From positions 35,868 through 99,867 of the forward strand of contig JACAEF010000034.1 of assembly GCA_013388985.1 (NCBI GenBank): 64,000 bases of DNA, read 5' to 3'. Below, piece after piece: positions 1 through 64,000 of this stretch; within the stretch, counting starts at the first letter, position 1; each line of letters starts with the position of its first letter. The position numbers and the translations under genes were made by a program. The stretch comes from Rhodocyclaceae bacterium. GTDB lineage: Bacteria > Pseudomonadota > Gammaproteobacteria > Burkholderiales > Rhodocyclaceae. Below the pieces are notes generated by a model. That model was not told where the DNA came from and ran no database searches. It saw only the letters and a list, made by a program, of their open reading frames with translations.

Positions 1-293
1 GCGGCCTCGATACCGACTTCCTCCTGGCTTTCGCGCAAGGCCGTGTCGATGGCTGTCGCATCCCGCGTTTCGCAGCGGCCACCGGGAAAGCTCACTTGTC
101 CGGCATGATCGCGCAGATGCGCGGTGCGCTGGGTGAGCAACACGGTCAAACCACTGGCGCGGGCGACGATCGGCACCAGCACGGCTGCCGGGATGGTCTC
201 GGCCTCCGCTCGCAGTATGGCGTCCGGCAGCGCACGCCGGGCAGCCAAACGCTGACGCAGCCAGTCGGCGGACGGCGAAGGCGCTGCCGGCAT
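1..293 (-). CDS. NUDIX hydrolase / CoA pyrophosphatase-like (partial, runs off window start)
   Basis: Reverse-strand translation [26 protein letters not shown]...[45 protein letters not shown] contains a Nudix box start (GGRxE..D...[11 protein letters not shown]). Confidence 0.8.
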
Positions 294-294
294 C

Positions 295-963
295 TCAATA
301 ACGTTGCGTGAGGCTCAGCGTCGTGCCATCGCGGCGCATTTCCATGCGGTTGAGGAAGCTCATGCCCAGCAGCACGATCGGCATGTCATGCTCATGGACG
401 GTGGCCTCGACGTCGCGCAGCGTGATGTTGCCGACCCGGACAGTGGCCAGCCGCACGCGCCAGACACGCGCCATGCCATTGGCGGTCTGTGTCATCGCCG
501 GTGTCGCGTTGGCGAGGTCGATGCGCGCGCGGCGCGCGTCGGCCGCGCCGAGCGAGACGAAGGTCGCGCCGGTATCGACGAGGAAGCGCATCGGCTCGCC
601 ATTGATACTGCCGGTGGTGAAGAAATGCCCCTGACCGTCCGCGCTCAGCACCACCGAGGGTTTTTCCGCTTGCGGCGAAGACACCACGCTCTGGCCGATC
701 TGCATGCGGCGACGCTTGCCGTCGATCTCGAACACCGCCGCGCCGGGCTCGATGGCGACGAGCTTCACGCCCTCGGGGGAGCTCGCGCCGAGCGTCAGGG
801 TCCGGCGCTGGCCACCATCGATCACCACCAGCGCCCTGTCGGCCATCAGCCCGACGAGCGCCACATCGGCCGCACCGGCGCCCAAGGGGAAAACCCCAGC
901 CAGCACCGCTATACAATACCCGCCAACACTACCGCTTCTGCTCATCATGAAACCCATCGCCAT
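295..963 (-). CDS. Retropepsin-like clan AA aspartic protease (TIGR02281-like), secreted
   Basis: ORF with N-terminal hydrophobic signal and [13 protein letters not shown] aspartic protease motif, [10 protein letters not shown] near C-terminus. Confidence 0.8.
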
Positions 964-1642
964 CTTTCGTCACAGTGCCGGGGAAGGACCCGGTTATTTT
1001 GCCACGTTCCTCGATGCGCACGGCATTCCTTGGCAGCTCTTCCGCATCGATGCGGGCGATGCGGTGCCGGCAAGCGTGGCGGAGTTTTCCGGGCTATGTT
1101 TCATGGGCGGGCCGATGAGCGTCAATGACGATCTGCCGTGGATCCCCCCGACGCTGCAAAGGGTCCGCGAGGCCGTCGCGGCGGGCATTCCGGTGATCGG
1201 CCACTGTCTCGGTGGTCAGCTGATGGCCAAGGCGCTCGGTGGCGTGATCACGAAAAACCCGGTCAAGGAGCTCGGCTGGGGAGAAGTGATCACCTGCGAT
1301 CCGGTGGCTCAAGAGTGGTTGGGCGATCTCGAAAGCTTCGCGGCGTTCCACTGGCATGGCGAGACCTTCTCGATCCCACCCGGAGCGACGCGCATTCTAA
1401 AGAGCGCCTTCTGCGAGAACCAGGCCTTCGTCCTCGGCCCGCATCTGGCCATGCAGTGCCATGTCGAGATGACGGAAGCGATGATCCGCCTGTGGAATCA
1501 GGCCTGGGCCGATGAACAGGCCGCGCCCGGCCCCTCGGTGCAAACGCCGGATGAAATGTACGAAAACATCGACGCACGCATCGCGGCGATGCGCGTCGCC
1601 GCCGACCGGCTCTACACGCGCTGGATCGCCGGCCTTGTCTGA
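947..1642 (+). CDS. Type 1 glutamine amidotransferase-like protein
   Basis: [18 protein letters not shown]...GIPVIGHCLGGQLMAKALGG nucleophile-elbow motif; CHVEMTEAM. Confidence 0.8.
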   Translation: MKPIAIFRHSAGEGPGYFATFLDAHGIPWQLFRIDAGDAVPASVAEFSGLCFMGGPMSVNDDLPWIPPTLQRVREAVAAGIPVIGHCLGGQLMAKALGGVITKNPVKELGWGEVITCDPVAQEWLGDLESFAAFHWHGETFSIPPGATRILKSAFCENQAFVLGPHLAMQCHVEMTEAMIRLWNQAWADEQAAPGPSVQTPDEMYENIDARIAAMRVAADRLYTRWIAGLV

Positions 1643-1668
1643 AAGTCGGCGCTGGCGGGACGGCACTC
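1641..1668 (-). repeat. DR28 dispersed repeat copy 1 (overlaps stop codon of upstream amidotransferase)
   Basis: GAAAGTCGGCGCTGGCGGGACGGCACTC; reverse complement matches consensus GGGTGCCGTCYCGCCAGCGCCGACTTTC. Confidence 0.85.
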
Positions 1669-1848
1669 AGAGCTTGTGAAAAATTTCGTCGCGAGCGGGC
1701 CGAGGGCAAGGCGCACGGCGCGCAGCGACCAAGACATAACAATCAGTTAGGCGCGGGAGCGACAAAGAGGGAAGGAAAGGGCCCCTCCCCCTTCCTTGCG
1801 CAACACAGCCATCGGGACGCGCAGCAGAAATTTTCACAAGTTCTCAGT
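1665..1848. repeat. MITE-like element with imperfect terminal inverted repeats (copy A)
   Basis: Left end CAGAGCTTGTGAAAAATTTCGTCGCG and right end CGCGCAGCAGAAATTTTCACAAGTTCTCAG are inverted repeats; interior GCGAGCGGG..CAAGGCGCACGGCGCGCAGCGACCAAGACATA recurs near 13,550-13,620. Confidence 0.6.
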
Positions 1849-2338
1849 CGCGGAAGTTGCCGAAGGCGAGCGGATAGTCGGTGACCGATTGCTTCACCAG
1901 CGCGATGGCGGATTGCAGATCGTCGCGCTTCGCGCCGCTCACGCGCACGGCATCGCCCTGGATCGTCGCCTGCACCTTGAGCTTGCTGTCCTTGATCAGC
2001 TTGACGATCTTCTTCGCCAGCTCTTGATCGATGCCGCTCTTGATCGTAAGAATCTGCTTCGCCTTGTTGCCGGAGACGCTCTGCACGGGCCCGATGTCGA
2101 GCCGCTTGGTGCTCTCGCGCTCCTTCTTCTCCATCTCGGGGAAAAGGATGTCCTTGATCTGGCCGAGCTGGAACTCGGAATCACCCCAGATCGTGATCAC
2201 CTTGTCCTTCTCGTTGAGCTCGGCGCGCGCCGAGGTGCCCTTGAAGTCATAGCGGTTGCCGATCTGACGGCCGGCGACATCGACGGCGTTCCTCAACGCC
2301 ACCATGTTGGCTTCGGAAGTGATGTCGAAGGAAGGCAT
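1844..2338 (-). CDS. yajQ: YajQ family nucleotide/c-di-GMP binding protein (DUF520)
   Basis: MPSFDITSEANMVALRNAVDVAGRQIGNRYDFKGTSA... typical of YajQ. Confidence 0.92.
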   Translation of the reverse strand: MPSFDITSEANMVALRNAVDVAGRQIGNRYDFKGTSARAELNEKDKVITIWGDSEFQLGQIKDILFPEMEKKERESTKRLDIGPVQSVSGNKAKQILTIKSGIDQELAKKIVKLIKDSKLKVQATIQGDAVRVSGAKRDDLQSAIALVKQSVTDYPLAFGNFRD

Positions 2339-2344
2339 GACGCT

Positions 2345-2656
2345 TCAACCAAAATGACAGACATAGTGATAAGGCTCGCCCGTCACTTCGATCTCGAACG
2401 ACGAATTGCCGGGCACGCGGAAGGATTCCCCCGCCGCGCAGCTCTTCCAGTCCTCACCCTTGATGCGATAGCGGCAGCAGCCGGCAACGGTTTCCATGAT
2501 TTCCGGCGCGCCGGTGTTGAAGGTGAGGGTCGAGGGCAGGATCACGCCAACGCTCTTTTTCGTGCCGTCGCCGAACAGCACGGTGTGGCTCACGCACTTG
2601 CCGTCGAAATAGACGTTGGCCTGCTTGATCACGGAGACATTGTCGAATTGGCTCAT
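2345..2656 (-). CDS. ppnP: Pyrimidine/purine nucleoside phosphorylase PpnP (DUF1255)
   Basis: [60 protein letters not shown]-term [13 protein letters not shown]. Confidence 0.88.
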
Positions 2657-2657
2657 T

Positions 2658-2879
2658 TCAGATTCCCCACATTTTCTGGATGATGCTCTTGGCGACGAAA
2701 CCGAGCATGCCGAAGGCGAGCACGAAGAACAGCACGAAGGTGCCGAGCTTGCCGGCCTTCGAACGCCATGCCAGCTCGCCGATGATGAACAGCATATAGA
2801 GCATGAAGGCGCCGAGTCCGAAAGTAACGCCGAATTCAGCGATCTGGGATTCGGTGAAGCCGAAGACCGTCGCTTCCAT
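2658..2879 (-). CDS. DUF2788-like small membrane protein
   Basis: 73 aa with two hydrophobic segments; family resemblance by recall. Confidence 0.6.
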
Positions 2880-2894
2880 GCCCGCACGCGTGGC

Positions 2895-4183
<1,289 letters not shown>

Positions 4184-4187
<4 letters not shown>

Positions 4188-5107
4188 TCCTTGACCATGC
4201 CCAACACAAGATATTCCAGCAGAGCCTTCTGGGCGTGGAGCCGATTTTCTGCTTCATCCCAGACCACGCTCTGCGGCCCGTCGATCACCTCGGCGGTGAC
4301 CTCTTCGCCACGATGCGCCGGCAGACAGTGCATGAAGACGGCGTCGGGCTTGGCCGCCCGCATCATCTCGGCATCGACCTGCCAGTCCTTGAATGCCTTC
4401 ATGCGCGCATCAGCTTCCGCCTCGAAGCCCATCGAGGTCCACACGTCGGTGGTGACGAGGTCAGCCCCCCGCGCCGCGTCCATCGGATCGGCAAACTGCT
4501 CGAAGTGGCCGGTGCCATGGAGGCCGGCACGTTCGGGTTCGACCTCGTAACCGGGCGGCGTCGAGACATGAACGTTGAAGTCGAGCACCTCGGCGGCTTG
4601 CAGCCAGGTATTGCACATGTTGTTCGAGTCGCCGATCCAGGCCACCGTCTTGCCCTGGATGCAGCCGCGCTGCTCGATGTAGGTGTAGATGTCGGCGAGG
4701 ATCTGGCAGGGGTGGTATTCGTTGGTCAGCCCGTTGATCACCGGCACGCGCGAATGGCGCGCGAAGCGCTCGATGATCTCCTGCTCGAAGGTGCGGATCA
4801 TCACCACGTCGCTCATGCGCGAAATCACTTCGGCGGCATCTTCCACCGGCTCGCCGCGGCCGAGCTGCGAGTCGCGCGTATTGAGGTAGATCGCCGAGCC
4901 GCCGAGCTGCTGCATGCCCGCCTCGAACGACAGGCGCGTGCGCGTACTGGCCTTCTCGAAGATCATCACCAGCGTGCGGTCTGCCAGCGGCCAGTATTTC
5001 TGATAGGACTTGAAGCGCTGCTTGATGATGCGCGTGCGTTCGAACAGATACTCGAACTCGGCGCGGTCGAAATCCTTGAACTGCAGAAAGTGTTTCGGGG
5101 TGACCAT
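4184..5107 (-). CDS. argF: Ornithine carbamoyltransferase
   Basis: [18 protein letters not shown] (STRT motif), [13 protein letters not shown]; 4-bp overlap with argG. Confidence 0.96.
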
Positions 5108-5116
5108 CGCACCACC

Positions 5117-6289
5117 TCAGCCGGCCAGGAAATGCCGCACCACCACGACGAGCTTGTCGACCAGCTCGTCGGCTTCCGCATCGCTCATCACCAGCGGCGG
5201 TAGCAGACGGATCACCCGTTCGGCGGTGACATTGATCAGGATGCCGGCTTCCAGCCCGGCGGCGACCAGGGCCGCGCAGGGGCGGTCGAGCTCGATGCCG
5301 AGCATCAGGCCCTTGCCGCGGATGGCGACGACGCCGCCGACACCGGCCAAGCCTGCGGCGAGACGCTCGCGCATCCGCTCGCCCAGGACGCTGGCGCGCG
5401 CCGGCAGATCCTCGTCTTCGAGCACCGTCAGCGTCGTCAGCGCGGCAACGCAAGCGAGCGGATTGCCACCGAACGTGGAGCCGTGGTTGCCCGGCTTGAA
5501 CACGCCGTTCGCCCGCCCGGCGGTCAGGCACGCCCCGACGGGCACGCCGGAGCCCAAGCCCTTCGCCAGGGTCATCACGTCGGGCAGGATGCCGGCATGC
5601 TGGTAGGCGAACCATTTGCCGGTGCGGCCGATGCCGCATTGCACCTCGTCGAGCATCAAGAGCCAGCCTTGCGCGTCGCAGATGCGGCGCAGGCCGCGCA
5701 GGTATTCGTCGTGGCAAACGTTGATGCCCCCCTCGCCCTGCACCGGCTCGAACAGCACGGCGACGACGTGGTGGTTGTTCGCCGCCACCTGCTCGATCGC
5801 CGCCAGATCGTCGAAAGGCACGCGCACGAAGCCCGGCACCAGCGGCTCGAAACCCGCCTGCACCTTGCGGTTGCCGGTGGCCGACAGGGTCGCCAGCGTG
5901 CGGCCGTGGAAGGACTGCTCCATGACGATGATCGCCGGCTGCTCGATGCCTTTCTGGTGGCCATACAGCCGTGCCAGCTTGATCGCCGCCTCGTTCGCCT
6001 CGCAACCGGAATTGCAGAAGAAGGCTTCGTCCATGCCGGAAAGCCGCGCCAGGCGTTCGGCCAGCCGTTCCTGCTCGATCACCCGATACAGGTTCGAGAC
6101 ATGGATCAGACGATGCACCTGCCGTTCGAGCGCCGCCGTGAGAAGCGGGTGATTGTGGCCGAGCGTATTGACGGCGATGCCGGCGATGCCATCCAGATAG
6201 CTGCGGCCGTGCTCGTCGAAGAGGCGGCAGCCTTCGCCATGCGTGAAGGCCACGGGCTGCCGGGCATAGTTGTTCATCAGGTGCGACAT
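5117..6289 (-). CDS. argD: Acetylornithine/aspartate aminotransferase
   Basis: YLDGIAGIAVNTLGHNHP, LMLDEVQCGIGRTGKWFAYQH, TLAKGLGSGVPVGA (PLP Lys); start chosen at MSHLMNNYARQPVAF. Confidence 0.94.
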   Translation of the reverse strand: MSHLMNNYARQPVAFTHGEGCRLFDEHGRSYLDGIAGIAVNTLGHNHPLLTAALERQVHRLIHVSNLYRVIEQERLAERLARLSGMDEAFFCNSGCEANEAAIKLARLYGHQKGIEQPAIIVMEQSFHGRTLATLSATGNRKVQAGFEPLVPGFVRVPFDDLAAIEQVAANNHHVVAVLFEPVQGEGGINVCHDEYLRGLRRICDAQGWLLMLDEVQCGIGRTGKWFAYQHAGILPDVMTLAKGLGSGVPVGACLTAGRANGVFKPGNHGSTFGGNPLACVAALTTLTVLEDEDLPARASVLGERMRERLAAGLAGVGGVVAIRGKGLMLGIELDRPCAALVAAGLEAGILINVTAERVIRLLPPLVMSDAEADELVDKLVVVVRHFLAG

Positions 6290-6491
6290 GATCCGCTCCG
6301 CGGTAGCAAACAGGGAAACGTCATCCGCAAAAAGCGACGGCGGCCCGTGCGGCCGCCGTGCTTTCATGCTGCGGAAAATCGATCATAAGTGAAAAACGGC
6401 GGGCTGTGTAGCCCAGCCTTTCGATCCGCCCATAAAAAAACGCGCAGGCGCTCTCTTGCAGCCCACGCGTTTCGTTGCGTCGCGCGCCCGT

Positions 6492-6752
6492 TCAGAGCGC
6501 CTTGATCGCGGCGGACAGACGGCTCTTGTGGCGCGCGGCGGCGTTCTTGTGGATGATCTTCTTGTCGGCGATCGAATCGATGATGCTCTGCGATTCCTTG
6601 AAGATCGCCTGGGCGGCCGCCTTGTCGCCGGCGGCAACGGCTTTGCGCACTTTCTTGATCGCGGTGCGCAGCCGGGAACGCAGGCTCATGTTGTGGGCGC
6701 GGCGCTTGATTGCCTGAAGGGCGCGTTTGCGGGCTTGTGCGGTATTGGCCAT
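6492..6752 (-). CDS. rpsT: 30S ribosomal protein S20
   Basis: [38 protein letters not shown]. Confidence 0.96.
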
Positions 6753-6847
6753 GAAACGTTGCTCGATGGGTGATCGGAAAGGCGCGGATTATAGGGGCAG
6801 GCGCGCGCCAATGCAAGATGCTGTTGCGAACCTGTAACATCCGCCCC

Positions 6848-8386
6848 ATGAACCTGCTACGCACCCTCGCGACTGTCAGCAGCCTGACGCTGCTGTCGCG
6901 CATTCTCGGCTTCGTGCGGGATTTCGTGATCGCACGCGCCTTCGGCGCCGGGATGTTCACCGACGCCTTTTTCGTCGCCTTCCGCCTGCCCAACCTGCTG
7001 CGCCGCCTGTTCGCCGAGGGCGCCTTCTCGCAGGCCTTCGTGCCGATGCTCGCGGAATACCGGTTGCGGCGGAATGCGCAAGAGACCAAGACCCTGGTCG
7101 ATCGTGTCGCCACCGCGCTGTTCCTCGCCGTCGCGCTCGTCACGTTGCTGGGCATCCTCGGTGCTCCGCTCCTGATCCTCGTTTCCGCGCCCGGTTTCGC
7201 CGCCGATGGCGAGAAATTCGCGCTCACCGTGACGCTCACGCGCATCACGTTCCCTTACATCCTGTTCATGGCGCTGGTCGCGCTTTCCGCCGGCATTCTC
7301 AATACCTGGAGCCGCTTCGCGCTGCCCGCCTTCACGCCGGTGCTGCTGAATCTGTCTTTCATCGGCATGGCGCTGTTTGCCGCTCAATGGTTCGACCCGC
7401 CCGTGGTGGCGCTGGCTTGGGCGGTGTTTCTGGGAGGTATCCTGCAGCTGGTACTCCAGCTGCCCGCGCTGAAAAACATCGGCATGCTGCCGCGTTTCGA
7501 TTTCGCCCCCGCCGACCCCGGCCTGCGTCGCATCCTGAAACTGATGGGGCCCGCCGTGCTCGGCGTCTCCGTGGCGCAGATCTCCCTGCTGATCAACACG
7601 ATCTTCGCTTCGTTCCTCACCTCCGGCAGCGTTTCCTGGCTGTATTACGCCGACCGGCTGATGGAATTCCCTGCCGGGCTGCTCGGCGCGGCGCTGGGCA
7701 CGATCCTGCTGCCGAGCCTGTCCAAGGCGCACAGCGGCGGCAAGCCGGAGACCTTCTCGGCCCTGCTCGACTGGGGATTGCGCCTGACTTTCCTGCTCAC
7801 GCTGCCTGCCGCGCTCGCCCTGGCGATGCTGGCCGTGCCGCTGCTCGCCACACTGTTCCAGCACGGCGCCTTCACCGCCGCCGACGTGCTGCAGACCCGC
7901 CAGGCGCTCGTCGCCTACAGCATCGGACTGACCGGGCTGATCCTCGTCAAGGTGCTCGCGCCGGGCTTCTATGCGCAGCAGAACATCCGCACGCCAGTAA
8001 AGATCGCGTTGCTCACCTTGCTCGCGACGCAGGCGATGAACCTCGCTTTCATCGTGCCCTTCAAGCATGCCGGCCTGGCGCTGGCGATTGGCTTGGCCTC
8101 CTGCCTCAACGCCTGGCTGCTGTTCCGCGGACTCCGCCAGCGCGGAATTTATCAACCTCGACCCGGCTGGATGGAATTCGGACTGAAGATCGCGCTCGCG
8201 CTGCTGGTGCTCGCCGCCGTCCTGTGGTTCGGCATCGGAGAGGAAACTGCTTGGCTCACTGCGCCGACCTGGACGCGCATCGCTCACCTGTCGGCCCTGG
8301 TGGCTGCCGGCGCCGCTGCCTATTTCGCCACGCTCTGGCTGCTGGGGTTCCGGCTGCAGGATTTCCGCCGCCGCTCGGAACAGTGA
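6848..8386 (+). CDS. murJ: Lipid II flippase MurJ
   Basis: [64 protein letters not shown]. Confidence 0.95.
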
Positions 8387-8387
8387 C

Positions 8388-8415
8388 GGGTGCCGTCCCG
8401 CCAGCGCCGACTTTA
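8388..8415 (+). repeat. DR28 dispersed repeat copy 2 (1 nt after the murJ stop codon)
   Basis: GGGTGCCGTCCCGCCAGCGCCGACTTTA. Confidence 0.88.
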
Positions 8416-8438
8416 CACATACCCTCTCCAAATGAAAC

Positions 8439-8465
8439 GGGCAGTCCCGTCGCCGGAACTGCCCG
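8439..8465. terminator. Hairpin between convergent murJ and hppA
   Basis: CGGGCAGT-cccgtcgccgga-ACTGCCCG inverted repeat. Confidence 0.5.
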
Positions 8466-8489
8466 CGTGCATGCACCGCTCGATGCCGA

Positions 8490-10595
8490 TCAGGCGATCA
8501 GCGGCACGATCAAGAGCGCGACGATGTTGATGATCTTGATCAACGGGTTCACCGCCGGGCCGGCCGTGTCCTTGTAGGGGTCGCCCACGGTGTCGCCGGT
8601 CACCGCCGCCTTGTGCGCATCCGACCCCTTGCCGCCGTAGTTGCCTTCCTCGATGTATTTCTTGGCGTTGTCCCACGCGCCGCCGCCGGTGGTCATCGAG
8701 ATCGCGACGAAGAGACCCGTGACGATCGTGCCGAGCAGCACGCCGCCGAGCGCGCGCACGCCGGCGCTGACGCCGCCGATTGCCGGCATCAGGAAGTTCA
8801 TGCCGATCGCCACCGCCAGCGGGACGACCACGGGCAGCAGCGAGGGGATCATCATTTCCTTGATCGCCGCCTTGGTCAGCATGTCGACGCAGGTGCCGTA
8901 TTCCGGCTTGGCCTTGCCTTCCATGATGCCCTTGATCTCGCGGAACTGGCGCCGCACTTCGACGACCACGGAGCCGGCCGCGCGGCCCACCGCTTCCATG
9001 CCCATCGCGGCGAACAGGTAAGGCACCATGCCGCCGACGAACAGGCCGATGATGACGGCCGGATCGGAGAGGTCGAAGAGGAATTTCACGCCCGGCTTGA
9101 AGGCTTCCAGCGCGTGCGTGAAGTCGGCGAACAGCACCAGCGCGGCCAGGCCCGCCGAACCGATCGCATAGCCCTTGGTCACCGCCTTGGTGGTGTTGCC
9201 GACCGCGTCGAGCGGATCGGTGACGCCACGCACGGAATCCGGCAGCTCGGCCATTTCGGCGATGCCGCCGGCGTTGTCGGTGATCGGACCATAGGCGTCG
9301 AGGGCGACGATGATGCCGGCCATCGACAGCATCGAGGTCGCGGCAATCGCGATGCCGTAGAGGCCGCCGAGCGTATAGGCCGCCCAGATCGAGCCGCACA
9401 CGGCGAGCACCGGCCAGGCCGTCGCCTTCATCGACACGCCGATGCCGGCGATGACGTTGGTGCCGTGGCCCGTGGTCGAGGCCTGCGCGATGTGACGCAC
9501 CGGCGCGAACTCGGTCGCGGTGTAGTACTCGGTGATGTAGACCATCAGGCCGGTGAGCACCAGGCCGATCACCGCAGCGCCGTAGAGGCGCATCTGCGAG
9601 CCGCCGGAAATGCCCAGCACCTGGTCGAGCAGGTGGTCATCGACCACCCAGCCGGTCAGCGGATAGAACGCCACCAATGCCAGCAGGCCGGCGACGATCA
9701 GCCCCTTGTAGAGCGCGCTCATGATCTTCTGGCCGGGCGAGGCCTTGACGAAGAAGGCGCCGAGGATCGAGGCGATGATCGCGAAGCCGCCGAGGACGAG
9801 CGGATAGAGCACCGCCGAGTTAGCCATCGCGTCACCGCCGGCCTTGAACAGCAGGGCGCCGAGCAGCATCGTCGCGACGGTCGTCACCGCATAGGTCTCG
9901 AACAGGTCGGCCGCCATGCCGGCGCAGTCGCCGACGTTGTCACCGACGTTGTCGGCGATCACTGCGGGGTTGCGCGGGTCGTCTTCCGGAATGCCAGCCT
10001 CGACCTTGCCGACCAGGTCGGCGCCGACGTCGGCGCCCTTGGTGAAGATGCCGCCGCCCAGACGCGCGAAGATCGAGATCAGCGAGGAGCCGAAGCCCAA
10101 GCCCACCAGCGGATGCAGGATGTGATCGAGGCTCTGGTCGCCCTGGGTCGCCTTCAGGTAGGCATAGAAGCCGGCGACACCGAGCAGGCCGAGACCGACC
10201 ACCAGCATGCCGGTGATCGCACCGCCGCGGAAAGCGACGTTGAGCGCTTCGTTCAGGCCCTTGCTCGCCGCTTCTGCCGTGCGCACGTTGGCACGCACCG
10301 ACACGTTCATGCCGATGAAACCGGCCGCGCCGGAGAGCACCGCACCGAGCACGAAACCGACGGCGGTGGCTACGCCGAGCGAGAAGGCGATCACCACGGC
10401 GAGCACGACGCCCACCATCGCGATCGTCGTGTATTGGCGCTTGAGATAGGCTTGCGCTCCCTCCTGCACAGCCGCCGAGATCGCGCGCATCCGATCGTTG
10501 CCGGTCGGTTGGGCGAGAATCCATTGCGCCGAGATCCAGCCATACACAATCGCACCGATTGCACAGGCCAGGGCAAAAATCAGACCTGAAGACAT
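8490..10595 (-). CDS. hppA: Membrane-bound (H+-translocating) pyrophosphatase, K+-independent type
   Basis: [60 protein letters not shown] (Lys at the position that marks K+-independent enzymes). Confidence 0.95.
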
Positions 10596-10635
10596 ACACC
10601 CCCCTTTTTGTACAAAAACACCCTACAGCGATCAC

Positions 10636-10671
10636 GAAAGCCGCCGCAACCCGAAAGCAGCGGCGGCTTTC
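10636..10671. terminator. Hairpin between hppA and pfp
   Basis: GAAAGCCGCCGC-aacccgaaagca-GCGGCGGCTTTC perfect 12-bp stem. Confidence 0.65.
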
Positions 10672-10685
10672 ACCGATTTACCCTC

Positions 10686-11954
10686 TCACAGCTTGAACTC
10701 CGGCAGTTTCTTCGCCACCGCCACGTTCTTCAGCGTCACGTATTTCGGCAGCCCGTCGGGACCGAAGGGCGGAGGATCCTCGCCTTTCATCAGCGGCGCG
10801 AGGTATTCGCGGCACTTGTCGGTGATGCCGAAACCGTCGCTGGTGATGAAGTTCTTCGGCATCATCTTCTCGACGTTGGCGACCTTGGAGAGCGGCGCCA
10901 TGCCGACCTTCCAGCGGTAAGGCTTGCTCGAGACGCGCTCGATGGTCGGCATCACCGAGTTGTGCCCCTTCAGCGCGAATTCGACCGCCGCCTTGCCCAT
11001 CGCATAGGCCTGATCGACATCGGACTTCGAGGCGATGTGACGCGCGGCGCGCTGCAGGTAGTCGGCGACTCCCCAGTGGAACTTGTAGCCCAGGTTTTCC
11101 TTGATCATGTTGGCGACCACCGGCGCGGCGCCGCCGAGCTGGGCGTGGCCAAAGGCATCGCGCGTGCCCTGCTCGGCAAGGAACTTGCCGTCGGGCCAGT
11201 GGCAGCCTTCGGAGACGACGACGGTGCAGTAGCCGAACTTCTTGACCAGCCCATCGACCTTGGCAAGGAACTTCTTCTGGTCGAACAGCACCTCGGGGAA
11301 CAAGACGACGATCGGCAGCTCCTGATCCTTGGTCGAGGCCATCGCGCCCGCGGCGGCGATCCAGCCGGCGTGGCGCCCCATCACCTCGAGCACGAACACC
11401 TTGGTCGAGGTCGCGCACATCGAGCGCACGTCATAGGTCGCTTCGAGCGTCGACACGGCGATGTACTTGGCGACGGAGCCGAAGCCCGGGCAGTTGTCGG
11501 TGATCGGCAGGTCGTTGTCGACCGTCTTCGGCACATGGATCGCCTGCACCGGATAGCCCATCTTCTCGGACAGCTGCGAGACCTTGTAGCAGGTGTCGGC
11601 CGAATCGCCGCCGCCGTTGTAGAAGAAGTAGCCGATGTTGTGCGCCTTGAAGACTTCGATCAGACGCTCATATTCGCGCTTGTTGGCCTCCAGGCTCTTC
11701 AGCTTGTAACGGCAGGAGCCGAAGGCGCCGGACGGCGTGTAACGCAGCGCGGCGATCGCCGCGGCGGATTCCTTGCTGGTGTCGATCAGGTCTTCGGTGA
11801 GCGCGCCGATGATGCCGTTGCGGCCGGCATAGACCTTGCCGATCTTGTCCTTGTGCTTCCTGGCGGTTTCGATCACGCCACAGGCCGAGGCGTTGATCAC
11901 GGCGGTGACGCCGCCCGATTGTGCATAGAAGGCATTCATTTTTTTCGCTGCCAT
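10686..11954 (-). CDS. pfp: 6-phosphofructokinase, probably pyrophosphate-dependent
   Basis: MNAFYAQSGGVTAVINASACGVIETARKH...; YNGGGDSADTCYKVSQ; PKTVDNDLPITDNCPGFGS (PFK PPi-type signatures). Confidence 0.85.
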   Translation of the reverse strand: MAAKKMNAFYAQSGGVTAVINASACGVIETARKHKDKIGKVYAGRNGIIGALTEDLIDTSKESAAAIAALRYTPSGAFGSCRYKLKSLEANKREYERLIEVFKAHNIGYFFYNGGGDSADTCYKVSQLSEKMGYPVQAIHVPKTVDNDLPITDNCPGFGSVAKYIAVSTLEATYDVRSMCATSTKVFVLEVMGRHAGWIAAAGAMASTKDQELPIVVLFPEVLFDQKKFLAKVDGLVKKFGYCTVVVSEGCHWPDGKFLAEQGTRDAFGHAQLGGAAPVVANMIKENLGYKFHWGVADYLQRAARHIASKSDVDQAYAMGKAAVEFALKGHNSVMPTIERVSSKPYRWKVGMAPLSKVANVEKMMPKNFITSDGFGITDKCREYLAPLMKGEDPPPFGPDGLPKYVTLKNVAVAKKLPEFKL

Positions 11955-11974
11955 GTCGATCTTCTCCCTGTCGT

Positions 11975-12631
<657 letters not shown>

Positions 12632-12725
12632 CTATCTCCTCGTCTCGTTATCGGTGGTTTCGAATATTCGCACTATCGACCGTGCGCTTGGCTAGATTTT
12701 ATCTATCCCGAGATAGCCGCCATGA

Positions 12726-13526
12726 TTAGTGCGACGCAGCAAACCGCTTGCGCACGCGCTCCAGATCCTCCGGGGTGTCGACCCCCGGCGGCGGAGGATG
12801 CGCGCACTCGATGACATGAATGTGAAAGCCGTGCCACAGGGCGCGCAACTGTTCGAGCGCCTCCCATCGTTCGAGCGGCGCCGGCGCCAGCGCGCCGAAA
12901 CGGCGCAGGAAATCGACCCGGTAGGCATACAGGCCGATGTGACGCCGCGCCACCAGTTCCGCAGGCAACACGTCGGGCTGGCGCGCCAGAGCATCGCGAT
13001 GCCAGGGAATCGGCGCGCGCGAAAAATACAAGGCGCGGCCGCTTGCGGCCGTGACCACCTTGACGACGTTCGGGTTCATGAATTCATCGAGATCGCCGAT
13101 ACGGTGGGCCGCGGTGGCGATGCTCGCCTCGCGATCGGCATAGAGCGCCCGGGCGACCCGTTCGATCAGCGCGGGGTCGATGAGCGGCTCGTCGCCCTGC
13201 ACATTGACGACGATGCTTTCATCGCTCCAGCCACGCTGCAAGGCCACCTCGGCGATACGATCGGTGCCACTTGGGTGATCGGCGCGAGTCATCACGACAT
13301 CATAGCCATGGGCGGCCACTGCGGCGACGATGCGTTGATCGTCGGTGGCGACGACGATTTCCTGCGCCCCGCTCCGCTGCGCCGCTTCGGCGACGCGCAC
13401 CACCATCGGCTTGCCGGCGATGTCGGCGAGCGGCTTGCCGGGCAGCCGTGTCGAAGCATGGCGCGCCGGGATCACGACGCGAAACTCTCGCGAAACTGGC
13501 TGCGCGGGCGAAGCGCTGCGTTGCAC
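12726..13526 (-). CDS. kdsB: 3-deoxy-manno-octulosonate cytidylyltransferase
   Basis: [43 protein letters not shown]. Start uncertain: GTG at 13526 lies inside the repeat-B region. Confidence 0.9.
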
Positions 13527-13640
13527 GGTGCTCGTTCCCTCGCCTATCCGGCCTGATATGTCTCGGTCGCTGCGCGCCGTGCGCCTTGCACTTTCTCCCG
13601 CTCGCGGCGTTTCGCGGGTATTTCGGCGCAAAGGCTCATA
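13500..13640 (-). repeat. MITE-like element copy B (diverged), overlapping the kdsB 5' end
   Basis: On minus strand GCGAGCGGGAGAAAGTGCAAGGCGCACGGCGCGCAGCGACCGAGACATATCAGGCCGGATAGGCGAGGGAACGAG resembles copy A interior (1690-1770). Confidence 0.55.
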
Positions 13641-13817
13641 TCAATCTTCTTCCGGCGCGAGCTGCCGCGCCTCGTCCTCGAGCATGATCGGGATGTCGTC
13701 GCGGATCGGATAGGCGAGCCGGCAGGCCTTGCAGACCAGCTCGGCGGCTTCCTTGCGGTAGTCGAGCGGGCCCTTGCACAACGGGCAGACGAGGATTTCA
13801 AGCAATCGCGGGTCCAT
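13641..13817 (-). CDS. Trm112 family protein (UPF0434/YcaR-like)
   Basis: [53 protein letters not shown] (two CxxC motifs). Confidence 0.93.
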
Positions 13818-14823
13818 TGGTTTTCTTCTCCAGTATGGCTAGAACATGGCGGGCGAGATCGGGCTCGACGTGCGCCTCGACTGGCAGCACCCAGACCGGC
13901 AGCCTTGCAAGGCCGGCGCATTTTAACGCGTCCTTTTCGGTCATCACGATCGCATCGCCGGAAAACTCCAGGTCGGCGGCCCGATAAGGATGATGATCCG
14001 GAAACGGATGCGCTTCGAAGGCAAGGCCGAGGCGGGCAAGGTGATCGAAGAAGCGCTGCGGCTCGCCGATGCCGGCCACCGCATGCAGCTTGAGCCCCGC
14101 CAGCTGCTCCGCGCCGCATACGACACTGGGATCGTCGAGGCGATGGAAGCGCTGCCCCGTCAGACGCATCGTGAAACGGGGCACGCCCGGCCAGGGCGGC
14201 GCGACGGCATCGTGCAGCACCAGCGCATCGACTTCGCGCAGCCGGCTCGCCGGCTCGCGCAGCGGCCCGGCCGGCAGCGGCCAGCCGTTCATCAGCCCGC
14301 GCCGGTCGATCACGGCGATCTCGACGTCGCGCTGCAACCGGTAATGCTGCAGGCCATCGTCGCACAGCAGCAGGTCGCATTCGGGATGCGCAGCGAGCAA
14401 GGCGCGCCCTGCCGCGAGACGATCGGCGCCGACCACGACCGGGCAGCCGCAGCGGCGCGCGAGCAAGAGCGGCTCGTCGCCGACCTCGTGTGCCGTATCG
14501 CCAGCGCCGACTTTGCGGATGTCATGCGTGACGCGGCCATAACCGCGGCTAACGATGCCCGGACGGCGCCCGGCCGCGCGCAGGCGTTCGGCGAGCCAGA
14601 GCGTCAGCGGGGTCTTGCCGGCGCCGCCGGCGACGATGTTGCCGACCACCACCACCGGCACCGGCAGCTTTCCCGACTTCAGCCAGCCGCGACGGTATGC
14701 GAGGCGGCGCAGCCGGGCCAGCGCGAAGAACAGCAGGGCAAACGGCAGCAGCAGCCAGGCGCGCAGCCCCCGGCCACGCCACACCTCCGTCAAGCCGTCA
14801 GGGCTGCTTTTGCTGGGTGGCAA
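13798..14823 (-). CDS. lpxK: Tetraacyldisaccharide 4'-kinase
   Basis: [58 protein letters not shown]. Confidence 0.94.
14488..14515 (+). repeat. DR28 dispersed repeat copy 3 (in frame inside lpxK)
   Basis: GTGTGCCGTATCGCCAGCGCCGACTTTG; encodes KVGAGDTAH in LpxK. Confidence 0.8.
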
Positions 14824-15214
14824 AGGAAATCTGGGAGAGGCCCGCGTTGCGCGCGGCCTGCATCACGTCGATGACATTCTGGTGGGCGGTCTTGGCGTCG
14901 GCGTTGATGACGACGACCGGCGAGGCCGCGCCCGCCGCGGCGCGCGCGAGCGCCTGGGCGAGCGCCTCGACGCCGCCCGCGACCGGCTGCTTGTCGATCA
15001 GCACCGTGCCGACAGCCGTCACCACCACATCGATCTCGTTCGGCTTCTGTTGCTGCGTCTGGGCATCCGCCGTGGGCAGATTGATTTCCAGGCCGGCAAA
15101 CTTCGAGTAGGTGGTGGTGATCATCAGGAAAATCAGGATCACCAGCAGCACGTCGATCATCGGAATCAGGTTGATCTCCGGCTCCTCGCGCACGCGACCA
15201 CGCTGAAAGTTCAC
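14798..15214 (-). CDS. exbD: Biopolymer transport protein ExbD/TolR family
   Basis: MNFQRGRVREEPEINLIPMIDVLLVILIFLMITTTYSKFAGLEINLPTAD. Confidence 0.93.
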   Translation of the reverse strand: MNFQRGRVREEPEINLIPMIDVLLVILIFLMITTTYSKFAGLEINLPTADAQTQQQKPNEIDVVVTAVGTVLIDKQPVAGGVEALAQALARAAAGAASPVVVINADAKTAHQNVIDVMQAARNAGLSQISFATQQKQP

Positions 15215-15816
15215 TTGCGTTCTCCGTGGATCTGCTCGACGAGCTTCAGGGCCTGCTGCTCCATCTCGATCACGCAGCTGTCGACGAAGGCACGGAAATG
15301 CCGGTAGAAGATCATCGCCGGGATCGCGATGATCAGGCCGAAGCCGGTGTTGTAGAGCGCCACCGAAATGCCGTGTGCCAGCTGCTGCGGGTTGTTGCCC
15401 GTGCCGGTGGCCGAACCGAAGATCTCGATCATGCCCACTACCGTGCCGAACAGTCCCAGCAGCGGGCTGATCGAGGCGATCGTGCCCAACGTCGTGAGGA
15501 AGCGTTCCAGCTCGTGGGCGACACCCCGCCCGGCTTCCTCGATGGCTTCCTTCATCACCTCACGCGTGGCCTTGTCGTTGCGCAAACCGGCCGCGAACAC
15601 CCGGCCGAGCGGCGAATGTGCTTCGAGACGGGCCAGCAGGTCGTCGGTCACGCCCGTTTTGCGGTATTCGGCGATCGTGCTCTGCAGCAGGCCGGGCGGC
15701 ACGATCCGCCCGCGCCGCAACGTCGCGGCACGCTCGATGATCAAGGCCACGGCGATCACGGACGCCGCCAGGAGAAACCAGATCGGCCAGCCGGCCGCCT
15801 GAATGATCGAAAACAC
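15211..15816 (-). CDS. exbB: MotA/TolQ/ExbB proton channel family protein
   Basis: LTTLGTIASISPLLGLFGTVVGMIEIF; GTG start proposed at 15816. Confidence 0.92.
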   Translation of the reverse strand: MFSIIQAAGWPIWFLLAASVIAVALIIERAATLRRGRIVPPGLLQSTIAEYRKTGVTDDLLARLEAHSPLGRVFAAGLRNDKATREVMKEAIEEAGRGVAHELERFLTTLGTIASISPLLGLFGTVVGMIEIFGSATGTGNNPQQLAHGISVALYNTGFGLIIAIPAMIFYRHFRAFVDSCVIEMEQQALKLVEQIHGERK

Positions 15817-15883
15817 GCTCAACCTCCGGATCAATACATTCGGAATGCGCACTTTACTACAGCGACGCCCCTAAAATGCCTGC

Positions 15884-17302
15884 ATGGACTGCACCGACGA
15901 GATCACCGCGACCCTCGCTGCGTGGCTGAGGCTGCTCGGGCAAGCGGGTGCCGGTGCGCCAGCGCCGAATTTCGCCACCGCCACCGCGCCCGAACAGCAG
16001 GAAACCCTCATCGGCGCGCTGGCGGCGCTGACGACCGAGGCGCTGAACAACGATCGCACGCTGACGATCGTCACGGCCGACGATGGCCTCCTGCCGGAAA
16101 TCTCGAACGCCCTCGACCTGCAGCTGCGCCCGCTCTGCCTCGTGCTGCCCGGTGCCGAACATGCCCGTCCGATCGCGCTGCGCGCCACGCTCTCGCTGCT
16201 CAAGAGCCGGCTGGCGCGCGCCGCCGCCGACAGCCAGGGGCCCGCCTGGACGGCGCAGCGCGAGCGCCTGCGTCATGCGGATGCGCTCTGGCGCGCGGGA
16301 CTCGCCTGGACGGCGAGGAATCTCCCGCACGAAGCGCCGCCAGCCGGCATCCACGATCTGTTTCCGGTTCGCATCGGCCCCTGGCCGGTCATGCAGCAGG
16401 CCGGCCTGCCGACCGACTGGGTCGTGCTGCTGCAAAACGGGCCGCTGCCCGCCATGCTGGGCAGCGCCTGGCCGGGCGCGCGGCATACCCTGCTGCTGAC
16501 CGTGTCCGGCAGCGGCTCGGGGGGCCTCACCCTACCCGACGAGGCGGCGCAGCTCCTGGCCGAGATCGAGCTGCTCGGCCAGGAGCTCGCCGAGATGGAG
16601 CTCGAACTGGCGACGGCGGAAACGGAGCTGGCGGCGTTCAGTGCGCGTTACCATGAGCTCGTCGGCGGGCGCATCGCCCGCCTCGACCGGCTGCAGGCCG
16701 AGCTCGCCGCGGCGCGCCTCGAACGCGCGCCGCAAGATGCCGCCCAGGCACGGGCGGCCGATGAGGCGCGCGCCCGCGCCGCGCAATCGCAACGCGAATA
16801 CGAGGCTGCTGGCCGCCGCGCACGGGAACAGACCTCTTCATCCGTGCCCGACCTCGACCTCAAGAAGCGCTACCGGCAACTGGCGCAGAAGATCCACCCC
16901 GATCGCGCCCATGACGAAACCGACCGCGCCTGGCGCACGCAGCTGATGGCCGAGGCCAACCGCGCCTACCGGGCGGGCGATGCCGCCGCACTGGAACGCG
17001 TGTTCGCCCGCTGGCTCGCCGGCGCCGACGAGGCGGCAGACACAGAGAAAGGTGCCGTCCCGCCAGCGCCGAGTTTCGCCACCCGGCACAGACTCGCCGT
17101 CCAGCGCGACGCGATCCGGCAACGCCTCGCCGCGATCGGCGCCGAGCTCGACCGCCTCTACGGCTCGAAGCTGTATGAGCTCTTCGCCGCGGCGCGGCTG
17201 GCCGAACGTCAGGGCCGCGATCTGCTGGCCGAAATGGCCCACCGCCTCGACGCGCAGATCGCGCAGGCCGAAGCCGAGCTCGCCGCGCTCGTCACAGGGT
17301 GA
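15884..17302 (+). CDS. Uncharacterised protein with coiled coil and an internal J-domain
   Basis: DLKKRYRQLAQKIHPDRAHDETDRAWRTQLMAEANRAYRAGD contains HPD motif; Ala/Glu/Arg-rich coiled coil upstream. Confidence 0.8.
   Translation: MDCTDEITATLAAWLRLLGQAGAGAPAPNFATATAPEQQETLIGALAALTTEALNNDRTLTIVTADDGLLPEISNALDLQLRPLCLVLPGAEHARPIALRATLSLLKSRLARAAADSQGPAWTAQRERLRHADALWRAGLAWTARNLPHEAPPAGIHDLFPVRIGPWPVMQQAGLPTDWVVLLQNGPLPAMLGSAWPGARHTLLLTVSGSGSGGLTLPDEAAQLLAEIELLGQELAEMELELATAETELAAFSARYHELVGGRIARLDRLQAELAAARLERAPQDAAQARAADEARARAAQSQREYEAAGRRAREQTSSSVPDLDLKKRYRQLAQKIHPDRAHDETDRAWRTQLMAEANRAYRAGDAAALERVFARWLAGADEAADTEKGAVPPAPSFATRHRLAVQRDAIRQRLAAIGAELDRLYGSKLYELFAAARLAERQGRDLLAEMAHRLDAQIAQAEAELAALVTG
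15946..15973 (+). repeat. DR28 dispersed repeat copy 4 (in frame, N-terminal part of J-domain gene)
   Basis: GGGTGCCGGTGCGCCAGCGCCGAATTTC; encodes GAGAPAPNF. Confidence 0.7.
17050..17077 (+). repeat. DR28 dispersed repeat copy 5 (in frame, C-terminal part of J-domain gene)
   Basis: AGGTGCCGTCCCGCCAGCGCCGAGTTTC; encodes GAVPPAPSF. Confidence 0.85.
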
Positions 17303-18173
17303 TTTCGAGCCCCTCGTAGGCCAGCAACACCTCGCAGCCGGGATCCGGGTGGCGGGAGAGCGCCTCGGCGAAAGCCTGCTCCAGCTCTTCATCACTGCGC
17401 GTCGGCTCATGGTGCGTGCATAAGAGCCGCTTCGCGCCGGTGCGTTTCGCCAGGGCGAACGCGGCATCGAAGGTGCCGTGTCCCCAGCCGATTTTTTTCG
17501 GGTATTCGGCCTCGGTGTAGGCGGTATCGACGATCAGCAGATCGACCGGCCCGATCGCCGCATCGAGCGCGGCCTGGCGCTGCGCCACCAGTCCCTGGTA
17601 TTCGGCCCAGGCGGGATCGTCGGGCGTATAAATGTTGCGCCAGGGCTCGTGATCGCCGGTGAAGAACAGCGACTTGCCGTTGCATTCGATGCGATAGCCC
17701 AGATCCGTCACCGGATGGTTCATCAGCACCGGCGTCACGGTCGCATCGCCGATTCGTACCGGCACGCCGACCGTCAGCGTAAGGTATTCGACCGCGGCCT
17801 TGAGCTCCGCCTCGCGGATCGGGAAGTAGCTGTATTGCAACTGCACGTTCATCACGTGCTCGACTCCCTGTTGCGTGACCAGGTCGAAGGCGCCGTGAAT
17901 GCGCACCGTATTGCCCGGAATGTGCAGCGGCACGAAGAACGGCAGGCCCTGGATGTGATCCCAGTGCGTGTGGGTGATGAAGATGTTGGCCTCGACCGGC
18001 AACCGGGCGAGCAGGCTCTGTGCCAACGGGAAGATGCCGGTACCGGCGTCGAGGATGATCAGACGATCCTCCTCGCTCCTGACTTCGATGCAGGTGGTAT
18101 TGCCGCCGTAGCGCACCGTGCGCGGACCGGGCGACGGGATCGAGCCCCGCACCCCCCACATTTTGATTTTCAT
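17292..18173 (-). CDS. MBL-fold metallo-hydrolase
   Basis: NIFITHTHWDHIQGLPFF (HxHxDH-like), ILDAGTGIFPL, LLIVDTAYTEAEY. Confidence 0.88.
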   Translation of the reverse strand: MKIKMWGVRGSIPSPGPRTVRYGGNTTCIEVRSEEDRLIILDAGTGIFPLAQSLLARLPVEANIFITHTHWDHIQGLPFFVPLHIPGNTVRIHGAFDLVTQQGVEHVMNVQLQYSYFPIREAELKAAVEYLTLTVGVPVRIGDATVTPVLMNHPVTDLGYRIECNGKSLFFTGDHEPWRNIYTPDDPAWAEYQGLVAQRQAALDAAIGPVDLLIVDTAYTEAEYPKKIGWGHGTFDAAFALAKRTGAKRLLCTHHEPTRSDEELEQAFAEALSRHPDPGCEVLLAYEGLEITL

Positions 18174-19045
18174 CCCCCCTCCTCGCTGCCGATCTGCGCG
18201 AAGGCCCTCGCCTCCGCCAGATGTCTGTTCAAATCGCCCAGGACGGCGACGATCGCCTCCGGCGCGCTGCCAAAGCGCGCCGGCAATTGTGCCAGCTCTT
18301 CTTCACGCCAGGGATTACCCGCCGCGCCGAAGCCTTGCCAGCGGCAAATCGCGTCGGCCATGCGCAGGCAATCGAGCATCGCATGCGACGTGGCATCGGC
18401 TGCATGGTGATCGCGGATGCACTCGACCAACGCTTCGCCGAACTGCCACTTCCTGGCCAGCAAGGCGCCGACGAAGGCATGATCGGCGCCGATCGTTTCC
18501 GCCTCGGCGACGTAGAGCGGCTTGCCCTCGCGCGCTGCGACGCCCAGCGCGAGCGCGAACTCGCCCGCCATCGTGTGCGCGAACACCACCTTGCCAAAAT
18601 CGTGCAGCAGCCCGGCTACATAGCAGTCGCCGGGGTCGGCTTCCCCGTGGGCATGCTTCTCGCACAGCAGGCGCGCCAGCGAAGCGACTGCCAGCGAATG
18701 CAGCAGATACTGCTGGCTGTCGAAATAATCGGTATGGAAACGCGGCAATACCCCGGCAGACGCGCAGGCGAGCGCGAGGTTCTTGATCGTGTTGAGACCG
18801 AGATAGACGACCGCCTGGCCGACCGAGCCGATCTTGTTGGGCAGTGCATAGTAGGCCGAATTGATGACGCGCAGGATACGCATCGTCATCACCGGATCCT
18901 TCTCGATCACGCCGACCAGCTGCCTGGGCAGACAATTGCTGTCGCGCGTCATCACCAGGAGGGTCTGCACGCTCTTCGGAAACGCCGGCATGCGGTCGAC
19001 GGCCGCCGTCAGCCTGCGTTCGAGTTCCGACGACAACTGCGGCAT
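18170..19045 (-). CDS. HDOD domain protein
   Basis: MPAFPKSVQTLLVMTRD...VIEKDPVMTMRILRVINSAYY...GLLHDFGKVVFA; 4-bp overlap with downstream MBL gene. Confidence 0.88.
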   Translation of the reverse strand: MPQLSSELERRLTAAVDRMPAFPKSVQTLLVMTRDSNCLPRQLVGVIEKDPVMTMRILRVINSAYYALPNKIGSVGQAVVYLGLNTIKNLALACASAGVLPRFHTDYFDSQQYLLHSLAVASLARLLCEKHAHGEADPGDCYVAGLLHDFGKVVFAHTMAGEFALALGVAAREGKPLYVAEAETIGADHAFVGALLARKWQFGEALVECIRDHHAADATSHAMLDCLRMADAICRWQGFGAAGNPWREEELAQLPARFGSAPEAIVAVLGDLNRHLAEARAFAQIGSEEGG

Positions 19046-19105
19046 GACCTGCCCCCCATCACGAACGATGGTGGCGATTATACGCAGCGCATGCGCGCCC
19101 GCAGA

Positions 19106-19984
19106 TCAAACAGCGGCGACCCGCTCGTAATAGCGGGCGCGATAGAGCAGGCGGCGTTTCCCGGCCGTTTCGGTGAAGCCGCTGCGGTCGTGTAGCACGT
19201 TGTTGCACACCAGTCCCATACCGGGTTCGAGCCGGCCACGCAGCGTCCAGGGCGTCGGCGTGGCGAGAAGGCGTTCCAAGGCATGGCGCGCCGCGGTGGC
19301 GGCGGCATCCCAGACGATGCTCACCGTGCGGGCCGTATAGCGCATGTGCAAGCTGCCATCCTCATTGACGGAAAACACCGGGCCAGGCTGCGCGGCGCGG
19401 GCCACGCCCTGGTCGTCGGTGCGCGGCGGGATGGTCATCGCCACGGGTGAGGACAGCGCGCGGATGAACGCGGGATTCTCGTCGCGCAACAGGATATAGG
19501 CGATCTCGTGGTCGAGCAGCTGGTTCTCGCCGCCGCTGGCCGCGCTTTGCACGCAATGCAGCAACAGGCCGCGGATCGTATGTTCCGGCGTGTTGTAGTA
19601 GCCGTCGGTATGCCATTTGATCGGCCGGTCGGTGTAGGGAATGAAATCCTTGCGTTCGCCACGGGACTCGGCGCCGGTGACGGAAATCGGCGAGATGCCG
19701 TCGTTGTCGGTCAGCCAGTGGCCGTCGAGCGAGCGCATGCCCAGCTGGATGCCCAGCCGCCGGGGGATTTCCTTGTCGGGATCGCTGCCGGTGTTGCTGA
19801 CGTAGATCGCCATGTTGCAGCGCCGATTGAGCGCAACGAGACGCTGCCGTTCGCTTGGCTTGAGCTGGCGCGGATCGTCGAGGCTGACGACGATGTCCTC
19901 GATGCGGCGCGGCGCCGTATCGAGCTTTTCGGCGCGCCAGTCGGCATAGGCACGCGCATCATCCAAATCGAAGGGACCGGGCAT
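19106..19984 (-). CDS. TauD/TfdA-like Fe(II)/2OG dioxygenase family protein
   Basis: IKWHTDGYYNTPEHTIRGLLLHCVQSAASGGENQLLDHE (HxD motif), NNVLHDRSGF. Confidence 0.82.
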   Translation of the reverse strand: MPGPFDLDDARAYADWRAEKLDTAPRRIEDIVVSLDDPRQLKPSERQRLVALNRRCNMAIYVSNTGSDPDKEIPRRLGIQLGMRSLDGHWLTDNDGISPISVTGAESRGERKDFIPYTDRPIKWHTDGYYNTPEHTIRGLLLHCVQSAASGGENQLLDHEIAYILLRDENPAFIRALSSPVAMTIPPRTDDQGVARAAQPGPVFSVNEDGSLHMRYTARTVSIVWDAAATAARHALERLLATPTPWTLRGRLEPGMGLVCNNVLHDRSGFTETAGKRRLLYRARYYERVAAV

Positions 19985-19995
19985 GATGCTCCCTT

Positions 19996-20604
19996 TCAGT
20001 CTATCGAACCGCGCAGATCCTGCCTGCGCTGGCTCTTGGCCTGTTCTGGATTAAACAGCCCCGTGAGGGTTTTTTCCAGCATCTTGAGCGATTCGGGCGC
20101 CTCGATGTCCATCGCCTGGTCGATGACCCAGAGCTTGTCCTTCTCTGGCAGCACGTCGCGCAGGCAGGCGGCGAAGAAGCGCTTGAAGCCGAAATCCGGC
20201 CCCTGTTCCGTGTAGTCGAATTCGGCGTAATCGGCGGCGCGGCGGTTGAACAGGTCGATGAAATGCCGCTGCGATTCGCCGGGCACCGCCTCGCCCAAGA
20301 GCATGATGTTGTTCTCCTCGACGAAACGGGCGATGTTCTTCACCAGCGCGGTAGTGAATTCGCCGCGCGCCGCCTCATCGAGCGCACGGTAGGCGACCCG
20401 GTCCGCCGCCACGGCGAGGAATGCCAGATACTCGCAGACGAAATCGAAGTACGGGCGGCCGGGGTCGATGTCGTACTCGGCCTTGCGCATGCGCTTGATC
20501 GATTCGATCGCCAGCTTCCAGGCGAGCACCGCCACCACCGAGGCGAGCGTCGCCGGGGAGCGTTGCCCCGGCGTATGGAACTTGGTTTTGAGACGGATCG
20601 CCAC
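19996..20604 (-). CDS. Conserved hypothetical protein, member of the Cas6-like/DsrC-like cluster
   Basis: 202 aa ORF, 3 nt from the DsrC-like stop and 11 nt from the TauD-like start region; no recognised domain. Confidence 0.7.
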   Translation of the reverse strand: MAIRLKTKFHTPGQRSPATLASVVAVLAWKLAIESIKRMRKAEYDIDPGRPYFDFVCEYLAFLAVAADRVAYRALDEAARGEFTTALVKNIARFVEENNIMLLGEAVPGESQRHFIDLFNRRAADYAEFDYTEQGPDFGFKRFFAACLRDVLPEKDKLWVIDQAMDIEAPESLKMLEKTLTGLFNPEQAKSQRRQDLRGSID

Positions 20605-20607
20605 TGA

Positions 20608-20946
20608 TCAATATCCACCCTTGCCATAAGGCTGGGGCAGGCCGGCGATACGGCAGCCCTGCTTCGCGGCGCCGCCGTCCGGGAACAATTCGAACATCAG
20701 CTTGTTGTCCGCCTCCGGCATGACACCCTCGTCCTGCAAGCCTTTGATCAGATTGCGCAGGTTCGGCGTATGGCCCTCTTCCTGATACTTCTGGCGCAGG
20801 TAATTGATCACCTTCCAGTGCTGCTCGGTCAGCTCGATGCCTTCCTTTTCGGCGAAGGCATGCACGGCTTCCTCACTGAAGTCGGGTTCGAGCAGATAAC
20901 CATAATCATCGACTTCCTTTTCGACGCCGTTGATGACGATACCCAT
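20608..20946 (-). CDS. TusE/DsrC family paralogue lacking the C-terminal Cys
   Basis: MGIVINGVEKEVDDYGYLLEPDFSEEAVHAFAEKEGIELTEQHWKVINYLRQKYQEEGHTPNLRNLIKGL...ELFPDGGAAKQGCRIAGLPQPYGKGGY; compare dsrC AKQACKIAGLPKPTGCV. Confidence 0.92.
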   Translation of the reverse strand: MGIVINGVEKEVDDYGYLLEPDFSEEAVHAFAEKEGIELTEQHWKVINYLRQKYQEEGHTPNLRNLIKGLQDEGVMPEADNKLMFELFPDGGAAKQGCRIAGLPQPYGKGGY

Positions 20947-20996
20947 GTTTTTCCTCCTTCTACGAGTTGGCTTGATTGATTCGCGTGTGTCTTTTT

Positions 20997-21926
20997 TCAG
21001 TTCGGGGCGGCTTCCGCCGGATTCGACTTGTGGGGAACGAAGATACCGCAACCGCGCTTGCGCTCGCTGCCGAGTCCCAACCGCATCAGCCGCAGCGCGC
21101 CTTCCGCATCGAGGCCATTCACCATCAGGCTGAAGCCGTGCAACACCCCTTCCGCCGTCTTCGCCGACTGTCGCTTGCCGCAGACCAGCGAGCGGGGCAC
21201 CACCCGCAGCGCCGCCAGCGCCCGCTGGCACGCAGCATAAAACTCTTCCTCGTCGGGCATGCCGCTCCCATCGCCGAAGGTGACGAATTTCGAATACAGC
21301 ACGGGCGCTTCAGGGAACGCCTTCTCGCTGGCCGCGCCGACCTCGATGATCGAGCCGGCGAGATCGAGCCGCGCCCCGACCAGGGCCTGCGCCTCGGCCA
21401 CCCGGCTGCGCGGCAAGCGCAATGTCAGATGCGAACGGCGGGCGAGATACCACACGCCATCCCCCGGGCTGAGCCCCGAAATGGGATGCACGCCGGCCAG
21501 CGCTTCCTCTTCCAGCCAGGGCAGGATCCCGCGGATCGCCTGCCAGAGGAGATCGGCGTGATCGAGCGGCACGCTGCCGCCGCGCAGCGCGAACTGCAGG
21601 TCGACCATCTCCGGAGCCCCGCCAGTGGCTTGCTCTCCGCTCGCGGCCGCGGCCACCGGCTCACCGCTCTGCCATGCCTCGAGCTGCTGCTTGGACCATT
21701 CCGCCATTACCTTGCCCCAACGACCGGCAGTGACGGGATCGATGTCGAAGATCGTGAAGCGCCGATGTTCCCGGATGCGCAGGCGCAGCACCGGCACACC
21801 CCCCGCCGCGAAGCGGATCTGCTGCAATTCGATTTCCTGGTTGCCGACAGGCACCCGGAACTTGTCTAGACTGGTGATTTCATCCACGGCTGGATCGGCA
21901 CGGTTGCCAGAGTTGGAATTTCGCAA
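20997..21926 (-). CDS. Cas6/Cmx6-like protein (orphan) with extra N-terminal domain
   Basis: MVDLQFALRGGSVPLDHADLLWQAIRGILPWLEEEALAGVHPISG...LARRSHLTLRLPRSRV...LMRLGLGSERKRGCGIFVPHKS (Cas6-type Gly-rich loop). Confidence 0.75.
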   Translation of the reverse strand: MRNSNSGNRADPAVDEITSLDKFRVPVGNQEIELQQIRFAAGGVPVLRLRIREHRRFTIFDIDPVTAGRWGKVMAEWSKQQLEAWQSGEPVAAAASGEQATGGAPEMVDLQFALRGGSVPLDHADLLWQAIRGILPWLEEEALAGVHPISGLSPGDGVWYLARRSHLTLRLPRSRVAEAQALVGARLDLAGSIIEVGAASEKAFPEAPVLYSKFVTFGDGSGMPDEEEFYAACQRALAALRVVPRSLVCGKRQSAKTAEGVLHGFSLMVNGLDAEGALRLMRLGLGSERKRGCGIFVPHKSNPAEAAPN

Positions 21927-22159
21927 GAGATGGGGCCGGACTATCGCACCGCAAGATGGCGAGAACCATCACCAAATGGGAGAAAGCCTGATACTCCATC
22001 AGGGTAGGTTCCCTTACCCCTTCAAATGCGGTTATTCTACCTGCCGGAGGTATGGTGCTGCCGGCCCGTCAGTCAAGATAATTCGACAACAAACTGGGGA
22101 CGGATGCACGAACATCAAACAAGCAGTTCCCAACAGTCACCTACGAACGAGGAGATAAC

Positions 22160-23461
22160 ATGGCCAAACAGCTTCACCCAACCCCTATGCTAGACCAGCT
22201 CGAGTCCGGTCCCTGGCCCAGCTTCGTCACCGGTCTGAAGCGTCTCGCGAAGGATAAGGATTATGTCGTCGACCTGCTCGGCCACCTCGAGCATTCCTAC
22301 GAAACCCGCAAGGGCTACTGGAAGGGTGGCACGGTGGGCGTGTTCGGTTATGGCGGCGGCGTGATCCCCCGCTTCACCGAAATCAAGGATGAAAAGACCG
22401 GCCAGCCGGTCTTCAAGGATGCCGCCGAATTCCACACCCTGCGCATCATGCCCCCGCCCGGCATGCACTATGACACCGCCACGTTGCGCAAATTCTGCGA
22501 CATCTGGGAAAAATATGGCTCCGGCCTGATCGCCCTGCACGGCCAGTCCGGCGACATCATGTTCCAGGGCTGCACCACGGAAAACGTCCAGCCGGCCTGG
22601 GACGAAATCAACGAAATGGGCTTCGACATGGGGGGCGCCGGCCCCGCGGTGCGCACCGCGATGTCCTGCGTCGGCGCCGCGCGCTGCGAGCAATCCTGCT
22701 ACGACGAGGCGAAGGCCCATCAGAAGATCATCAACAACTTCCTCGACGACATCCACCGTCCCGCCCTGCCGTACAAGTTCAAGTTCAAGTTCTCCGGCTG
22801 CGGCAACGACTGCATGAACGCGATCCAGCGCGCCGACATGGCCGTGATCGGCACCTGGCGCGACAACATGAAGACCGATGACGAGCTCGGCAAGAAGTGG
22901 TTCGCCAAGCATGGCATGAACGAGCTGATCAACGACGTCGTCAACATGTGCCCGACGCGCGCCCTGCAGGTCAAGGACAGCAAGGACGTGCGCAAGGACG
23001 CGCACATTTCCGCCGTCGCCATCAACGACACCCAGTCGCTCGAGATCGACAACAAGGATTGCGTGCGCTGCATGCACTGCATCAACGTGATGACCGGCGC
23101 GCTCGGCCCGGGCAAGGACAAGGGCGCCACGATCCTCGTCGGCGGCCACGGCCACCTGAAGATCGGCGCGACGCTGGGTACCGTGGTCGTTCCCTTCATG
23201 GAGCTGAAGACCGAGGAGGATTACGACAAGCTCGTCGAGTTGGCGCAGAACATCGTCGACTTCTTCGCCGAGAACGCCCTCGAGCACGAGCGCACCGGCG
23301 AAATGATCGAGCGCATCGGTCTGGTCAACTTCCTCGAAGGCATCGGCCTCGACCCCGACGCGAACATGGTCAACTGCCCGCGTTCCAACCCCTACATCCG
23401 TACCGACGGCTGGGACGAGGAAGTCGCCCGCATCAACGCCAAGAAGAAGGCTGCGGCCTGA
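22160..23461 (+). CDS. dsrA: Dissimilatory sulfite reductase alpha subunit (oxidative type)
   Basis: MAKQLHPTPMLDQLESGPWPSFVTGLKRLA...; siroheme/4Fe4S motif CVGAARCEQSCYDE, KFSGCGNDC; ferredoxin CVRCMHCINVM. Confidence 0.97.
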   Translation: MAKQLHPTPMLDQLESGPWPSFVTGLKRLAKDKDYVVDLLGHLEHSYETRKGYWKGGTVGVFGYGGGVIPRFTEIKDEKTGQPVFKDAAEFHTLRIMPPPGMHYDTATLRKFCDIWEKYGSGLIALHGQSGDIMFQGCTTENVQPAWDEINEMGFDMGGAGPAVRTAMSCVGAARCEQSCYDEAKAHQKIINNFLDDIHRPALPYKFKFKFSGCGNDCMNAIQRADMAVIGTWRDNMKTDDELGKKWFAKHGMNELINDVVNMCPTRALQVKDSKDVRKDAHISAVAINDTQSLEIDNKDCVRCMHCINVMTGALGPGKDKGATILVGGHGHLKIGATLGTVVVPFMELKTEEDYDKLVELAQNIVDFFAENALEHERTGEMIERIGLVNFLEGIGLDPDANMVNCPRSNPYIRTDGWDEEVARINAKKKAAA

Positions 23462-23569
23462 TTTCTCCTGGGTTGTCCACCACCGGTTCCGTAAGGAGCC
23501 GGTGGTCGGCCAGGCACAAGACCCTGTTCAGATAGCAACAATTCACCACGATCATTGCGGAGACGATTC

Positions 23570-24643
23570 ATGGCTCAACCTCAAATGCGCAAGCCAGTCG
23601 AGTACTTCCTCGACAACAAGAAATTCCTCCACCCGAAACTCGCCGCCAACTACGGCAACTGGAAATATCACGATCGTCCGCGTCCCGGCGTCCTGCACCA
23701 CGTCTCCAACACCGGCGACGAAGTGTGGACGGTGCGCGCCGGCACCCAGCGCCAGATGGACGTCCACACCATCCGCCTGCTATGCGACATCGCCGACCAG
23801 TATGCCGAAGGGCGTGTACGCTTCACGATCCGCTCCAACATCGAATACATCGTCTCGGACGAAAAGAAAGTCGCTCCGCTGATCGAAGCGCTCGAAAAGA
23901 ATGGCTTCCCGGTCGGCGGCACCGGCAACTCGGTGTCGATGGTGGCCCACACCCAGGGCTGGCTGCACTGCGACATCCCCGGCACCGATGCTTCCGGCGT
24001 CGTCAAGTCGATGATGGATGCGCTGTTCGAAGACTTCAAGAAGGAAGAGATGCCCAACCGCGTGCGGTTGTCGACCTCCTGCTGCGAAATCAACTGCGGC
24101 GGCCAGGCCGACATCGCGGTGATCATCCAGCACACCAAGCCGCCGAAGATCAACCACGACCTCGTCGCCAACGTCTGCGAACGTCCTGCCGTGGTCGCGC
24201 GCTGCCCGGTCGCGGCGATCCGTCCCGCGCTGGTCAATGGCAAGCCCTCGCTCGAAGTCGACGAGAAGAAATGCGTCTGCTGCGGCGCCTGCTATCCCCC
24301 TTGCCCGCCGATGCAGATCAACGACCCGGAGCACTCCAAGCTGGCCATCTGGGTGGGCGGCAAGAACTCGAACGCGCGCAGCAAGCCGTCCTTCCACAAG
24401 CTGGTCGCCGCCGGTCTGCCGAACAACCCGCCGCGCTGGCCGGAAGTCAACGCGATCGTCAAGAAGATCCTCGACACCTACAAGGCCGACGCCCGTCCGT
24501 GGGAGCGCATGGCCGACTGGATCGAGCGTATCGGCTGGCCGCGCTTCTTCGAAAAGACCGGTCTGCCCTTCACCAAGTACATGATCGACGACTGGCGCGG
24601 CAGCCGTTACAACCTCAACGCCTCGAACCACGTCCGCTTCTGA
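23570..24643 (+). CDS. dsrB: Dissimilatory sulfite reductase beta subunit
   Basis: MAQPQMRKPVEYFLDNKKFLHPKLAANYGNWKYHDRPRPGVLHHVSNTGDEVWTVRAGTQR; CCEINCGGQADIAV; CVCCGACYPPCPPM. Confidence 0.97.
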   Translation: MAQPQMRKPVEYFLDNKKFLHPKLAANYGNWKYHDRPRPGVLHHVSNTGDEVWTVRAGTQRQMDVHTIRLLCDIADQYAEGRVRFTIRSNIEYIVSDEKKVAPLIEALEKNGFPVGGTGNSVSMVAHTQGWLHCDIPGTDASGVVKSMMDALFEDFKKEEMPNRVRLSTSCCEINCGGQADIAVIIQHTKPPKINHDLVANVCERPAVVARCPVAAIRPALVNGKPSLEVDEKKCVCCGACYPPCPPMQINDPEHSKLAIWVGGKNSNARSKPSFHKLVAAGLPNNPPRWPEVNAIVKKILDTYKADARPWERMADWIERIGWPRFFEKTGLPFTKYMIDDWRGSRYNLNASNHVRF

Positions 24644-24656
24644 GGAATCCGACACG

Positions 24657-25049
24657 ATGAAGTTTTCCATTCTGGTCAACGAAGGCCCTTACACGCACGA
24701 GGCCTCCGACACCGCCTACCAGTTCGCCAAGGCGGTGTTGGCCAAGGGGCACGAGATCTTCCGCATCTTCTTCTATCACGATGGGGTCAACAACGCCACG
24801 CGCCTGACCACCCCGCCGCAGGACGACCGCAACATCGTCAGCCGCTGGTCCAAGCTCGCGCAGGAAAACAATCTCGACCTCGTCGTCTGTGTCGCCGCGG
24901 CCCAGCGCCGCGGCATCGTGGATGAGGGAGAGATGAAGCGTAACGGCAAGGACGCCACCAACCTGGCGCCGGGCTTCCGCATCTCCGGCCTCGGCCAATT
25001 GATCGAGGCCGGCATCCAGTCCGACCGGCTGGTCGTGTTCGGCGATTGA
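24657..25049 (+). CDS. dsrE: Sulfur relay protein DsrE
   Basis: MKFSILVNEGPYTHEASDTAYQFAKAVLAKGHEIFRIFFYHDGVNNATRL; LDLVVCVAAAQRRGI conserved Cys. Confidence 0.94.
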   Translation: MKFSILVNEGPYTHEASDTAYQFAKAVLAKGHEIFRIFFYHDGVNNATRLTTPPQDDRNIVSRWSKLAQENNLDLVVCVAAAQRRGIVDEGEMKRNGKDATNLAPGFRISGLGQLIEAGIQSDRLVVFGD

Positions 25050-25061
25050 GGGGGCATACAG

Positions 25062-25424
25062 ATGACTACCAAGAAATTCATGATGGTCAATCGCAAGGCG
25101 CCCTACGGCACGATCTACGCGTGGGAGGCCCTCGAAGTGGTGCTGATCGCCGCCGCCTTCGAGCAGGATGTGTCGCTGGCCTTTCTCGACGACGGCGTCT
25201 ATCAGCTCAAGAAGGGCCACAACACCAAGGCCATCGAGACCAAGGCCTTCGAAAAGACCTGGGGGGCGCTGGAAGACTACGACATCACCAAGCTGTATGT
25301 CGCCCAGGAATCGCTGGCAGAGCGCGGCCTGACCGCCGACGATCTCGCCGTGCCCGTCGAAGTGCTCTCCCGCGCCGAAATCGGCAAGCTGATGGAAGAG
25401 CAGGACGTCATCCTGTCGTTCTGA
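25062..25424 (+). CDS. dsrF: Sulfur relay protein DsrF
   Basis: MTTKKFMMVNRKAPYGTIYAWEALEVVLIAAAFEQDVSLAFLDDGVYQL. Confidence 0.93.
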   Translation: MTTKKFMMVNRKAPYGTIYAWEALEVVLIAAAFEQDVSLAFLDDGVYQLKKGHNTKAIETKAFEKTWGALEDYDITKLYVAQESLAERGLTADDLAVPVEVLSRAEIGKLMEEQDVILSF

Positions 25425-25434
25425 GGAAACCAAC

Positions 25435-25731
25435 ATGCTGCACATCGTCAACAAATCCCCATACGACCGTCCCGCGCTGAATTCCGTCCTTGCCACCGCA
25501 GAGGGCGGCACGATCCTCCTCATCGAGGATGGTGTCTTTGCCGCCGTCAAGGGCGGTGCCGAGGAAGCCAAGGTCAAGGCCGCGATGGCCAAGTTCAAGT
25601 TCTACGCACTGCAGTCCGACCTGGAAGCGCGCGGCATGGCCGACCGTGTGATCGACGGCGTCACCGTCACCGATTATGCCGGCTTCGTCGATCTCGTCGC
25701 GGAGCACAAAACCTGCCAGTCATGGCTGTAA
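25435..25731 (+). CDS. dsrH: Sulfur relay protein DsrH
   Basis: MLHIVNKSPYDRPALNSVLATAEGGTILLIEDGVFAAVKG; position after dsrEF. Confidence 0.93.
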   Translation: MLHIVNKSPYDRPALNSVLATAEGGTILLIEDGVFAAVKGGAEEAKVKAAMAKFKFYALQSDLEARGMADRVIDGVTVTDYAGFVDLVAEHKTCQSWL

Positions 25732-25763
25732 CCCGTTTTCAATCAATCAACTAGGAGACAACG

Positions 25764-26096
25764 ATGGCATTCGAACTCAATGGCAAGACCTACGAAACCG
25801 ACGAAGAGGGCTACCTGGTCAACCTGTCGGACTGGAACGAAGATGTCGCCAAGTATCTGGCCCAACAGGAAGGCGTCAATCTGACCGATGCCCACTGGGA
25901 GGTGATCAACTTCCTGCGCGACTACTACAACGAGTTCCAGATCGCCCCGGCCGTCCGCGTGCTGACCAAGGCCATCGGCAAGAAGCTCGGCCCGGAAAAG
26001 GGCAACAGCCAGTACCTCTACGAGCTGTTCCCCTACGGCCCCGCCAAGCAGGCCTGCAAGATCGCCGGCCTGCCGAAGCCGACCGGCTGCGTCTGA
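25764..26096 (+). CDS. dsrC: DsrC, canonical with both redox Cys
   Basis: MAFELNGKTYETDEEGYLVNLSDWNEDVAKYLAQQEGVNLTDAHWEVINFLRDYYNEFQIAPAVRVLTKAIGKKLGPEKGNSQYLYELFPYGPAKQACKIAGLPKPTGCV. Confidence 0.97.
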   Translation: MAFELNGKTYETDEEGYLVNLSDWNEDVAKYLAQQEGVNLTDAHWEVINFLRDYYNEFQIAPAVRVLTKAIGKKLGPEKGNSQYLYELFPYGPAKQACKIAGLPKPTGCV

Positions 26097-26132
26097 TACA
26101 AAAGCAAACCCCGCAGGCGGGCGGCGCCTCGA

Positions 26133-26160
26133 GGTGCCGCTCCGCCAGCGCCGAGTTTCG
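26133..26160 (+). repeat. DR28 dispersed repeat copy 6 (dsrC-dsrM intergenic)
   Basis: AGGTGCCGCTCCGCCAGCGCCGAGTTTC. Confidence 0.8.
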
Positions 26161-26250
26161 CAGTAGCGCTGGTCGCTCCGGCCACCCCCCATCAAGGGCC
26201 GGGCGTAGCGCTGCGACTTTGACTGCTGTGTTCGCCGTGGTGCACCGTCC

Positions 26251-26973
26251 ATGACAACGTTTTTCGCGATCCTGTTCTACCTCGCCTTCGCAATACTTGT
26301 CGTCGGCCTGGCCTACAAGATCTACGACTTTGCCCGCACACCCGCGCCACTGTCGATCCCGACGACACCGGCGCCGACCACCACCACGGGTGTGGCCTTC
26401 CGCATGGCGCGCGAGGTGGTCCTGTTCGAGAGCCTGTTCAAGGGCAACCTGTGGATCTGGCTGTTCGGCTGGATGTTCCACATGGGCCTCTTCCTCGTCC
26501 TGATCCGTCACCTGCGATATTTCGTCAGCGACGTTCCCGCCTGGCTCGTTTTCATCCAGCCCTTCGGCAAGTATGCCGCATTCATGATGGTGGCGGGCCT
26601 GGGTGGCCTGTGGGCGCGCCGCTTCCTGGTCGAGCGCATCCGTTACATCACGACGCCATCCGACCATCTCTGGCTCGCGCTGCTGATCGGCATCGGCATC
26701 ACCGGCGCCGGCATGACCTTCGTCAGCCACGTCGATGTCGTCGCCGTGAAGATCTTCTTCCTCGGCCTGATGCGCTTCGACATCCAGCCGTTGCCCGAGC
26801 ACCCTGCCCTTTACATCCATCTGATTCTCGTCGCCTTGCTGATGATCCTGTTCCCGTTCAGCAAGCTGCTGCACGCCCCCGGCGTGTTCTTCAGCCCCAC
26901 CCGCAACCAGGCCGATACCCCGCGCGAAAAACGTCATCTCGCGCCGTGGGCCGCCCAGATCGAGAAGAGCTGA
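26251..26973 (+). CDS. dsrM: DsrM membrane cytochrome b-type subunit
   Basis: Multi-TM, NarI-like; between dsrC and dsrK. Confidence 0.94.
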   Translation: MTTFFAILFYLAFAILVVGLAYKIYDFARTPAPLSIPTTPAPTTTTGVAFRMAREVVLFESLFKGNLWIWLFGWMFHMGLFLVLIRHLRYFVSDVPAWLVFIQPFGKYAAFMMVAGLGGLWARRFLVERIRYITTPSDHLWLALLIGIGITGAGMTFVSHVDVVAVKIFFLGLMRFDIQPLPEHPALYIHLILVALLMILFPFSKLLHAPGVFFSPTRNQADTPREKRHLAPWAAQIEKS

Positions 26974-26974
26974 C

Positions 26975-28516
26975 ATGGCCGATCTTGAATTCCAGATTCC
27001 GAAATACCGGGAATACCCTGAGGTGCCTGCGCTCCAGCCGGGCGCGATGGCGCATTCGCGTCCGCACGTCGCCAGCGAGAAGATTCAGGAAGCCCTGGGC
27101 TTCCAGGGCAAGCTCGATGACGACTGGCAGGCCACCCATGACAAGGCGATCGCCAAATTCGGCGAGCTGCTCGGCAAATACCGCTCCCTCAAGGTGTTCA
27201 TGGATGCCTGCGTGCATTGCGGCTCATGCACCGACAAGTGCCACTACTTCATCGGCACGAGCGACCCGAAAAACATGCCGGTGGCGCGTCAGGAGCTGAT
27301 GCGCTCGGTCTATCGGCGCTATTTCACCCTCGCCGGCAAACTCTTCCCCGGCTTGGTCGGCGCGAAAGACCTGACCCGCGAGCTGCTCGACGAGTGGTAC
27401 AGCTATTTCTGGCAGTGTTCGGAATGCCGTCGCTGCTCGGTATTCTGCCCTTACGGCATCGATACCGCCGAGGTCACGATGGCGGCACGCCACATCCTCG
27501 ACACGGTCGGTTATGGCCAGAAATACTCCAACGAGATCATCGGCAAGGTCTTCAAGATTGGCAACAACCTCGGCCTGCCCGGCCCCGCGCTGGAAGATAC
27601 CTTGCAGGGGCTCGAAGAAGACGTCAAGGAAGACACGGGCGTCGACGTCAAGTATCCGCTCGATGCCCAGGGCGCCGAAGTCCTGCTGGTCACGCCGTCG
27701 GCCGACTTCTTCGCCGAGCCGCACATCGAATCGCTGATCGGCTACGGCAAGGTCTTCCACGCCGCGGGAATTTCCTGGACGTTCTCCTCCTACGCTTCCG
27801 AAGCCGGCAACTTCGGCCTGTTCGATGGCAGCTACGAGACGATGCGCAAGGTCGCGCTGCGTATCCGCCAGGCCGCGCTCGAACTCGGCGTCAAACGCAT
27901 CGTCGTCGGCGAATGCGGCCATGCCTGGCGCGTCGCCTACGCGTTCTGGAACACCTTGAACGGCATCGGCGCCGGCGCGAATGACCCATTTGCCATCGAG
28001 TTGCAGAAACAGCTCGATCCACGCTACCCGCAGCCCTCGCACATCTGCGAATTCACCTGGGACCTGATCCAGCAGGGGCGTCTGAAGTTCGACAAGGAAG
28101 CCAACGACCATCGCGTCATCACCTTCCACGACTCCTGCAACGTTGCCCGCGCTTCGCGCATGGGCGGCTATCCCGGCGGGCAATTCGACATTCCGCGCAA
28201 CATCATAAAGGCGGTGGCCAACAACTTCGTCGAGATGGCGCCGGAGACGATCCGCGAAGTGACGTTCTGCTGCGGCGGTGGCGGCGGCATCCTCACCGAT
28301 GAGCTCATCGAGGCGCGTGTCAAGGGCGCTTTCCCGCGCATGGAAGCGCTGCAGCAGGTGGTCGAGAAGCATGGTGTCAATTTCATGGCCACCATCTGTG
28401 CGATCTGCAAGGCGCAATTCACCAAGGTTCTACCGTACTACGGCTTCAACATGCGACTGGTCGGAGGCGTGCATCAGCTGGTCAGCACCGCGATACGCCT
28501 CGGCAACGAACATTGA
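26975..28516 (+). CDS. dsrK: DsrK, HdrD-like FeS protein
   Basis: CVHCGSCTDKCHYF; CSECRRCSVFCPYGID; CCGGGGGILTDEL (CCG domain). Confidence 0.95.
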   Translation: MADLEFQIPKYREYPEVPALQPGAMAHSRPHVASEKIQEALGFQGKLDDDWQATHDKAIAKFGELLGKYRSLKVFMDACVHCGSCTDKCHYFIGTSDPKNMPVARQELMRSVYRRYFTLAGKLFPGLVGAKDLTRELLDEWYSYFWQCSECRRCSVFCPYGIDTAEVTMAARHILDTVGYGQKYSNEIIGKVFKIGNNLGLPGPALEDTLQGLEEDVKEDTGVDVKYPLDAQGAEVLLVTPSADFFAEPHIESLIGYGKVFHAAGISWTFSSYASEAGNFGLFDGSYETMRKVALRIRQAALELGVKRIVVGECGHAWRVAYAFWNTLNGIGAGANDPFAIELQKQLDPRYPQPSHICEFTWDLIQQGRLKFDKEANDHRVITFHDSCNVARASRMGGYPGGQFDIPRNIIKAVANNFVEMAPETIREVTFCCGGGGGILTDELIEARVKGAFPRMEALQQVVEKHGVNFMATICAICKAQFTKVLPYYGFNMRLVGGVHQLVSTAIRLGNEH

Positions 28517-28548
28517 TCCAACAACCCGATAAACACACGGAGACGACG

Positions 28549-30516
28549 ATGTCAGCGACCCCCGAAACGACAAACGTGAAGTTGACCTTCCGCCATTTCA
28601 AGGATGGTGAAAAGCCGGACAGCTACAAGCGCTGGCAAGACAAGATCTTCCAGGCGGGCTGGTCCTACAAGTGCCCGACCTACATCCAGTCCACGCCGCC
28701 GTGTCAGGGCTCCTGCCCGTCGGGAGAAGACATCCGCAGCTATCTGAACATCGTGCGCGGCATCGAGAAACCACCGGTCGGCGCCGATGGCAAGCCGGTC
28801 ATGCCCTGGCAGGAATATGCCTGGCGGCGTCTGACCGAAGCCAACCCCTTCCCGGCGGTGATGGGCCGTGTCTGCCCCGCACCCTGCGAGTCGGGGTGCA
28901 ACCGCAATCAGGTCGAAGACCACGTCGGCATCAATTCGGTCGAGCATTATCTGGGCGAATACGCGATCAAGAACAACCTGCAATTCAAGAAGCCCGAGAA
29001 GCTCACCGGCAAGAAAGTGGCGGTGATCGGCGGCGGTCCGGCCGGCCTGTCGGTCGCCTACCAGCTGGCGCTGAAGGGCCACTCGGTGACGATCTTCGAC
29101 GACCATGACAAGCTCGGCGGCATGATGCGCTATGGCATTCCCGGCTACCGCACGCCGCGCGAAGTGCTCGATGCCGAAATCCAGCGCATCCTCAACCTCG
29201 GCGTCGAGACGCGCATGAACTGCAAGGTCGGCGTCGACATCACGATCGACCAGATCCGCAAGGACTTCGACGCCGTCTTCCTCGGTCTCGGCGCCCAGGG
29301 CGGCCGCCAGCTGCCCGCCGAAGGCGCGGAAAACACGCCGAACGTCGTCACCGCGACCGCCTTCCTGAAAGCCTTCAACGACGGCCGTCTGAAGTCGGTC
29401 GGCAAAAACGTCGTCGTCGTCGGCGGAGGCGACACCTCGATGGACGTCGCCACCGTGGCCCGTCGCCTCGGCCACATCGACAAGATCAACCCGACCGACT
29501 GGGAAGCCGCGATCGCCGGCCACCTCGCCCAGGACGTCGCCAACATTTCGCAGCGCCAGGGCGCCAACGTCGTGCTGACCTCGGTGTTCATGACCGCCAG
29601 CAAGCATGAAATCGAACATGCTCAGTCCGAAGGCATCGAGATCATGCAAGGCTGGATGCCGGTGGCCGTGATCAAGGGCGCGGATGGCCGCGCTACCGCG
29701 CTGCGCGTCAGGCAATGCGAAGCCAAGATGGTGGGTGGTAAGCTCGATATCAAGCCGATCGAAGGCACCGAGAAGGATCTGCCGGCCGACCTGATCGTCT
29801 CGGCGATCGGCCAGACCATCGACCTCACGGGTCTGTCCGAATTCGACAACGGCAAGGGCGGCGTCACCGCCGACCGCAACTATCAGGTGCAGGGCAAGCC
29901 CGGCGTGTTCTGCGGCGGTGACGTGATCCGCCCGCACCTGCTGACCACCGCGATCGGCCATGGAGCGATCGCCGCCGATGGCATCGATCAGTTCCTGCAA
30001 GGCCTCGAGGTCGGCAAGCGGCCGAAGATCGACGTGCATTACTTCGACCTGCTGCGCAAGTATCATGAAAAAGGCGTCGAATTCCACGAGATCCATGGCC
30101 CGATCCGCGGTTCTTCGGAATCGAAGGATGTGATCCACAACTTCGACAACCGCGCCGACCGCTACATCATTCCGCACACCGAGCTGTTCCTCGGCCACTT
30201 CCAATACACGCCGCGCAACAAGCGCAAGATCGTCCATCTGACCAAGGAAGAGGCGCTCGGCAACTTCGAGGAGCGCCTCGAACCGCTGAACGATCAGCAG
30301 GTGGTGGCCGAAGCGAAGCGCTGCATGAGCTGCGGCCTGTGCTTCGAGTGCGACAACTGCGTCGTCTATTGCCCGCAGACGGCCGTCTATCGCGTCAAGA
30401 AGACCGAGGCGACGACCGGCCGCTATGTCGCCACCGACTACGACAAGTGCATCGGCTGCCACATCTGCCACGATGTCTGCCCGACCGGCTACATCCAGAT
30501 GGGCCTCGGTGAATAA
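28549..30516 (+). CDS. dsrL: DsrL FeS flavoprotein (NAD(P)H:acceptor oxidoreductase)
   Basis: GKKVAVIGGGPAGLSVAYQLALKGHSVTIFD; C-terminal ferredoxin CMSCGLCFECDNCVVYCP / CIGCHICHDVCPTGYI. Confidence 0.95.
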   Translation: MSATPETTNVKLTFRHFKDGEKPDSYKRWQDKIFQAGWSYKCPTYIQSTPPCQGSCPSGEDIRSYLNIVRGIEKPPVGADGKPVMPWQEYAWRRLTEANPFPAVMGRVCPAPCESGCNRNQVEDHVGINSVEHYLGEYAIKNNLQFKKPEKLTGKKVAVIGGGPAGLSVAYQLALKGHSVTIFDDHDKLGGMMRYGIPGYRTPREVLDAEIQRILNLGVETRMNCKVGVDITIDQIRKDFDAVFLGLGAQGGRQLPAEGAENTPNVVTATAFLKAFNDGRLKSVGKNVVVVGGGDTSMDVATVARRLGHIDKINPTDWEAAIAGHLAQDVANISQRQGANVVLTSVFMTASKHEIEHAQSEGIEIMQGWMPVAVIKGADGRATALRVRQCEAKMVGGKLDIKPIEGTEKDLPADLIVSAIGQTIDLTGLSEFDNGKGGVTADRNYQVQGKPGVFCGGDVIRPHLLTTAIGHGAIAADGIDQFLQGLEVGKRPKIDVHYFDLLRKYHEKGVEFHEIHGPIRGSSESKDVIHNFDNRADRYIIPHTELFLGHFQYTPRNKRKIVHLTKEEALGNFEERLEPLNDQQVVAEAKRCMSCGLCFECDNCVVYCPQTAVYRVKKTEATTGRYVATDYDKCIGCHICHDVCPTGYIQMGLGE

Positions 30517-30543
30517 ACCGGAGGACAAGGGGTAAGGAGGAGT

Positions 30544-30924
30544 ATGGCCATCATGAAACAGACGCTCGCGGCGCTGGCGGCGGTCCTGCTGCTTGCCCCT
30601 GTTCTCGCCAGCGCAGGCACGCCGAAGCCGGATCTCAAGATCGAGAACCCGGGAAGCTGCATCGCGCCGGTGCCCGAGATGCGCCGCAATCACATGGAGA
30701 TGTTGAAGCACACGCGCGACCGGACCCTGCGCCAAGGCATCCGCGGCGAGAAGGCGAGCCTCAACGGGTGCATCAACTGCCATGCCAGCAAGACCACCGG
30801 CTCGGTGCTCGGCCAGGGGGGCTTCTGTCAGGAATGCCATACCTATGCCGCCGTCAAGCTGGATTGCTGGGATTGTCATCAACCCAAGGCCGGCAATCAT
30901 GAGGCCGTGGGAGTCAAGCCATGA
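30544..30924 (+). CDS. dsrJ: DsrJ periplasmic triheme cytochrome c
   Basis: Signal peptide plus three CXXCH motifs CINCH, CQECH, CWDCH. Confidence 0.95.
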   Translation: MAIMKQTLAALAAVLLLAPVLASAGTPKPDLKIENPGSCIAPVPEMRRNHMEMLKHTRDRTLRQGIRGEKASLNGCINCHASKTTGSVLGQGGFCQECHTYAAVKLDCWDCHQPKAGNHEAVGVKP

Positions 30925-31682
30925 GCGAACCGCAAGACCGCATCGAAAACAAATCGCGCCGCAGTTTCGTCGGAGCGGCGGCCGTTGCCGGCGCGAGTGC
31001 CGGTGTCGCCGCGCTGGCGCCCGGGCTGAAGCTGATCGAAGTCGCCGGTGCCGCGCCCCGGGCGCCCGGCGAGCCCGCCTCTTCCGCGGTGCGCTGGGGC
31101 ATGCTGATCGACACGACCAAATGCGCGAGCGGCTGCGATGCCTGCGTGAAGGCATGTGCGACGGAAAACGGCATCAACGAGACCGTCAAGGATCCGCGCC
31201 AGGGTTCCCAGTGGATCCGCAAGATCGACCTGAAAGATCCCAAGACGGGCCAGGAGTATTCGCTGCCGATGCTTTGCCAGCACTGCGAGCATCCGCCCTG
31301 CGTCGATGTCTGTCCTACCGGCGCCTCGATGAAACGCGCCGACGGCATCGTGCTCGTCGACCGCCACATCTGCATCGGCTGCCGTTACTGCATGATGGCC
31401 TGCCCCTACAAGGCGCGCTCGCTGGTGCATATGCCGCTCACCGAGCAAAACCCGTTGGTGCCCCGTGGCCAGGGTTGCGTCGAAGCCTGCACCTTCTGCG
31501 TCCAGCGCGTCGACCGCGGCCAGCAGCCCGCCTGTGTCGAGGCCTGCCCGGAAAAAGCCATGTTGTTCGGCAATCTCAACGACCCGAACAGCGAGATCGC
31601 CCAACGCGTCGCGAAAGAAAAGACGACGCAGGTGCGCGCCGATCTCAAACTGAATCTCGGTGTGCGTTACCAGGGAATCTGA
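30921..31682 (+). CDS. dsrO: DsrO periplasmic ferredoxin with Tat signal
   Basis: NKSRRSFVGAAAVAGASAG Tat-like signal; CASGCDACVKAC, CQHCEHPPCVDVCPTGA, CIGCRYCMMACPYKA. Confidence 0.95.
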   Translation: MSEPQDRIENKSRRSFVGAAAVAGASAGVAALAPGLKLIEVAGAAPRAPGEPASSAVRWGMLIDTTKCASGCDACVKACATENGINETVKDPRQGSQWIRKIDLKDPKTGQEYSLPMLCQHCEHPPCVDVCPTGASMKRADGIVLVDRHICIGCRYCMMACPYKARSLVHMPLTEQNPLVPRGQGCVEACTFCVQRVDRGQQPACVEACPEKAMLFGNLNDPNSEIAQRVAKEKTTQVRADLKLNLGVRYQGI

Positions 31683-31687
31683 CCGCC

Positions 31688-32893
31688 ATGCAATCCGCAC
31701 TCACCCAACGTCTGCGCATTCCCAACTTCTACTGGCTCGCAGCCATCGGCGCCATCATCAGCGCGGCTGGCACGCTCGCCGCCTTCTACATGGAGCACCA
31801 TGGCCACCAGGTGACCGGCATGAACAACCAGGTCTTCTGGGGCCTGCCGCATGTATTCGCGATCTTCCTGATCGTCGGTGCCTCGGGTGTGCTCAACGTC
31901 GCCTCGATCGGCACCGTCTTCGGCAAGAAGGTCTACAAGCCGCGCGGACCGCTTTCGGGCCTGCTGGCGATCACCATGCTGGCCGCCGGTCTGTTCGTCA
32001 TCATGCTCGACCTCGGCCGCGCCGATCGCCTGATCGTCGCGATGACCCATGTCAACTGGACTTCGGTGTTCGGCTGGAACATGGTGCTCTATCCGGTATT
32101 TTTCGGCCTGGTAGGCCTCTATGTGTGGCTGTTGCTCGACCGCAAGATGTACGCCTACTCCAAGGCGGCGGGCACGGCCGCCTTCATCTGGCGGCTGGTG
32201 ATGACCACCGGCACCGGCTCGATCTTCGGCTTCGTCGTCGCCCGCCAGGCCTACAACTCGGCCATCATCGCGCCGATGTTCATCATCATGTCGTTCGCCT
32301 GGGGCCTGGCGATGTTCCTGATCTTCCAGGCCGCCATGTACAAATGGGAAGGCAGCCAGCTCGACGAGGAGATCCGCCAGCGGCTCAACAAACTGCTGGG
32401 AACGTTCGTCGCGGCGGTCGCCTATTTCGTCGTCGTCTATCACCTCACCAACCTCTACTACGCGAAGCAGACCGCCTTCGAGACCTTCATCCTGGTCTCC
32501 GGCGGCATCTATCCGCAACTCTTCTGGGGCGGTTTCGTCGTCGTCGGCACGATCCTGCCTTTGCTGTTCGTCTTCGTCCCGGCGCTGCGCAGCATGGCCT
32601 CGTCCAGCGTGCTGGCGTCGATTTTCACCATCCTGGGCGGGCTGGCCTTCCTGTATGTCTTCATCATCGGCGGGCAAGCCTATCCGCTCGAGATGTTCCC
32701 GGGCATGGAAGTGAAGAGCAGCTTCTTCGACGGCGTGGTCGATCCCTATGTGCCCAGCCTGCCCGAATTCCTGCTCAGCATCGGCGGATTCGGCCTGTTT
32801 TTCCTGCTCAGCCTGATCGTCGTGCAGATCCTGCCTTTCATGCCGCAGGACGACATGGCCCAGTTGCGAGCATCGGGCGCACTTCAAGATTGA
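31688..32893 (+). CDS. dsrP: DsrP integral membrane protein (NrfD family)
   Basis: MQSALTQRLRIPNFYWLAAIGAII..., multi-TM NrfD-like. Confidence 0.95.
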   Translation: MQSALTQRLRIPNFYWLAAIGAIISAAGTLAAFYMEHHGHQVTGMNNQVFWGLPHVFAIFLIVGASGVLNVASIGTVFGKKVYKPRGPLSGLLAITMLAAGLFVIMLDLGRADRLIVAMTHVNWTSVFGWNMVLYPVFFGLVGLYVWLLLDRKMYAYSKAAGTAAFIWRLVMTTGTGSIFGFVVARQAYNSAIIAPMFIIMSFAWGLAMFLIFQAAMYKWEGSQLDEEIRQRLNKLLGTFVAAVAYFVVVYHLTNLYYAKQTAFETFILVSGGIYPQLFWGGFVVVGTILPLLFVFVPALRSMASSSVLASIFTILGGLAFLYVFIIGGQAYPLEMFPGMEVKSSFFDGVVDPYVPSLPEFLLSIGGFGLFFLLSLIVVQILPFMPQDDMAQLRASGALQD

Positions 32894-32907
32894 GGCCTCT
32901 TGCGCGG

Positions 32908-32928
32908 CCGGGCCCCTTCGGGGGCCCG
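32908..32928. other. Strong hairpin in dsrP-dsrN spacer (possible processing/attenuation element)
   Basis: CCGGGCCCC-TTC-GGGGGCCCG inverted repeat. Confidence 0.45.
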
Positions 32929-32947
32929 CCGGGCGACGGTATCGTCC

Positions 32948-34369
32948 ATGCACCGTTTCCTGATCTCCGCCGCGCACAAATCTTCGGGCAAGACCACGCT
33001 CTCCATCGGCCTGGGCGCGGCTTTGCGCGCCCGCGGCCTCGCCGTCCAGCCTTTCAAGAAAGGCCCCGACTACATCGATCCGCTCTGGCTGTCGAAGGCC
33101 GCCGGCCGCGGCTGCCGCAATCTCGACTTCTTCCTTTCCCCGCACGACGAAATCCTCCGGCAATTCAGCCATGGCTTCGATGCCGACGTCTGTCTGGTCG
33201 AAGGCAACAAGGGCCTTTACGATGGCCTCGCCCTCGATGGCAGCAACAGCAATGCCGCGCTCGCGCGGCTGCTCGACCTGCCGGTGATCCTCGTCCTCGA
33301 CGCGCGCGGCCAGACCCGCGGCATCGCGCCGCTGATCCTCGGCTATCAGGCTTTCGACCCGGCGATCCGCATCGCCGGTGTGATCCTCAACCGCTTGGGC
33401 GGCAGCCGCCACGAAGCCAAGCTGCGCGCCGTCGTCGAGCACTACACCAACGTGCCGGTGCTCGGCGCGATCCACGAAGATCCGCAGCTGGCCGTGGTCG
33501 AACGCCATCTCGGCCTGATGCCGGCGAACGAGGCGGCGCATGCCGAGCAAACCATCGCGGCAATCGCCGGCCGCATCGCGCAGCAGGTCGATCTCGACCG
33601 TCTGCTCGCCATCAGCGCCACCGACGTGCCGCTGGCTCCACCGCCGCCCCGTCCCGTTCCACCGCAACCAACGGTCCGCGTCGCCATTGCCCGTGACGCC
33701 GCCTTCGGCTTCTACTACACCGACGATCTCGAAGCGCTCCAGGATGCCGGCGCCGAGCTGGTGCCCTTCGATACGCTCCGCGATGCCCACCTCCCCCCCT
33801 GCGACGCGCTATTGATCGGCGGCGGGTTTCCAGAATCCTTTCTCGACGAGCTGTCCGCCAATGCCAGCCTGCGCAACGAGATTCGCGCCGCCATCGCGGC
33901 CGGCCTGCCCACCTATGCCGAATGCGGCGGACTGATGTATCTCGCCCGCTCGATCACCTGGCATGGCAAGACCCGGCCGATGGTCGGCGTGATTCCCGGC
34001 GACATCTTCATGCACGACAAACCGGTCGGGCGTGGCTATGTGATCATCGAGCCCACGGCTGACCATCCGTGGTGGCAGACGGAAGCGGCGTCGGGGTGCC
34101 GTCCCGGCAGCGCCGACTTTCCTGTCCTTCATGCCCACGAATTCCATTATTCCGAGATTCGTGGTCTGCCGTCCAACCAGCCTTATGCCTACCGGGTCAA
34201 ACGCGGTCATGGCATCGACGGCCAGCACGATGGCATCGTTTGCCACAACCTGCTGGCGGCTTATACCCATTTGCGCGCCACGGCCGGTTGCGACTGGCCG
34301 AACCGCTTCATCCGCTTCGCCAGACAATGTACCATCCAGACTTCGGAGGCCGCCCCATGTTCACCCTGA
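32948..34369 (+). CDS. dsrN: DsrN, cobyrinate a,c-diamide synthase-like amidase
   Basis: MHRFLISAAHKSSGKTTLSIGLGAALRARGLAVQPFKKGPDYIDP; YAECGGLMYLARSI; HEFHYSEI. Confidence 0.94.
   Translation: MHRFLISAAHKSSGKTTLSIGLGAALRARGLAVQPFKKGPDYIDPLWLSKAAGRGCRNLDFFLSPHDEILRQFSHGFDADVCLVEGNKGLYDGLALDGSNSNAALARLLDLPVILVLDARGQTRGIAPLILGYQAFDPAIRIAGVILNRLGGSRHEAKLRAVVEHYTNVPVLGAIHEDPQLAVVERHLGLMPANEAAHAEQTIAAIAGRIAQQVDLDRLLAISATDVPLAPPPPRPVPPQPTVRVAIARDAAFGFYYTDDLEALQDAGAELVPFDTLRDAHLPPCDALLIGGGFPESFLDELSANASLRNEIRAAIAAGLPTYAECGGLMYLARSITWHGKTRPMVGVIPGDIFMHDKPVGRGYVIIEPTADHPWWQTEAASGCRPGSADFPVLHAHEFHYSEIRGLPSNQPYAYRVKRGHGIDGQHDGIVCHNLLAAYTHLRATAGCDWPNRFIRFARQCTIQTSEAAPCSP
34094..34121 (+). repeat. DR28 dispersed repeat copy 7 (in frame inside dsrN)
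   Basis: GGGTGCCGTCCCGGCAGCGCCGACTTTC; encodes GCRPGSADF just before HAHEFHYSE. Confidence 0.85.
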
Positions 34370-34728
34370 CCCAAGCCGCTGCCCGGCAGATCCTTACGGC
34401 CGCCGCGGCTTACCGAAACGATGACGATGAAACGCCCTGCCTGCGCGTCGCGGCCAAGATCGAGGAGGGTGAGATCATCTACGGCATGGGCTTCGACGAA
34501 CAACGCGAACAGGATACGGTCGTCGAATCCTGCGGCATCACCATCCTGATCTCGCCGCTCAGCCGCGACCTGCTTTCCGGTACGACGCTCGACTTCGTCG
34601 AACTGCGTCCCGGCGAGTTCCAATTCATCTTCCTGCCAGCCGAAGTAGCGCAGGATCGAGGCGGCTGCGCCAGCCGTGGCAGCGGCTGCGGCGGCTGCGG
34701 CGGCGGCTCGGCAGGAGGCTGCGGCTGA
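34357..34728 (+). CDS. dsrR: DsrR, IscA/HesB-like protein with Cys/Gly-rich tail
   Basis: [48 protein letters not shown]...[32 protein letters not shown]; 13-bp overlap with dsrN. Confidence 0.88.
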
Positions 34729-34729
34729 G

Positions 34730-35539
34730 ATGACGCAATTCGTGCTTCCCGAAGTTCCCAGCCGCGGTGGAGCGCAACCCGGCACCGTCTATCTGGTCGG
34801 CGCCGGGCCGGGCGATCCGGAACTCTTGACGCTGCGCGCCCTGCGTCTGATCCGCGAAGCCGACGTGCTGGTCTATGACCAGCTCGTCTCGGATGCCATC
34901 CTCGGCCTCGTCAACCCGGCGGCCGAGCGCATCTATGCCGGCAAGCAGCGCGGCAACCACGCCGTGCCGCAGGAAGACCTCAATCTGCTGCTCGTCCAGC
35001 TCGCCAGGCGCGGCCAACGCGTCGTGCGTCTGAAAGGCGGCGATCCTTACACCTTCGGCCGCGGCGGCGAGGAAGTCGAGACGCTGCGCGAAAACGGCGT
35101 GCCCTTCGAGGTCGTGCCGGGGGTCACCGCGGCAGCCGGCGTCGCCGCCTACGCCGGCATTCCGCTCACGCACCGCAATTACGCCCAAGCCTGCGTCTTC
35201 GTCACCGGCCATCTGAAGGATGGCAGTATGAACCTCGACTGGCCGGGACTCGCGCGTCGCCGTCAGACCGTGATCATCTACATGGGCCTGCACGGCCTCT
35301 CCTATCTGTGCGAACAGCTGATCCTTCACGGCCTCCCGGCCGATTGGCCCGCGGCGATCGTCCAGCAGGGCACCACCCCGAACCAGCGCACGATCACCGG
35401 CACCCTGGCGACGCTGCCTGAACTGGCCGCCCAGGCCGGCTTGAAGCCCCCGACGCTGATCATCGTCGGCGAAGTCGTCCGGCTGCGGGACAAGCTCGCC
35501 TGGTTCGAGAAATACGACCCTACGACGAACGTGGATTAG
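34730..35539 (+). CDS. cobA: Uroporphyrinogen-III C-methyltransferase
   Basis: [55 protein letters not shown]. Confidence 0.94.
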
Positions 35540-35616
35540 CTTGCTGCGATAGCAGGGCTTTTCTTCGAGTTATCTCAAGATCGCCGTCGGCCGCGTCGTT
35601 ATATCGTGGGAGTATC

Positions 35617-37035
35617 ATGGCCAACCACGACAGCGAAGCCCAATTCATCGACATCGACGATCTGCGCATCGGCATGTATGTCTATGTCGATCTGGGCTGG
35701 ATCAAGCATCCGTTCGCGCTCAACAGCTTCAAGATCAGCTCGCAGGAGCAGATCGACACCCTGATCGAGCTGGGCGTCAAACGCATCCGCTGGTCGCCGG
35801 AAAAGAGCGATCTCGAACCGCCGCCAGAAAGCGTGCAGGGCGGCAGCGACGAAAAAGAACATGTTTCCCCGTCTGCCGATACGGCACAAAAAATCGGCGC
35901 TGGCGAGACGGCACCCTCGACTCCACCCGCGAGCGAAGCGACCGAAGGAGGTGAGCATCCAAGCACCACGGCACGCCAGGCGATCGCCGAGACCCTCGCC
36001 GCCGAAGCCGCGGCGCGTGCCGAGGAACGGCGCCAGCGGCAGGAAAAGCTCGCCGCCCAGCTAGACAGCCTGGAAATCTGCGAGCGCAAGTTCGCCACCG
36101 CGGCGCGCGGCTATCGCCAGCTCACCGACCAAGTCACGAGTCAGCCGGAAGCCGCCCGCGAACGGGCGGCCGCGATCGTCGGCTCGATGCTGGAAGAAAT
36201 GCTCGGCGAGGAGGAAACGGCGATCCGCCTGCTCTCCGAAACCGTCGGCGAGCGCACCGCCCAGCATTCCATCAACGTCAGCGTCATCGCCTTGCTGCTC
36301 GGCAAGTCGCTCGGTCTCGACCGTGACCGGCTCGAAGCGCTCGGCACCGGCGCGCTGCTGCACGACATCGGCCTGATCCTGCTGCCGGAGCGGCTGCGCT
36401 GGCTCGACAACCAATTCACCGCGGCGGAGCGGCGTCTCTATCAGGAACACGTCGCGCATGGCGTCGCCCTCGGTCAGCGCATGAAACTGCCACCCGAGCA
36501 ATTGACCATCATCGCCCAGCATCACGAGTTGGCCGACGGCCGGGGCTATCCGCAACGGCTCAGTGGCGAAGCGATCGATCCGCTGGCGCGCATCGTCGCG
36601 CTGGTCAATCTCTACGATAACCTCTGCAACCCGGCCCATCCGGCCCAGGCGCTCACCCCGCACGAAGCGCAGCGGCTGATCTTCGCACAGATGCGCAACC
36701 AGTTCGACCCGAAGGTGCTGATGCCCTTCATCCGCATGATGGGCGTCTATCCGCCCGGTTCGGTGGTCGAGCTCACCGACGGCCGCTTCGCGCTCGTCGT
36801 CTCCGTCAATGCGGCACGGCCGCTGAAGCCGAACGTGATCATCTTTGATCCGCGCGTGCCGCGAGAGGAAGCCCTCGTCGAGGATCTGGAACGGGCCGGC
36901 GATCTCGGCATCCGCCGCAGCCTGAAGCCCCTGCAACTGCCGAAAGCCGCTTTCGACTACCTCTCGCCGCGCAACCGCATCTGCTACTTCTTCGAGCGGG
37001 CGATGCTGCCTCCCCAAAACGGGGCCCACCCATGA
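35617..37035 (+). CDS. HD-GYP phosphodiesterase with N-terminal DUF3391-like domain
   Basis: FIDIDDLRIGMYVYVDLGWIKHPF; GALLHDIGLILLPE (HD), HHELADGRGYPQ (GYP region). Confidence 0.9.
   Translation: MANHDSEAQFIDIDDLRIGMYVYVDLGWIKHPFALNSFKISSQEQIDTLIELGVKRIRWSPEKSDLEPPPESVQGGSDEKEHVSPSADTAQKIGAGETAPSTPPASEATEGGEHPSTTARQAIAETLAAEAAARAEERRQRQEKLAAQLDSLEICERKFATAARGYRQLTDQVTSQPEAARERAAAIVGSMLEEMLGEEETAIRLLSETVGERTAQHSINVSVIALLLGKSLGLDRDRLEALGTGALLHDIGLILLPERLRWLDNQFTAAERRLYQEHVAHGVALGQRMKLPPEQLTIIAQHHELADGRGYPQRLSGEAIDPLARIVALVNLYDNLCNPAHPAQALTPHEAQRLIFAQMRNQFDPKVLMPFIRMMGVYPPGSVVELTDGRFALVVSVNAARPLKPNVIIFDPRVPREEALVEDLERAGDLGIRRSLKPLQLPKAAFDYLSPRNRICYFFERAMLPPQNGAHP
35889..35916 (-). repeat. DR28 dispersed repeat copy 8 (in frame inside HD-GYP gene)
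   Basis: AAAAATCGGCGCTGGCGAGACGGCACCC; encodes KIGAGETAP. Confidence 0.78.
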
Positions 37036-39467
37036 AAGACCGCACCTGGCAACCGCTCATCGAAGGCATGCTCGAAGCGGTCTGGATCGTCGATGCGCTC
37101 GATCTGCGCATCCTCGCCGTCAACCGCGCCGCCAGCGAACTGCTCGGCAAACCGGCGGCGGATCTCGTCGGCTTGCCGGTCGTCGAACTCGCCGCGACCC
37201 CCGAGGACGTCTATTTCTGGGAAGACGTCGCCGCGGGTCTGACCGACCAGATCCATTCCGAAACCCTGCTGCTGCGCGCCGACGGCACTACCCGACCCGT
37301 GGAGCGCCGCGTCAGCCGCATCGCGCTCAGCGATGCGACCAGCATCTTCCTGGTCGGCATCCGCGACCAGTCGGAAGAGCGGCGCATCGAAGACGAGCTC
37401 GAAAAGCTCATCGCCGAACTGCGCGCCACCCTCGAATCGACGGCCGACGGCATCCTCGTCACTGATCCCAACGGCGTGATCCGCGGCTACAACCACCGTT
37501 TCGCGGAACTGTGGGACCTGCCGCAAGAGCTGACGACGCAGCGCAACGATGCGGCGATTCATGGCTGGATGGCACAGAACGTCGTCGATGCCACCACCTA
37601 TGCGGCGCGCCTGACGCTCATCGCCCGCTCGCCGCTGCTCGAAGCTACCGACACGCTGGTGCTGCGCAGCGGCAAGATCCTCGAACGCGTCACCCTGCCC
37701 CAGTACGCGCGCGGCCGGCCGATCGGACGGGTCTACTCCTTCCGCGACATCACCCGGCGCGTCACCGACGAATCACGTCTGCAACTGGCGGCCCAGGTAT
37801 TTGCTTCCAGCCTCGATGCGATCTTCGTCACCGATCCCGAAATGACACTGATCGACGTCAACCCGGCCTGCGAGCGGCTCACCGGGCTGGCGCGCGAGGA
37901 ACTGACCGGCAAGCATGTCTATGATGTCCTCACCGACATGGTCTCGCGCGAGCACTTCGGCGCCCAGGTAGAAGCCGCATTGCAGAGCCAGGGCTATTGG
38001 GACGGCGAAGCCTGGCACCGCAACCGCGCCGGCAACACCCTGCCCTGCCAGGCCTCTCTGGTGCGCGTGCTCGACAACCAGGGCGGGCTGCTCCATTACA
38101 TCGGCTTCTTCAAGGACCTCTCGGAAACCGTCAATGCCAAGAAGCGCATCGAGGAGCTCGCCTACACCGACGCGCTGACCGGCCTGCCGAACCGGCTGCT
38201 GCTCAACGAGCGCATCGAATTCGCGCTCGGCCTCGCCCACCGCGAAAAGATCGGCTTCGCGCTGCTGTTCCTCGACCTGGACCGCTTCAAGCAGATCAAC
38301 GACTCGCTCGGCCACATGTTCGGCGACCGCGTCCTCGTCTGCGTCGCCGAGCGCATCAAGGACTGCCTGCGCCAGGTCGACACCGCTGCACGCCTTGGCG
38401 GCGACGAGTTCCTCATCCTGCTGCACAAGACCGATGCCCGCGGCGCGGAAATCATCGCCCGGCGCATCCTCAACAGTCTTTCCCAGCCCTTCGTGCTCGA
38501 CGATTTCTCGTTCACCCTGACCTGCAGCATCGGCATCGCGCTCTACCCAGACGACGGCGAAACGATGGACGACCTGATCAAGAACGCCGACGCGGCGATG
38601 TATCACGTCAAGGAACGCGGCCGGGCCGGTTTCCGCTTCTATCAACGGCAGATGAACGTCGGCCTGCTCTCGCGCATGAAGATCGACCATGCGATGCGCC
38701 AGGCGCTCGCCAACCCCACGCCCGAGAGCCGCTTCCAGCTCCACTACCAGCCGCAGATCCGCTTCAGCGACAACGCCATCACCGGCGTCGAAGCGCTCTT
38801 GCGCTGGCACGATGCCGAACTGGGCGATATCCCTCCGGCGCAATTCATCCAGATCGCCGAAGAATCCGGCGTCATCGTCAGCATCGGCAACTGGGTGCTC
38901 GATGCCGCCGTCGCCCAGTGCGCCGCCTGGCACGCCAAAGGCATGGCGCTGACGATGGCCATCAACGTCTCGCCGCTGCAATTCCAGCAAGCCGATTTCG
39001 TCGAGCGCGTCGGCCAGACCCTGAAAAAATACGCGCTGCCGCCCCACCTGCTCGAACTCGAGCTCACCGAATCGATCCTGATCCAGGACGTCGAAGACGC
39101 GCTGCGCCGTCTCGAAGCGCTCGCCAGCTTGGGCGTGCAGCTGGCGATCGACGATTTCGGCACCGGCTATTCGAGCCTTTCCTACCTCAAGCGCTTCCCG
39201 ATCCACCGGCTGAAAATCGACCGCTCCTTCATCCAGGACCTGCCGGACGTCGAAAGCGACACCGCGATCGTCAACGCCATCATCCAGCTCGCCAACGCGC
39301 TGCGCCTCGGCGTGATCGCCGAAGGCGTCGAAACCGCCGCGCAGCAGGATTTCCTGATCGCCGCCGGCTGCCAGGAATACCAGGGGTACCTCTGCACCCC
39401 CGCCCTGCCGGCAGAAGAATTCGAAGCCTTTGCCGCCCGGCACCCCAAAGCCACCGCGGCGAAGTAA
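37032..39467 (+). CDS. PAS-GGDEF-EAL protein
   Basis: RLGGDEFLILL (GGDEF), GVEALLRWHDAE and AIDDFGTGYSSLSYLKRFPIHRLKIDRSF (EAL); two or more PAS-like segments upstream. Confidence 0.92.
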   Translation: MKDRTWQPLIEGMLEAVWIVDALDLRILAVNRAASELLGKPAADLVGLPVVELAATPEDVYFWEDVAAGLTDQIHSETLLLRADGTTRPVERRVSRIALSDATSIFLVGIRDQSEERRIEDELEKLIAELRATLESTADGILVTDPNGVIRGYNHRFAELWDLPQELTTQRNDAAIHGWMAQNVVDATTYAARLTLIARSPLLEATDTLVLRSGKILERVTLPQYARGRPIGRVYSFRDITRRVTDESRLQLAAQVFASSLDAIFVTDPEMTLIDVNPACERLTGLAREELTGKHVYDVLTDMVSREHFGAQVEAALQSQGYWDGEAWHRNRAGNTLPCQASLVRVLDNQGGLLHYIGFFKDLSETVNAKKRIEELAYTDALTGLPNRLLLNERIEFALGLAHREKIGFALLFLDLDRFKQINDSLGHMFGDRVLVCVAERIKDCLRQVDTAARLGGDEFLILLHKTDARGAEIIARRILNSLSQPFVLDDFSFTLTCSIGIALYPDDGETMDDLIKNADAAMYHVKERGRAGFRFYQRQMNVGLLSRMKIDHAMRQALANPTPESRFQLHYQPQIRFSDNAITGVEALLRWHDAELGDIPPAQFIQIAEESGVIVSIGNWVLDAAVAQCAAWHAKGMALTMAINVSPLQFQQADFVERVGQTLKKYALPPHLLELELTESILIQDVEDALRRLEALASLGVQLAIDDFGTGYSSLSYLKRFPIHRLKIDRSFIQDLPDVESDTAIVNAIIQLANALRLGVIAEGVETAAQQDFLIAAGCQEYQGYLCTPALPAEEFEAFAARHPKATAAK

Positions 39468-39478
39468 GCCAGGAAAAA

Positions 39479-39506
39479 GCCCCCGCAGGCGCGAGCCTGC
39501 GGGGGC
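39479..39506. terminator. Rho-independent-like hairpin
   Basis: CCCCCGCAGGC-GCGA-GCCTGCGGGGG. Confidence 0.65.
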
Positions 39507-39513
39507 GGCTGAC

Positions 39514-39589
<76 letters not shown>

Positions 39590-39629
39590 GATGAATATGT
39601 ATATTATAGCGCGCCACATCGCATACGGA

Positions 39630-42600
39630 TCATTTCGTCAGCTCGCGCCAGCTGATGCGTTTGAGCTTGCTCTTGATGCGCACATTTCCAACTTGGTTCG
39701 TCACATTCTGATCGGTCACCCGAGTAATGCTCAAAACCCGCCCCGAAGGCAAGCTGAAAACGTTGGTACGGGTCGCAGCACCCGAATACTGCACTGCCAT
39801 CTGGGTATTCGTTGTCCCTGGGACATACACGACGTGACCAGACAAAAAATCAATATTGTAAACCCAGCTGGTGAATCCCGAAGCATTGCAAGGGTCGGGA
39901 GTACCCGGCTTGGTCGTCGAGAACACGAGCGTTCCAAGAACCAGCGTCGGATCTGTCACACCGCGCTCACCGGCATCCGGAAAATCGAGCTTCCAACCAA
40001 GCTTGCTGTCGTCATCGAACACACTATCGGGAACACCGTCATGGTTGGGGTCATAAATCGTTCCGGTGCGTCCCCCTCCGCCCCCACTGACCGGCACGTT
40101 GACGAGACCACCCGTCGGCGCAGTCCCTCCCGACCAATCCCATAAACCATAAAAGCTTTGCTGTTGGGTATTGGCCAGATCGGAATTGCCAAGCAGACGG
40201 CCGGTCGGAAAGAACACCACGCGCTTTTTCACGCTGGTATTGGTTTTCGTCACCTCGGCGAGTTCCGGGCGAGCCGTGATCGGCTGAGTCGGTCCAGCAT
40301 CATAGAGCAGGCTGACGGTTGGCGAGCCTCCGCCAGTAAAATCGAACCTCCACAATTTGCCGAGCAGATCACCTCCATAGACGTATTTGGTCGTGTTGTC
40401 CTTCAGGGGATCGTCGGCCCAAGCGGCGATGCGGGCTAAACCACTTGGTGTCGTCGTGTCGCCCACACCTGTAGATACCTTGTAGATGACCGCACCCGTC
40501 ATCGCATCGAGAACATAGAGATAGCTCTTGCCATCCCCATTGACGTGGTTGTTGTAGCCCGAGGTGACCATCACCACCCACTGCCCATTCGGCAGCTTGG
40601 TGATCACGGGATTGCCATAACTGTAGCCGAGATCACAATCCTCGATCATCCGCGCGATGCCCGATGACGCATAACGCGCCGCACCCGTTGGGGTCGTCGC
40701 CGTACAGCCTGGCTTCTGGCGGAACTCCCACAAGACTTGGGGCGCCGTCTGATTCGTGATGTCGAGAGCATAATAACCGGGCCCACCCCCTGCCAATCCG
40801 CCTACCAGGATGGTCTTCCAAGTGCCCCCATCCTTGACGTCCATCACCGCGGGCGAACCATCCACGAAGTAGCGGTGCTTGGTGTCGTAATCCTTGTCAG
40901 CGAGACGATACAGGTCGCGGATCACCATCGAAGGAATATAAGCCCAGCGTTCCTGTCCCCCGCCCGTCGAAGCACCAGTGGCATTGAAAGCATGTAACAT
41001 TCCGTCATTGGCTGCAACGTAAAGAGTCGGATCGGCCCGCGGAGTATTACGCGCCGGGTAACCGCTGCCGTAATCGAACAGATACTTGCCGACATAAACC
41101 GCCTCGGCATTGACGATGTCGCCCAGCCTTCCCTCGCGTTTGCGATAAAAGCCCGTCGTATTGGCGGTATCCTCATTGCTTTTGTCCCCGCGCAGGTAAT
41201 CGACCAGCGGCTGGCCGGCTGCGGCTGCCTGATCGGCGGTCGACAGACAAAGCGGGCCGATGCTGCAATATTGCGCCAGCCCGCCCGAAATCCAGGATTG
41301 GGCAAAACAGCCTTGTTCGTTCGCCGGCGGATTGCAAGCCCCGGCATTCAATGTCGCCCACGTGAATGCCCGCGGGTTGCCACCGCCTGCATTGAAAGTC
41401 AGGATATTCCGCGCGCTCCAGCTCGCCGCATCGAGCAAGGTATGCGCCTGCCAATCGTCGCTTCCCGCCGCGATTGCGCCCGTCGTCGTGTTGATCGATT
41501 CGCGAATCAACTCGCCGATCCATTTCTGGGTCCAGTATTTCGAGCTGAAGACAAAGTTGTCGCCTGCGGTCACATTCGGGTTGCTGGTCGTCGCCGCTGC
41601 GTTACTGCCATCATCGACCCAGATATCACTGATGATGTCGCGCAGTCCACGGCTCAGAGTCAAAGGATCCTTGGCAAGCAGATAACTGCCGTGCCCGTCG
41701 ACACTGGCATGCCAGAGATCGTCGATGTTCGCCTGGCTATTGGCTGAAGGCTGCGGCCAGTTGCAGGTTCCAGAGGTCTGCCATGGGCAGATACCGTTCG
41801 CGGCATTGGTAGTACTAGCCGCTACTCTGAAACTCACCGCGTCATAGTCGTCGGTGTTGGTCGGATCGGTCGTAGGATTGCTGCCCGGCGTTTTATAGTC
41901 CGCACGGTATTGCATCAAACCATCGATGCCCAGACTCACGCCATAAGTGACCATGTGCTGTGCCGTATTCATGTCAACACCACTCTTGGTCGGCACATTG
42001 TCGGTGCATACCGAACCACCACTGACACCCAATGCCCCGGTGCAATTGTTGAGCGCAGTCGTACGCAGATCGGTTTTGTAATAGTAGGCAGCGACATCGG
42101 CAAGTGTCCCTGACCAGCCATCAGAGAATGGTATTGGGGGAAGAGGAGGGTTGGCTGACATATCCCCAGCTCCAACCCCGCCGATCACCATGCCCGTGTT
42201 GTCCTCGTTGCCGATTGCGGAACCATCGAGGCGCACGCCTGCGCTGCCATTCCAGTAGCCATCGGTCGTGACGATGCTGAAGTTCTTTTGGCAGGAATAC
42301 TGCATCGGATCCGTCGCACCCGTCAGCCCGGACAATTTCGCAAAATAACGTCCTACCCGTGACAGTGACTCGCGCAATGGCGTTCCACCGCTCGGGCTGA
42401 TTGAGAACAGTCGGTTGTACCAGTCTTGCTTGTGACCGCTGGCAGGAGGGCCGGCAACGAAATTGAAATCGGCAATGTTGATCAGATCGCGGTTACCAGT
42501 CGTATTGCCATTGATGGTCATGAAGCCGACTCGGTAACGATCATCGACGCTTTGAAAGGCGATGGAGATCGCGCTTTTCGCCGACTGGATGCGCGAACGA

Positions 42601-43865
42601 TACCAAGCGAACCAGTTGGCGAAGTTGCGTAGCTCCTCGGCATAAGTGCAGGTCGGCCGATTCGTGCAATCGCTGCGATCAGAGCGATCGAGGGCAGTAA
42701 ACTCGCCCGTGTTGCAGGGGCCAGTGCGTTCGGTCACCGTGCCATTCGCAGCGACACACAGATTGCCATAGGTCGCTCTACTCGAGACGATATCGATACG
42801 CATGAAGCGACCACGGGCATAGGTTGGTCCCGTTGCGCTGACGCGCAGGGTCGGATACCGTGGATATTGGTAAGTCGTGTTCTTCAAGGCCTGGCAGCGA
42901 TCATTGGTGCCTGCCACAGCACCATCGACCAAACGGTCACGCCCGTACTGGTTGTTGCACCAACGCAAGGCGGCAGGATAGTTGTAGGTCAGCCCACCGA
43001 CCGTGGTCGGAGTCCAGGAGGCCACACAATTGGTCAGCTTGCGGTTGGTGCAGAATTCCCCCGGAATCATGACATAGTAATGCGGCCCGGCATCCCGGTT
43101 GCTCTGAATCTGAGGAGCGGTGGGTGTACCGGTGACGAAATTGCCGGTGCCCGTGGCGCGCACCGCATGCATCGTCGTGTAATTTTTACCGGCTACCGTT
43201 CCCGGGACGAGGTAGTTGTCAGCCCTTAGACAATCGGTATAGGAGGTATTCGTGCACCATTCGGTATCGGGAAATTGGGTGCGCAGATCGATGCCCTGTG
43301 TTCCGTACATCACCCCATAGGCATCCCAAGGGGTCGTACCCGTGCCATCGTAGGAGGTGCGACTCGATCCATCGGCATTCACCGGTGGTCGGTAGTAGAT
43401 CGTTGGGTTGTAGTAGACGGAATTGAAACCACCATTCACGACTTCATCGCGTGTCCCCCCTCCCGCAACAGGCACTTTCAGGGTCCAGGTGGTATGCGTC
43501 AAGAAAGGTGGCATGCCACGCTGATTGGTGCCACCGGTATAGACCGTGTCGATATTGCTGCCCGCCAGGTTCTGCGGCAGACAGACCCATGCACTAGAGT
43601 TGCTGCCAGGTTGCCGGCAACATTTCGTTCCCATTTCTCCATTGCTGTTCTTGCAATAGTTCTGGTCGCTGTAGCCTAGCCAATCGGGCAGATAATCAAA
43701 GCGCATCGAACCTGAATCGTCGAGGAGGAACATCAGGTTTGGCTTCACAGGCGAGGCCGTAGGCGTGATCAATGGACCACTCGCTATGTCTGTCGATGCC
43801 GTCCAGCCTGGCAAAGAGGTGAGACCGAAACAAAACATCACGGGAAGGAAACGGATGGCGTTCAT
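39630..43865 (-). CDS. pilY1: PilY1-like type IV pilus tip adhesin/assembly protein
   Basis: 1411 aa; VWA-like LLDDSGSMRFDYLPDW near N-terminus; PilY1 beta-propeller-like region GGQERWAYIPSMVIRDLYRLADKDYDTKHRYFVDGSPAVMDVKDGG. Confidence 0.9.
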   Translation of the reverse strand: MNAIRFLPVMFCFGLTSLPGWTASTDIASGPLITPTASPVKPNLMFLLDDSGSMRFDYLPDWLGYSDQNYCKNSNGEMGTKCCRQPGSNSSAWVCLPQNLAGSNIDTVYTGGTNQRGMPPFLTHTTWTLKVPVAGGGTRDEVVNGGFNSVYYNPTIYYRPPVNADGSSRTSYDGTGTTPWDAYGVMYGTQGIDLRTQFPDTEWCTNTSYTDCLRADNYLVPGTVAGKNYTTMHAVRATGTGNFVTGTPTAPQIQSNRDAGPHYYVMIPGEFCTNRKLTNCVASWTPTTVGGLTYNYPAALRWCNNQYGRDRLVDGAVAGTNDRCQALKNTTYQYPRYPTLRVSATGPTYARGRFMRIDIVSSRATYGNLCVAANGTVTERTGPCNTGEFTALDRSDRSDCTNRPTCTYAEELRNFANWFAWYRSRIQSAKSAISIAFQSVDDRYRVGFMTINGNTTGNRDLINIADFNFVAGPPASGHKQDWYNRLFSISPSGGTPLRESLSRVGRYFAKLSGLTGATDPMQYSCQKNFSIVTTDGYWNGSAGVRLDGSAIGNEDNTGMVIGGVGAGDMSANPPLPPIPFSDGWSGTLADVAAYYYKTDLRTTALNNCTGALGVSGGSVCTDNVPTKSGVDMNTAQHMVTYGVSLGIDGLMQYRADYKTPGSNPTTDPTNTDDYDAVSFRVAASTTNAANGICPWQTSGTCNWPQPSANSQANIDDLWHASVDGHGSYLLAKDPLTLSRGLRDIISDIWVDDGSNAAATTSNPNVTAGDNFVFSSKYWTQKWIGELIRESINTTTGAIAAGSDDWQAHTLLDAASWSARNILTFNAGGGNPRAFTWATLNAGACNPPANEQGCFAQSWISGGLAQYCSIGPLCLSTADQAAAAGQPLVDYLRGDKSNEDTANTTGFYRKREGRLGDIVNAEAVYVGKYLFDYGSGYPARNTPRADPTLYVAANDGMLHAFNATGASTGGGQERWAYIPSMVIRDLYRLADKDYDTKHRYFVDGSPAVMDVKDGGTWKTILVGGLAGGGPGYYALDITNQTAPQVLWEFRQKPGCTATTPTGAARYASSGIARMIEDCDLGYSYGNPVITKLPNGQWVVMVTSGYNNHVNGDGKSYLYVLDAMTGAVIYKVSTGVGDTTTPSGLARIAAWADDPLKDNTTKYVYGGDLLGKLWRFDFTGGGSPTVSLLYDAGPTQPITARPELAEVTKTNTSVKKRVVFFPTGRLLGNSDLANTQQQSFYGLWDWSGGTAPTGGLVNVPVSGGGGGRTGTIYDPNHDGVPDSVFDDDSKLGWKLDFPDAGERGVTDPTLVLGTLVFSTTKPGTPDPCNASGFTSWVYNIDFLSGHVVYVPGTTNTQMAVQYSGAATRTNVFSLPSGRVLSITRVTDQNVTNQVGNVRIKSKLKRISWRELTK

Positions 43866-43879
43866 TTGCGAACTCCTTC

Positions 43880-44536
43880 TCAAAGGGAGACGATGGCTTC
43901 GACGAAAGACGTCGTATTGCGCGGACCATCGATTCGAGTAATGATGCGGTAATACACACCCCCACCCATGTCAGCAGCCGATCCGACGAGCGAGACCGTA
44001 TCGTGGCGTTTAGACCCCCCTCCCAGCAGGCGGCTCGTATCCCACGTCTGGGCACAATAAACAGGAGGCGTGGCCGTCGGATCGGGCGCGCCGTTGGCCG
44101 TACAAAGGCGCTGGATCAAAAATTTCACCTCAAAGCCGGTGTTTTGGTCTGCTGGCAAAGCCGATGGGCTATGTGCGCCCGCATAGCTATTCCACCAGGT
44201 GAGCCAATTCTGTCCAGCAGAGGGCTGATGAGGAGGTGCCCCAAAAGAATCGAGAGCGTCGCCAATATAGAAAGGCGTATAAACATAACCGGGTGCCCCC
44301 GTATCCCTGTGCAGAGTTGCTATGCTTGCCGTTGCAAGCCAGGATACGGCTTCTTCGATACCACGATCGCCCTGACTTACCGTGCTTTTCTGCATCGCCA
44401 GGTTGCCGGCCATCAGCACTCCGCTGTCCACCGTACGGAATAGCGCGATGCCGGAGAGCAGCATCGCCACGAGCACGATCAGCGCGAGGAAGAGGATCAC
44501 CCCGCGCTGCCGGGAGGGAATCGTTCGCCTTTTCAT
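43880..44536 (-). CDS. pilX: Minor pilin assembly protein PilX
   Basis: RQRGVILFLALIVLVAMLLSGIALFRTVDSGVLMAGNLAM. Confidence 0.85.
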   Translation of the reverse strand: MKRRTIPSRQRGVILFLALIVLVAMLLSGIALFRTVDSGVLMAGNLAMQKSTVSQGDRGIEEAVSWLATASIATLHRDTGAPGYVYTPFYIGDALDSFGAPPHQPSAGQNWLTWWNSYAGAHSPSALPADQNTGFEVKFLIQRLCTANGAPDPTATPPVYCAQTWDTSRLLGGGSKRHDTVSLVGSAADMGGGVYYRIITRIDGPRNTTSFVEAIVSL

Positions 44537-45741
44537 CGCTGACCTCCCTGCCAGATAACATTGCGCAATGGCACGATCGTGCGCGCGACCCGATAGCGGT
44601 AGTATTGATCAGGAACATTCCAGACCGGCCCCTGGGTCAGAGGTCCGTCAGCGGCATTGGCATTGTCGGGCCACAGCTTGAGTGTTACCGGGCTGACCGG
44701 ATCTTTCTCCGCCTGGCCGCTCCTCGTCACCACGGCAAGCTGGATGGCCAAAACACGCGACCAATCTTCGGCGCGGACGGTCTGGTCGGCATCCGAACCC
44801 GGCGCATCGGTCAGGCCAGTATCACTGCCTGGACAGCTGCCGCCCGGCGTCAGCCGGGTCTTGCAGAAGGCATCGACGACGCCATCGGCAGGTGTCGAAG
44901 TATCGAACCCGTATTGCGCCACCAATGCGACCACATCGTTGGCGACCGGCGTCCAGACTTGCGGATTGTTGATCGCGCCCGCATCGGCGCAGTTCGAGGC
45001 GGTGAAATCGCAACGGGTCAGCATGCCATTACGCACGGTATAAACCACGAACGACGGTTTGGGCTGGGATGATGGTGGGGGCAAAGGCTGCGGTGGAACC
45101 GTCAGTTGCATCACCCTTGCATTGTCGGTGCTGTAACCAGCAAACATGGGGGTTTGAACTTGTACCTGATCATCGACATTGGGTGGATTAACCAGACTTG
45201 CCTTTGTCAAAGTGCAATCCTGGCCGGCTTCGGCAATCAATAAGTATGCTCCAGCAGAGATTCCGCTTTTGTTGACCAAGTGAATCACACCATCGCCTGC
45301 GTTAGCCGCTAGCGCCAGGCGGCTGCCTTCGATCAGGGTCGCGCCATTCCCGGCCGAGATGATCAACATGTCAGAACCCGGATCCCCCGGCGGTATCCCC
45401 CATCGGTTGGCGATGTGACCAACAGCAGCGCCATCCGGAACGATGCTGACCGGTTGAAGGGTGAGATTGTTGAAGCCGGCAAAGCTCGAGCGGATGTTGC
45501 AGCCGAGCGCCTGACGATCGAGGAAACCATACCCCGCTCGCTGCATTTCGCGCTCGATCTGATACAAAGCGACGAGCGCACCCGATTGCGCCTCGCCAAG
45601 GCTGCCGAGCGCACGCTTGCCCGCCTCGCCGCTTATATACACCTGCATGATCGCGATGGTACCGATCATCGCGATCACCAGGGCGACCAAAAGCTCGATC
45701 AGGCTGAAACCACGGGATGTGAGAGGAGACATGGCGCGCAT
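44533..45741 (-). CDS. pilW: Minor pilin PilW
   Basis: MSPLTSRGFSLIELLVALVIAMIGTIAIMQVYISGEAGKRALG. Confidence 0.87.
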   Translation of the reverse strand: MRAMSPLTSRGFSLIELLVALVIAMIGTIAIMQVYISGEAGKRALGSLGEAQSGALVALYQIEREMQRAGYGFLDRQALGCNIRSSFAGFNNLTLQPVSIVPDGAAVGHIANRWGIPPGDPGSDMLIISAGNGATLIEGSRLALAANAGDGVIHLVNKSGISAGAYLLIAEAGQDCTLTKASLVNPPNVDDQVQVQTPMFAGYSTDNARVMQLTVPPQPLPPPSSQPKPSFVVYTVRNGMLTRCDFTASNCADAGAINNPQVWTPVANDVVALVAQYGFDTSTPADGVVDAFCKTRLTPGGSCPGSDTGLTDAPGSDADQTVRAEDWSRVLAIQLAVVTRSGQAEKDPVSPVTLKLWPDNANAADGPLTQGPVWNVPDQYYRYRVARTIVPLRNVIWQGGQR

Positions 45742-45744
45742 GAT

Positions 45745-46173
45745 TCACCTTCTGATCTGGGCGACGACGACGTGGCGGTGCGGTGTCGCTTCGGTAGGCG
45801 CCTGCCATGAGATCGTGATCGTTACGATGTTGTCGGCACTGATCGAGACGGTCGGCTCGTTGCTACCCGTAGTGCCCGGCAAACCGGTAGTCGCAGCCCA
45901 GATTTGGTTACGCCAAGCAACGAATTTCGGCCCGCCCATCGAAGAGTCATATTGAGCCGCCAGCGTGGAGGGATCGTCCGCCCACATCTGACTGATCAGT
46001 TGATCGGCATACATCGCCGCTTCGGCACGGTATTTGGCCTCGCCGGTGAGCTGGGAGGCCGTTGCCTGCATGCCCAACAAGCCCAGCACGCCAAAAGCAA
46101 AGATCAACAGTGCGACGAGCACTTCGAGTAAGGTAGCGCCAGCCTGTATTCTTCTCATGTTTGAGCCCCTCAA
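45745..46173 (-). CDS. pilV: Minor pilin PilV
   Basis: QAGATLLEVLVALLIFAFGVLGLLGMQATA. Confidence 0.87.
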   Translation of the reverse strand: MRGSNMRRIQAGATLLEVLVALLIFAFGVLGLLGMQATASQLTGEAKYRAEAAMYADQLISQMWADDPSTLAAQYDSSMGGPKFVAWRNQIWAATTGLPGTTGSNEPTVSISADNIVTITISWQAPTEATPHRHVVVAQIRR

Positions 46174-46733
46174 CAGGCCTGCGGATCGCCTGCCGGCCGC
46201 TGCGGATCACACAGGCGCACTTCACCCCCCAGCGCCACGGTGATGCGCAGACAGCGGATCGAGCCGCCAGCACTTTCACAGGCCCCCACGGCAGGATTCG
46301 TGATATCGATATTCAAGACCGCCGGTGGCGCAGCAGGCTGGCTGCGGCGACCGAGATTGTCGAAAACGATATCGACGTTGCCTCCCGCCATCATTGCTTC
46401 GACCGCACCGCCCTCGGCGGCGGATTTTTGCTGGATCACCGTGGCGTCGGGCAACAGTACCTGCCACCCGCCGCCCACTCCGCTGGCGGGAATGAAACGG
46501 AATGTGACATCTACGTTGCGCTTCAATGCCTCGCCACGCGCATATTGCAAACCAGAGAGCACGCCGTCGGCCACCGCGCGCACGCGCAGATTTGCGAGCA
46601 TCGTCACGAAGCCGGGATAAGCGATCAATAGCAGGAAGGCGAGCAACGCGATGGTCACCATCAGCTCAACGAGGGTAAAGCCCTGTCCATGACGCCATTT
46701 CATGAACATGAACCACCTCTTCTGATCACCCAA
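46170..46733 (-). CDS. fimT: GspH/FimT-type minor pseudopilin
   Basis: [65 protein letters not shown]. Confidence 0.85.
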
Positions 46734-47134
46734 CAGTTGGCGTTGGCCGTCCAGCCTGAAGGAACGGCGGTCGTTGCCCGTGCATTGTCCTGATCAATCG
46801 TGTAGGTGAAGCCGGCAGTACGTTCCCCCACTTTGCCGTCCGCCTGAATGGTGTAGGTCGTCGGGGACAGGTTTGAACACGTATAGTTAAAAAAACGTCC
46901 AGTCGGCAATGGTGCGACTGTGTTCGCTGCACAAGCGCCCACATAGGTACGGTTGTCGAGGAAATAGGTTTCCATTTTCGTGCGCATCGCCACCAGCTCA
47001 CCATGCGCCTCGGACAATGCGCCACGCAACAGATAGTCGTTGTATGCGGGCAACGCAACGGCCGCCAAGATGGCGACGATGGCGACGGTGATCATCAACT
47101 CGATCAGGGTGAAACCACGCAGCACCTGTTTCAT
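46700..47134 (-). CDS. pilE: PilE-like type IV pilin
   Basis: [59 protein letters not shown]. Confidence 0.88.
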
Positions 47135-47240
47135 GGATCGCTCCTCTTCTACTCTGATTGGAATTTATGCCGCCCGTATCGGCGAGGCCAGCACGAGCCG
47201 ACGAGCGGCAGCTGTCGGCCGGCGAACGGTGAGTTGGCCG

Positions 47241-48170
47241 TCAGTCCAGTTCCTTCGGCAACGGAAACCGCACGCCCTCGTCGTGCAGCGCGATCTCCGG
47301 TCGCGCTGCACCGGTGAGGCAGGCGACGGCCTGGACGACCTCCTCGACCAGCATCTCGGGCGCCGAGGCGCCGGCCGTGATGCCCACCGCTTCCGCGCCA
47401 TCGAACCACTCGGGGCGGATCTCGCTGGCGCGGTCGATCAGATAAGCGCGGGCGCCCTGCTGCTCGGCCACTTCGCGCAGCCGGTTCGAATTGGAGCTGT
47501 TCGGCGAGCCGACGACGAGGATCACGTCGCAGGTCTGGGCGAGCTTTCGCACCGCATCCTGGCGGTTTTGCGTGGCGTAGCAGATGTCGTCCTTCTTTGG
47601 GCCGACGATGCCGGGAAAGCGCGCTTTCAGCGCCGCGACGATGGCCGCCGCATCATCGACCGACAGTGTGGTCTGCGTCACATACGCCAAAGGGGGTGCC
47701 GTGTCACCAGCGCCGACTTTCAGCGTGGCGACATCGGCGACGCTTTCGACCAGATACATGCCATCCGGCCACTGCCCCATCGTGCCTTCGACTTCCGGGT
47801 GGCCCTTGTGGCCGATCATGATCACCTCACGGCCGGCCTTGCGATGGCGCTCGACTTCGAGATGCACCTTGGTCACCAGCGGGCAGGTGGCGTCGAAGAC
47901 CGTCAGCTTGCGCCGCTCGGCTTCGAGACGCACGCGCTTGGGCACGCCGTGGGCGGAAAAGATCACCGTCGCACCGTCCGGCACTTCGTCGAGCTCATGG
48001 ACGAAGATGGCGCCCTTGGCTTTGAGATCATCGACGACGAAGCGGTTATGCACGACCTCATGCCGCACGTAGATCGGCGCGCCGAATTTTGCCAGCGCCG
48101 TCTCGACGATGCTGATCGCGCGTTCGACGCCGGCGCAGAAACCGCGGGGGTTGGCGAGGAGGATGTTCAT
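47241..48170 (-). CDS. ispH: 4-hydroxy-3-methylbut-2-enyl diphosphate reductase
   Basis: [66 protein letters not shown]. Confidence 0.96.
47694..47721 (+). repeat. DR28 dispersed repeat copy 9 (in frame inside ispH)
   Basis: GGGTGCCGTGTCACCAGCGCCGACTTTC; encodes KVGAGDTAP. Confidence 0.8.
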
Positions 48171-48556
48171 CGATGCACCTCGACCAGTTCGGAGTAAACG
48201 GCAAGCAGCCGATCCGCAGTGATGAGGCGCAAGCCCTCTTCGAGGGCCTGCGCCACCAGCAGACGATCGAACGGATCGCGATGATGCCAAGGCAGCCGGG
48301 CGAGATGCAGGGTCTGGCGGGCGGTGAGCGGAAGCTCGACGAAATCGCTGTCCTGCGCTGCCTGCATGATCTCTTGCGGATCGAATGAAAAGTCGGCACG
48401 CCCCAGCGATGTCTTGAGCGCGATCTCGGCGATCGATACCGCGCTGAAAAACACCTCATTGTGCCGATCCGCGAGCCGCTCTTGCAATGGGGCCGAGAGA
48501 CTTTCCGGGCGATAAATCGCCCATAGGAGTACTTGTGTATCGATGAGGAGCCGCAT
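48167..48556 (-). CDS. PIN-domain (VapC-like) toxin
   Basis: [21 protein letters not shown]...[44 protein letters not shown]. Confidence 0.9.
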
Positions 48557-48810
48557 CAGCGGTCCTCTTCAGACCGACGATAAAACATCGTTTCGATTTC
48601 CGTGGCGAAGGGTGTGTCGATGTCGTCTGGCACCGAGCGCTTTCCTGCAAGGATGCCGAGGCGGCGTGGGGTGCTTTCTGTCTTTCCCATCGGCACGAGG
48701 CGCGCCACGGGACGGCCGGCCCGGGCGATGACGATCTCGTCGCCCCCAGCCGCCCGTTCGAGCAGACGGGAAAGATGGGTCTTCGCCTCGTGAACATTGA
48801 CGGTTTCCAT
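48556..48810 (-). CDS. Phd/YefM/VapB-like antitoxin
   Basis: METVNVHEAKTHLSRLLERAAGGDEIVIARAGRPVARLVP; shares 1 nt with downstream PIN gene. Confidence 0.9.
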   Translation of the reverse strand: METVNVHEAKTHLSRLLERAAGGDEIVIARAGRPVARLVPMGKTESTPRRLGILAGKRSVPDDIDTPFATEIETMFYRRSEEDR

Positions 48811-48871
48811 ATGCCACCCTTTTCAAACCTAGCTTAGTCTAGTCATCTTGCTGGAGATACGCAAGGATCGC

Positions 48872-49306
48872 TCAGAGTATCCCGATCACCTCGACCTCGA
48901 AGCGGATCGACTTGCCGGCGAGCGGATGGTTGAAATCCACCAACGCGGTCTCCCCGTCGATCTCGCGCACCAGCCCGGCGAACTTGGCCCCATTCGGCGC
49001 CGCGAATTCGACCAGCGTCAGCACGCCGATGTCGGCGCCGCCGTTGGGCAGCTCTTCGACCGGCATGCGCTTCATCAGCTGCGGGTTGTGGGCGCCGAAG
49101 GCCTGATGCGGTTCGAGCAGGAAGACATGGCGCTCGCCGACCGGCAGGTCTTCGAGGCAGGCTTCGAGGGTGGGCGCGAGCTCGCCGCTGCCCAGTTGCA
49201 GGGTGGCGGGCGTGCTGCCGAAGGTGGAGACGATCTCGATGTCGTCGGCGGTGGCGACGCGGTAGTGCAGCGTCACGAGGTTGTCGAGCTTGACGCGTTC
49301 AGTCAT
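48872..49306 (-). CDS. fkpB: FKBP-type peptidyl-prolyl isomerase (SlpA/FkpB-like)
   Basis: VTLHYRVATADDIEIVSTFGSTPATLQLGSGELAPTLEACLEDLPVGERHVFLLEPHQAFG. Confidence 0.9.
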   Translation of the reverse strand: MTERVKLDNLVTLHYRVATADDIEIVSTFGSTPATLQLGSGELAPTLEACLEDLPVGERHVFLLEPHQAFGAHNPQLMKRMPVEELPNGGADIGVLTLVEFAAPNGAKFAGLVREIDGETALVDFNHPLAGKSIRFEVEVIGIL

Positions 49307-49763
49307 GGGACTTGTGCCTGAGTTGGTGCCAGAGCAGCAGTATGACACCGAGGGTGATCGCCGAGTCGGCGACGTTGAAGGCCGGCCAGTGCCAGCCCGC
49401 GTAATGGACATCGAGGAAGTCGACGACCGCGCCGAAACGGATGCGGTCGATGACGTTGCCGAGCGCGCCGCCGAGGATCAGTGCCAGCGCGGCGGGCATC
49501 AGCCGTTCCCCGGCATGGCGGAGGATCAGCACCGCCAGCCAGGCGGAAATGCCCAGCGCGAGCGCGATGAAAAACCATTTTTGCCAGCCCCCGGCATCGG
49601 CGAGGAAGGAAAACGAGGCGCCGGGGTTCATCACCAGCACGAGGTTGAAAAACGGTGCGACGGCGACGCTCTCGTGCAGATGAAAGACGGCCAGCACCCA
49701 ATTCTTGGTGACCTGGTCGAGCAGGATCACCGCGCCGGCAAAGGCGAACCAGCGGACAGGCAT
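49299..49763 (-). CDS. lspA: Lipoprotein signal peptidase
   Basis: VILLDQVTKNWVLAVF; NPGASFSFLAD; GGALGNVIDRIRFGAVVDFLDVHYAGWHWPAFNVADSAI. Confidence 0.95.
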   Translation of the reverse strand: MPVRWFAFAGAVILLDQVTKNWVLAVFHLHESVAVAPFFNLVLVMNPGASFSFLADAGGWQKWFFIALALGISAWLAVLILRHAGERLMPAALALILGGALGNVIDRIRFGAVVDFLDVHYAGWHWPAFNVADSAITLGVILLLWHQLRHKSHD

Positions 49764-49774
49764 TTTCTTCACGG

Positions 49775-50170
49775 TCAGGCGGATATCAGCAGCGGAGCGA
49801 GCTCCGGGTAGCGGCGGAACTCGCCATCCAGGCTGATCAAAGGGCATCGATGCCACAAGGCAGTGGCGATGATGAAACGATCGGCGGGATCGCGATGGAC
49901 CAAGGGCAGTTCGGCGGCGAGTCTGGCGATGTCGCATGTCAGGGGGAGAGCGTGGACCGATGACTCGGTCAATGCGGCTTCGAGCCAGGCATCGAGCGGC
50001 AGACCGGTTGCGACCTTGCCCATCCGGACGAGATGGGCCAGCTCCCAGCACGAAACCACCGACACCGCCAGGCGTGACGCCTCGTCGATGGTTTGTTGCA
50101 ATTTCTGCGGCAGAGGGCCGGTATCGGGCGCAACCCACCGCAGCCAGATATGCGTATCAAGCAGGATCAC
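49775..50170 (-). CDS. PIN-domain toxin (second module)
   Basis: MILLDTHIWLRWVAPDTGPLPQ...LPLVHRDPADRFIIATALWHRCPLISLDGEFRRYPEL. Confidence 0.9.
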   Translation of the reverse strand: MILLDTHIWLRWVAPDTGPLPQKLQQTIDEASRLAVSVVSCWELAHLVRMGKVATGLPLDAWLEAALTESSVHALPLTCDIARLAAELPLVHRDPADRFIIATALWHRCPLISLDGEFRRYPELAPLLISA

Positions 50171-50403
50171 CGCAGGACATCCCAGTCGCTTTCCGGAACG
50201 ATGGGCTTGAGCAGTTCCTCCGCATCGACGAGCAGACGCGTGTCCCGCAGCTTTGGCGAGGGACGGCGGGATGCCACAGGCTGCGGCGTTTCATTGGCGG
50301 CTGGCAGCACCGTGACGATCACTCGGGCTTTCTCCAAAGGGGGAGGTTGATCGATCCACCGGATCGTGCCGTGATCGTAAACCGCTTCATAGCTGTTGAG
50401 CAT
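50167..50403 (-). CDS. Putative antitoxin of second PIN module
   Basis: 78 aa MLNSYEAVYDHGTIRWIDQPPPLEKARVIVTVLP..., 4-bp overlap with PIN gene; DUF2281/DUF104-like by recall. Confidence 0.75.
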   Translation of the reverse strand: MLNSYEAVYDHGTIRWIDQPPPLEKARVIVTVLPAANETPQPVASRRPSPKLRDTRLLVDAEELLKPIVPESDWDVLR

Positions 50404-50444
50404 GTCGCATCTCCACCGGAGGCTGCACCGTTTTCATCATACGC

Positions 50445-53312
<2,868 letters not shown>

Positions 53313-53317
53313 CTTGC

Positions 53318-54256
53318 TCACTCGTCGGTCAGCCTGCTGGTGAAATACTTGCGCGTCACCGCCACGTCGCAGGCGATCTGGGCGGCGAGCGCGTCGAACG
53401 AGTCGAACTTCATCTCCTCGCGCAGCTTGTGCAGGAAATGCACGGTGACGTGCGCGCCGTAGATGTCCTGATCGAAATCGAACAGGTGCACTTCGAGCAC
53501 CGGACGCAAGCCCTGCCCCAATGTCGGCCGCACGCCGAGGCTGGCCGCGCCCGGCAGGTGGCGCTTGTCGAGGCCCGACACCGTCGCGGCGAAGACGCCG
53601 GTGAGCGCCACGCGCTTGCGCTTCAACTGGACGTTCGCGGTCGGCCAGCCGAGCCGGCGGCCGATCTTGCCGCCGTGGACGACGCGACCGGAGATGCAGT
53701 AAGGCCGCCCCAGCAGGCGCGCGGCATGTTCGAGATCGCCTCTGCTCAGCGCCTCGCGCACGGCAGAACTGGAAACGCGCTCGCCGTCGATCTCGATGGT
53801 GTGCATCGCCTCGACACCGAAGCCGAGCCGCCGGCCGGCGGCGGCGAGCATGGCGAAGTCGCCGGCACGCCCCTTGCCGAAGCGGAAATCGTCGCCGATG
53901 ATCAGATGGCGCACGCCCAACCCGCGCACCAGGATGCGCTCGACGAATTCCTCCGCGGTGAGCGCCGCGAGCTTGCGGTTGAAATGCAGCAGATGCACCT
54001 CGTCGATGCCGCAGGCATCGAGCAGGCCGAGCTTCTCGCGCAAGGAGGTGAGGCGCGCTGGCGCCTGCTCGGGTGCGAACAGCTCGCGCGGATGGGGCTC
54101 GAAGGTCATCACCGCGGCCGGCAGGCCGAACTGGCGCGCCGTCTCGGTCAGCCGTTCGAGAAGCGCGCGATGCCCCAGATGCACGCCATCGAAGTTGCCG
54201 ATGGCGAGCACGCGGGACGAAGTCGCTTGCGCAGGAATGGTTCGAAAAAACTGCAT
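53318..54256 (-). CDS. ribF: Bifunctional riboflavin kinase/FAD synthetase
   Basis: [47 protein letters not shown]. Confidence 0.95.
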
Positions 54257-54298
54257 TGCCGCAGGGAAGGAATGGCTGCCGGGAAACGGCGGATTGTA

Positions 54299-55570
54299 TC
54301 AGCCGAGCCGCGCCAGCTTCGATTTCGCCGCGGGCGGGTTCTGCGCGAAATAGCGCTTCATGCCGGAGAGCAGGGCCTCGGCCATCTGGTCCTGATAGGC
54401 TTCGTCGGTGAGGCGCTTTTCTTCCTCGGGATTGGAGATGAACGCGGTCTCGACGAGGATCGACGGGATGTCCGGCGCCTTGAGCACCGCAAAGCCCGCC
54501 TGCTCGACATGTCCCTTGTGCAGGTTGTTGATGCCGCCGAGCTCATTGAGCACCGCGCGGCCGAGCTTGAGGCTGTCGTTGATCGTCGCCGTCTGCGACA
54601 GATCGAGCAGAGTGCGCGCCAGATGCGGATCCTTGGTGCCGAGATTGACGCCGCCGATCAGGTCGGCGGCGTTCTCGCGGTCGGCGAGCCAGCGCGCGGC
54701 GGACGAGGAGGCGCCGTTTTCCGACAGCACGAACACCGACGAGCCGCGCGCGGTCGGCTTCATGAAGGCATCGGCATGCACCGAGACGAACAGATCGGCC
54801 TGCACGCGCCGCGCTTTCGCGACGCGCTGCTGGAGCGGGATGAAATAGTCGCCATCGCGTGTCAAGAGCGCGCGCATGTTGGGCGTCGCGTCGATCTTCG
54901 CCTTCAGCCGCCGCGCGATCGCCAGCGTGACGTCCTTCTCGCGGCTGCCGCCGGCACCGATCGCGCCCGGATCCTCGCCGCCGTGGCCGGGGTCGATGAC
55001 GATGGTGACCAGCCGGGCGACATCCGGCGTCTGCGCATGCGGCTTGCGATCGGCTGCCGCGAAAGGGTCGCCCTGGGCGAACGGATCGTCCTGGCCGCGC
55101 TTTTCCAGCAAGGCAAGCAGCGGATCGGGCGGCTCGGCAGGATAGAGATCGATCACCAGCCGGTGTCCATAGCTGCCGACCGGCTTGAGCGTGAACAGCT
55201 GCGGCTTCACCTCGCCCTTGAGCTCGATGACGATGCGCGCAACACCCGGCTTGAAGCGGCCGGCGCGGATCAGCTTGATCTGGGGATCGCTGTCTAAGAT
55301 CTTCCCCGGCAGGCTGGCGAGCACCGAATTGAACTCGACGCCTTCGAGGTCGAGCACGAGCCGGTCCGGGTCCTTCAGCACCATCTGCCTGAAGTCGATC
55401 GGCTGATCGTGCTCGATGGTCACGCGCGTGTAATCGGGCGCTGGCCAGACACGCACGCCGAGCAGCGTCGGCGCCGCCGACCATGCCGTTGGCGTGACCA
55501 GCAGAGTCAGGACGGCGCAGCCGCCGCGGAGGAATTCACGGCGGGTGAAACCGGCAACATCGCTAGCCAT
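54299..55570 (-). CDS. amiC: N-acetylmuramoyl-L-alanine amidase (AmiC-like) with Tat-like signal
   Basis: [19 protein letters not shown] Tat-like; AMIN region; [47 protein letters not shown]. Confidence 0.92.
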
Positions 55571-56034
55571 CGCCGCCCCCGCTCGGAAGCCGCTTCGATG
55601 CTGGCATGACGGCCTGCGCCGGCATGCGCGAGACGGATGACGAGGTCCGGCGGCGGCACATAGGGTGCCGCGCGATCCGGCCATTCGACCAGGCACAGGC
55701 CTTCATTGGCGAAGTATTCGTCCAGTCCCGCATCGAGAAATTCTTCTGGAAAATTGAACCTATAAAAATCAAAGTGATATAAGTGTAATCCAGAAATTAC
55801 ATAAGGTTCAACCAGCGTGAAGGTCGGACTCTTCGCCGTTTGGCCGTTGCGGAGTTTTTGCAACAGGCCGCGCACCAGCGTCGTCTTGCCGGCGCCGAGA
55901 TCGCCTTCGAGATAAATCACGGCGGCCGGCTTCGGGTCTCGAGGCCAGAGCCCGGCCAGCAGCGCGCCGAGCGCCCGGGTCGCCGCCTCGTCGGGCAGCG
56001 GGTAGTCGCGGCGGTTATCATCGGCAGGATGCAT
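55507..56034 (-). CDS. tsaE: tRNA threonylcarbamoyladenosine biosynthesis ATPase TsaE
   Basis: VIYLEGDLGAGKTTLVRGLLQKL; KSPTFTLVEPY; LYHFDFYRF; LCLVEWPDR. Confidence 0.95.
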   Translation of the reverse strand: MHPADDNRRDYPLPDEAATRALGALLAGLWPRDPKPAAVIYLEGDLGAGKTTLVRGLLQKLRNGQTAKSPTFTLVEPYVISGLHLYHFDFYRFNFPEEFLDAGLDEYFANEGLCLVEWPDRAAPYVPPPDLVIRLAHAGAGRHASIEAASERGRRWLAMLPVSPAVNSSAAAAPS

Positions 56035-57081
56035 GAGTGGATCACTCTGAAGGAAAAAATCCGCGGCTGGGGGCAGGAGCTGGGCTTCGCCGCCGTCGGC
56101 TTCGCCGGCATCGATCTCGGCACGGCGGAACAGGGGCTGCTCGACTGGCTGGCGGCCGGCTGCCACGGCACGATGGATTATATGGCCCGCCACGGCGCGA
56201 AACGGGCGCGGCCAGCGGAACTGGTGCCCGGCACGCGCTGCGTGATTTCATGCCGGATGGATTATCTGCCACCCGGCATGGTGGGGTGCCGTCCCGCCAG
56301 CGCCGACTTTCTTGATTCAGCCGACAGCGCGGTGATCTCGCGCTATGCGCTCGGCCGTGACTACCACAAGCTGCTGCGCAACCGGCTGCAGCGGCTGGCC
56401 GAGCGCATCGCCGCCGAGATCGGCCCCTTCTCCTACCGCGCCTTCACCGATTCGGCGCCGGTGATGGAGGTCGAACTGGCGCAGCACGCCGGGCTGGGCT
56501 GGCGCGGCAAGCACACGCTGCTCCTGTCGCGCAGCGGCTCGTGGTTCTTCCTCGGCGAGCTGTTCGTCGCACTGCCGCTGCCGCCGGATGGGCCGGTCCG
56601 GGCGCATTGCGGCAGCTGCCGCGCCTGCCTCGACGCCTGTCCGACCGGCGCTTTTCTCGGCCCCTACCGCCTCGATGCGCGGCACTGTATCTCCTATCTG
56701 ACCATCGAGCATGCCGGCAGCATCGCCGAGGCATTGCGCCCGCTCATCGGCAACCGCATCTATGGCTGTGACGATTGCCAGCTCGTCTGCCCGTGGAACC
56801 GCTTTGCCCAATCGACGCGCGAAGCCGACTTCCTGCCGCGCCACGGTCTCGACCGGGCGACGCTCGTCGAGCTGTTCGCCTGGAGCGAGACGGATTTCAA
56901 CGACCGGCTGGCCGGTTCGCCGATCCGCCGCATCGGCCATGAGCGCTGGCTGAGGAACATCGCCATCGCGCTCGGCAACGCCGCGCCGAACCCAGAAGCC
57001 AAGGCAGCATTGCTCGCGCGCGCGGATCACCCGTCCGCGCTGGTGCGCGAGCACGTGGCTTGGGCGCTGTCACGCTTCTGA
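56029..57081 (+). CDS. queG: Epoxyqueuosine reductase
   Basis: GCHGTMDYMARHGAKRARPAELVPGTRCVIS; SRYALGRDYHKLLR; CGSCRACLDACPTGAF; DDCQLVCPWNRFAQ. Confidence 0.95.
   Translation: MHEWITLKEKIRGWGQELGFAAVGFAGIDLGTAEQGLLDWLAAGCHGTMDYMARHGAKRARPAELVPGTRCVISCRMDYLPPGMVGCRPASADFLDSADSAVISRYALGRDYHKLLRNRLQRLAERIAAEIGPFSYRAFTDSAPVMEVELAQHAGLGWRGKHTLLLSRSGSWFFLGELFVALPLPPDGPVRAHCGSCRACLDACPTGAFLGPYRLDARHCISYLTIEHAGSIAEALRPLIGNRIYGCDDCQLVCPWNRFAQSTREADFLPRHGLDRATLVELFAWSETDFNDRLAGSPIRRIGHERWLRNIAIALGNAAPNPEAKAALLARADHPSALVREHVAWALSRF
56284..56311 (+). repeat. DR28 dispersed repeat copy 11 (in frame inside queG)
   Basis: GGGTGCCGTCCCGCCAGCGCCGACTTTC, identical to consensus; encodes GCRPASADF. Confidence 0.9.
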
Positions 57082-57257
57082 TCGTATAACACCCAGCGCC
57101 GGCGAAGGGCCGCCCCGAGCCGGCGAGACAAGCGCCGAAGGCGCAAACCGCGGTGCGCGTATTGACCGCCACCCTCATTTTCGAGCATCGCGCAGCGAGG
57201 CGAGCAGGTAAGAACCCCCCGCGAGGGGGGTGAAGGGGGGCGGGCTCAATTATCCCG

Positions 57258-58115
57258 CTACCCCGGCTGATCGCCCGTCACATAGGGGCGCGAGGAATCG
57301 GCGCACCACTCGCTCCAGGAACCGGGGTAGAGTTTCGAGCCCGGCAGCCCGGCCAGCTCCATGCCCAGCACATTGACGCAGGCGGTGACGCCCGAGCCGC
57401 ACATATGCACGACCGTGCGCGGATCACGATCGCCGATGAGATCCAGAAACTCTGCGCGCAGCTCATCAGCCGGCTTGAAGTAGATCGCCGCGTCGTCGAG
57501 GCAATCGTAGTAAAAACGGTTGATCGCGCCCGGGATGTGGCCGGCGACCGGGTCGAGGCGCTCGTTCTCGCCGGCATAGCGGTCCTCGCTGCGGCCATCG
57601 ATCAGCAGCATGTCGGGCCGGTGCAGGTGTTGCGCGACGTAGTCGGTATCGACCAGCATCTCCGGCCGCGGCTGCGGCACGAAGCGCGTCGGCGTCACGG
57701 CTTTCACCGTGGTATCCAGCGGCAGCTTGGCGCGCCGCCAGCCCGGCAGGCCGCCGTCGAGCAGCGCCACCTTGTCGTGGCCGAGCCATTTGAGCAGCCA
57801 CCACAGGCGCGCCGCGAACGCGCTCGCCTCGTTGTCGTAGGCCACCACCTGCGTCTCGGGCGTGATGCCGCATTCGCCCATCCTGCGCGCGAAGGTCTCG
57901 ATCTCGGGCAGCGGATGGCGACCATTTTTGCCGGTCATCGGGCCGGAGAGATCGCGGTCGCAGTGCAAAAACAGCGCGCCCGGAATGTGCGCCTTCGCCC
58001 AGGCCTGGGCGCCGTATTCGGTATTCGCCAGATCATGGCGGCAGTCGAAGACGATCCAGTGCGGATCCTCGAGATGCGCGGCGAGCTCTTCGACGCTGAC
58101 CAGCGGATGCACCAT
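57258..58115 (-). CDS. Sulfurtransferase, rhodanese/3-mercaptopyruvate sulfurtransferase family
   Basis: WIVFDCRHDLANTEYGAQAWAKAHIPGALFLHCDRDLSGP; VVHMCGSGVTACVNVLGMELAG. Confidence 0.92.
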   Translation of the reverse strand: MVHPLVSVEELAAHLEDPHWIVFDCRHDLANTEYGAQAWAKAHIPGALFLHCDRDLSGPMTGKNGRHPLPEIETFARRMGECGITPETQVVAYDNEASAFAARLWWLLKWLGHDKVALLDGGLPGWRRAKLPLDTTVKAVTPTRFVPQPRPEMLVDTDYVAQHLHRPDMLLIDGRSEDRYAGENERLDPVAGHIPGAINRFYYDCLDDAAIYFKPADELRAEFLDLIGDRDPRTVVHMCGSGVTACVNVLGMELAGLPGSKLYPGSWSEWCADSSRPYVTGDQPG

Positions 58116-58465
58116 CAGCTCGCCTCCGCCAGCCAGGCGCGCGCCGCGTCGATGTCCTCGAAGACGCGCAGCTCGGCCTGGACGAAGGCCTTTTCCAGCC
58201 AGGCGCTCCAGGCCACCCACTGGCTATCCGTCACCACCGCGATGCGCTTGAAATCGCCGCCGTGGATGCGGGTGAAGCGGATTTCCTCCAGCGCCAGATC
58301 GACGGTGAAGCCGAGCATTTCGCGCAGGTCGAAGAGCAGGCTGTGAGTGCCGTCGAACAGGTCGTTGGCGATCAGGTATTCCTCGAACTCGGTGAAATCC
58401 TCGAGGGTGAATTCGCCGAGCACGGTCAGCGTGACGAGCTCGGGCGTATGGTCGAGCGTGATCAT
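58115..58465 (-). CDS. STAS/SpoIIAA-like protein
   Basis: MITLDHTPELVTLTVLGEFTLEDFTEFEEYLIAND...LFDLREMLGFTVDLALEEIRFTRIHGGDFKRIAVVTDSQWVAWSAWLEKAFVQAELRVFEDIDAARAWL. Confidence 0.8.
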   Translation of the reverse strand: MITLDHTPELVTLTVLGEFTLEDFTEFEEYLIANDLFDGTHSLLFDLREMLGFTVDLALEEIRFTRIHGGDFKRIAVVTDSQWVAWSAWLEKAFVQAELRVFEDIDAARAWLAEAS

Positions 58466-59580
58466 CGTCCTGCCAGCGCCTCCGCCATGATGCGCCGGTA
58501 GAACTCGTGGAAGTGCTGCATGCCGTCCTCCATCGGCGATTGATAGGGGCCGACCTCGTTCTTGCCCTGCTTCATGAGCGCAAAGCGGCCGCGGTCCATG
58601 CGCTCGCCGATGTCGTCGTCCTCGATGGCCGTCTCCATGTAGGCGGCCTGCTCGGCCTTGACGAACTCGGGCTCGAACAGCGCGATGTCCTCGGGATAGT
58701 AGAACTCGACGACGTTGAGGGTCTTTTGCACGTCCTGCGGGATCAGCGTCGAGACGACGAGCACGTGCGGATACCACTCGACCATGATGTTCGGATAGTA
58801 AGTGAGCCACACCGCGCCCTGCTTGGGCTTGTCGTTGCGCGCGGCGTAGTATTCGCGCACCGCCTTTTGCCAGCGCGCATACACGGGCGAGCCTTCCTTG
58901 AGCAGCGAAGTGATGCCGACCTTCTGCACCGAATACCAGTCGGCGAACTGCCAGGTCAGATCGTCGCAAGTGACGAAGTTGCCCAGGCCCGGATGGTAGG
59001 GCACGACATGGTAGTCCTCGAGATAGACCTCGATGAAGGTCTTCCAGTTGTAATTGCACTGGTGCAGCTCGACATGATCGAGCTTGTAGCCGGTGAAATC
59101 GAATTCTTTGGCGACTTTCATGCCGGCCAGATCGGCATTGGCCGAGCGCGGCCCCTTGAAGAGCAGGCCGTTCCAGCTCTCCAGCTTGACCTTGTCGAGG
59201 TTCAGGCAGGGATTGGTCGGGAAATGCGGCGCGCCGATCAGCTGGCCTTCGGTATCGTAGGTCCAGCGGTGGATCGGGCAGACGATGGTCTTGTCGGCGG
59301 TGCCCGAGCCCTGCAGCATGATCGCCTGGCGGTGGCGGCAGACATTCGACATCAGATAGAAGCCGTCAGGCTGGCGCACGAGGAGGTGCGAGTGATCGGT
59401 CCATTCGGTGGAGCGGTAGTTGTAGAGCTCCGGCACCATCAATTCATGGCCGACATAGCCCGGCCCGGCATCGAAGATGAGCTTTTTCTCCAGTTCGAAG
59501 AGCTTTTCGTCGAAATACCATTCGACGGGAAACTGGGAAACGCCAGGCGCCAACCGCGCCTTCGATGCGATTTCGGACAT
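58462..59580 (-). CDS. Rieske [2Fe-2S] aromatic-ring-hydroxylating oxygenase alpha subunit-like
   Basis: CRHRQAIMLQGSGTADKTIVCPIHRWTYDTEGQLIGAPHF Rieske motif; YLEDYHVVPYHPGL Fe-binding motif. Confidence 0.9.
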   Translation of the reverse strand: MSEIASKARLAPGVSQFPVEWYFDEKLFELEKKLIFDAGPGYVGHELMVPELYNYRSTEWTDHSHLLVRQPDGFYLMSNVCRHRQAIMLQGSGTADKTIVCPIHRWTYDTEGQLIGAPHFPTNPCLNLDKVKLESWNGLLFKGPRSANADLAGMKVAKEFDFTGYKLDHVELHQCNYNWKTFIEVYLEDYHVVPYHPGLGNFVTCDDLTWQFADWYSVQKVGITSLLKEGSPVYARWQKAVREYYAARNDKPKQGAVWLTYYPNIMVEWYPHVLVVSTLIPQDVQKTLNVVEFYYPEDIALFEPEFVKAEQAAYMETAIEDDDIGERMDRGRFALMKQGKNEVGPYQSPMEDGMQHFHEFYRRIMAEALAGR

Positions 59581-59880
59581 GATGGTCGTCAACCTCCAAA
59601 CAATCTAACGCCGCAACGCCGACCTCGGGCCACCCACAGTCGAAGAAACGTCAACAGTAGCGGTCGGCAAGCAAGGCGTTCCAATAATTAACCCCGGGAA
59701 ACCGGTCGGATACGGAAACAGGCCCTTTCGCAGGGAATGGAAAGTATAACGTATGCCGACCGTTGTCCTTGGCGTACCGGCGACCGTGAAGGGCCCGAAA
59801 CCGGCGTTGCAGCCTTGGCCGATTTGACCTGATGGGGCCCGATAGGCTATTTTGCGGGGTTCGCAAAATCGCCCCCGATG

Positions 59881-60123
59881 ATGGAATCGACTGCACTTTC
59901 CACCCCCGCCTCCTTCGAGGCCGCCTTACAGGAACTCGAACGCCTCGTCCAAACCCTGGAGACCGGCAATCTGCCGCTCGAAGCGTCGCTCGCCGCCTAC
60001 GAGCGCGGCATGGCGCTGCTCAAGTATTGCCAGGAAACCTTGGCCTGCGCCGAGCAGCGCATCCGCATCTTGAACGGTGAGGAGCTCACGCCCGCCGCGC
60101 CGCCGGAGTCCGCCGCGCCATGA
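59881..60123 (+). CDS. xseB: Exodeoxyribonuclease VII small subunit
   Basis: FEAALQELERLVQTLETGNLPLEASLAAYERGMALLKYCQETLACAEQRI. Confidence 0.95.
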   Translation: MESTALSTPASFEAALQELERLVQTLETGNLPLEASLAAYERGMALLKYCQETLACAEQRIRILNGEELTPAAPPESAAP

Positions 60124-61007
60124 ACGACGCTTTCCTGCACTGGATGGGCGACATCCAGCGGCGCACCGAAGCCGCGCTCGACCACTGGCTGCCGCCGGCG
60201 GCCACCGCGCCGGCGCGGCTGCACACCGCGATGCGCTACAGCGCGCTCGGCGGCGGCAAGCGCATGCGGCCGCTGCTGTGCCATGCCGCCGGCGAGGCGC
60301 TCGGCGCGGACGCCTTGGCGCTCGACGCCGCCGCCTGCGCGGTCGAGCTGATCCACGCCTACTCGCTGGTGCATGACGACCTCCCCTGCATGGACGATGA
60401 CGTGCTGCGGCGCGGCCGGCCGACCTGCCATGTCGAATACGACGAGGCCACCGCGCTCCTGGTCGGCGATGCGCTGCAAACGCTCGCCTTCCAGGTGCTG
60501 GCCGAATCGCCGGTGCCGTCCTGCCAGCGCCGACTTTCGATGATCGCGCTGCTCGCGCAGGCCGCGGGCTCGCGCGGCATGGCCGGCGGCCAGGCGCTCG
60601 ATCTGGCGGCCGTGGGCGGCGCGCTCTCGCTCGAAGAGCTCGAATTCATGCACATCCGCAAGACCGGCGCGCTGATCCGCGCCGCCGTGCTGCTCGGCGC
60701 CCATTGCGGCGAGGCCGATGAGACCACGCTCGCCGCGCTCGGCCACTACGCCAACCGCGCCGGCTTGCTGTTTCAGGTGATCGACGACATCCTCGATGCC
60801 GAAGGCAGCACCGTGACGCTGGGCAAGACCGCGGGCAAGGACGCGGCGCAGGAAAAACCCACTTATGTCAGCATGCTCGGCCTGCCGCGCGCCAAGGCGC
60901 TCGCCGCGCAGCTGCGCGCCGAAGCCCATGCCGCGCTGGCGGCGTGCCCCCTCGACGGCACGCGGCTGGCCGCGCTGACCGATTTCATCGCCGAGCGCAG
61001 CTTCTGA
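60120..61007 (+). CDS. ispA: Polyprenyl (farnesyl) diphosphate synthase
   Basis: [56 protein letters not shown]. Confidence 0.96.
60511..60538 (+). repeat. DR28 dispersed repeat copy 12 (in frame inside ispA)
   Basis: CGGTGCCGTCCTGCCAGCGCCGACTTTC; encodes VPSCQRRLS. Confidence 0.83.
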
Positions 61008-62866
61008 TGACGGCCTATCCCCTGCTCGAAACCATCGACGATCCCGCCGATCTGCGCGCCCTGCCGCGCGAACGGCTGCCCGAACTCGCCGCCGAGCTAC
61101 GCGCCTTCCTGCTCGAATCGGTGGCGAAGACCGGCGGCCACCTGTCGTCGAACCTGGGCACCGTCGAGCTCACCATCGCGCTGCACACCGTGTTCGACAC
61201 GCCGCACGACCTGCTGGTCTGGGATGTCGGCCACCAGACCTATGCGCACAAGATCCTCACCGGGCGGCGCGCGGCGATGGCGCGGCTCAGGATGAAGGAA
61301 GGCATTTCCGGCTTCCCGCGCCGCAGCGAAAGCCCCTACGACACCTTCGGCGTCGGCCATTCCTCGACCTCGATCTCCGCAGCGCTGGGCATGGCGATCG
61401 CCGCGCGCGACAAAGGCGAAGACCGCCGTGTCGTCGCCATCATCGGCGATGGCGCGATGTCGGCCGGCCAGGCCTTCGAGGCGCTCAACAACGCCGGCGT
61501 GGCGGATGCCAACCTGCTCGTCATCCTCAACGACAACAAGATGTCGATCTCGCCGCCGGTCGGCGCGTTCAACAAATATCTGGCGCGGCTGTTTTCCGGA
61601 CGCACCTTCAACGCCGCGCGCAAGGCCGGCGAACGCGTGCTCTCCGTCGCCCCGCCGCTGCTCGAATTGGCGCGGCGCGCCGAGGAGCATGTCAAAGGCA
61701 TGTTCGTGCCGGGCACGCTGTTCGAGGAGTTCGGCTTCAACTACATCGGCCCGATCGACGGTCACGATCTCGAATCGCTGATCCCGACGCTGGAAAACCT
61801 GCGTCAGCTCAAGGGGCCCCAGTTCCTGCACATCATCACCAAGAAAGGCCAGGGCTACAAGCTCGCCGAGGCCGATCCGGTGCTCTACCACGGCGTGTCG
61901 AAATTCGACGCCCGAAACGGCATCCAAAGCGGCAAGGGCGCCGGCCGACTCACCTTCACGCAGGTGTTCGGCGACTGGCTGTGCGACATGGCGGCCGCTG
62001 ACGACAGGCTGGTCGCGATCACCCCGGCGATGTGCGAAGGCTCCGGCATGACGCGCTTCGCGGAGACCTTCCCGACGCGCTTTTACGACGTCGGCATCGC
62101 CGAGCAGCACGCGGTGACCTTCGCCGCCGGGCTGGCCTGCGGCGGCATGAAGCCGGTGGTGGCGATCTACTCGACCTTCCTGCAGCGCGCCTACGACCAG
62201 CTCATCCACGACGTCGCGCTGCAGAATCTCGACGTCACCTTCGCGATCGACCGCGGCGGCATCGTCGGCGCCGACGGCGCGACGCATCAAGGCGCCTTCG
62301 ACCTCTCTTATCTCACCTGCATTCCGAACATGGTCGTCATGGCACCAGCCGACGAAGCCGAATGCCGGCGCATGCTCACCACCGCGTATCGTCATCCGGG
62401 GCCCGCGGCAGTACGCTATCCGCGCGGCGCCGGACCTGCCGTTCCGCCAGCGCCGACTTTCGAAGAAATCCCGCTCGGCAAAGGCGAGCTGCGCCGCCAA
62501 GGGAAAAGCGTGGCGATCCTCGCCTTCGGCACCCTGCTTTCCGCCGCGCTGGAAGCGGGCGAGGCCCTCGATGCCACCGTCGCCAACATGCGCTTCGTCA
62601 AGCCGCTCGATGCCGAGCTCGTGCTACAACTCGCCGACACGCATGACGCGCTGGTGACCGTCGAGGAAAATGCGGTCATCGGCGGCGCCGGCGCGGAAGT
62701 GGCCCGGGTGCTCGAAAACGCGGGGATTGCCAGGCCCCTGCTGCGCCTTGGCCTGCCGGACCAATTCATCGAACATGGCGAGCAGGGCCAGATGCTCGCC
62801 GAAGCCGGCCTGAGCGCAGCGGCGATCATCGATCGCATCAGGCGTTTCGTCACCCTCATTACTTGA
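61007..62866 (+). CDS. dxs: 1-deoxy-D-xylulose-5-phosphate synthase
   Basis: [82 protein letters not shown]. Confidence 0.97.
62434..62461 (+). repeat. DR28 dispersed repeat copy 13 (in frame inside dxs)
   Basis: ACCTGCCGTTCCGCCAGCGCCGACTTTC; encodes PAVPPAPTF. Confidence 0.78.
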
Positions 62867-62954
62867 GAAAATTGCTCGGGAATGTTATATAGGCGGCTAG
62901 AACGAGCAGCCGGCAGCGACCGGCCGGCACCCCCAACCCCCTGGAGACATTCCC

Positions 62955-63764
62955 ATGAACCTGAAAGACCTCACCATGGCCATACCTGACGTCCAATCGA
63001 GCTTTGATGCACGCCAGCTGCCGATCAACAAGGTCGGCATCAAATCCATCCGCCATCCGGTCAAGGTGCTCGACAAGAGCGGCGGCGTGCAACACACCAT
63101 CGCCAACTTCAACATGTACGTCGGCCTGCCGCACAACTTCAAGGGCACGCACATGTCGCGCTTCGTCGAGATCCTCAATGCCCACGAGCGCGAAATCTCC
63201 GTCGAGAGCTTCGAATCGATGCTGCGCGAGATGGTGGAGAAGCTCGAGGCGAAGACCGGCCATCTGGAGATGAGCTTCCCCTACTTCATCAACAAGACCG
63301 CGCCGGTGTCGAAGGTGAAGAGCCTGCTCGACTACGAAGTCACCTTCATCGGCGAGATCGTCGAGAACGACGGCTACCGGCAGACGATGCGGGTCGTCGT
63401 GCCGGCCACCAGCCTGTGCCCCTGCTCGAAGAAGATTTCCGAGCGCGGCGCGCACAACCAGCGCTCGCACATCACGATCACCGCGACGACCAACAGCTTC
63501 GTCTGGATCGAGGAACTGGTGCAGATGGCCGAGAGCCAGGCATCGAGCGAGCTGTATGGCCTGCTCAAGCGGCCGGACGAGAAATACGTCACCGAGCGCG
63601 CCTACGACAATCCGAAATTCGTCGAGGACATCGTGCGCGACGTCGCCGGGGTGCTCAATGCCGATCCGCGCATCGATGCCTATGTGGTCGAGTCTGAAAA
63701 TTTCGAGTCGATCCACAACCACTCGGCCTACGCACTCATCGAACGGGACAAGCGCATCGGCTGA
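62955..63764 (+). CDS. folE2: GTP cyclohydrolase FolE2
   Basis: [68 protein letters not shown]. Confidence 0.95.
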
Positions 63765-63782
63765 CGCACTGCAGGAGCAACG

Positions 63783-63810
63783 AAAAGGGGACGCCGTAGC
63801 GTCCCCTTTT
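63783..63810. terminator. Rho-independent terminator downstream of folE2
   Basis: AAAAGGGGACGC-cgta-GCGTCCCCTTTT. Confidence 0.75.
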
Positions 63811-63862
63811 GCCGTCATGGAAAAGACCCACTCCTTGACGGCTTCGCCCTTCTTCGACAGCT

Positions 63863-64000
63863 TCTGGTTCCGGCATCACGCCCGCTCACGCGGGCATGAG
63901 CCTTCGCCGAAAACTCGCGGAATACCTTACTCCTTCGCCTCGGCCGTCTTGCGCGCGAGTTTTTGGTTCCGGCATCACGCTCGCTCACGCGGGCATGAGC
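63863..64000. repeat. Two near-identical 39-bp units about 99 bp apart, second ending at the window edge
   Basis: TCTGGTTCCGGCATCACGCCCGCTCACGCGGGCATGAGC (63863-63901) and TTTGGTTCCGGCATCACGCTCGCTCACGCGGGCATGAGC (63962-64000); internal hairpin GCCCGC-tcac-GCGGGC in the first unit. Confidence 0.8.

Follow-up and report, generated by a model that had tools for sequence, protein, structure and literature searches.

The window analysed here is a stretch of 64,000 nt from a Rhodocyclaceae bacterium (GCA_013388985.1, contig JACAEF010000034.1, positions 35,868–99,867 of the forward strand). Four of its genes, read in the same direction from 21926 to 19106, encode a Cas6-like protein, a DsrC paralogue, a 202-aa protein and an oxygenase (Table 1); we refer to them as the module. 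The gaps between them, taken from ORF coordinates, are 50, 3 and 11 nt, which confirms the gene order, strand, co-direction and approximate spacings given in an initial annotation of the sequence. The module genes point away from dsrA, which opens a dsrABEFHCMKLJO run at 22160. The start of the Cas6-like ORF is uncertain and may be TTG 21926 or GTG 21887; the GTG lies near the first residue common to relatives. Genes for an HDOD protein and a metallo-β-lactamase at 19045–17292 adjoin the module mainly within its own genus and were not counted as parts of it.

Table 1. Features of the module and its surroundings (positions within the 64,000-nt window).
Feature	Position	Strand	Details
Cas6-like gene, fusion of DUF6967 and Cas6/Cmx6 domains	20997..21926	-	309 aa from TTG 21926
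DUF6967 (PF22295) domain, residues 15-79 of the Cas6-like protein	21690..21884	-	profile match
Cas6 (PF09559) domain, residues 108-301, with Gly-rich loop GLGSERKRGCGIFVPHKS	21024..21605	-	profile match and alignment
DsrC paralogue, 112 aa, C-terminus KGGY, without penultimate cysteine	20608..20946	-	PF04358
202-aa protein, predicted all-helical, no fold match, conserved in module	19996..20604	-	
TauD/gamma-butyrobetaine-hydroxylase-like Fe(II)/2OG oxygenase	19106..19984	-	PF02668; H125-D127-H265 and R278 invariant
Palindrome-rich and conserved intergenic block between the module and dsrA, operator-like	21944..22055	no strand	
dsrA, divergent neighbour (context)	22160..23461	+	
dsrB, dsrE, dsrF, dsrH, dsrC, dsrM, dsrK, dsrL, dsrJ, dsrO (context)	23555..31682	+	
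Canonical DsrC in the dsr run, both cysteines present	25764..26096	+	

Profile searches bore out the family assignments made initially. The Cas6-like protein matched PF09559 (E=3e-54; 184 bits, cut-off 26.7) and TIGR02807 (150 bits, cut-off 98.9), and the extra N-terminal domain that had been noticed on it proved to be PF22295/DUF6967 (E=5e-28). DUF6967 forms an upstream ORF of its own in most relatives and is fused to the Cas6 domain in the window. The DsrC paralogue scored above the cut-offs of PF04358 (E=4e-31; 108 bits against 24.9) and TIGR03342, and the TauD-like oxygenase matched PF02668 (E=1e-16). The 202-aa protein, which had been left without an identity, gave no family match in these searches; it is predicted to be all-helical with good model confidence, and a search of the PDB matched its model to no solved fold. 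In comparisons of the window with two congeners, dN/dS was about 0.15 for the Cas6-like gene, 0.10–0.12 for the oxygenase gene, 0.02–0.06 for the 202-aa gene and 0.004–0.011 for the DsrC paralogue, indicating strong purifying selection. The full ranges obtained were about 0.15–0.19 for the Cas6-like gene and 0.004–0.09 for the DsrC paralogue.

The AlphaFold2 model of the Cas6-like protein (pLDDT 90.8) has the dual ferredoxin-like (RAMP) fold, and the expectation of a Cas6 fold was thereby upheld. The best solved match found by Foldseek was the Cas6 of a type I-B CAST (8fcu_B, E 7e-17, target TM 0.83); other Cas6 proteins ranked next. As the CRISPR yardstick we used six PF09559-type proteins from cyanobacterial plasmids, encoded beside cas3 and cas8, together with the CAST Cas6 of PDB 8fcj. 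We built a tree of 86 rows. In it, a branch with support 100/98 separates the 78 dsr-linked representatives, copies that do not adjoin dsrA among them, as one clade from CRISPR Cmx6 and CAST Cas6. The residues that are constant in this clade but not among the CRISPR proteins are R164 (98%), E226 (99%; proline in the CRISPR set) and G250 (100%), to which are added H299 (93%) and K300 (99%), a pair that follows the Gly-rich loop. Residues G284, G286, G292 and G294 of the loop itself are kept at 97–100%. The candidate catalytic histidines are distributed unevenly. The DH-motif histidine occurs in 6/6 proteins of the CRISPR set and in 65% of the dsr clade, and is an asparagine in the CAST Cas6; the histidine of the GIH motif is likewise found in 65% of the dsr clade, is absent from the CRISPR set and is a histidine in the CAST Cas6. 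Neither is present in 32 of 152 dsr-linked rows. All 40 gammaproteobacterial copies have the DH histidine, and the histidines are degenerate in betaproteobacteria. Judged from this pattern of conservation, histidine-based cleavage is probably not essential in every member to whatever function the clade has in common.

Could the protein be an ordinary CRISPR Cas6, either a remnant or one acting on arrays in trans? In favour of this, it scores above the threshold of TIGR02807, a profile classed as an 'equivalog' of type I-MYXAN Cas6. Against the assignment stands, besides the separate clade in the tree, what surrounds the gene. The array search found no CRISPR array in the window, as had been noted before, and the rest of the genome holds two loci, one of type I-C, where the portion read shows eight repeats, and one of type II with Cas9. 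Maturation of crRNA is carried out by Cas5 in type I-C and by RNase III or by the system itself in type II, in neither case by Cas6; the genome therefore has no CRISPR system that needs the Cas6-like protein. Cas1 was absent from 15 of the 20 carriers examined, among them five with genomes of ~1.0–1.1 Mb. The mapped loci have dsr genes beside the Cas6-like gene and no cas3/cas8/devR/cas5 operon, and the cyanobacterial plasmid controls for PF09559 proteins do have a cas operon. The tight tie to dsrA described below likewise speaks against a CRISPR function. With both loci of the genome typed, the neighbourhoods mapped and the tree built, this explanation was rejected as refuted in practice, and we give it next to no credence; the module almost certainly serves dsr, not CRISPR. 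This is what the initial annotation had proposed in linking a Cas6-fold protein to DsrC and dsr instead of crRNA processing. Its label 'orphan' is misleading, as within its class the Cas6-like protein is a fixed component of the dsr cluster.

Co-occurrence with dsrA was assessed from raw genome counts, which ignore ancestry and span many genera (87/272 in the class sample). In the order sample, 300 genomes were searched with the whole Cas6-like protein, so that either its Cas6-like or its DUF6967 part counts as a match. Both genes were found in 62 genomes, dsrA alone in 2, Cas6-like/DUF6967 alone in 0 and neither in 236; the 64 genomes with dsrA at full strength thus include all 62 with Cas6-like/DUF6967. 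In the class sample (369 genomes), PF09559 was present in 118 and dsrA in 117 genomes, with both in 110, Cas6-like alone in 8, dsrA alone in 7 and neither in 244. In 7/7 of the dsrA-only genomes, a contig end lies at dsrA or directly beside it, in the direction in which the module is expected. In seven of the eight genomes with the Cas6-like gene only, the module genes are cut by a contig end, and the eighth (G596) has the gene on a 7.4-kb contig. Contig-edge cuts account for 14 of the 15 exceptions. Assembly permitting, nearly every dsrA genome of the class has the module, whole or in part. Thiobacillus thioparus DSM 505, Thiobacillus denitrificans RG and Sulfurisoma sediminicola BSN1 are among the named carriers. 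The five small-genome carriers mentioned above are 94–99% complete, and in all four that were mapped the TauD, Cas6-like and DsrC paralogue genes lie beside dsrA. Viral or phage copies of the Cas6-like gene were looked for, and none was found.

The association has limits. A phylum sample added 48 dsrA genomes from outside the class, and PF09559 was found in none of them. Five outside-class genomes with a dsrEFH-type cluster (L254–L258) lack the Cas6-like gene; four of them have a TauD gene beside dsrA, three of these with DUF6967. The Cas6-like protein is therefore a trait of Gammaproteobacteria (in the sense of GTDB, betaproteobacteria included) and not of all reverse Dsr systems, and reverse Dsr can in principle dispense with it. 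Within the order, four genomes (G083, G132, G217 and G277) have lost the Cas6-like gene and kept DUF6967, mostly together with the 202-aa and TauD genes. The locus maps had hinted that the KGGY tail is strictly dependent on the Cas6-like protein; this idea is broken by G217, in which a KGGY DsrC is present elsewhere in the genome despite the loss. The parts of the module are thus separable.

The gene set recurs beside dsrA in a range of genomes far wider than the window could show. With gene calls in the compared genomes taken as simple ORFs, divergent dsrA lies within 4 kb of the Cas6-like gene in 32/34 order loci, 71/79 contigs of named genomes and 32/40 class loci, and the DsrC paralogue within 1 kb in 32/34, 70/79 and 33/40, respectively; the shortfalls include short contigs and separated genes, such as G407, in which dsrA is ~40 kb away. 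The 202-aa gene and the TauD gene lie between or after the core genes, as does, at many loci, a tandem rhodanese or TusA-like gene. No adenylating PP-loop enzyme was found among the recurrent neighbours. In gammaproteobacteria the small gene ahead of the Cas6-like gene mostly encodes a 62-aa or a ~235-aa protein instead of DUF6967, and neither of these matched a family in NCBIfam. The 62-aa partner was considered as a DUF6967 homologue and rejected, since it scores at the right place at sub-threshold level only. Taken together, the locus is best read as a dsr-dedicated accessory module of gamma- and betaproteobacterial sulfur oxidisers.

The DsrC paralogue has lost its penultimate cysteine. 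At the position of the penultimate cysteine (CysA), 99% of 142 paralogues have lysine and 98% of canonical DsrC proteins have cysteine; the upstream cysteine (CysB) is found in 31% of the paralogues, the window copy included, and in 98% of canonical DsrC. KGGY forms the C-terminal end of 137 of 141 paralogues. DsrC sequences are stated to conserve the penultimate cysteine strictly, and the interaction of DsrEFH with DsrC to require it (PMC3397948); we therefore expect the paralogue to take no part in the known relay. The same loss bears on a tRNA- or TusE-type sulfur system, which the initial annotation had suggested and our data do not support. Such a branch of the Tus/Dsr relay would thiolate tRNA or another RNA presented by the Cas6-like protein; TusE is a DsrC homologue, and TusA-like or rhodanese genes are common neighbours. 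A relay to tRNA of this kind is nevertheless very unlikely, because the cysteine that TusE and DsrC require is gone, the other is retained in a minority of paralogues, and the recurrent neighbours showed no PP-loop enzyme for adenylation. In a symbiont transcriptome, a 'DsrC/TusE' gene, peg.3252, is listed as highly expressed; it is eleven numbers from dsrC, and DsrH and DsrE carry the numbers 3242 and 3244 (PMC13137333). From this gene order we infer that peg.3252 is the KGGY paralogue.

The oxygenase is, by its conserved residues, apparently an intact Fe(II)/2OG enzyme: H125, D127, H265 and R278, corresponding to the HxD...H triad and the 2OG-binding arginine, are invariant in 28/28 homologues, and the protein is distantly similar to gamma-butyrobetaine and TmpA hydroxylases. 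These features would suit a maturation device, in which the oxygenase modifies a target, possibly the near-invariant KGGY tail, and the Cas6-like and DUF6967 parts serve binding or recognition; the joint retention of TauD and DUF6967 in the absence of the Cas6-like protein points the same way. We regard this as unlikely, given that TauD is kept beside dsr at loci where no KGGY protein was seen and that we know of no Cas6 fold in such a role.

The shared intergenic region between dsrA and the module contains a recurrent palindrome, TATCCC-N4-GGGATA. The bases that flank it do not pair, and it is therefore read as a putative DNA operator. A search of the region against Rfam returned chance matches only, and the folding z-scores of the leaders averaged about −0.9 and −1.1 with a wide spread. 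In Thiobacillus, two facing copies of the palindrome are mostly constant in sequence, with essentially one covarying pair. An RNA hairpin target in this region was accordingly rejected, there being no Rfam match beyond chance and no pairing of the flanks, and no RNA target of the Cas6-like protein was found there.

We tentatively favour a reading in which the module is a control device for reverse Dsr; the mRNA-related or regulatory role raised in the initial annotation may thus far stand. A Cas6-fold protein that has departed from CRISPR would be joined to a DsrC paralogue unable to carry sulfur by the known route, with a small protein (DUF6967 here), the apparently intact oxygenase and the helical protein as further partners. 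The KGGY-tailed DsrC would serve as a non-catalytic DsrC mimic that occupies the Dsr machinery or reads it. The Cas6-like protein would bind a specific RNA, with a dsr transcript or a small RNA as the likeliest candidates, and so tune the production of sulfur-oxidation enzymes; the gammaproteobacterial proteins may also cleave the RNA they bind. It is the modelled fold alone that suggests RNA binding. A regulatory role is proposed because the paralogue has lost the catalytic cysteine and because one study reports binding of canonical DsrC to DNA upstream of dsr (PMC5944118) and another gives it a putative function in transcription regulation (PMC7787665); a regulatory role, and contact between the gene products, are what we infer. 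Points against RNA control are that the target search came up empty and the palindrome looks like a DNA operator, that both candidate histidines are missing from the rows counted above, that the parts are separable, and that dsrA genomes outside the class do without the Cas6-like protein.

A protein scaffold fits the data nearly as well, and we consider it nearly as likely. Here the Cas6 fold would have no RNA role and, together with DUF6967, would hold the KGGY DsrC to DsrAB, DsrEFH or sulfurtransferases and in this way help assembly or the passage of sulfur. The degenerate betaproteobacterial histidines, the new clade-specific constants that adjoin the Gly-rich loop, the fusion to DUF6967 and the frequent rhodanese or TusA-like genes in the same run are all consistent with this. 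The retention of the loop, which contacts RNA in Cas6 proteins, and the DH histidine shared by every gammaproteobacterial copy argue against it. In its boldest form, the RNA-based control reading holds that a Cas6 was domesticated once to give a CRISPR-independent, RNA-based control of lithotrophic sulfur oxidation, with the KGGY DsrC as sensor and the Cas6-like protein binding or cutting dsr-related RNA, and has since passed down together with dsrAB in the gamma- and betaproteobacteria, those with reduced ~1-Mb genomes among them. This full scenario is conceivable and rather doubtful.

Reverse Dsr drives much of microbial sulfur oxidation, and its cluster holds several conserved companions without an assigned role, one of which carries an automatic annotation as a CRISPR protein. 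The clade appears to represent a CRISPR-derived gene taken into energy metabolism. Should the module control the Dsr machinery or assemble it, a textbook pathway gains a missing piece, a CRISPR RNA endonuclease has been recruited to energy metabolism, and many 'cas6' annotations in these genomes mislead; if it merely fine-tunes known Dsr enzymes, it would count as less of a departure. In the open-access literature, to which our search was confined, no paper was found that discusses Cas6 with DsrC, dsrAB or sulfite reductase, and no mention of DUF6967 was found. To our knowledge, no known system links sulfur oxidation with a Cas6 clade free of CRISPR, and the initial description of the system as undescribed apparently holds. 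What is new is the combination of genes and its fixed tie to dsr; each fold is itself known, except for that of the 202-aa protein, which is unmatched. A figure legend in a study of mangrove metagenome-assembled genomes names cas6, without comment there, among the genes drawn in dsr clusters (PMC10989796).

The Cas6-like protein shares the PF09559/TIGR02807 family, the dual ferredoxin-like (RAMP) fold and the Gly-rich loop with the Cas6/Cmx6 of type I-MYXAN (I-B) and the Cas6 of type I-B CAST (8fcj/8fcu). It differs from them in forming its own clade, in having a dsr neighbourhood and no cas operon, in being fused to or paired with DUF6967, and in its clade-specific R164, E226, G250, H299 and K300, combined with variable candidate catalytic histidines. 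The oxygenase shares PF02668, the facial triad and the 2OG arginine with TauD/TfdA enzymes such as the gamma-butyrobetaine and TmpA hydroxylases, but is dsr-linked and scores far below the equivalog cut-offs of those with known substrates. The DsrC paralogue belongs with the DsrC/TusE/DsvC family by PF04358 and TIGR03342, but departs from canonical DsrC in lacking CysA, in mostly lacking CysB and in its near-invariant KGGY end. It is similar in concept to the cysteine-less DsrC class that Venceslau et al. (2014) reportedly named 'RspA', and prior notice of that class in subscription papers is possible. The accessory genes dsrN, dsrR, dsrS and dsrL of reverse Dsr are likewise linked to dsrAB in sulfur oxidisers; none of them is known to us to have a Cas6 fold, and the module is set apart from them by its transcription divergent from dsrA.

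The intergenic region between dsrA and the divergent module carries a palindrome, TATCCC-N4-GGGATA, at the gammaproteobacterial loci (for example L189, L194, L203, L207 and L215), where it precedes dsrA by ~130-300 nt. Of the 31 gammaproteobacterial dsrA/module intergenic loci, 24 have a near match to it, and full-score sites occurred at a density of 1.27 per kb in these regions, compared with 0.003 per kb elsewhere. The palindrome looks like an operator for a dsr regulator. The window and its beta relatives have a conserved intergenic block in common. Its Thiobacillus version contains a large inverted repeat, made up of copies of TACTCC-N4-GGGTAGG that face each other. The block is possibly the beta counterpart of the putative gammaproteobacterial operator.

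At gammaproteobacterial loci L183-L221, the Cas6-like gene is preceded by one for a 62-aa or ~235-aa protein in place of DUF6967. The 62-aa protein follows the pattern MLxLSEILLQEH...GEMFFRMDVKPPF.DTP..WE; no NCBIfam family was found for either protein. The DsrC paralogue with its KGGY end also occurs without the Cas6-like protein: genome G217 (L274/L280) lacks the latter and retains the former, distant from dsr. The dsr-linked paralogue of G132 is devoid of KGGY. A second full dsrA lies away from the module in G182, G608, G381, G088 and others.

Coordinates of the individual features.
Feature	Locus	Position (nt)
Conserved block, ~110 nt	Window	21944-22055
TGCCGTCCYGCCAGCGCCGACTTTC-type repeat	Window	14491, 15949, 17053, 60514, 62437
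TGCCGTCCYGCCAGCGCCGACTTTC-type repeat	L051	5134, 9633
TGCCGTCCYGCCAGCGCCGACTTTC-type repeat	L052	3409, 19526
DsrC paralogue without KGGY	L063 (G132)	9061-9390
Cmx6 gene	L244, Gloeobacter morelensis plasmid pGMOR1	2977-3768

The window's own genome harbours two CRISPR loci, on contigs C85 (L051) and C131 (L052): one is of type I-C and has the repeat GACGCCCGGCTCCATGTGGGCCGGGCGAGGATTGAAAC, the other is of type II and includes Cas9. A GC-rich repeat of the TGCCGTCCYGCCAGCGCCGACTTTC type is dispersed over several contigs of this genome.

On the Gloeobacter morelensis plasmid, a PAPS-reductase-family gene and a cupin gene adjoin the Cmx6 gene. No cas genes are listed around it in the stretch, and this Cmx6 is a possible further example of a non-CRISPR Cas6.
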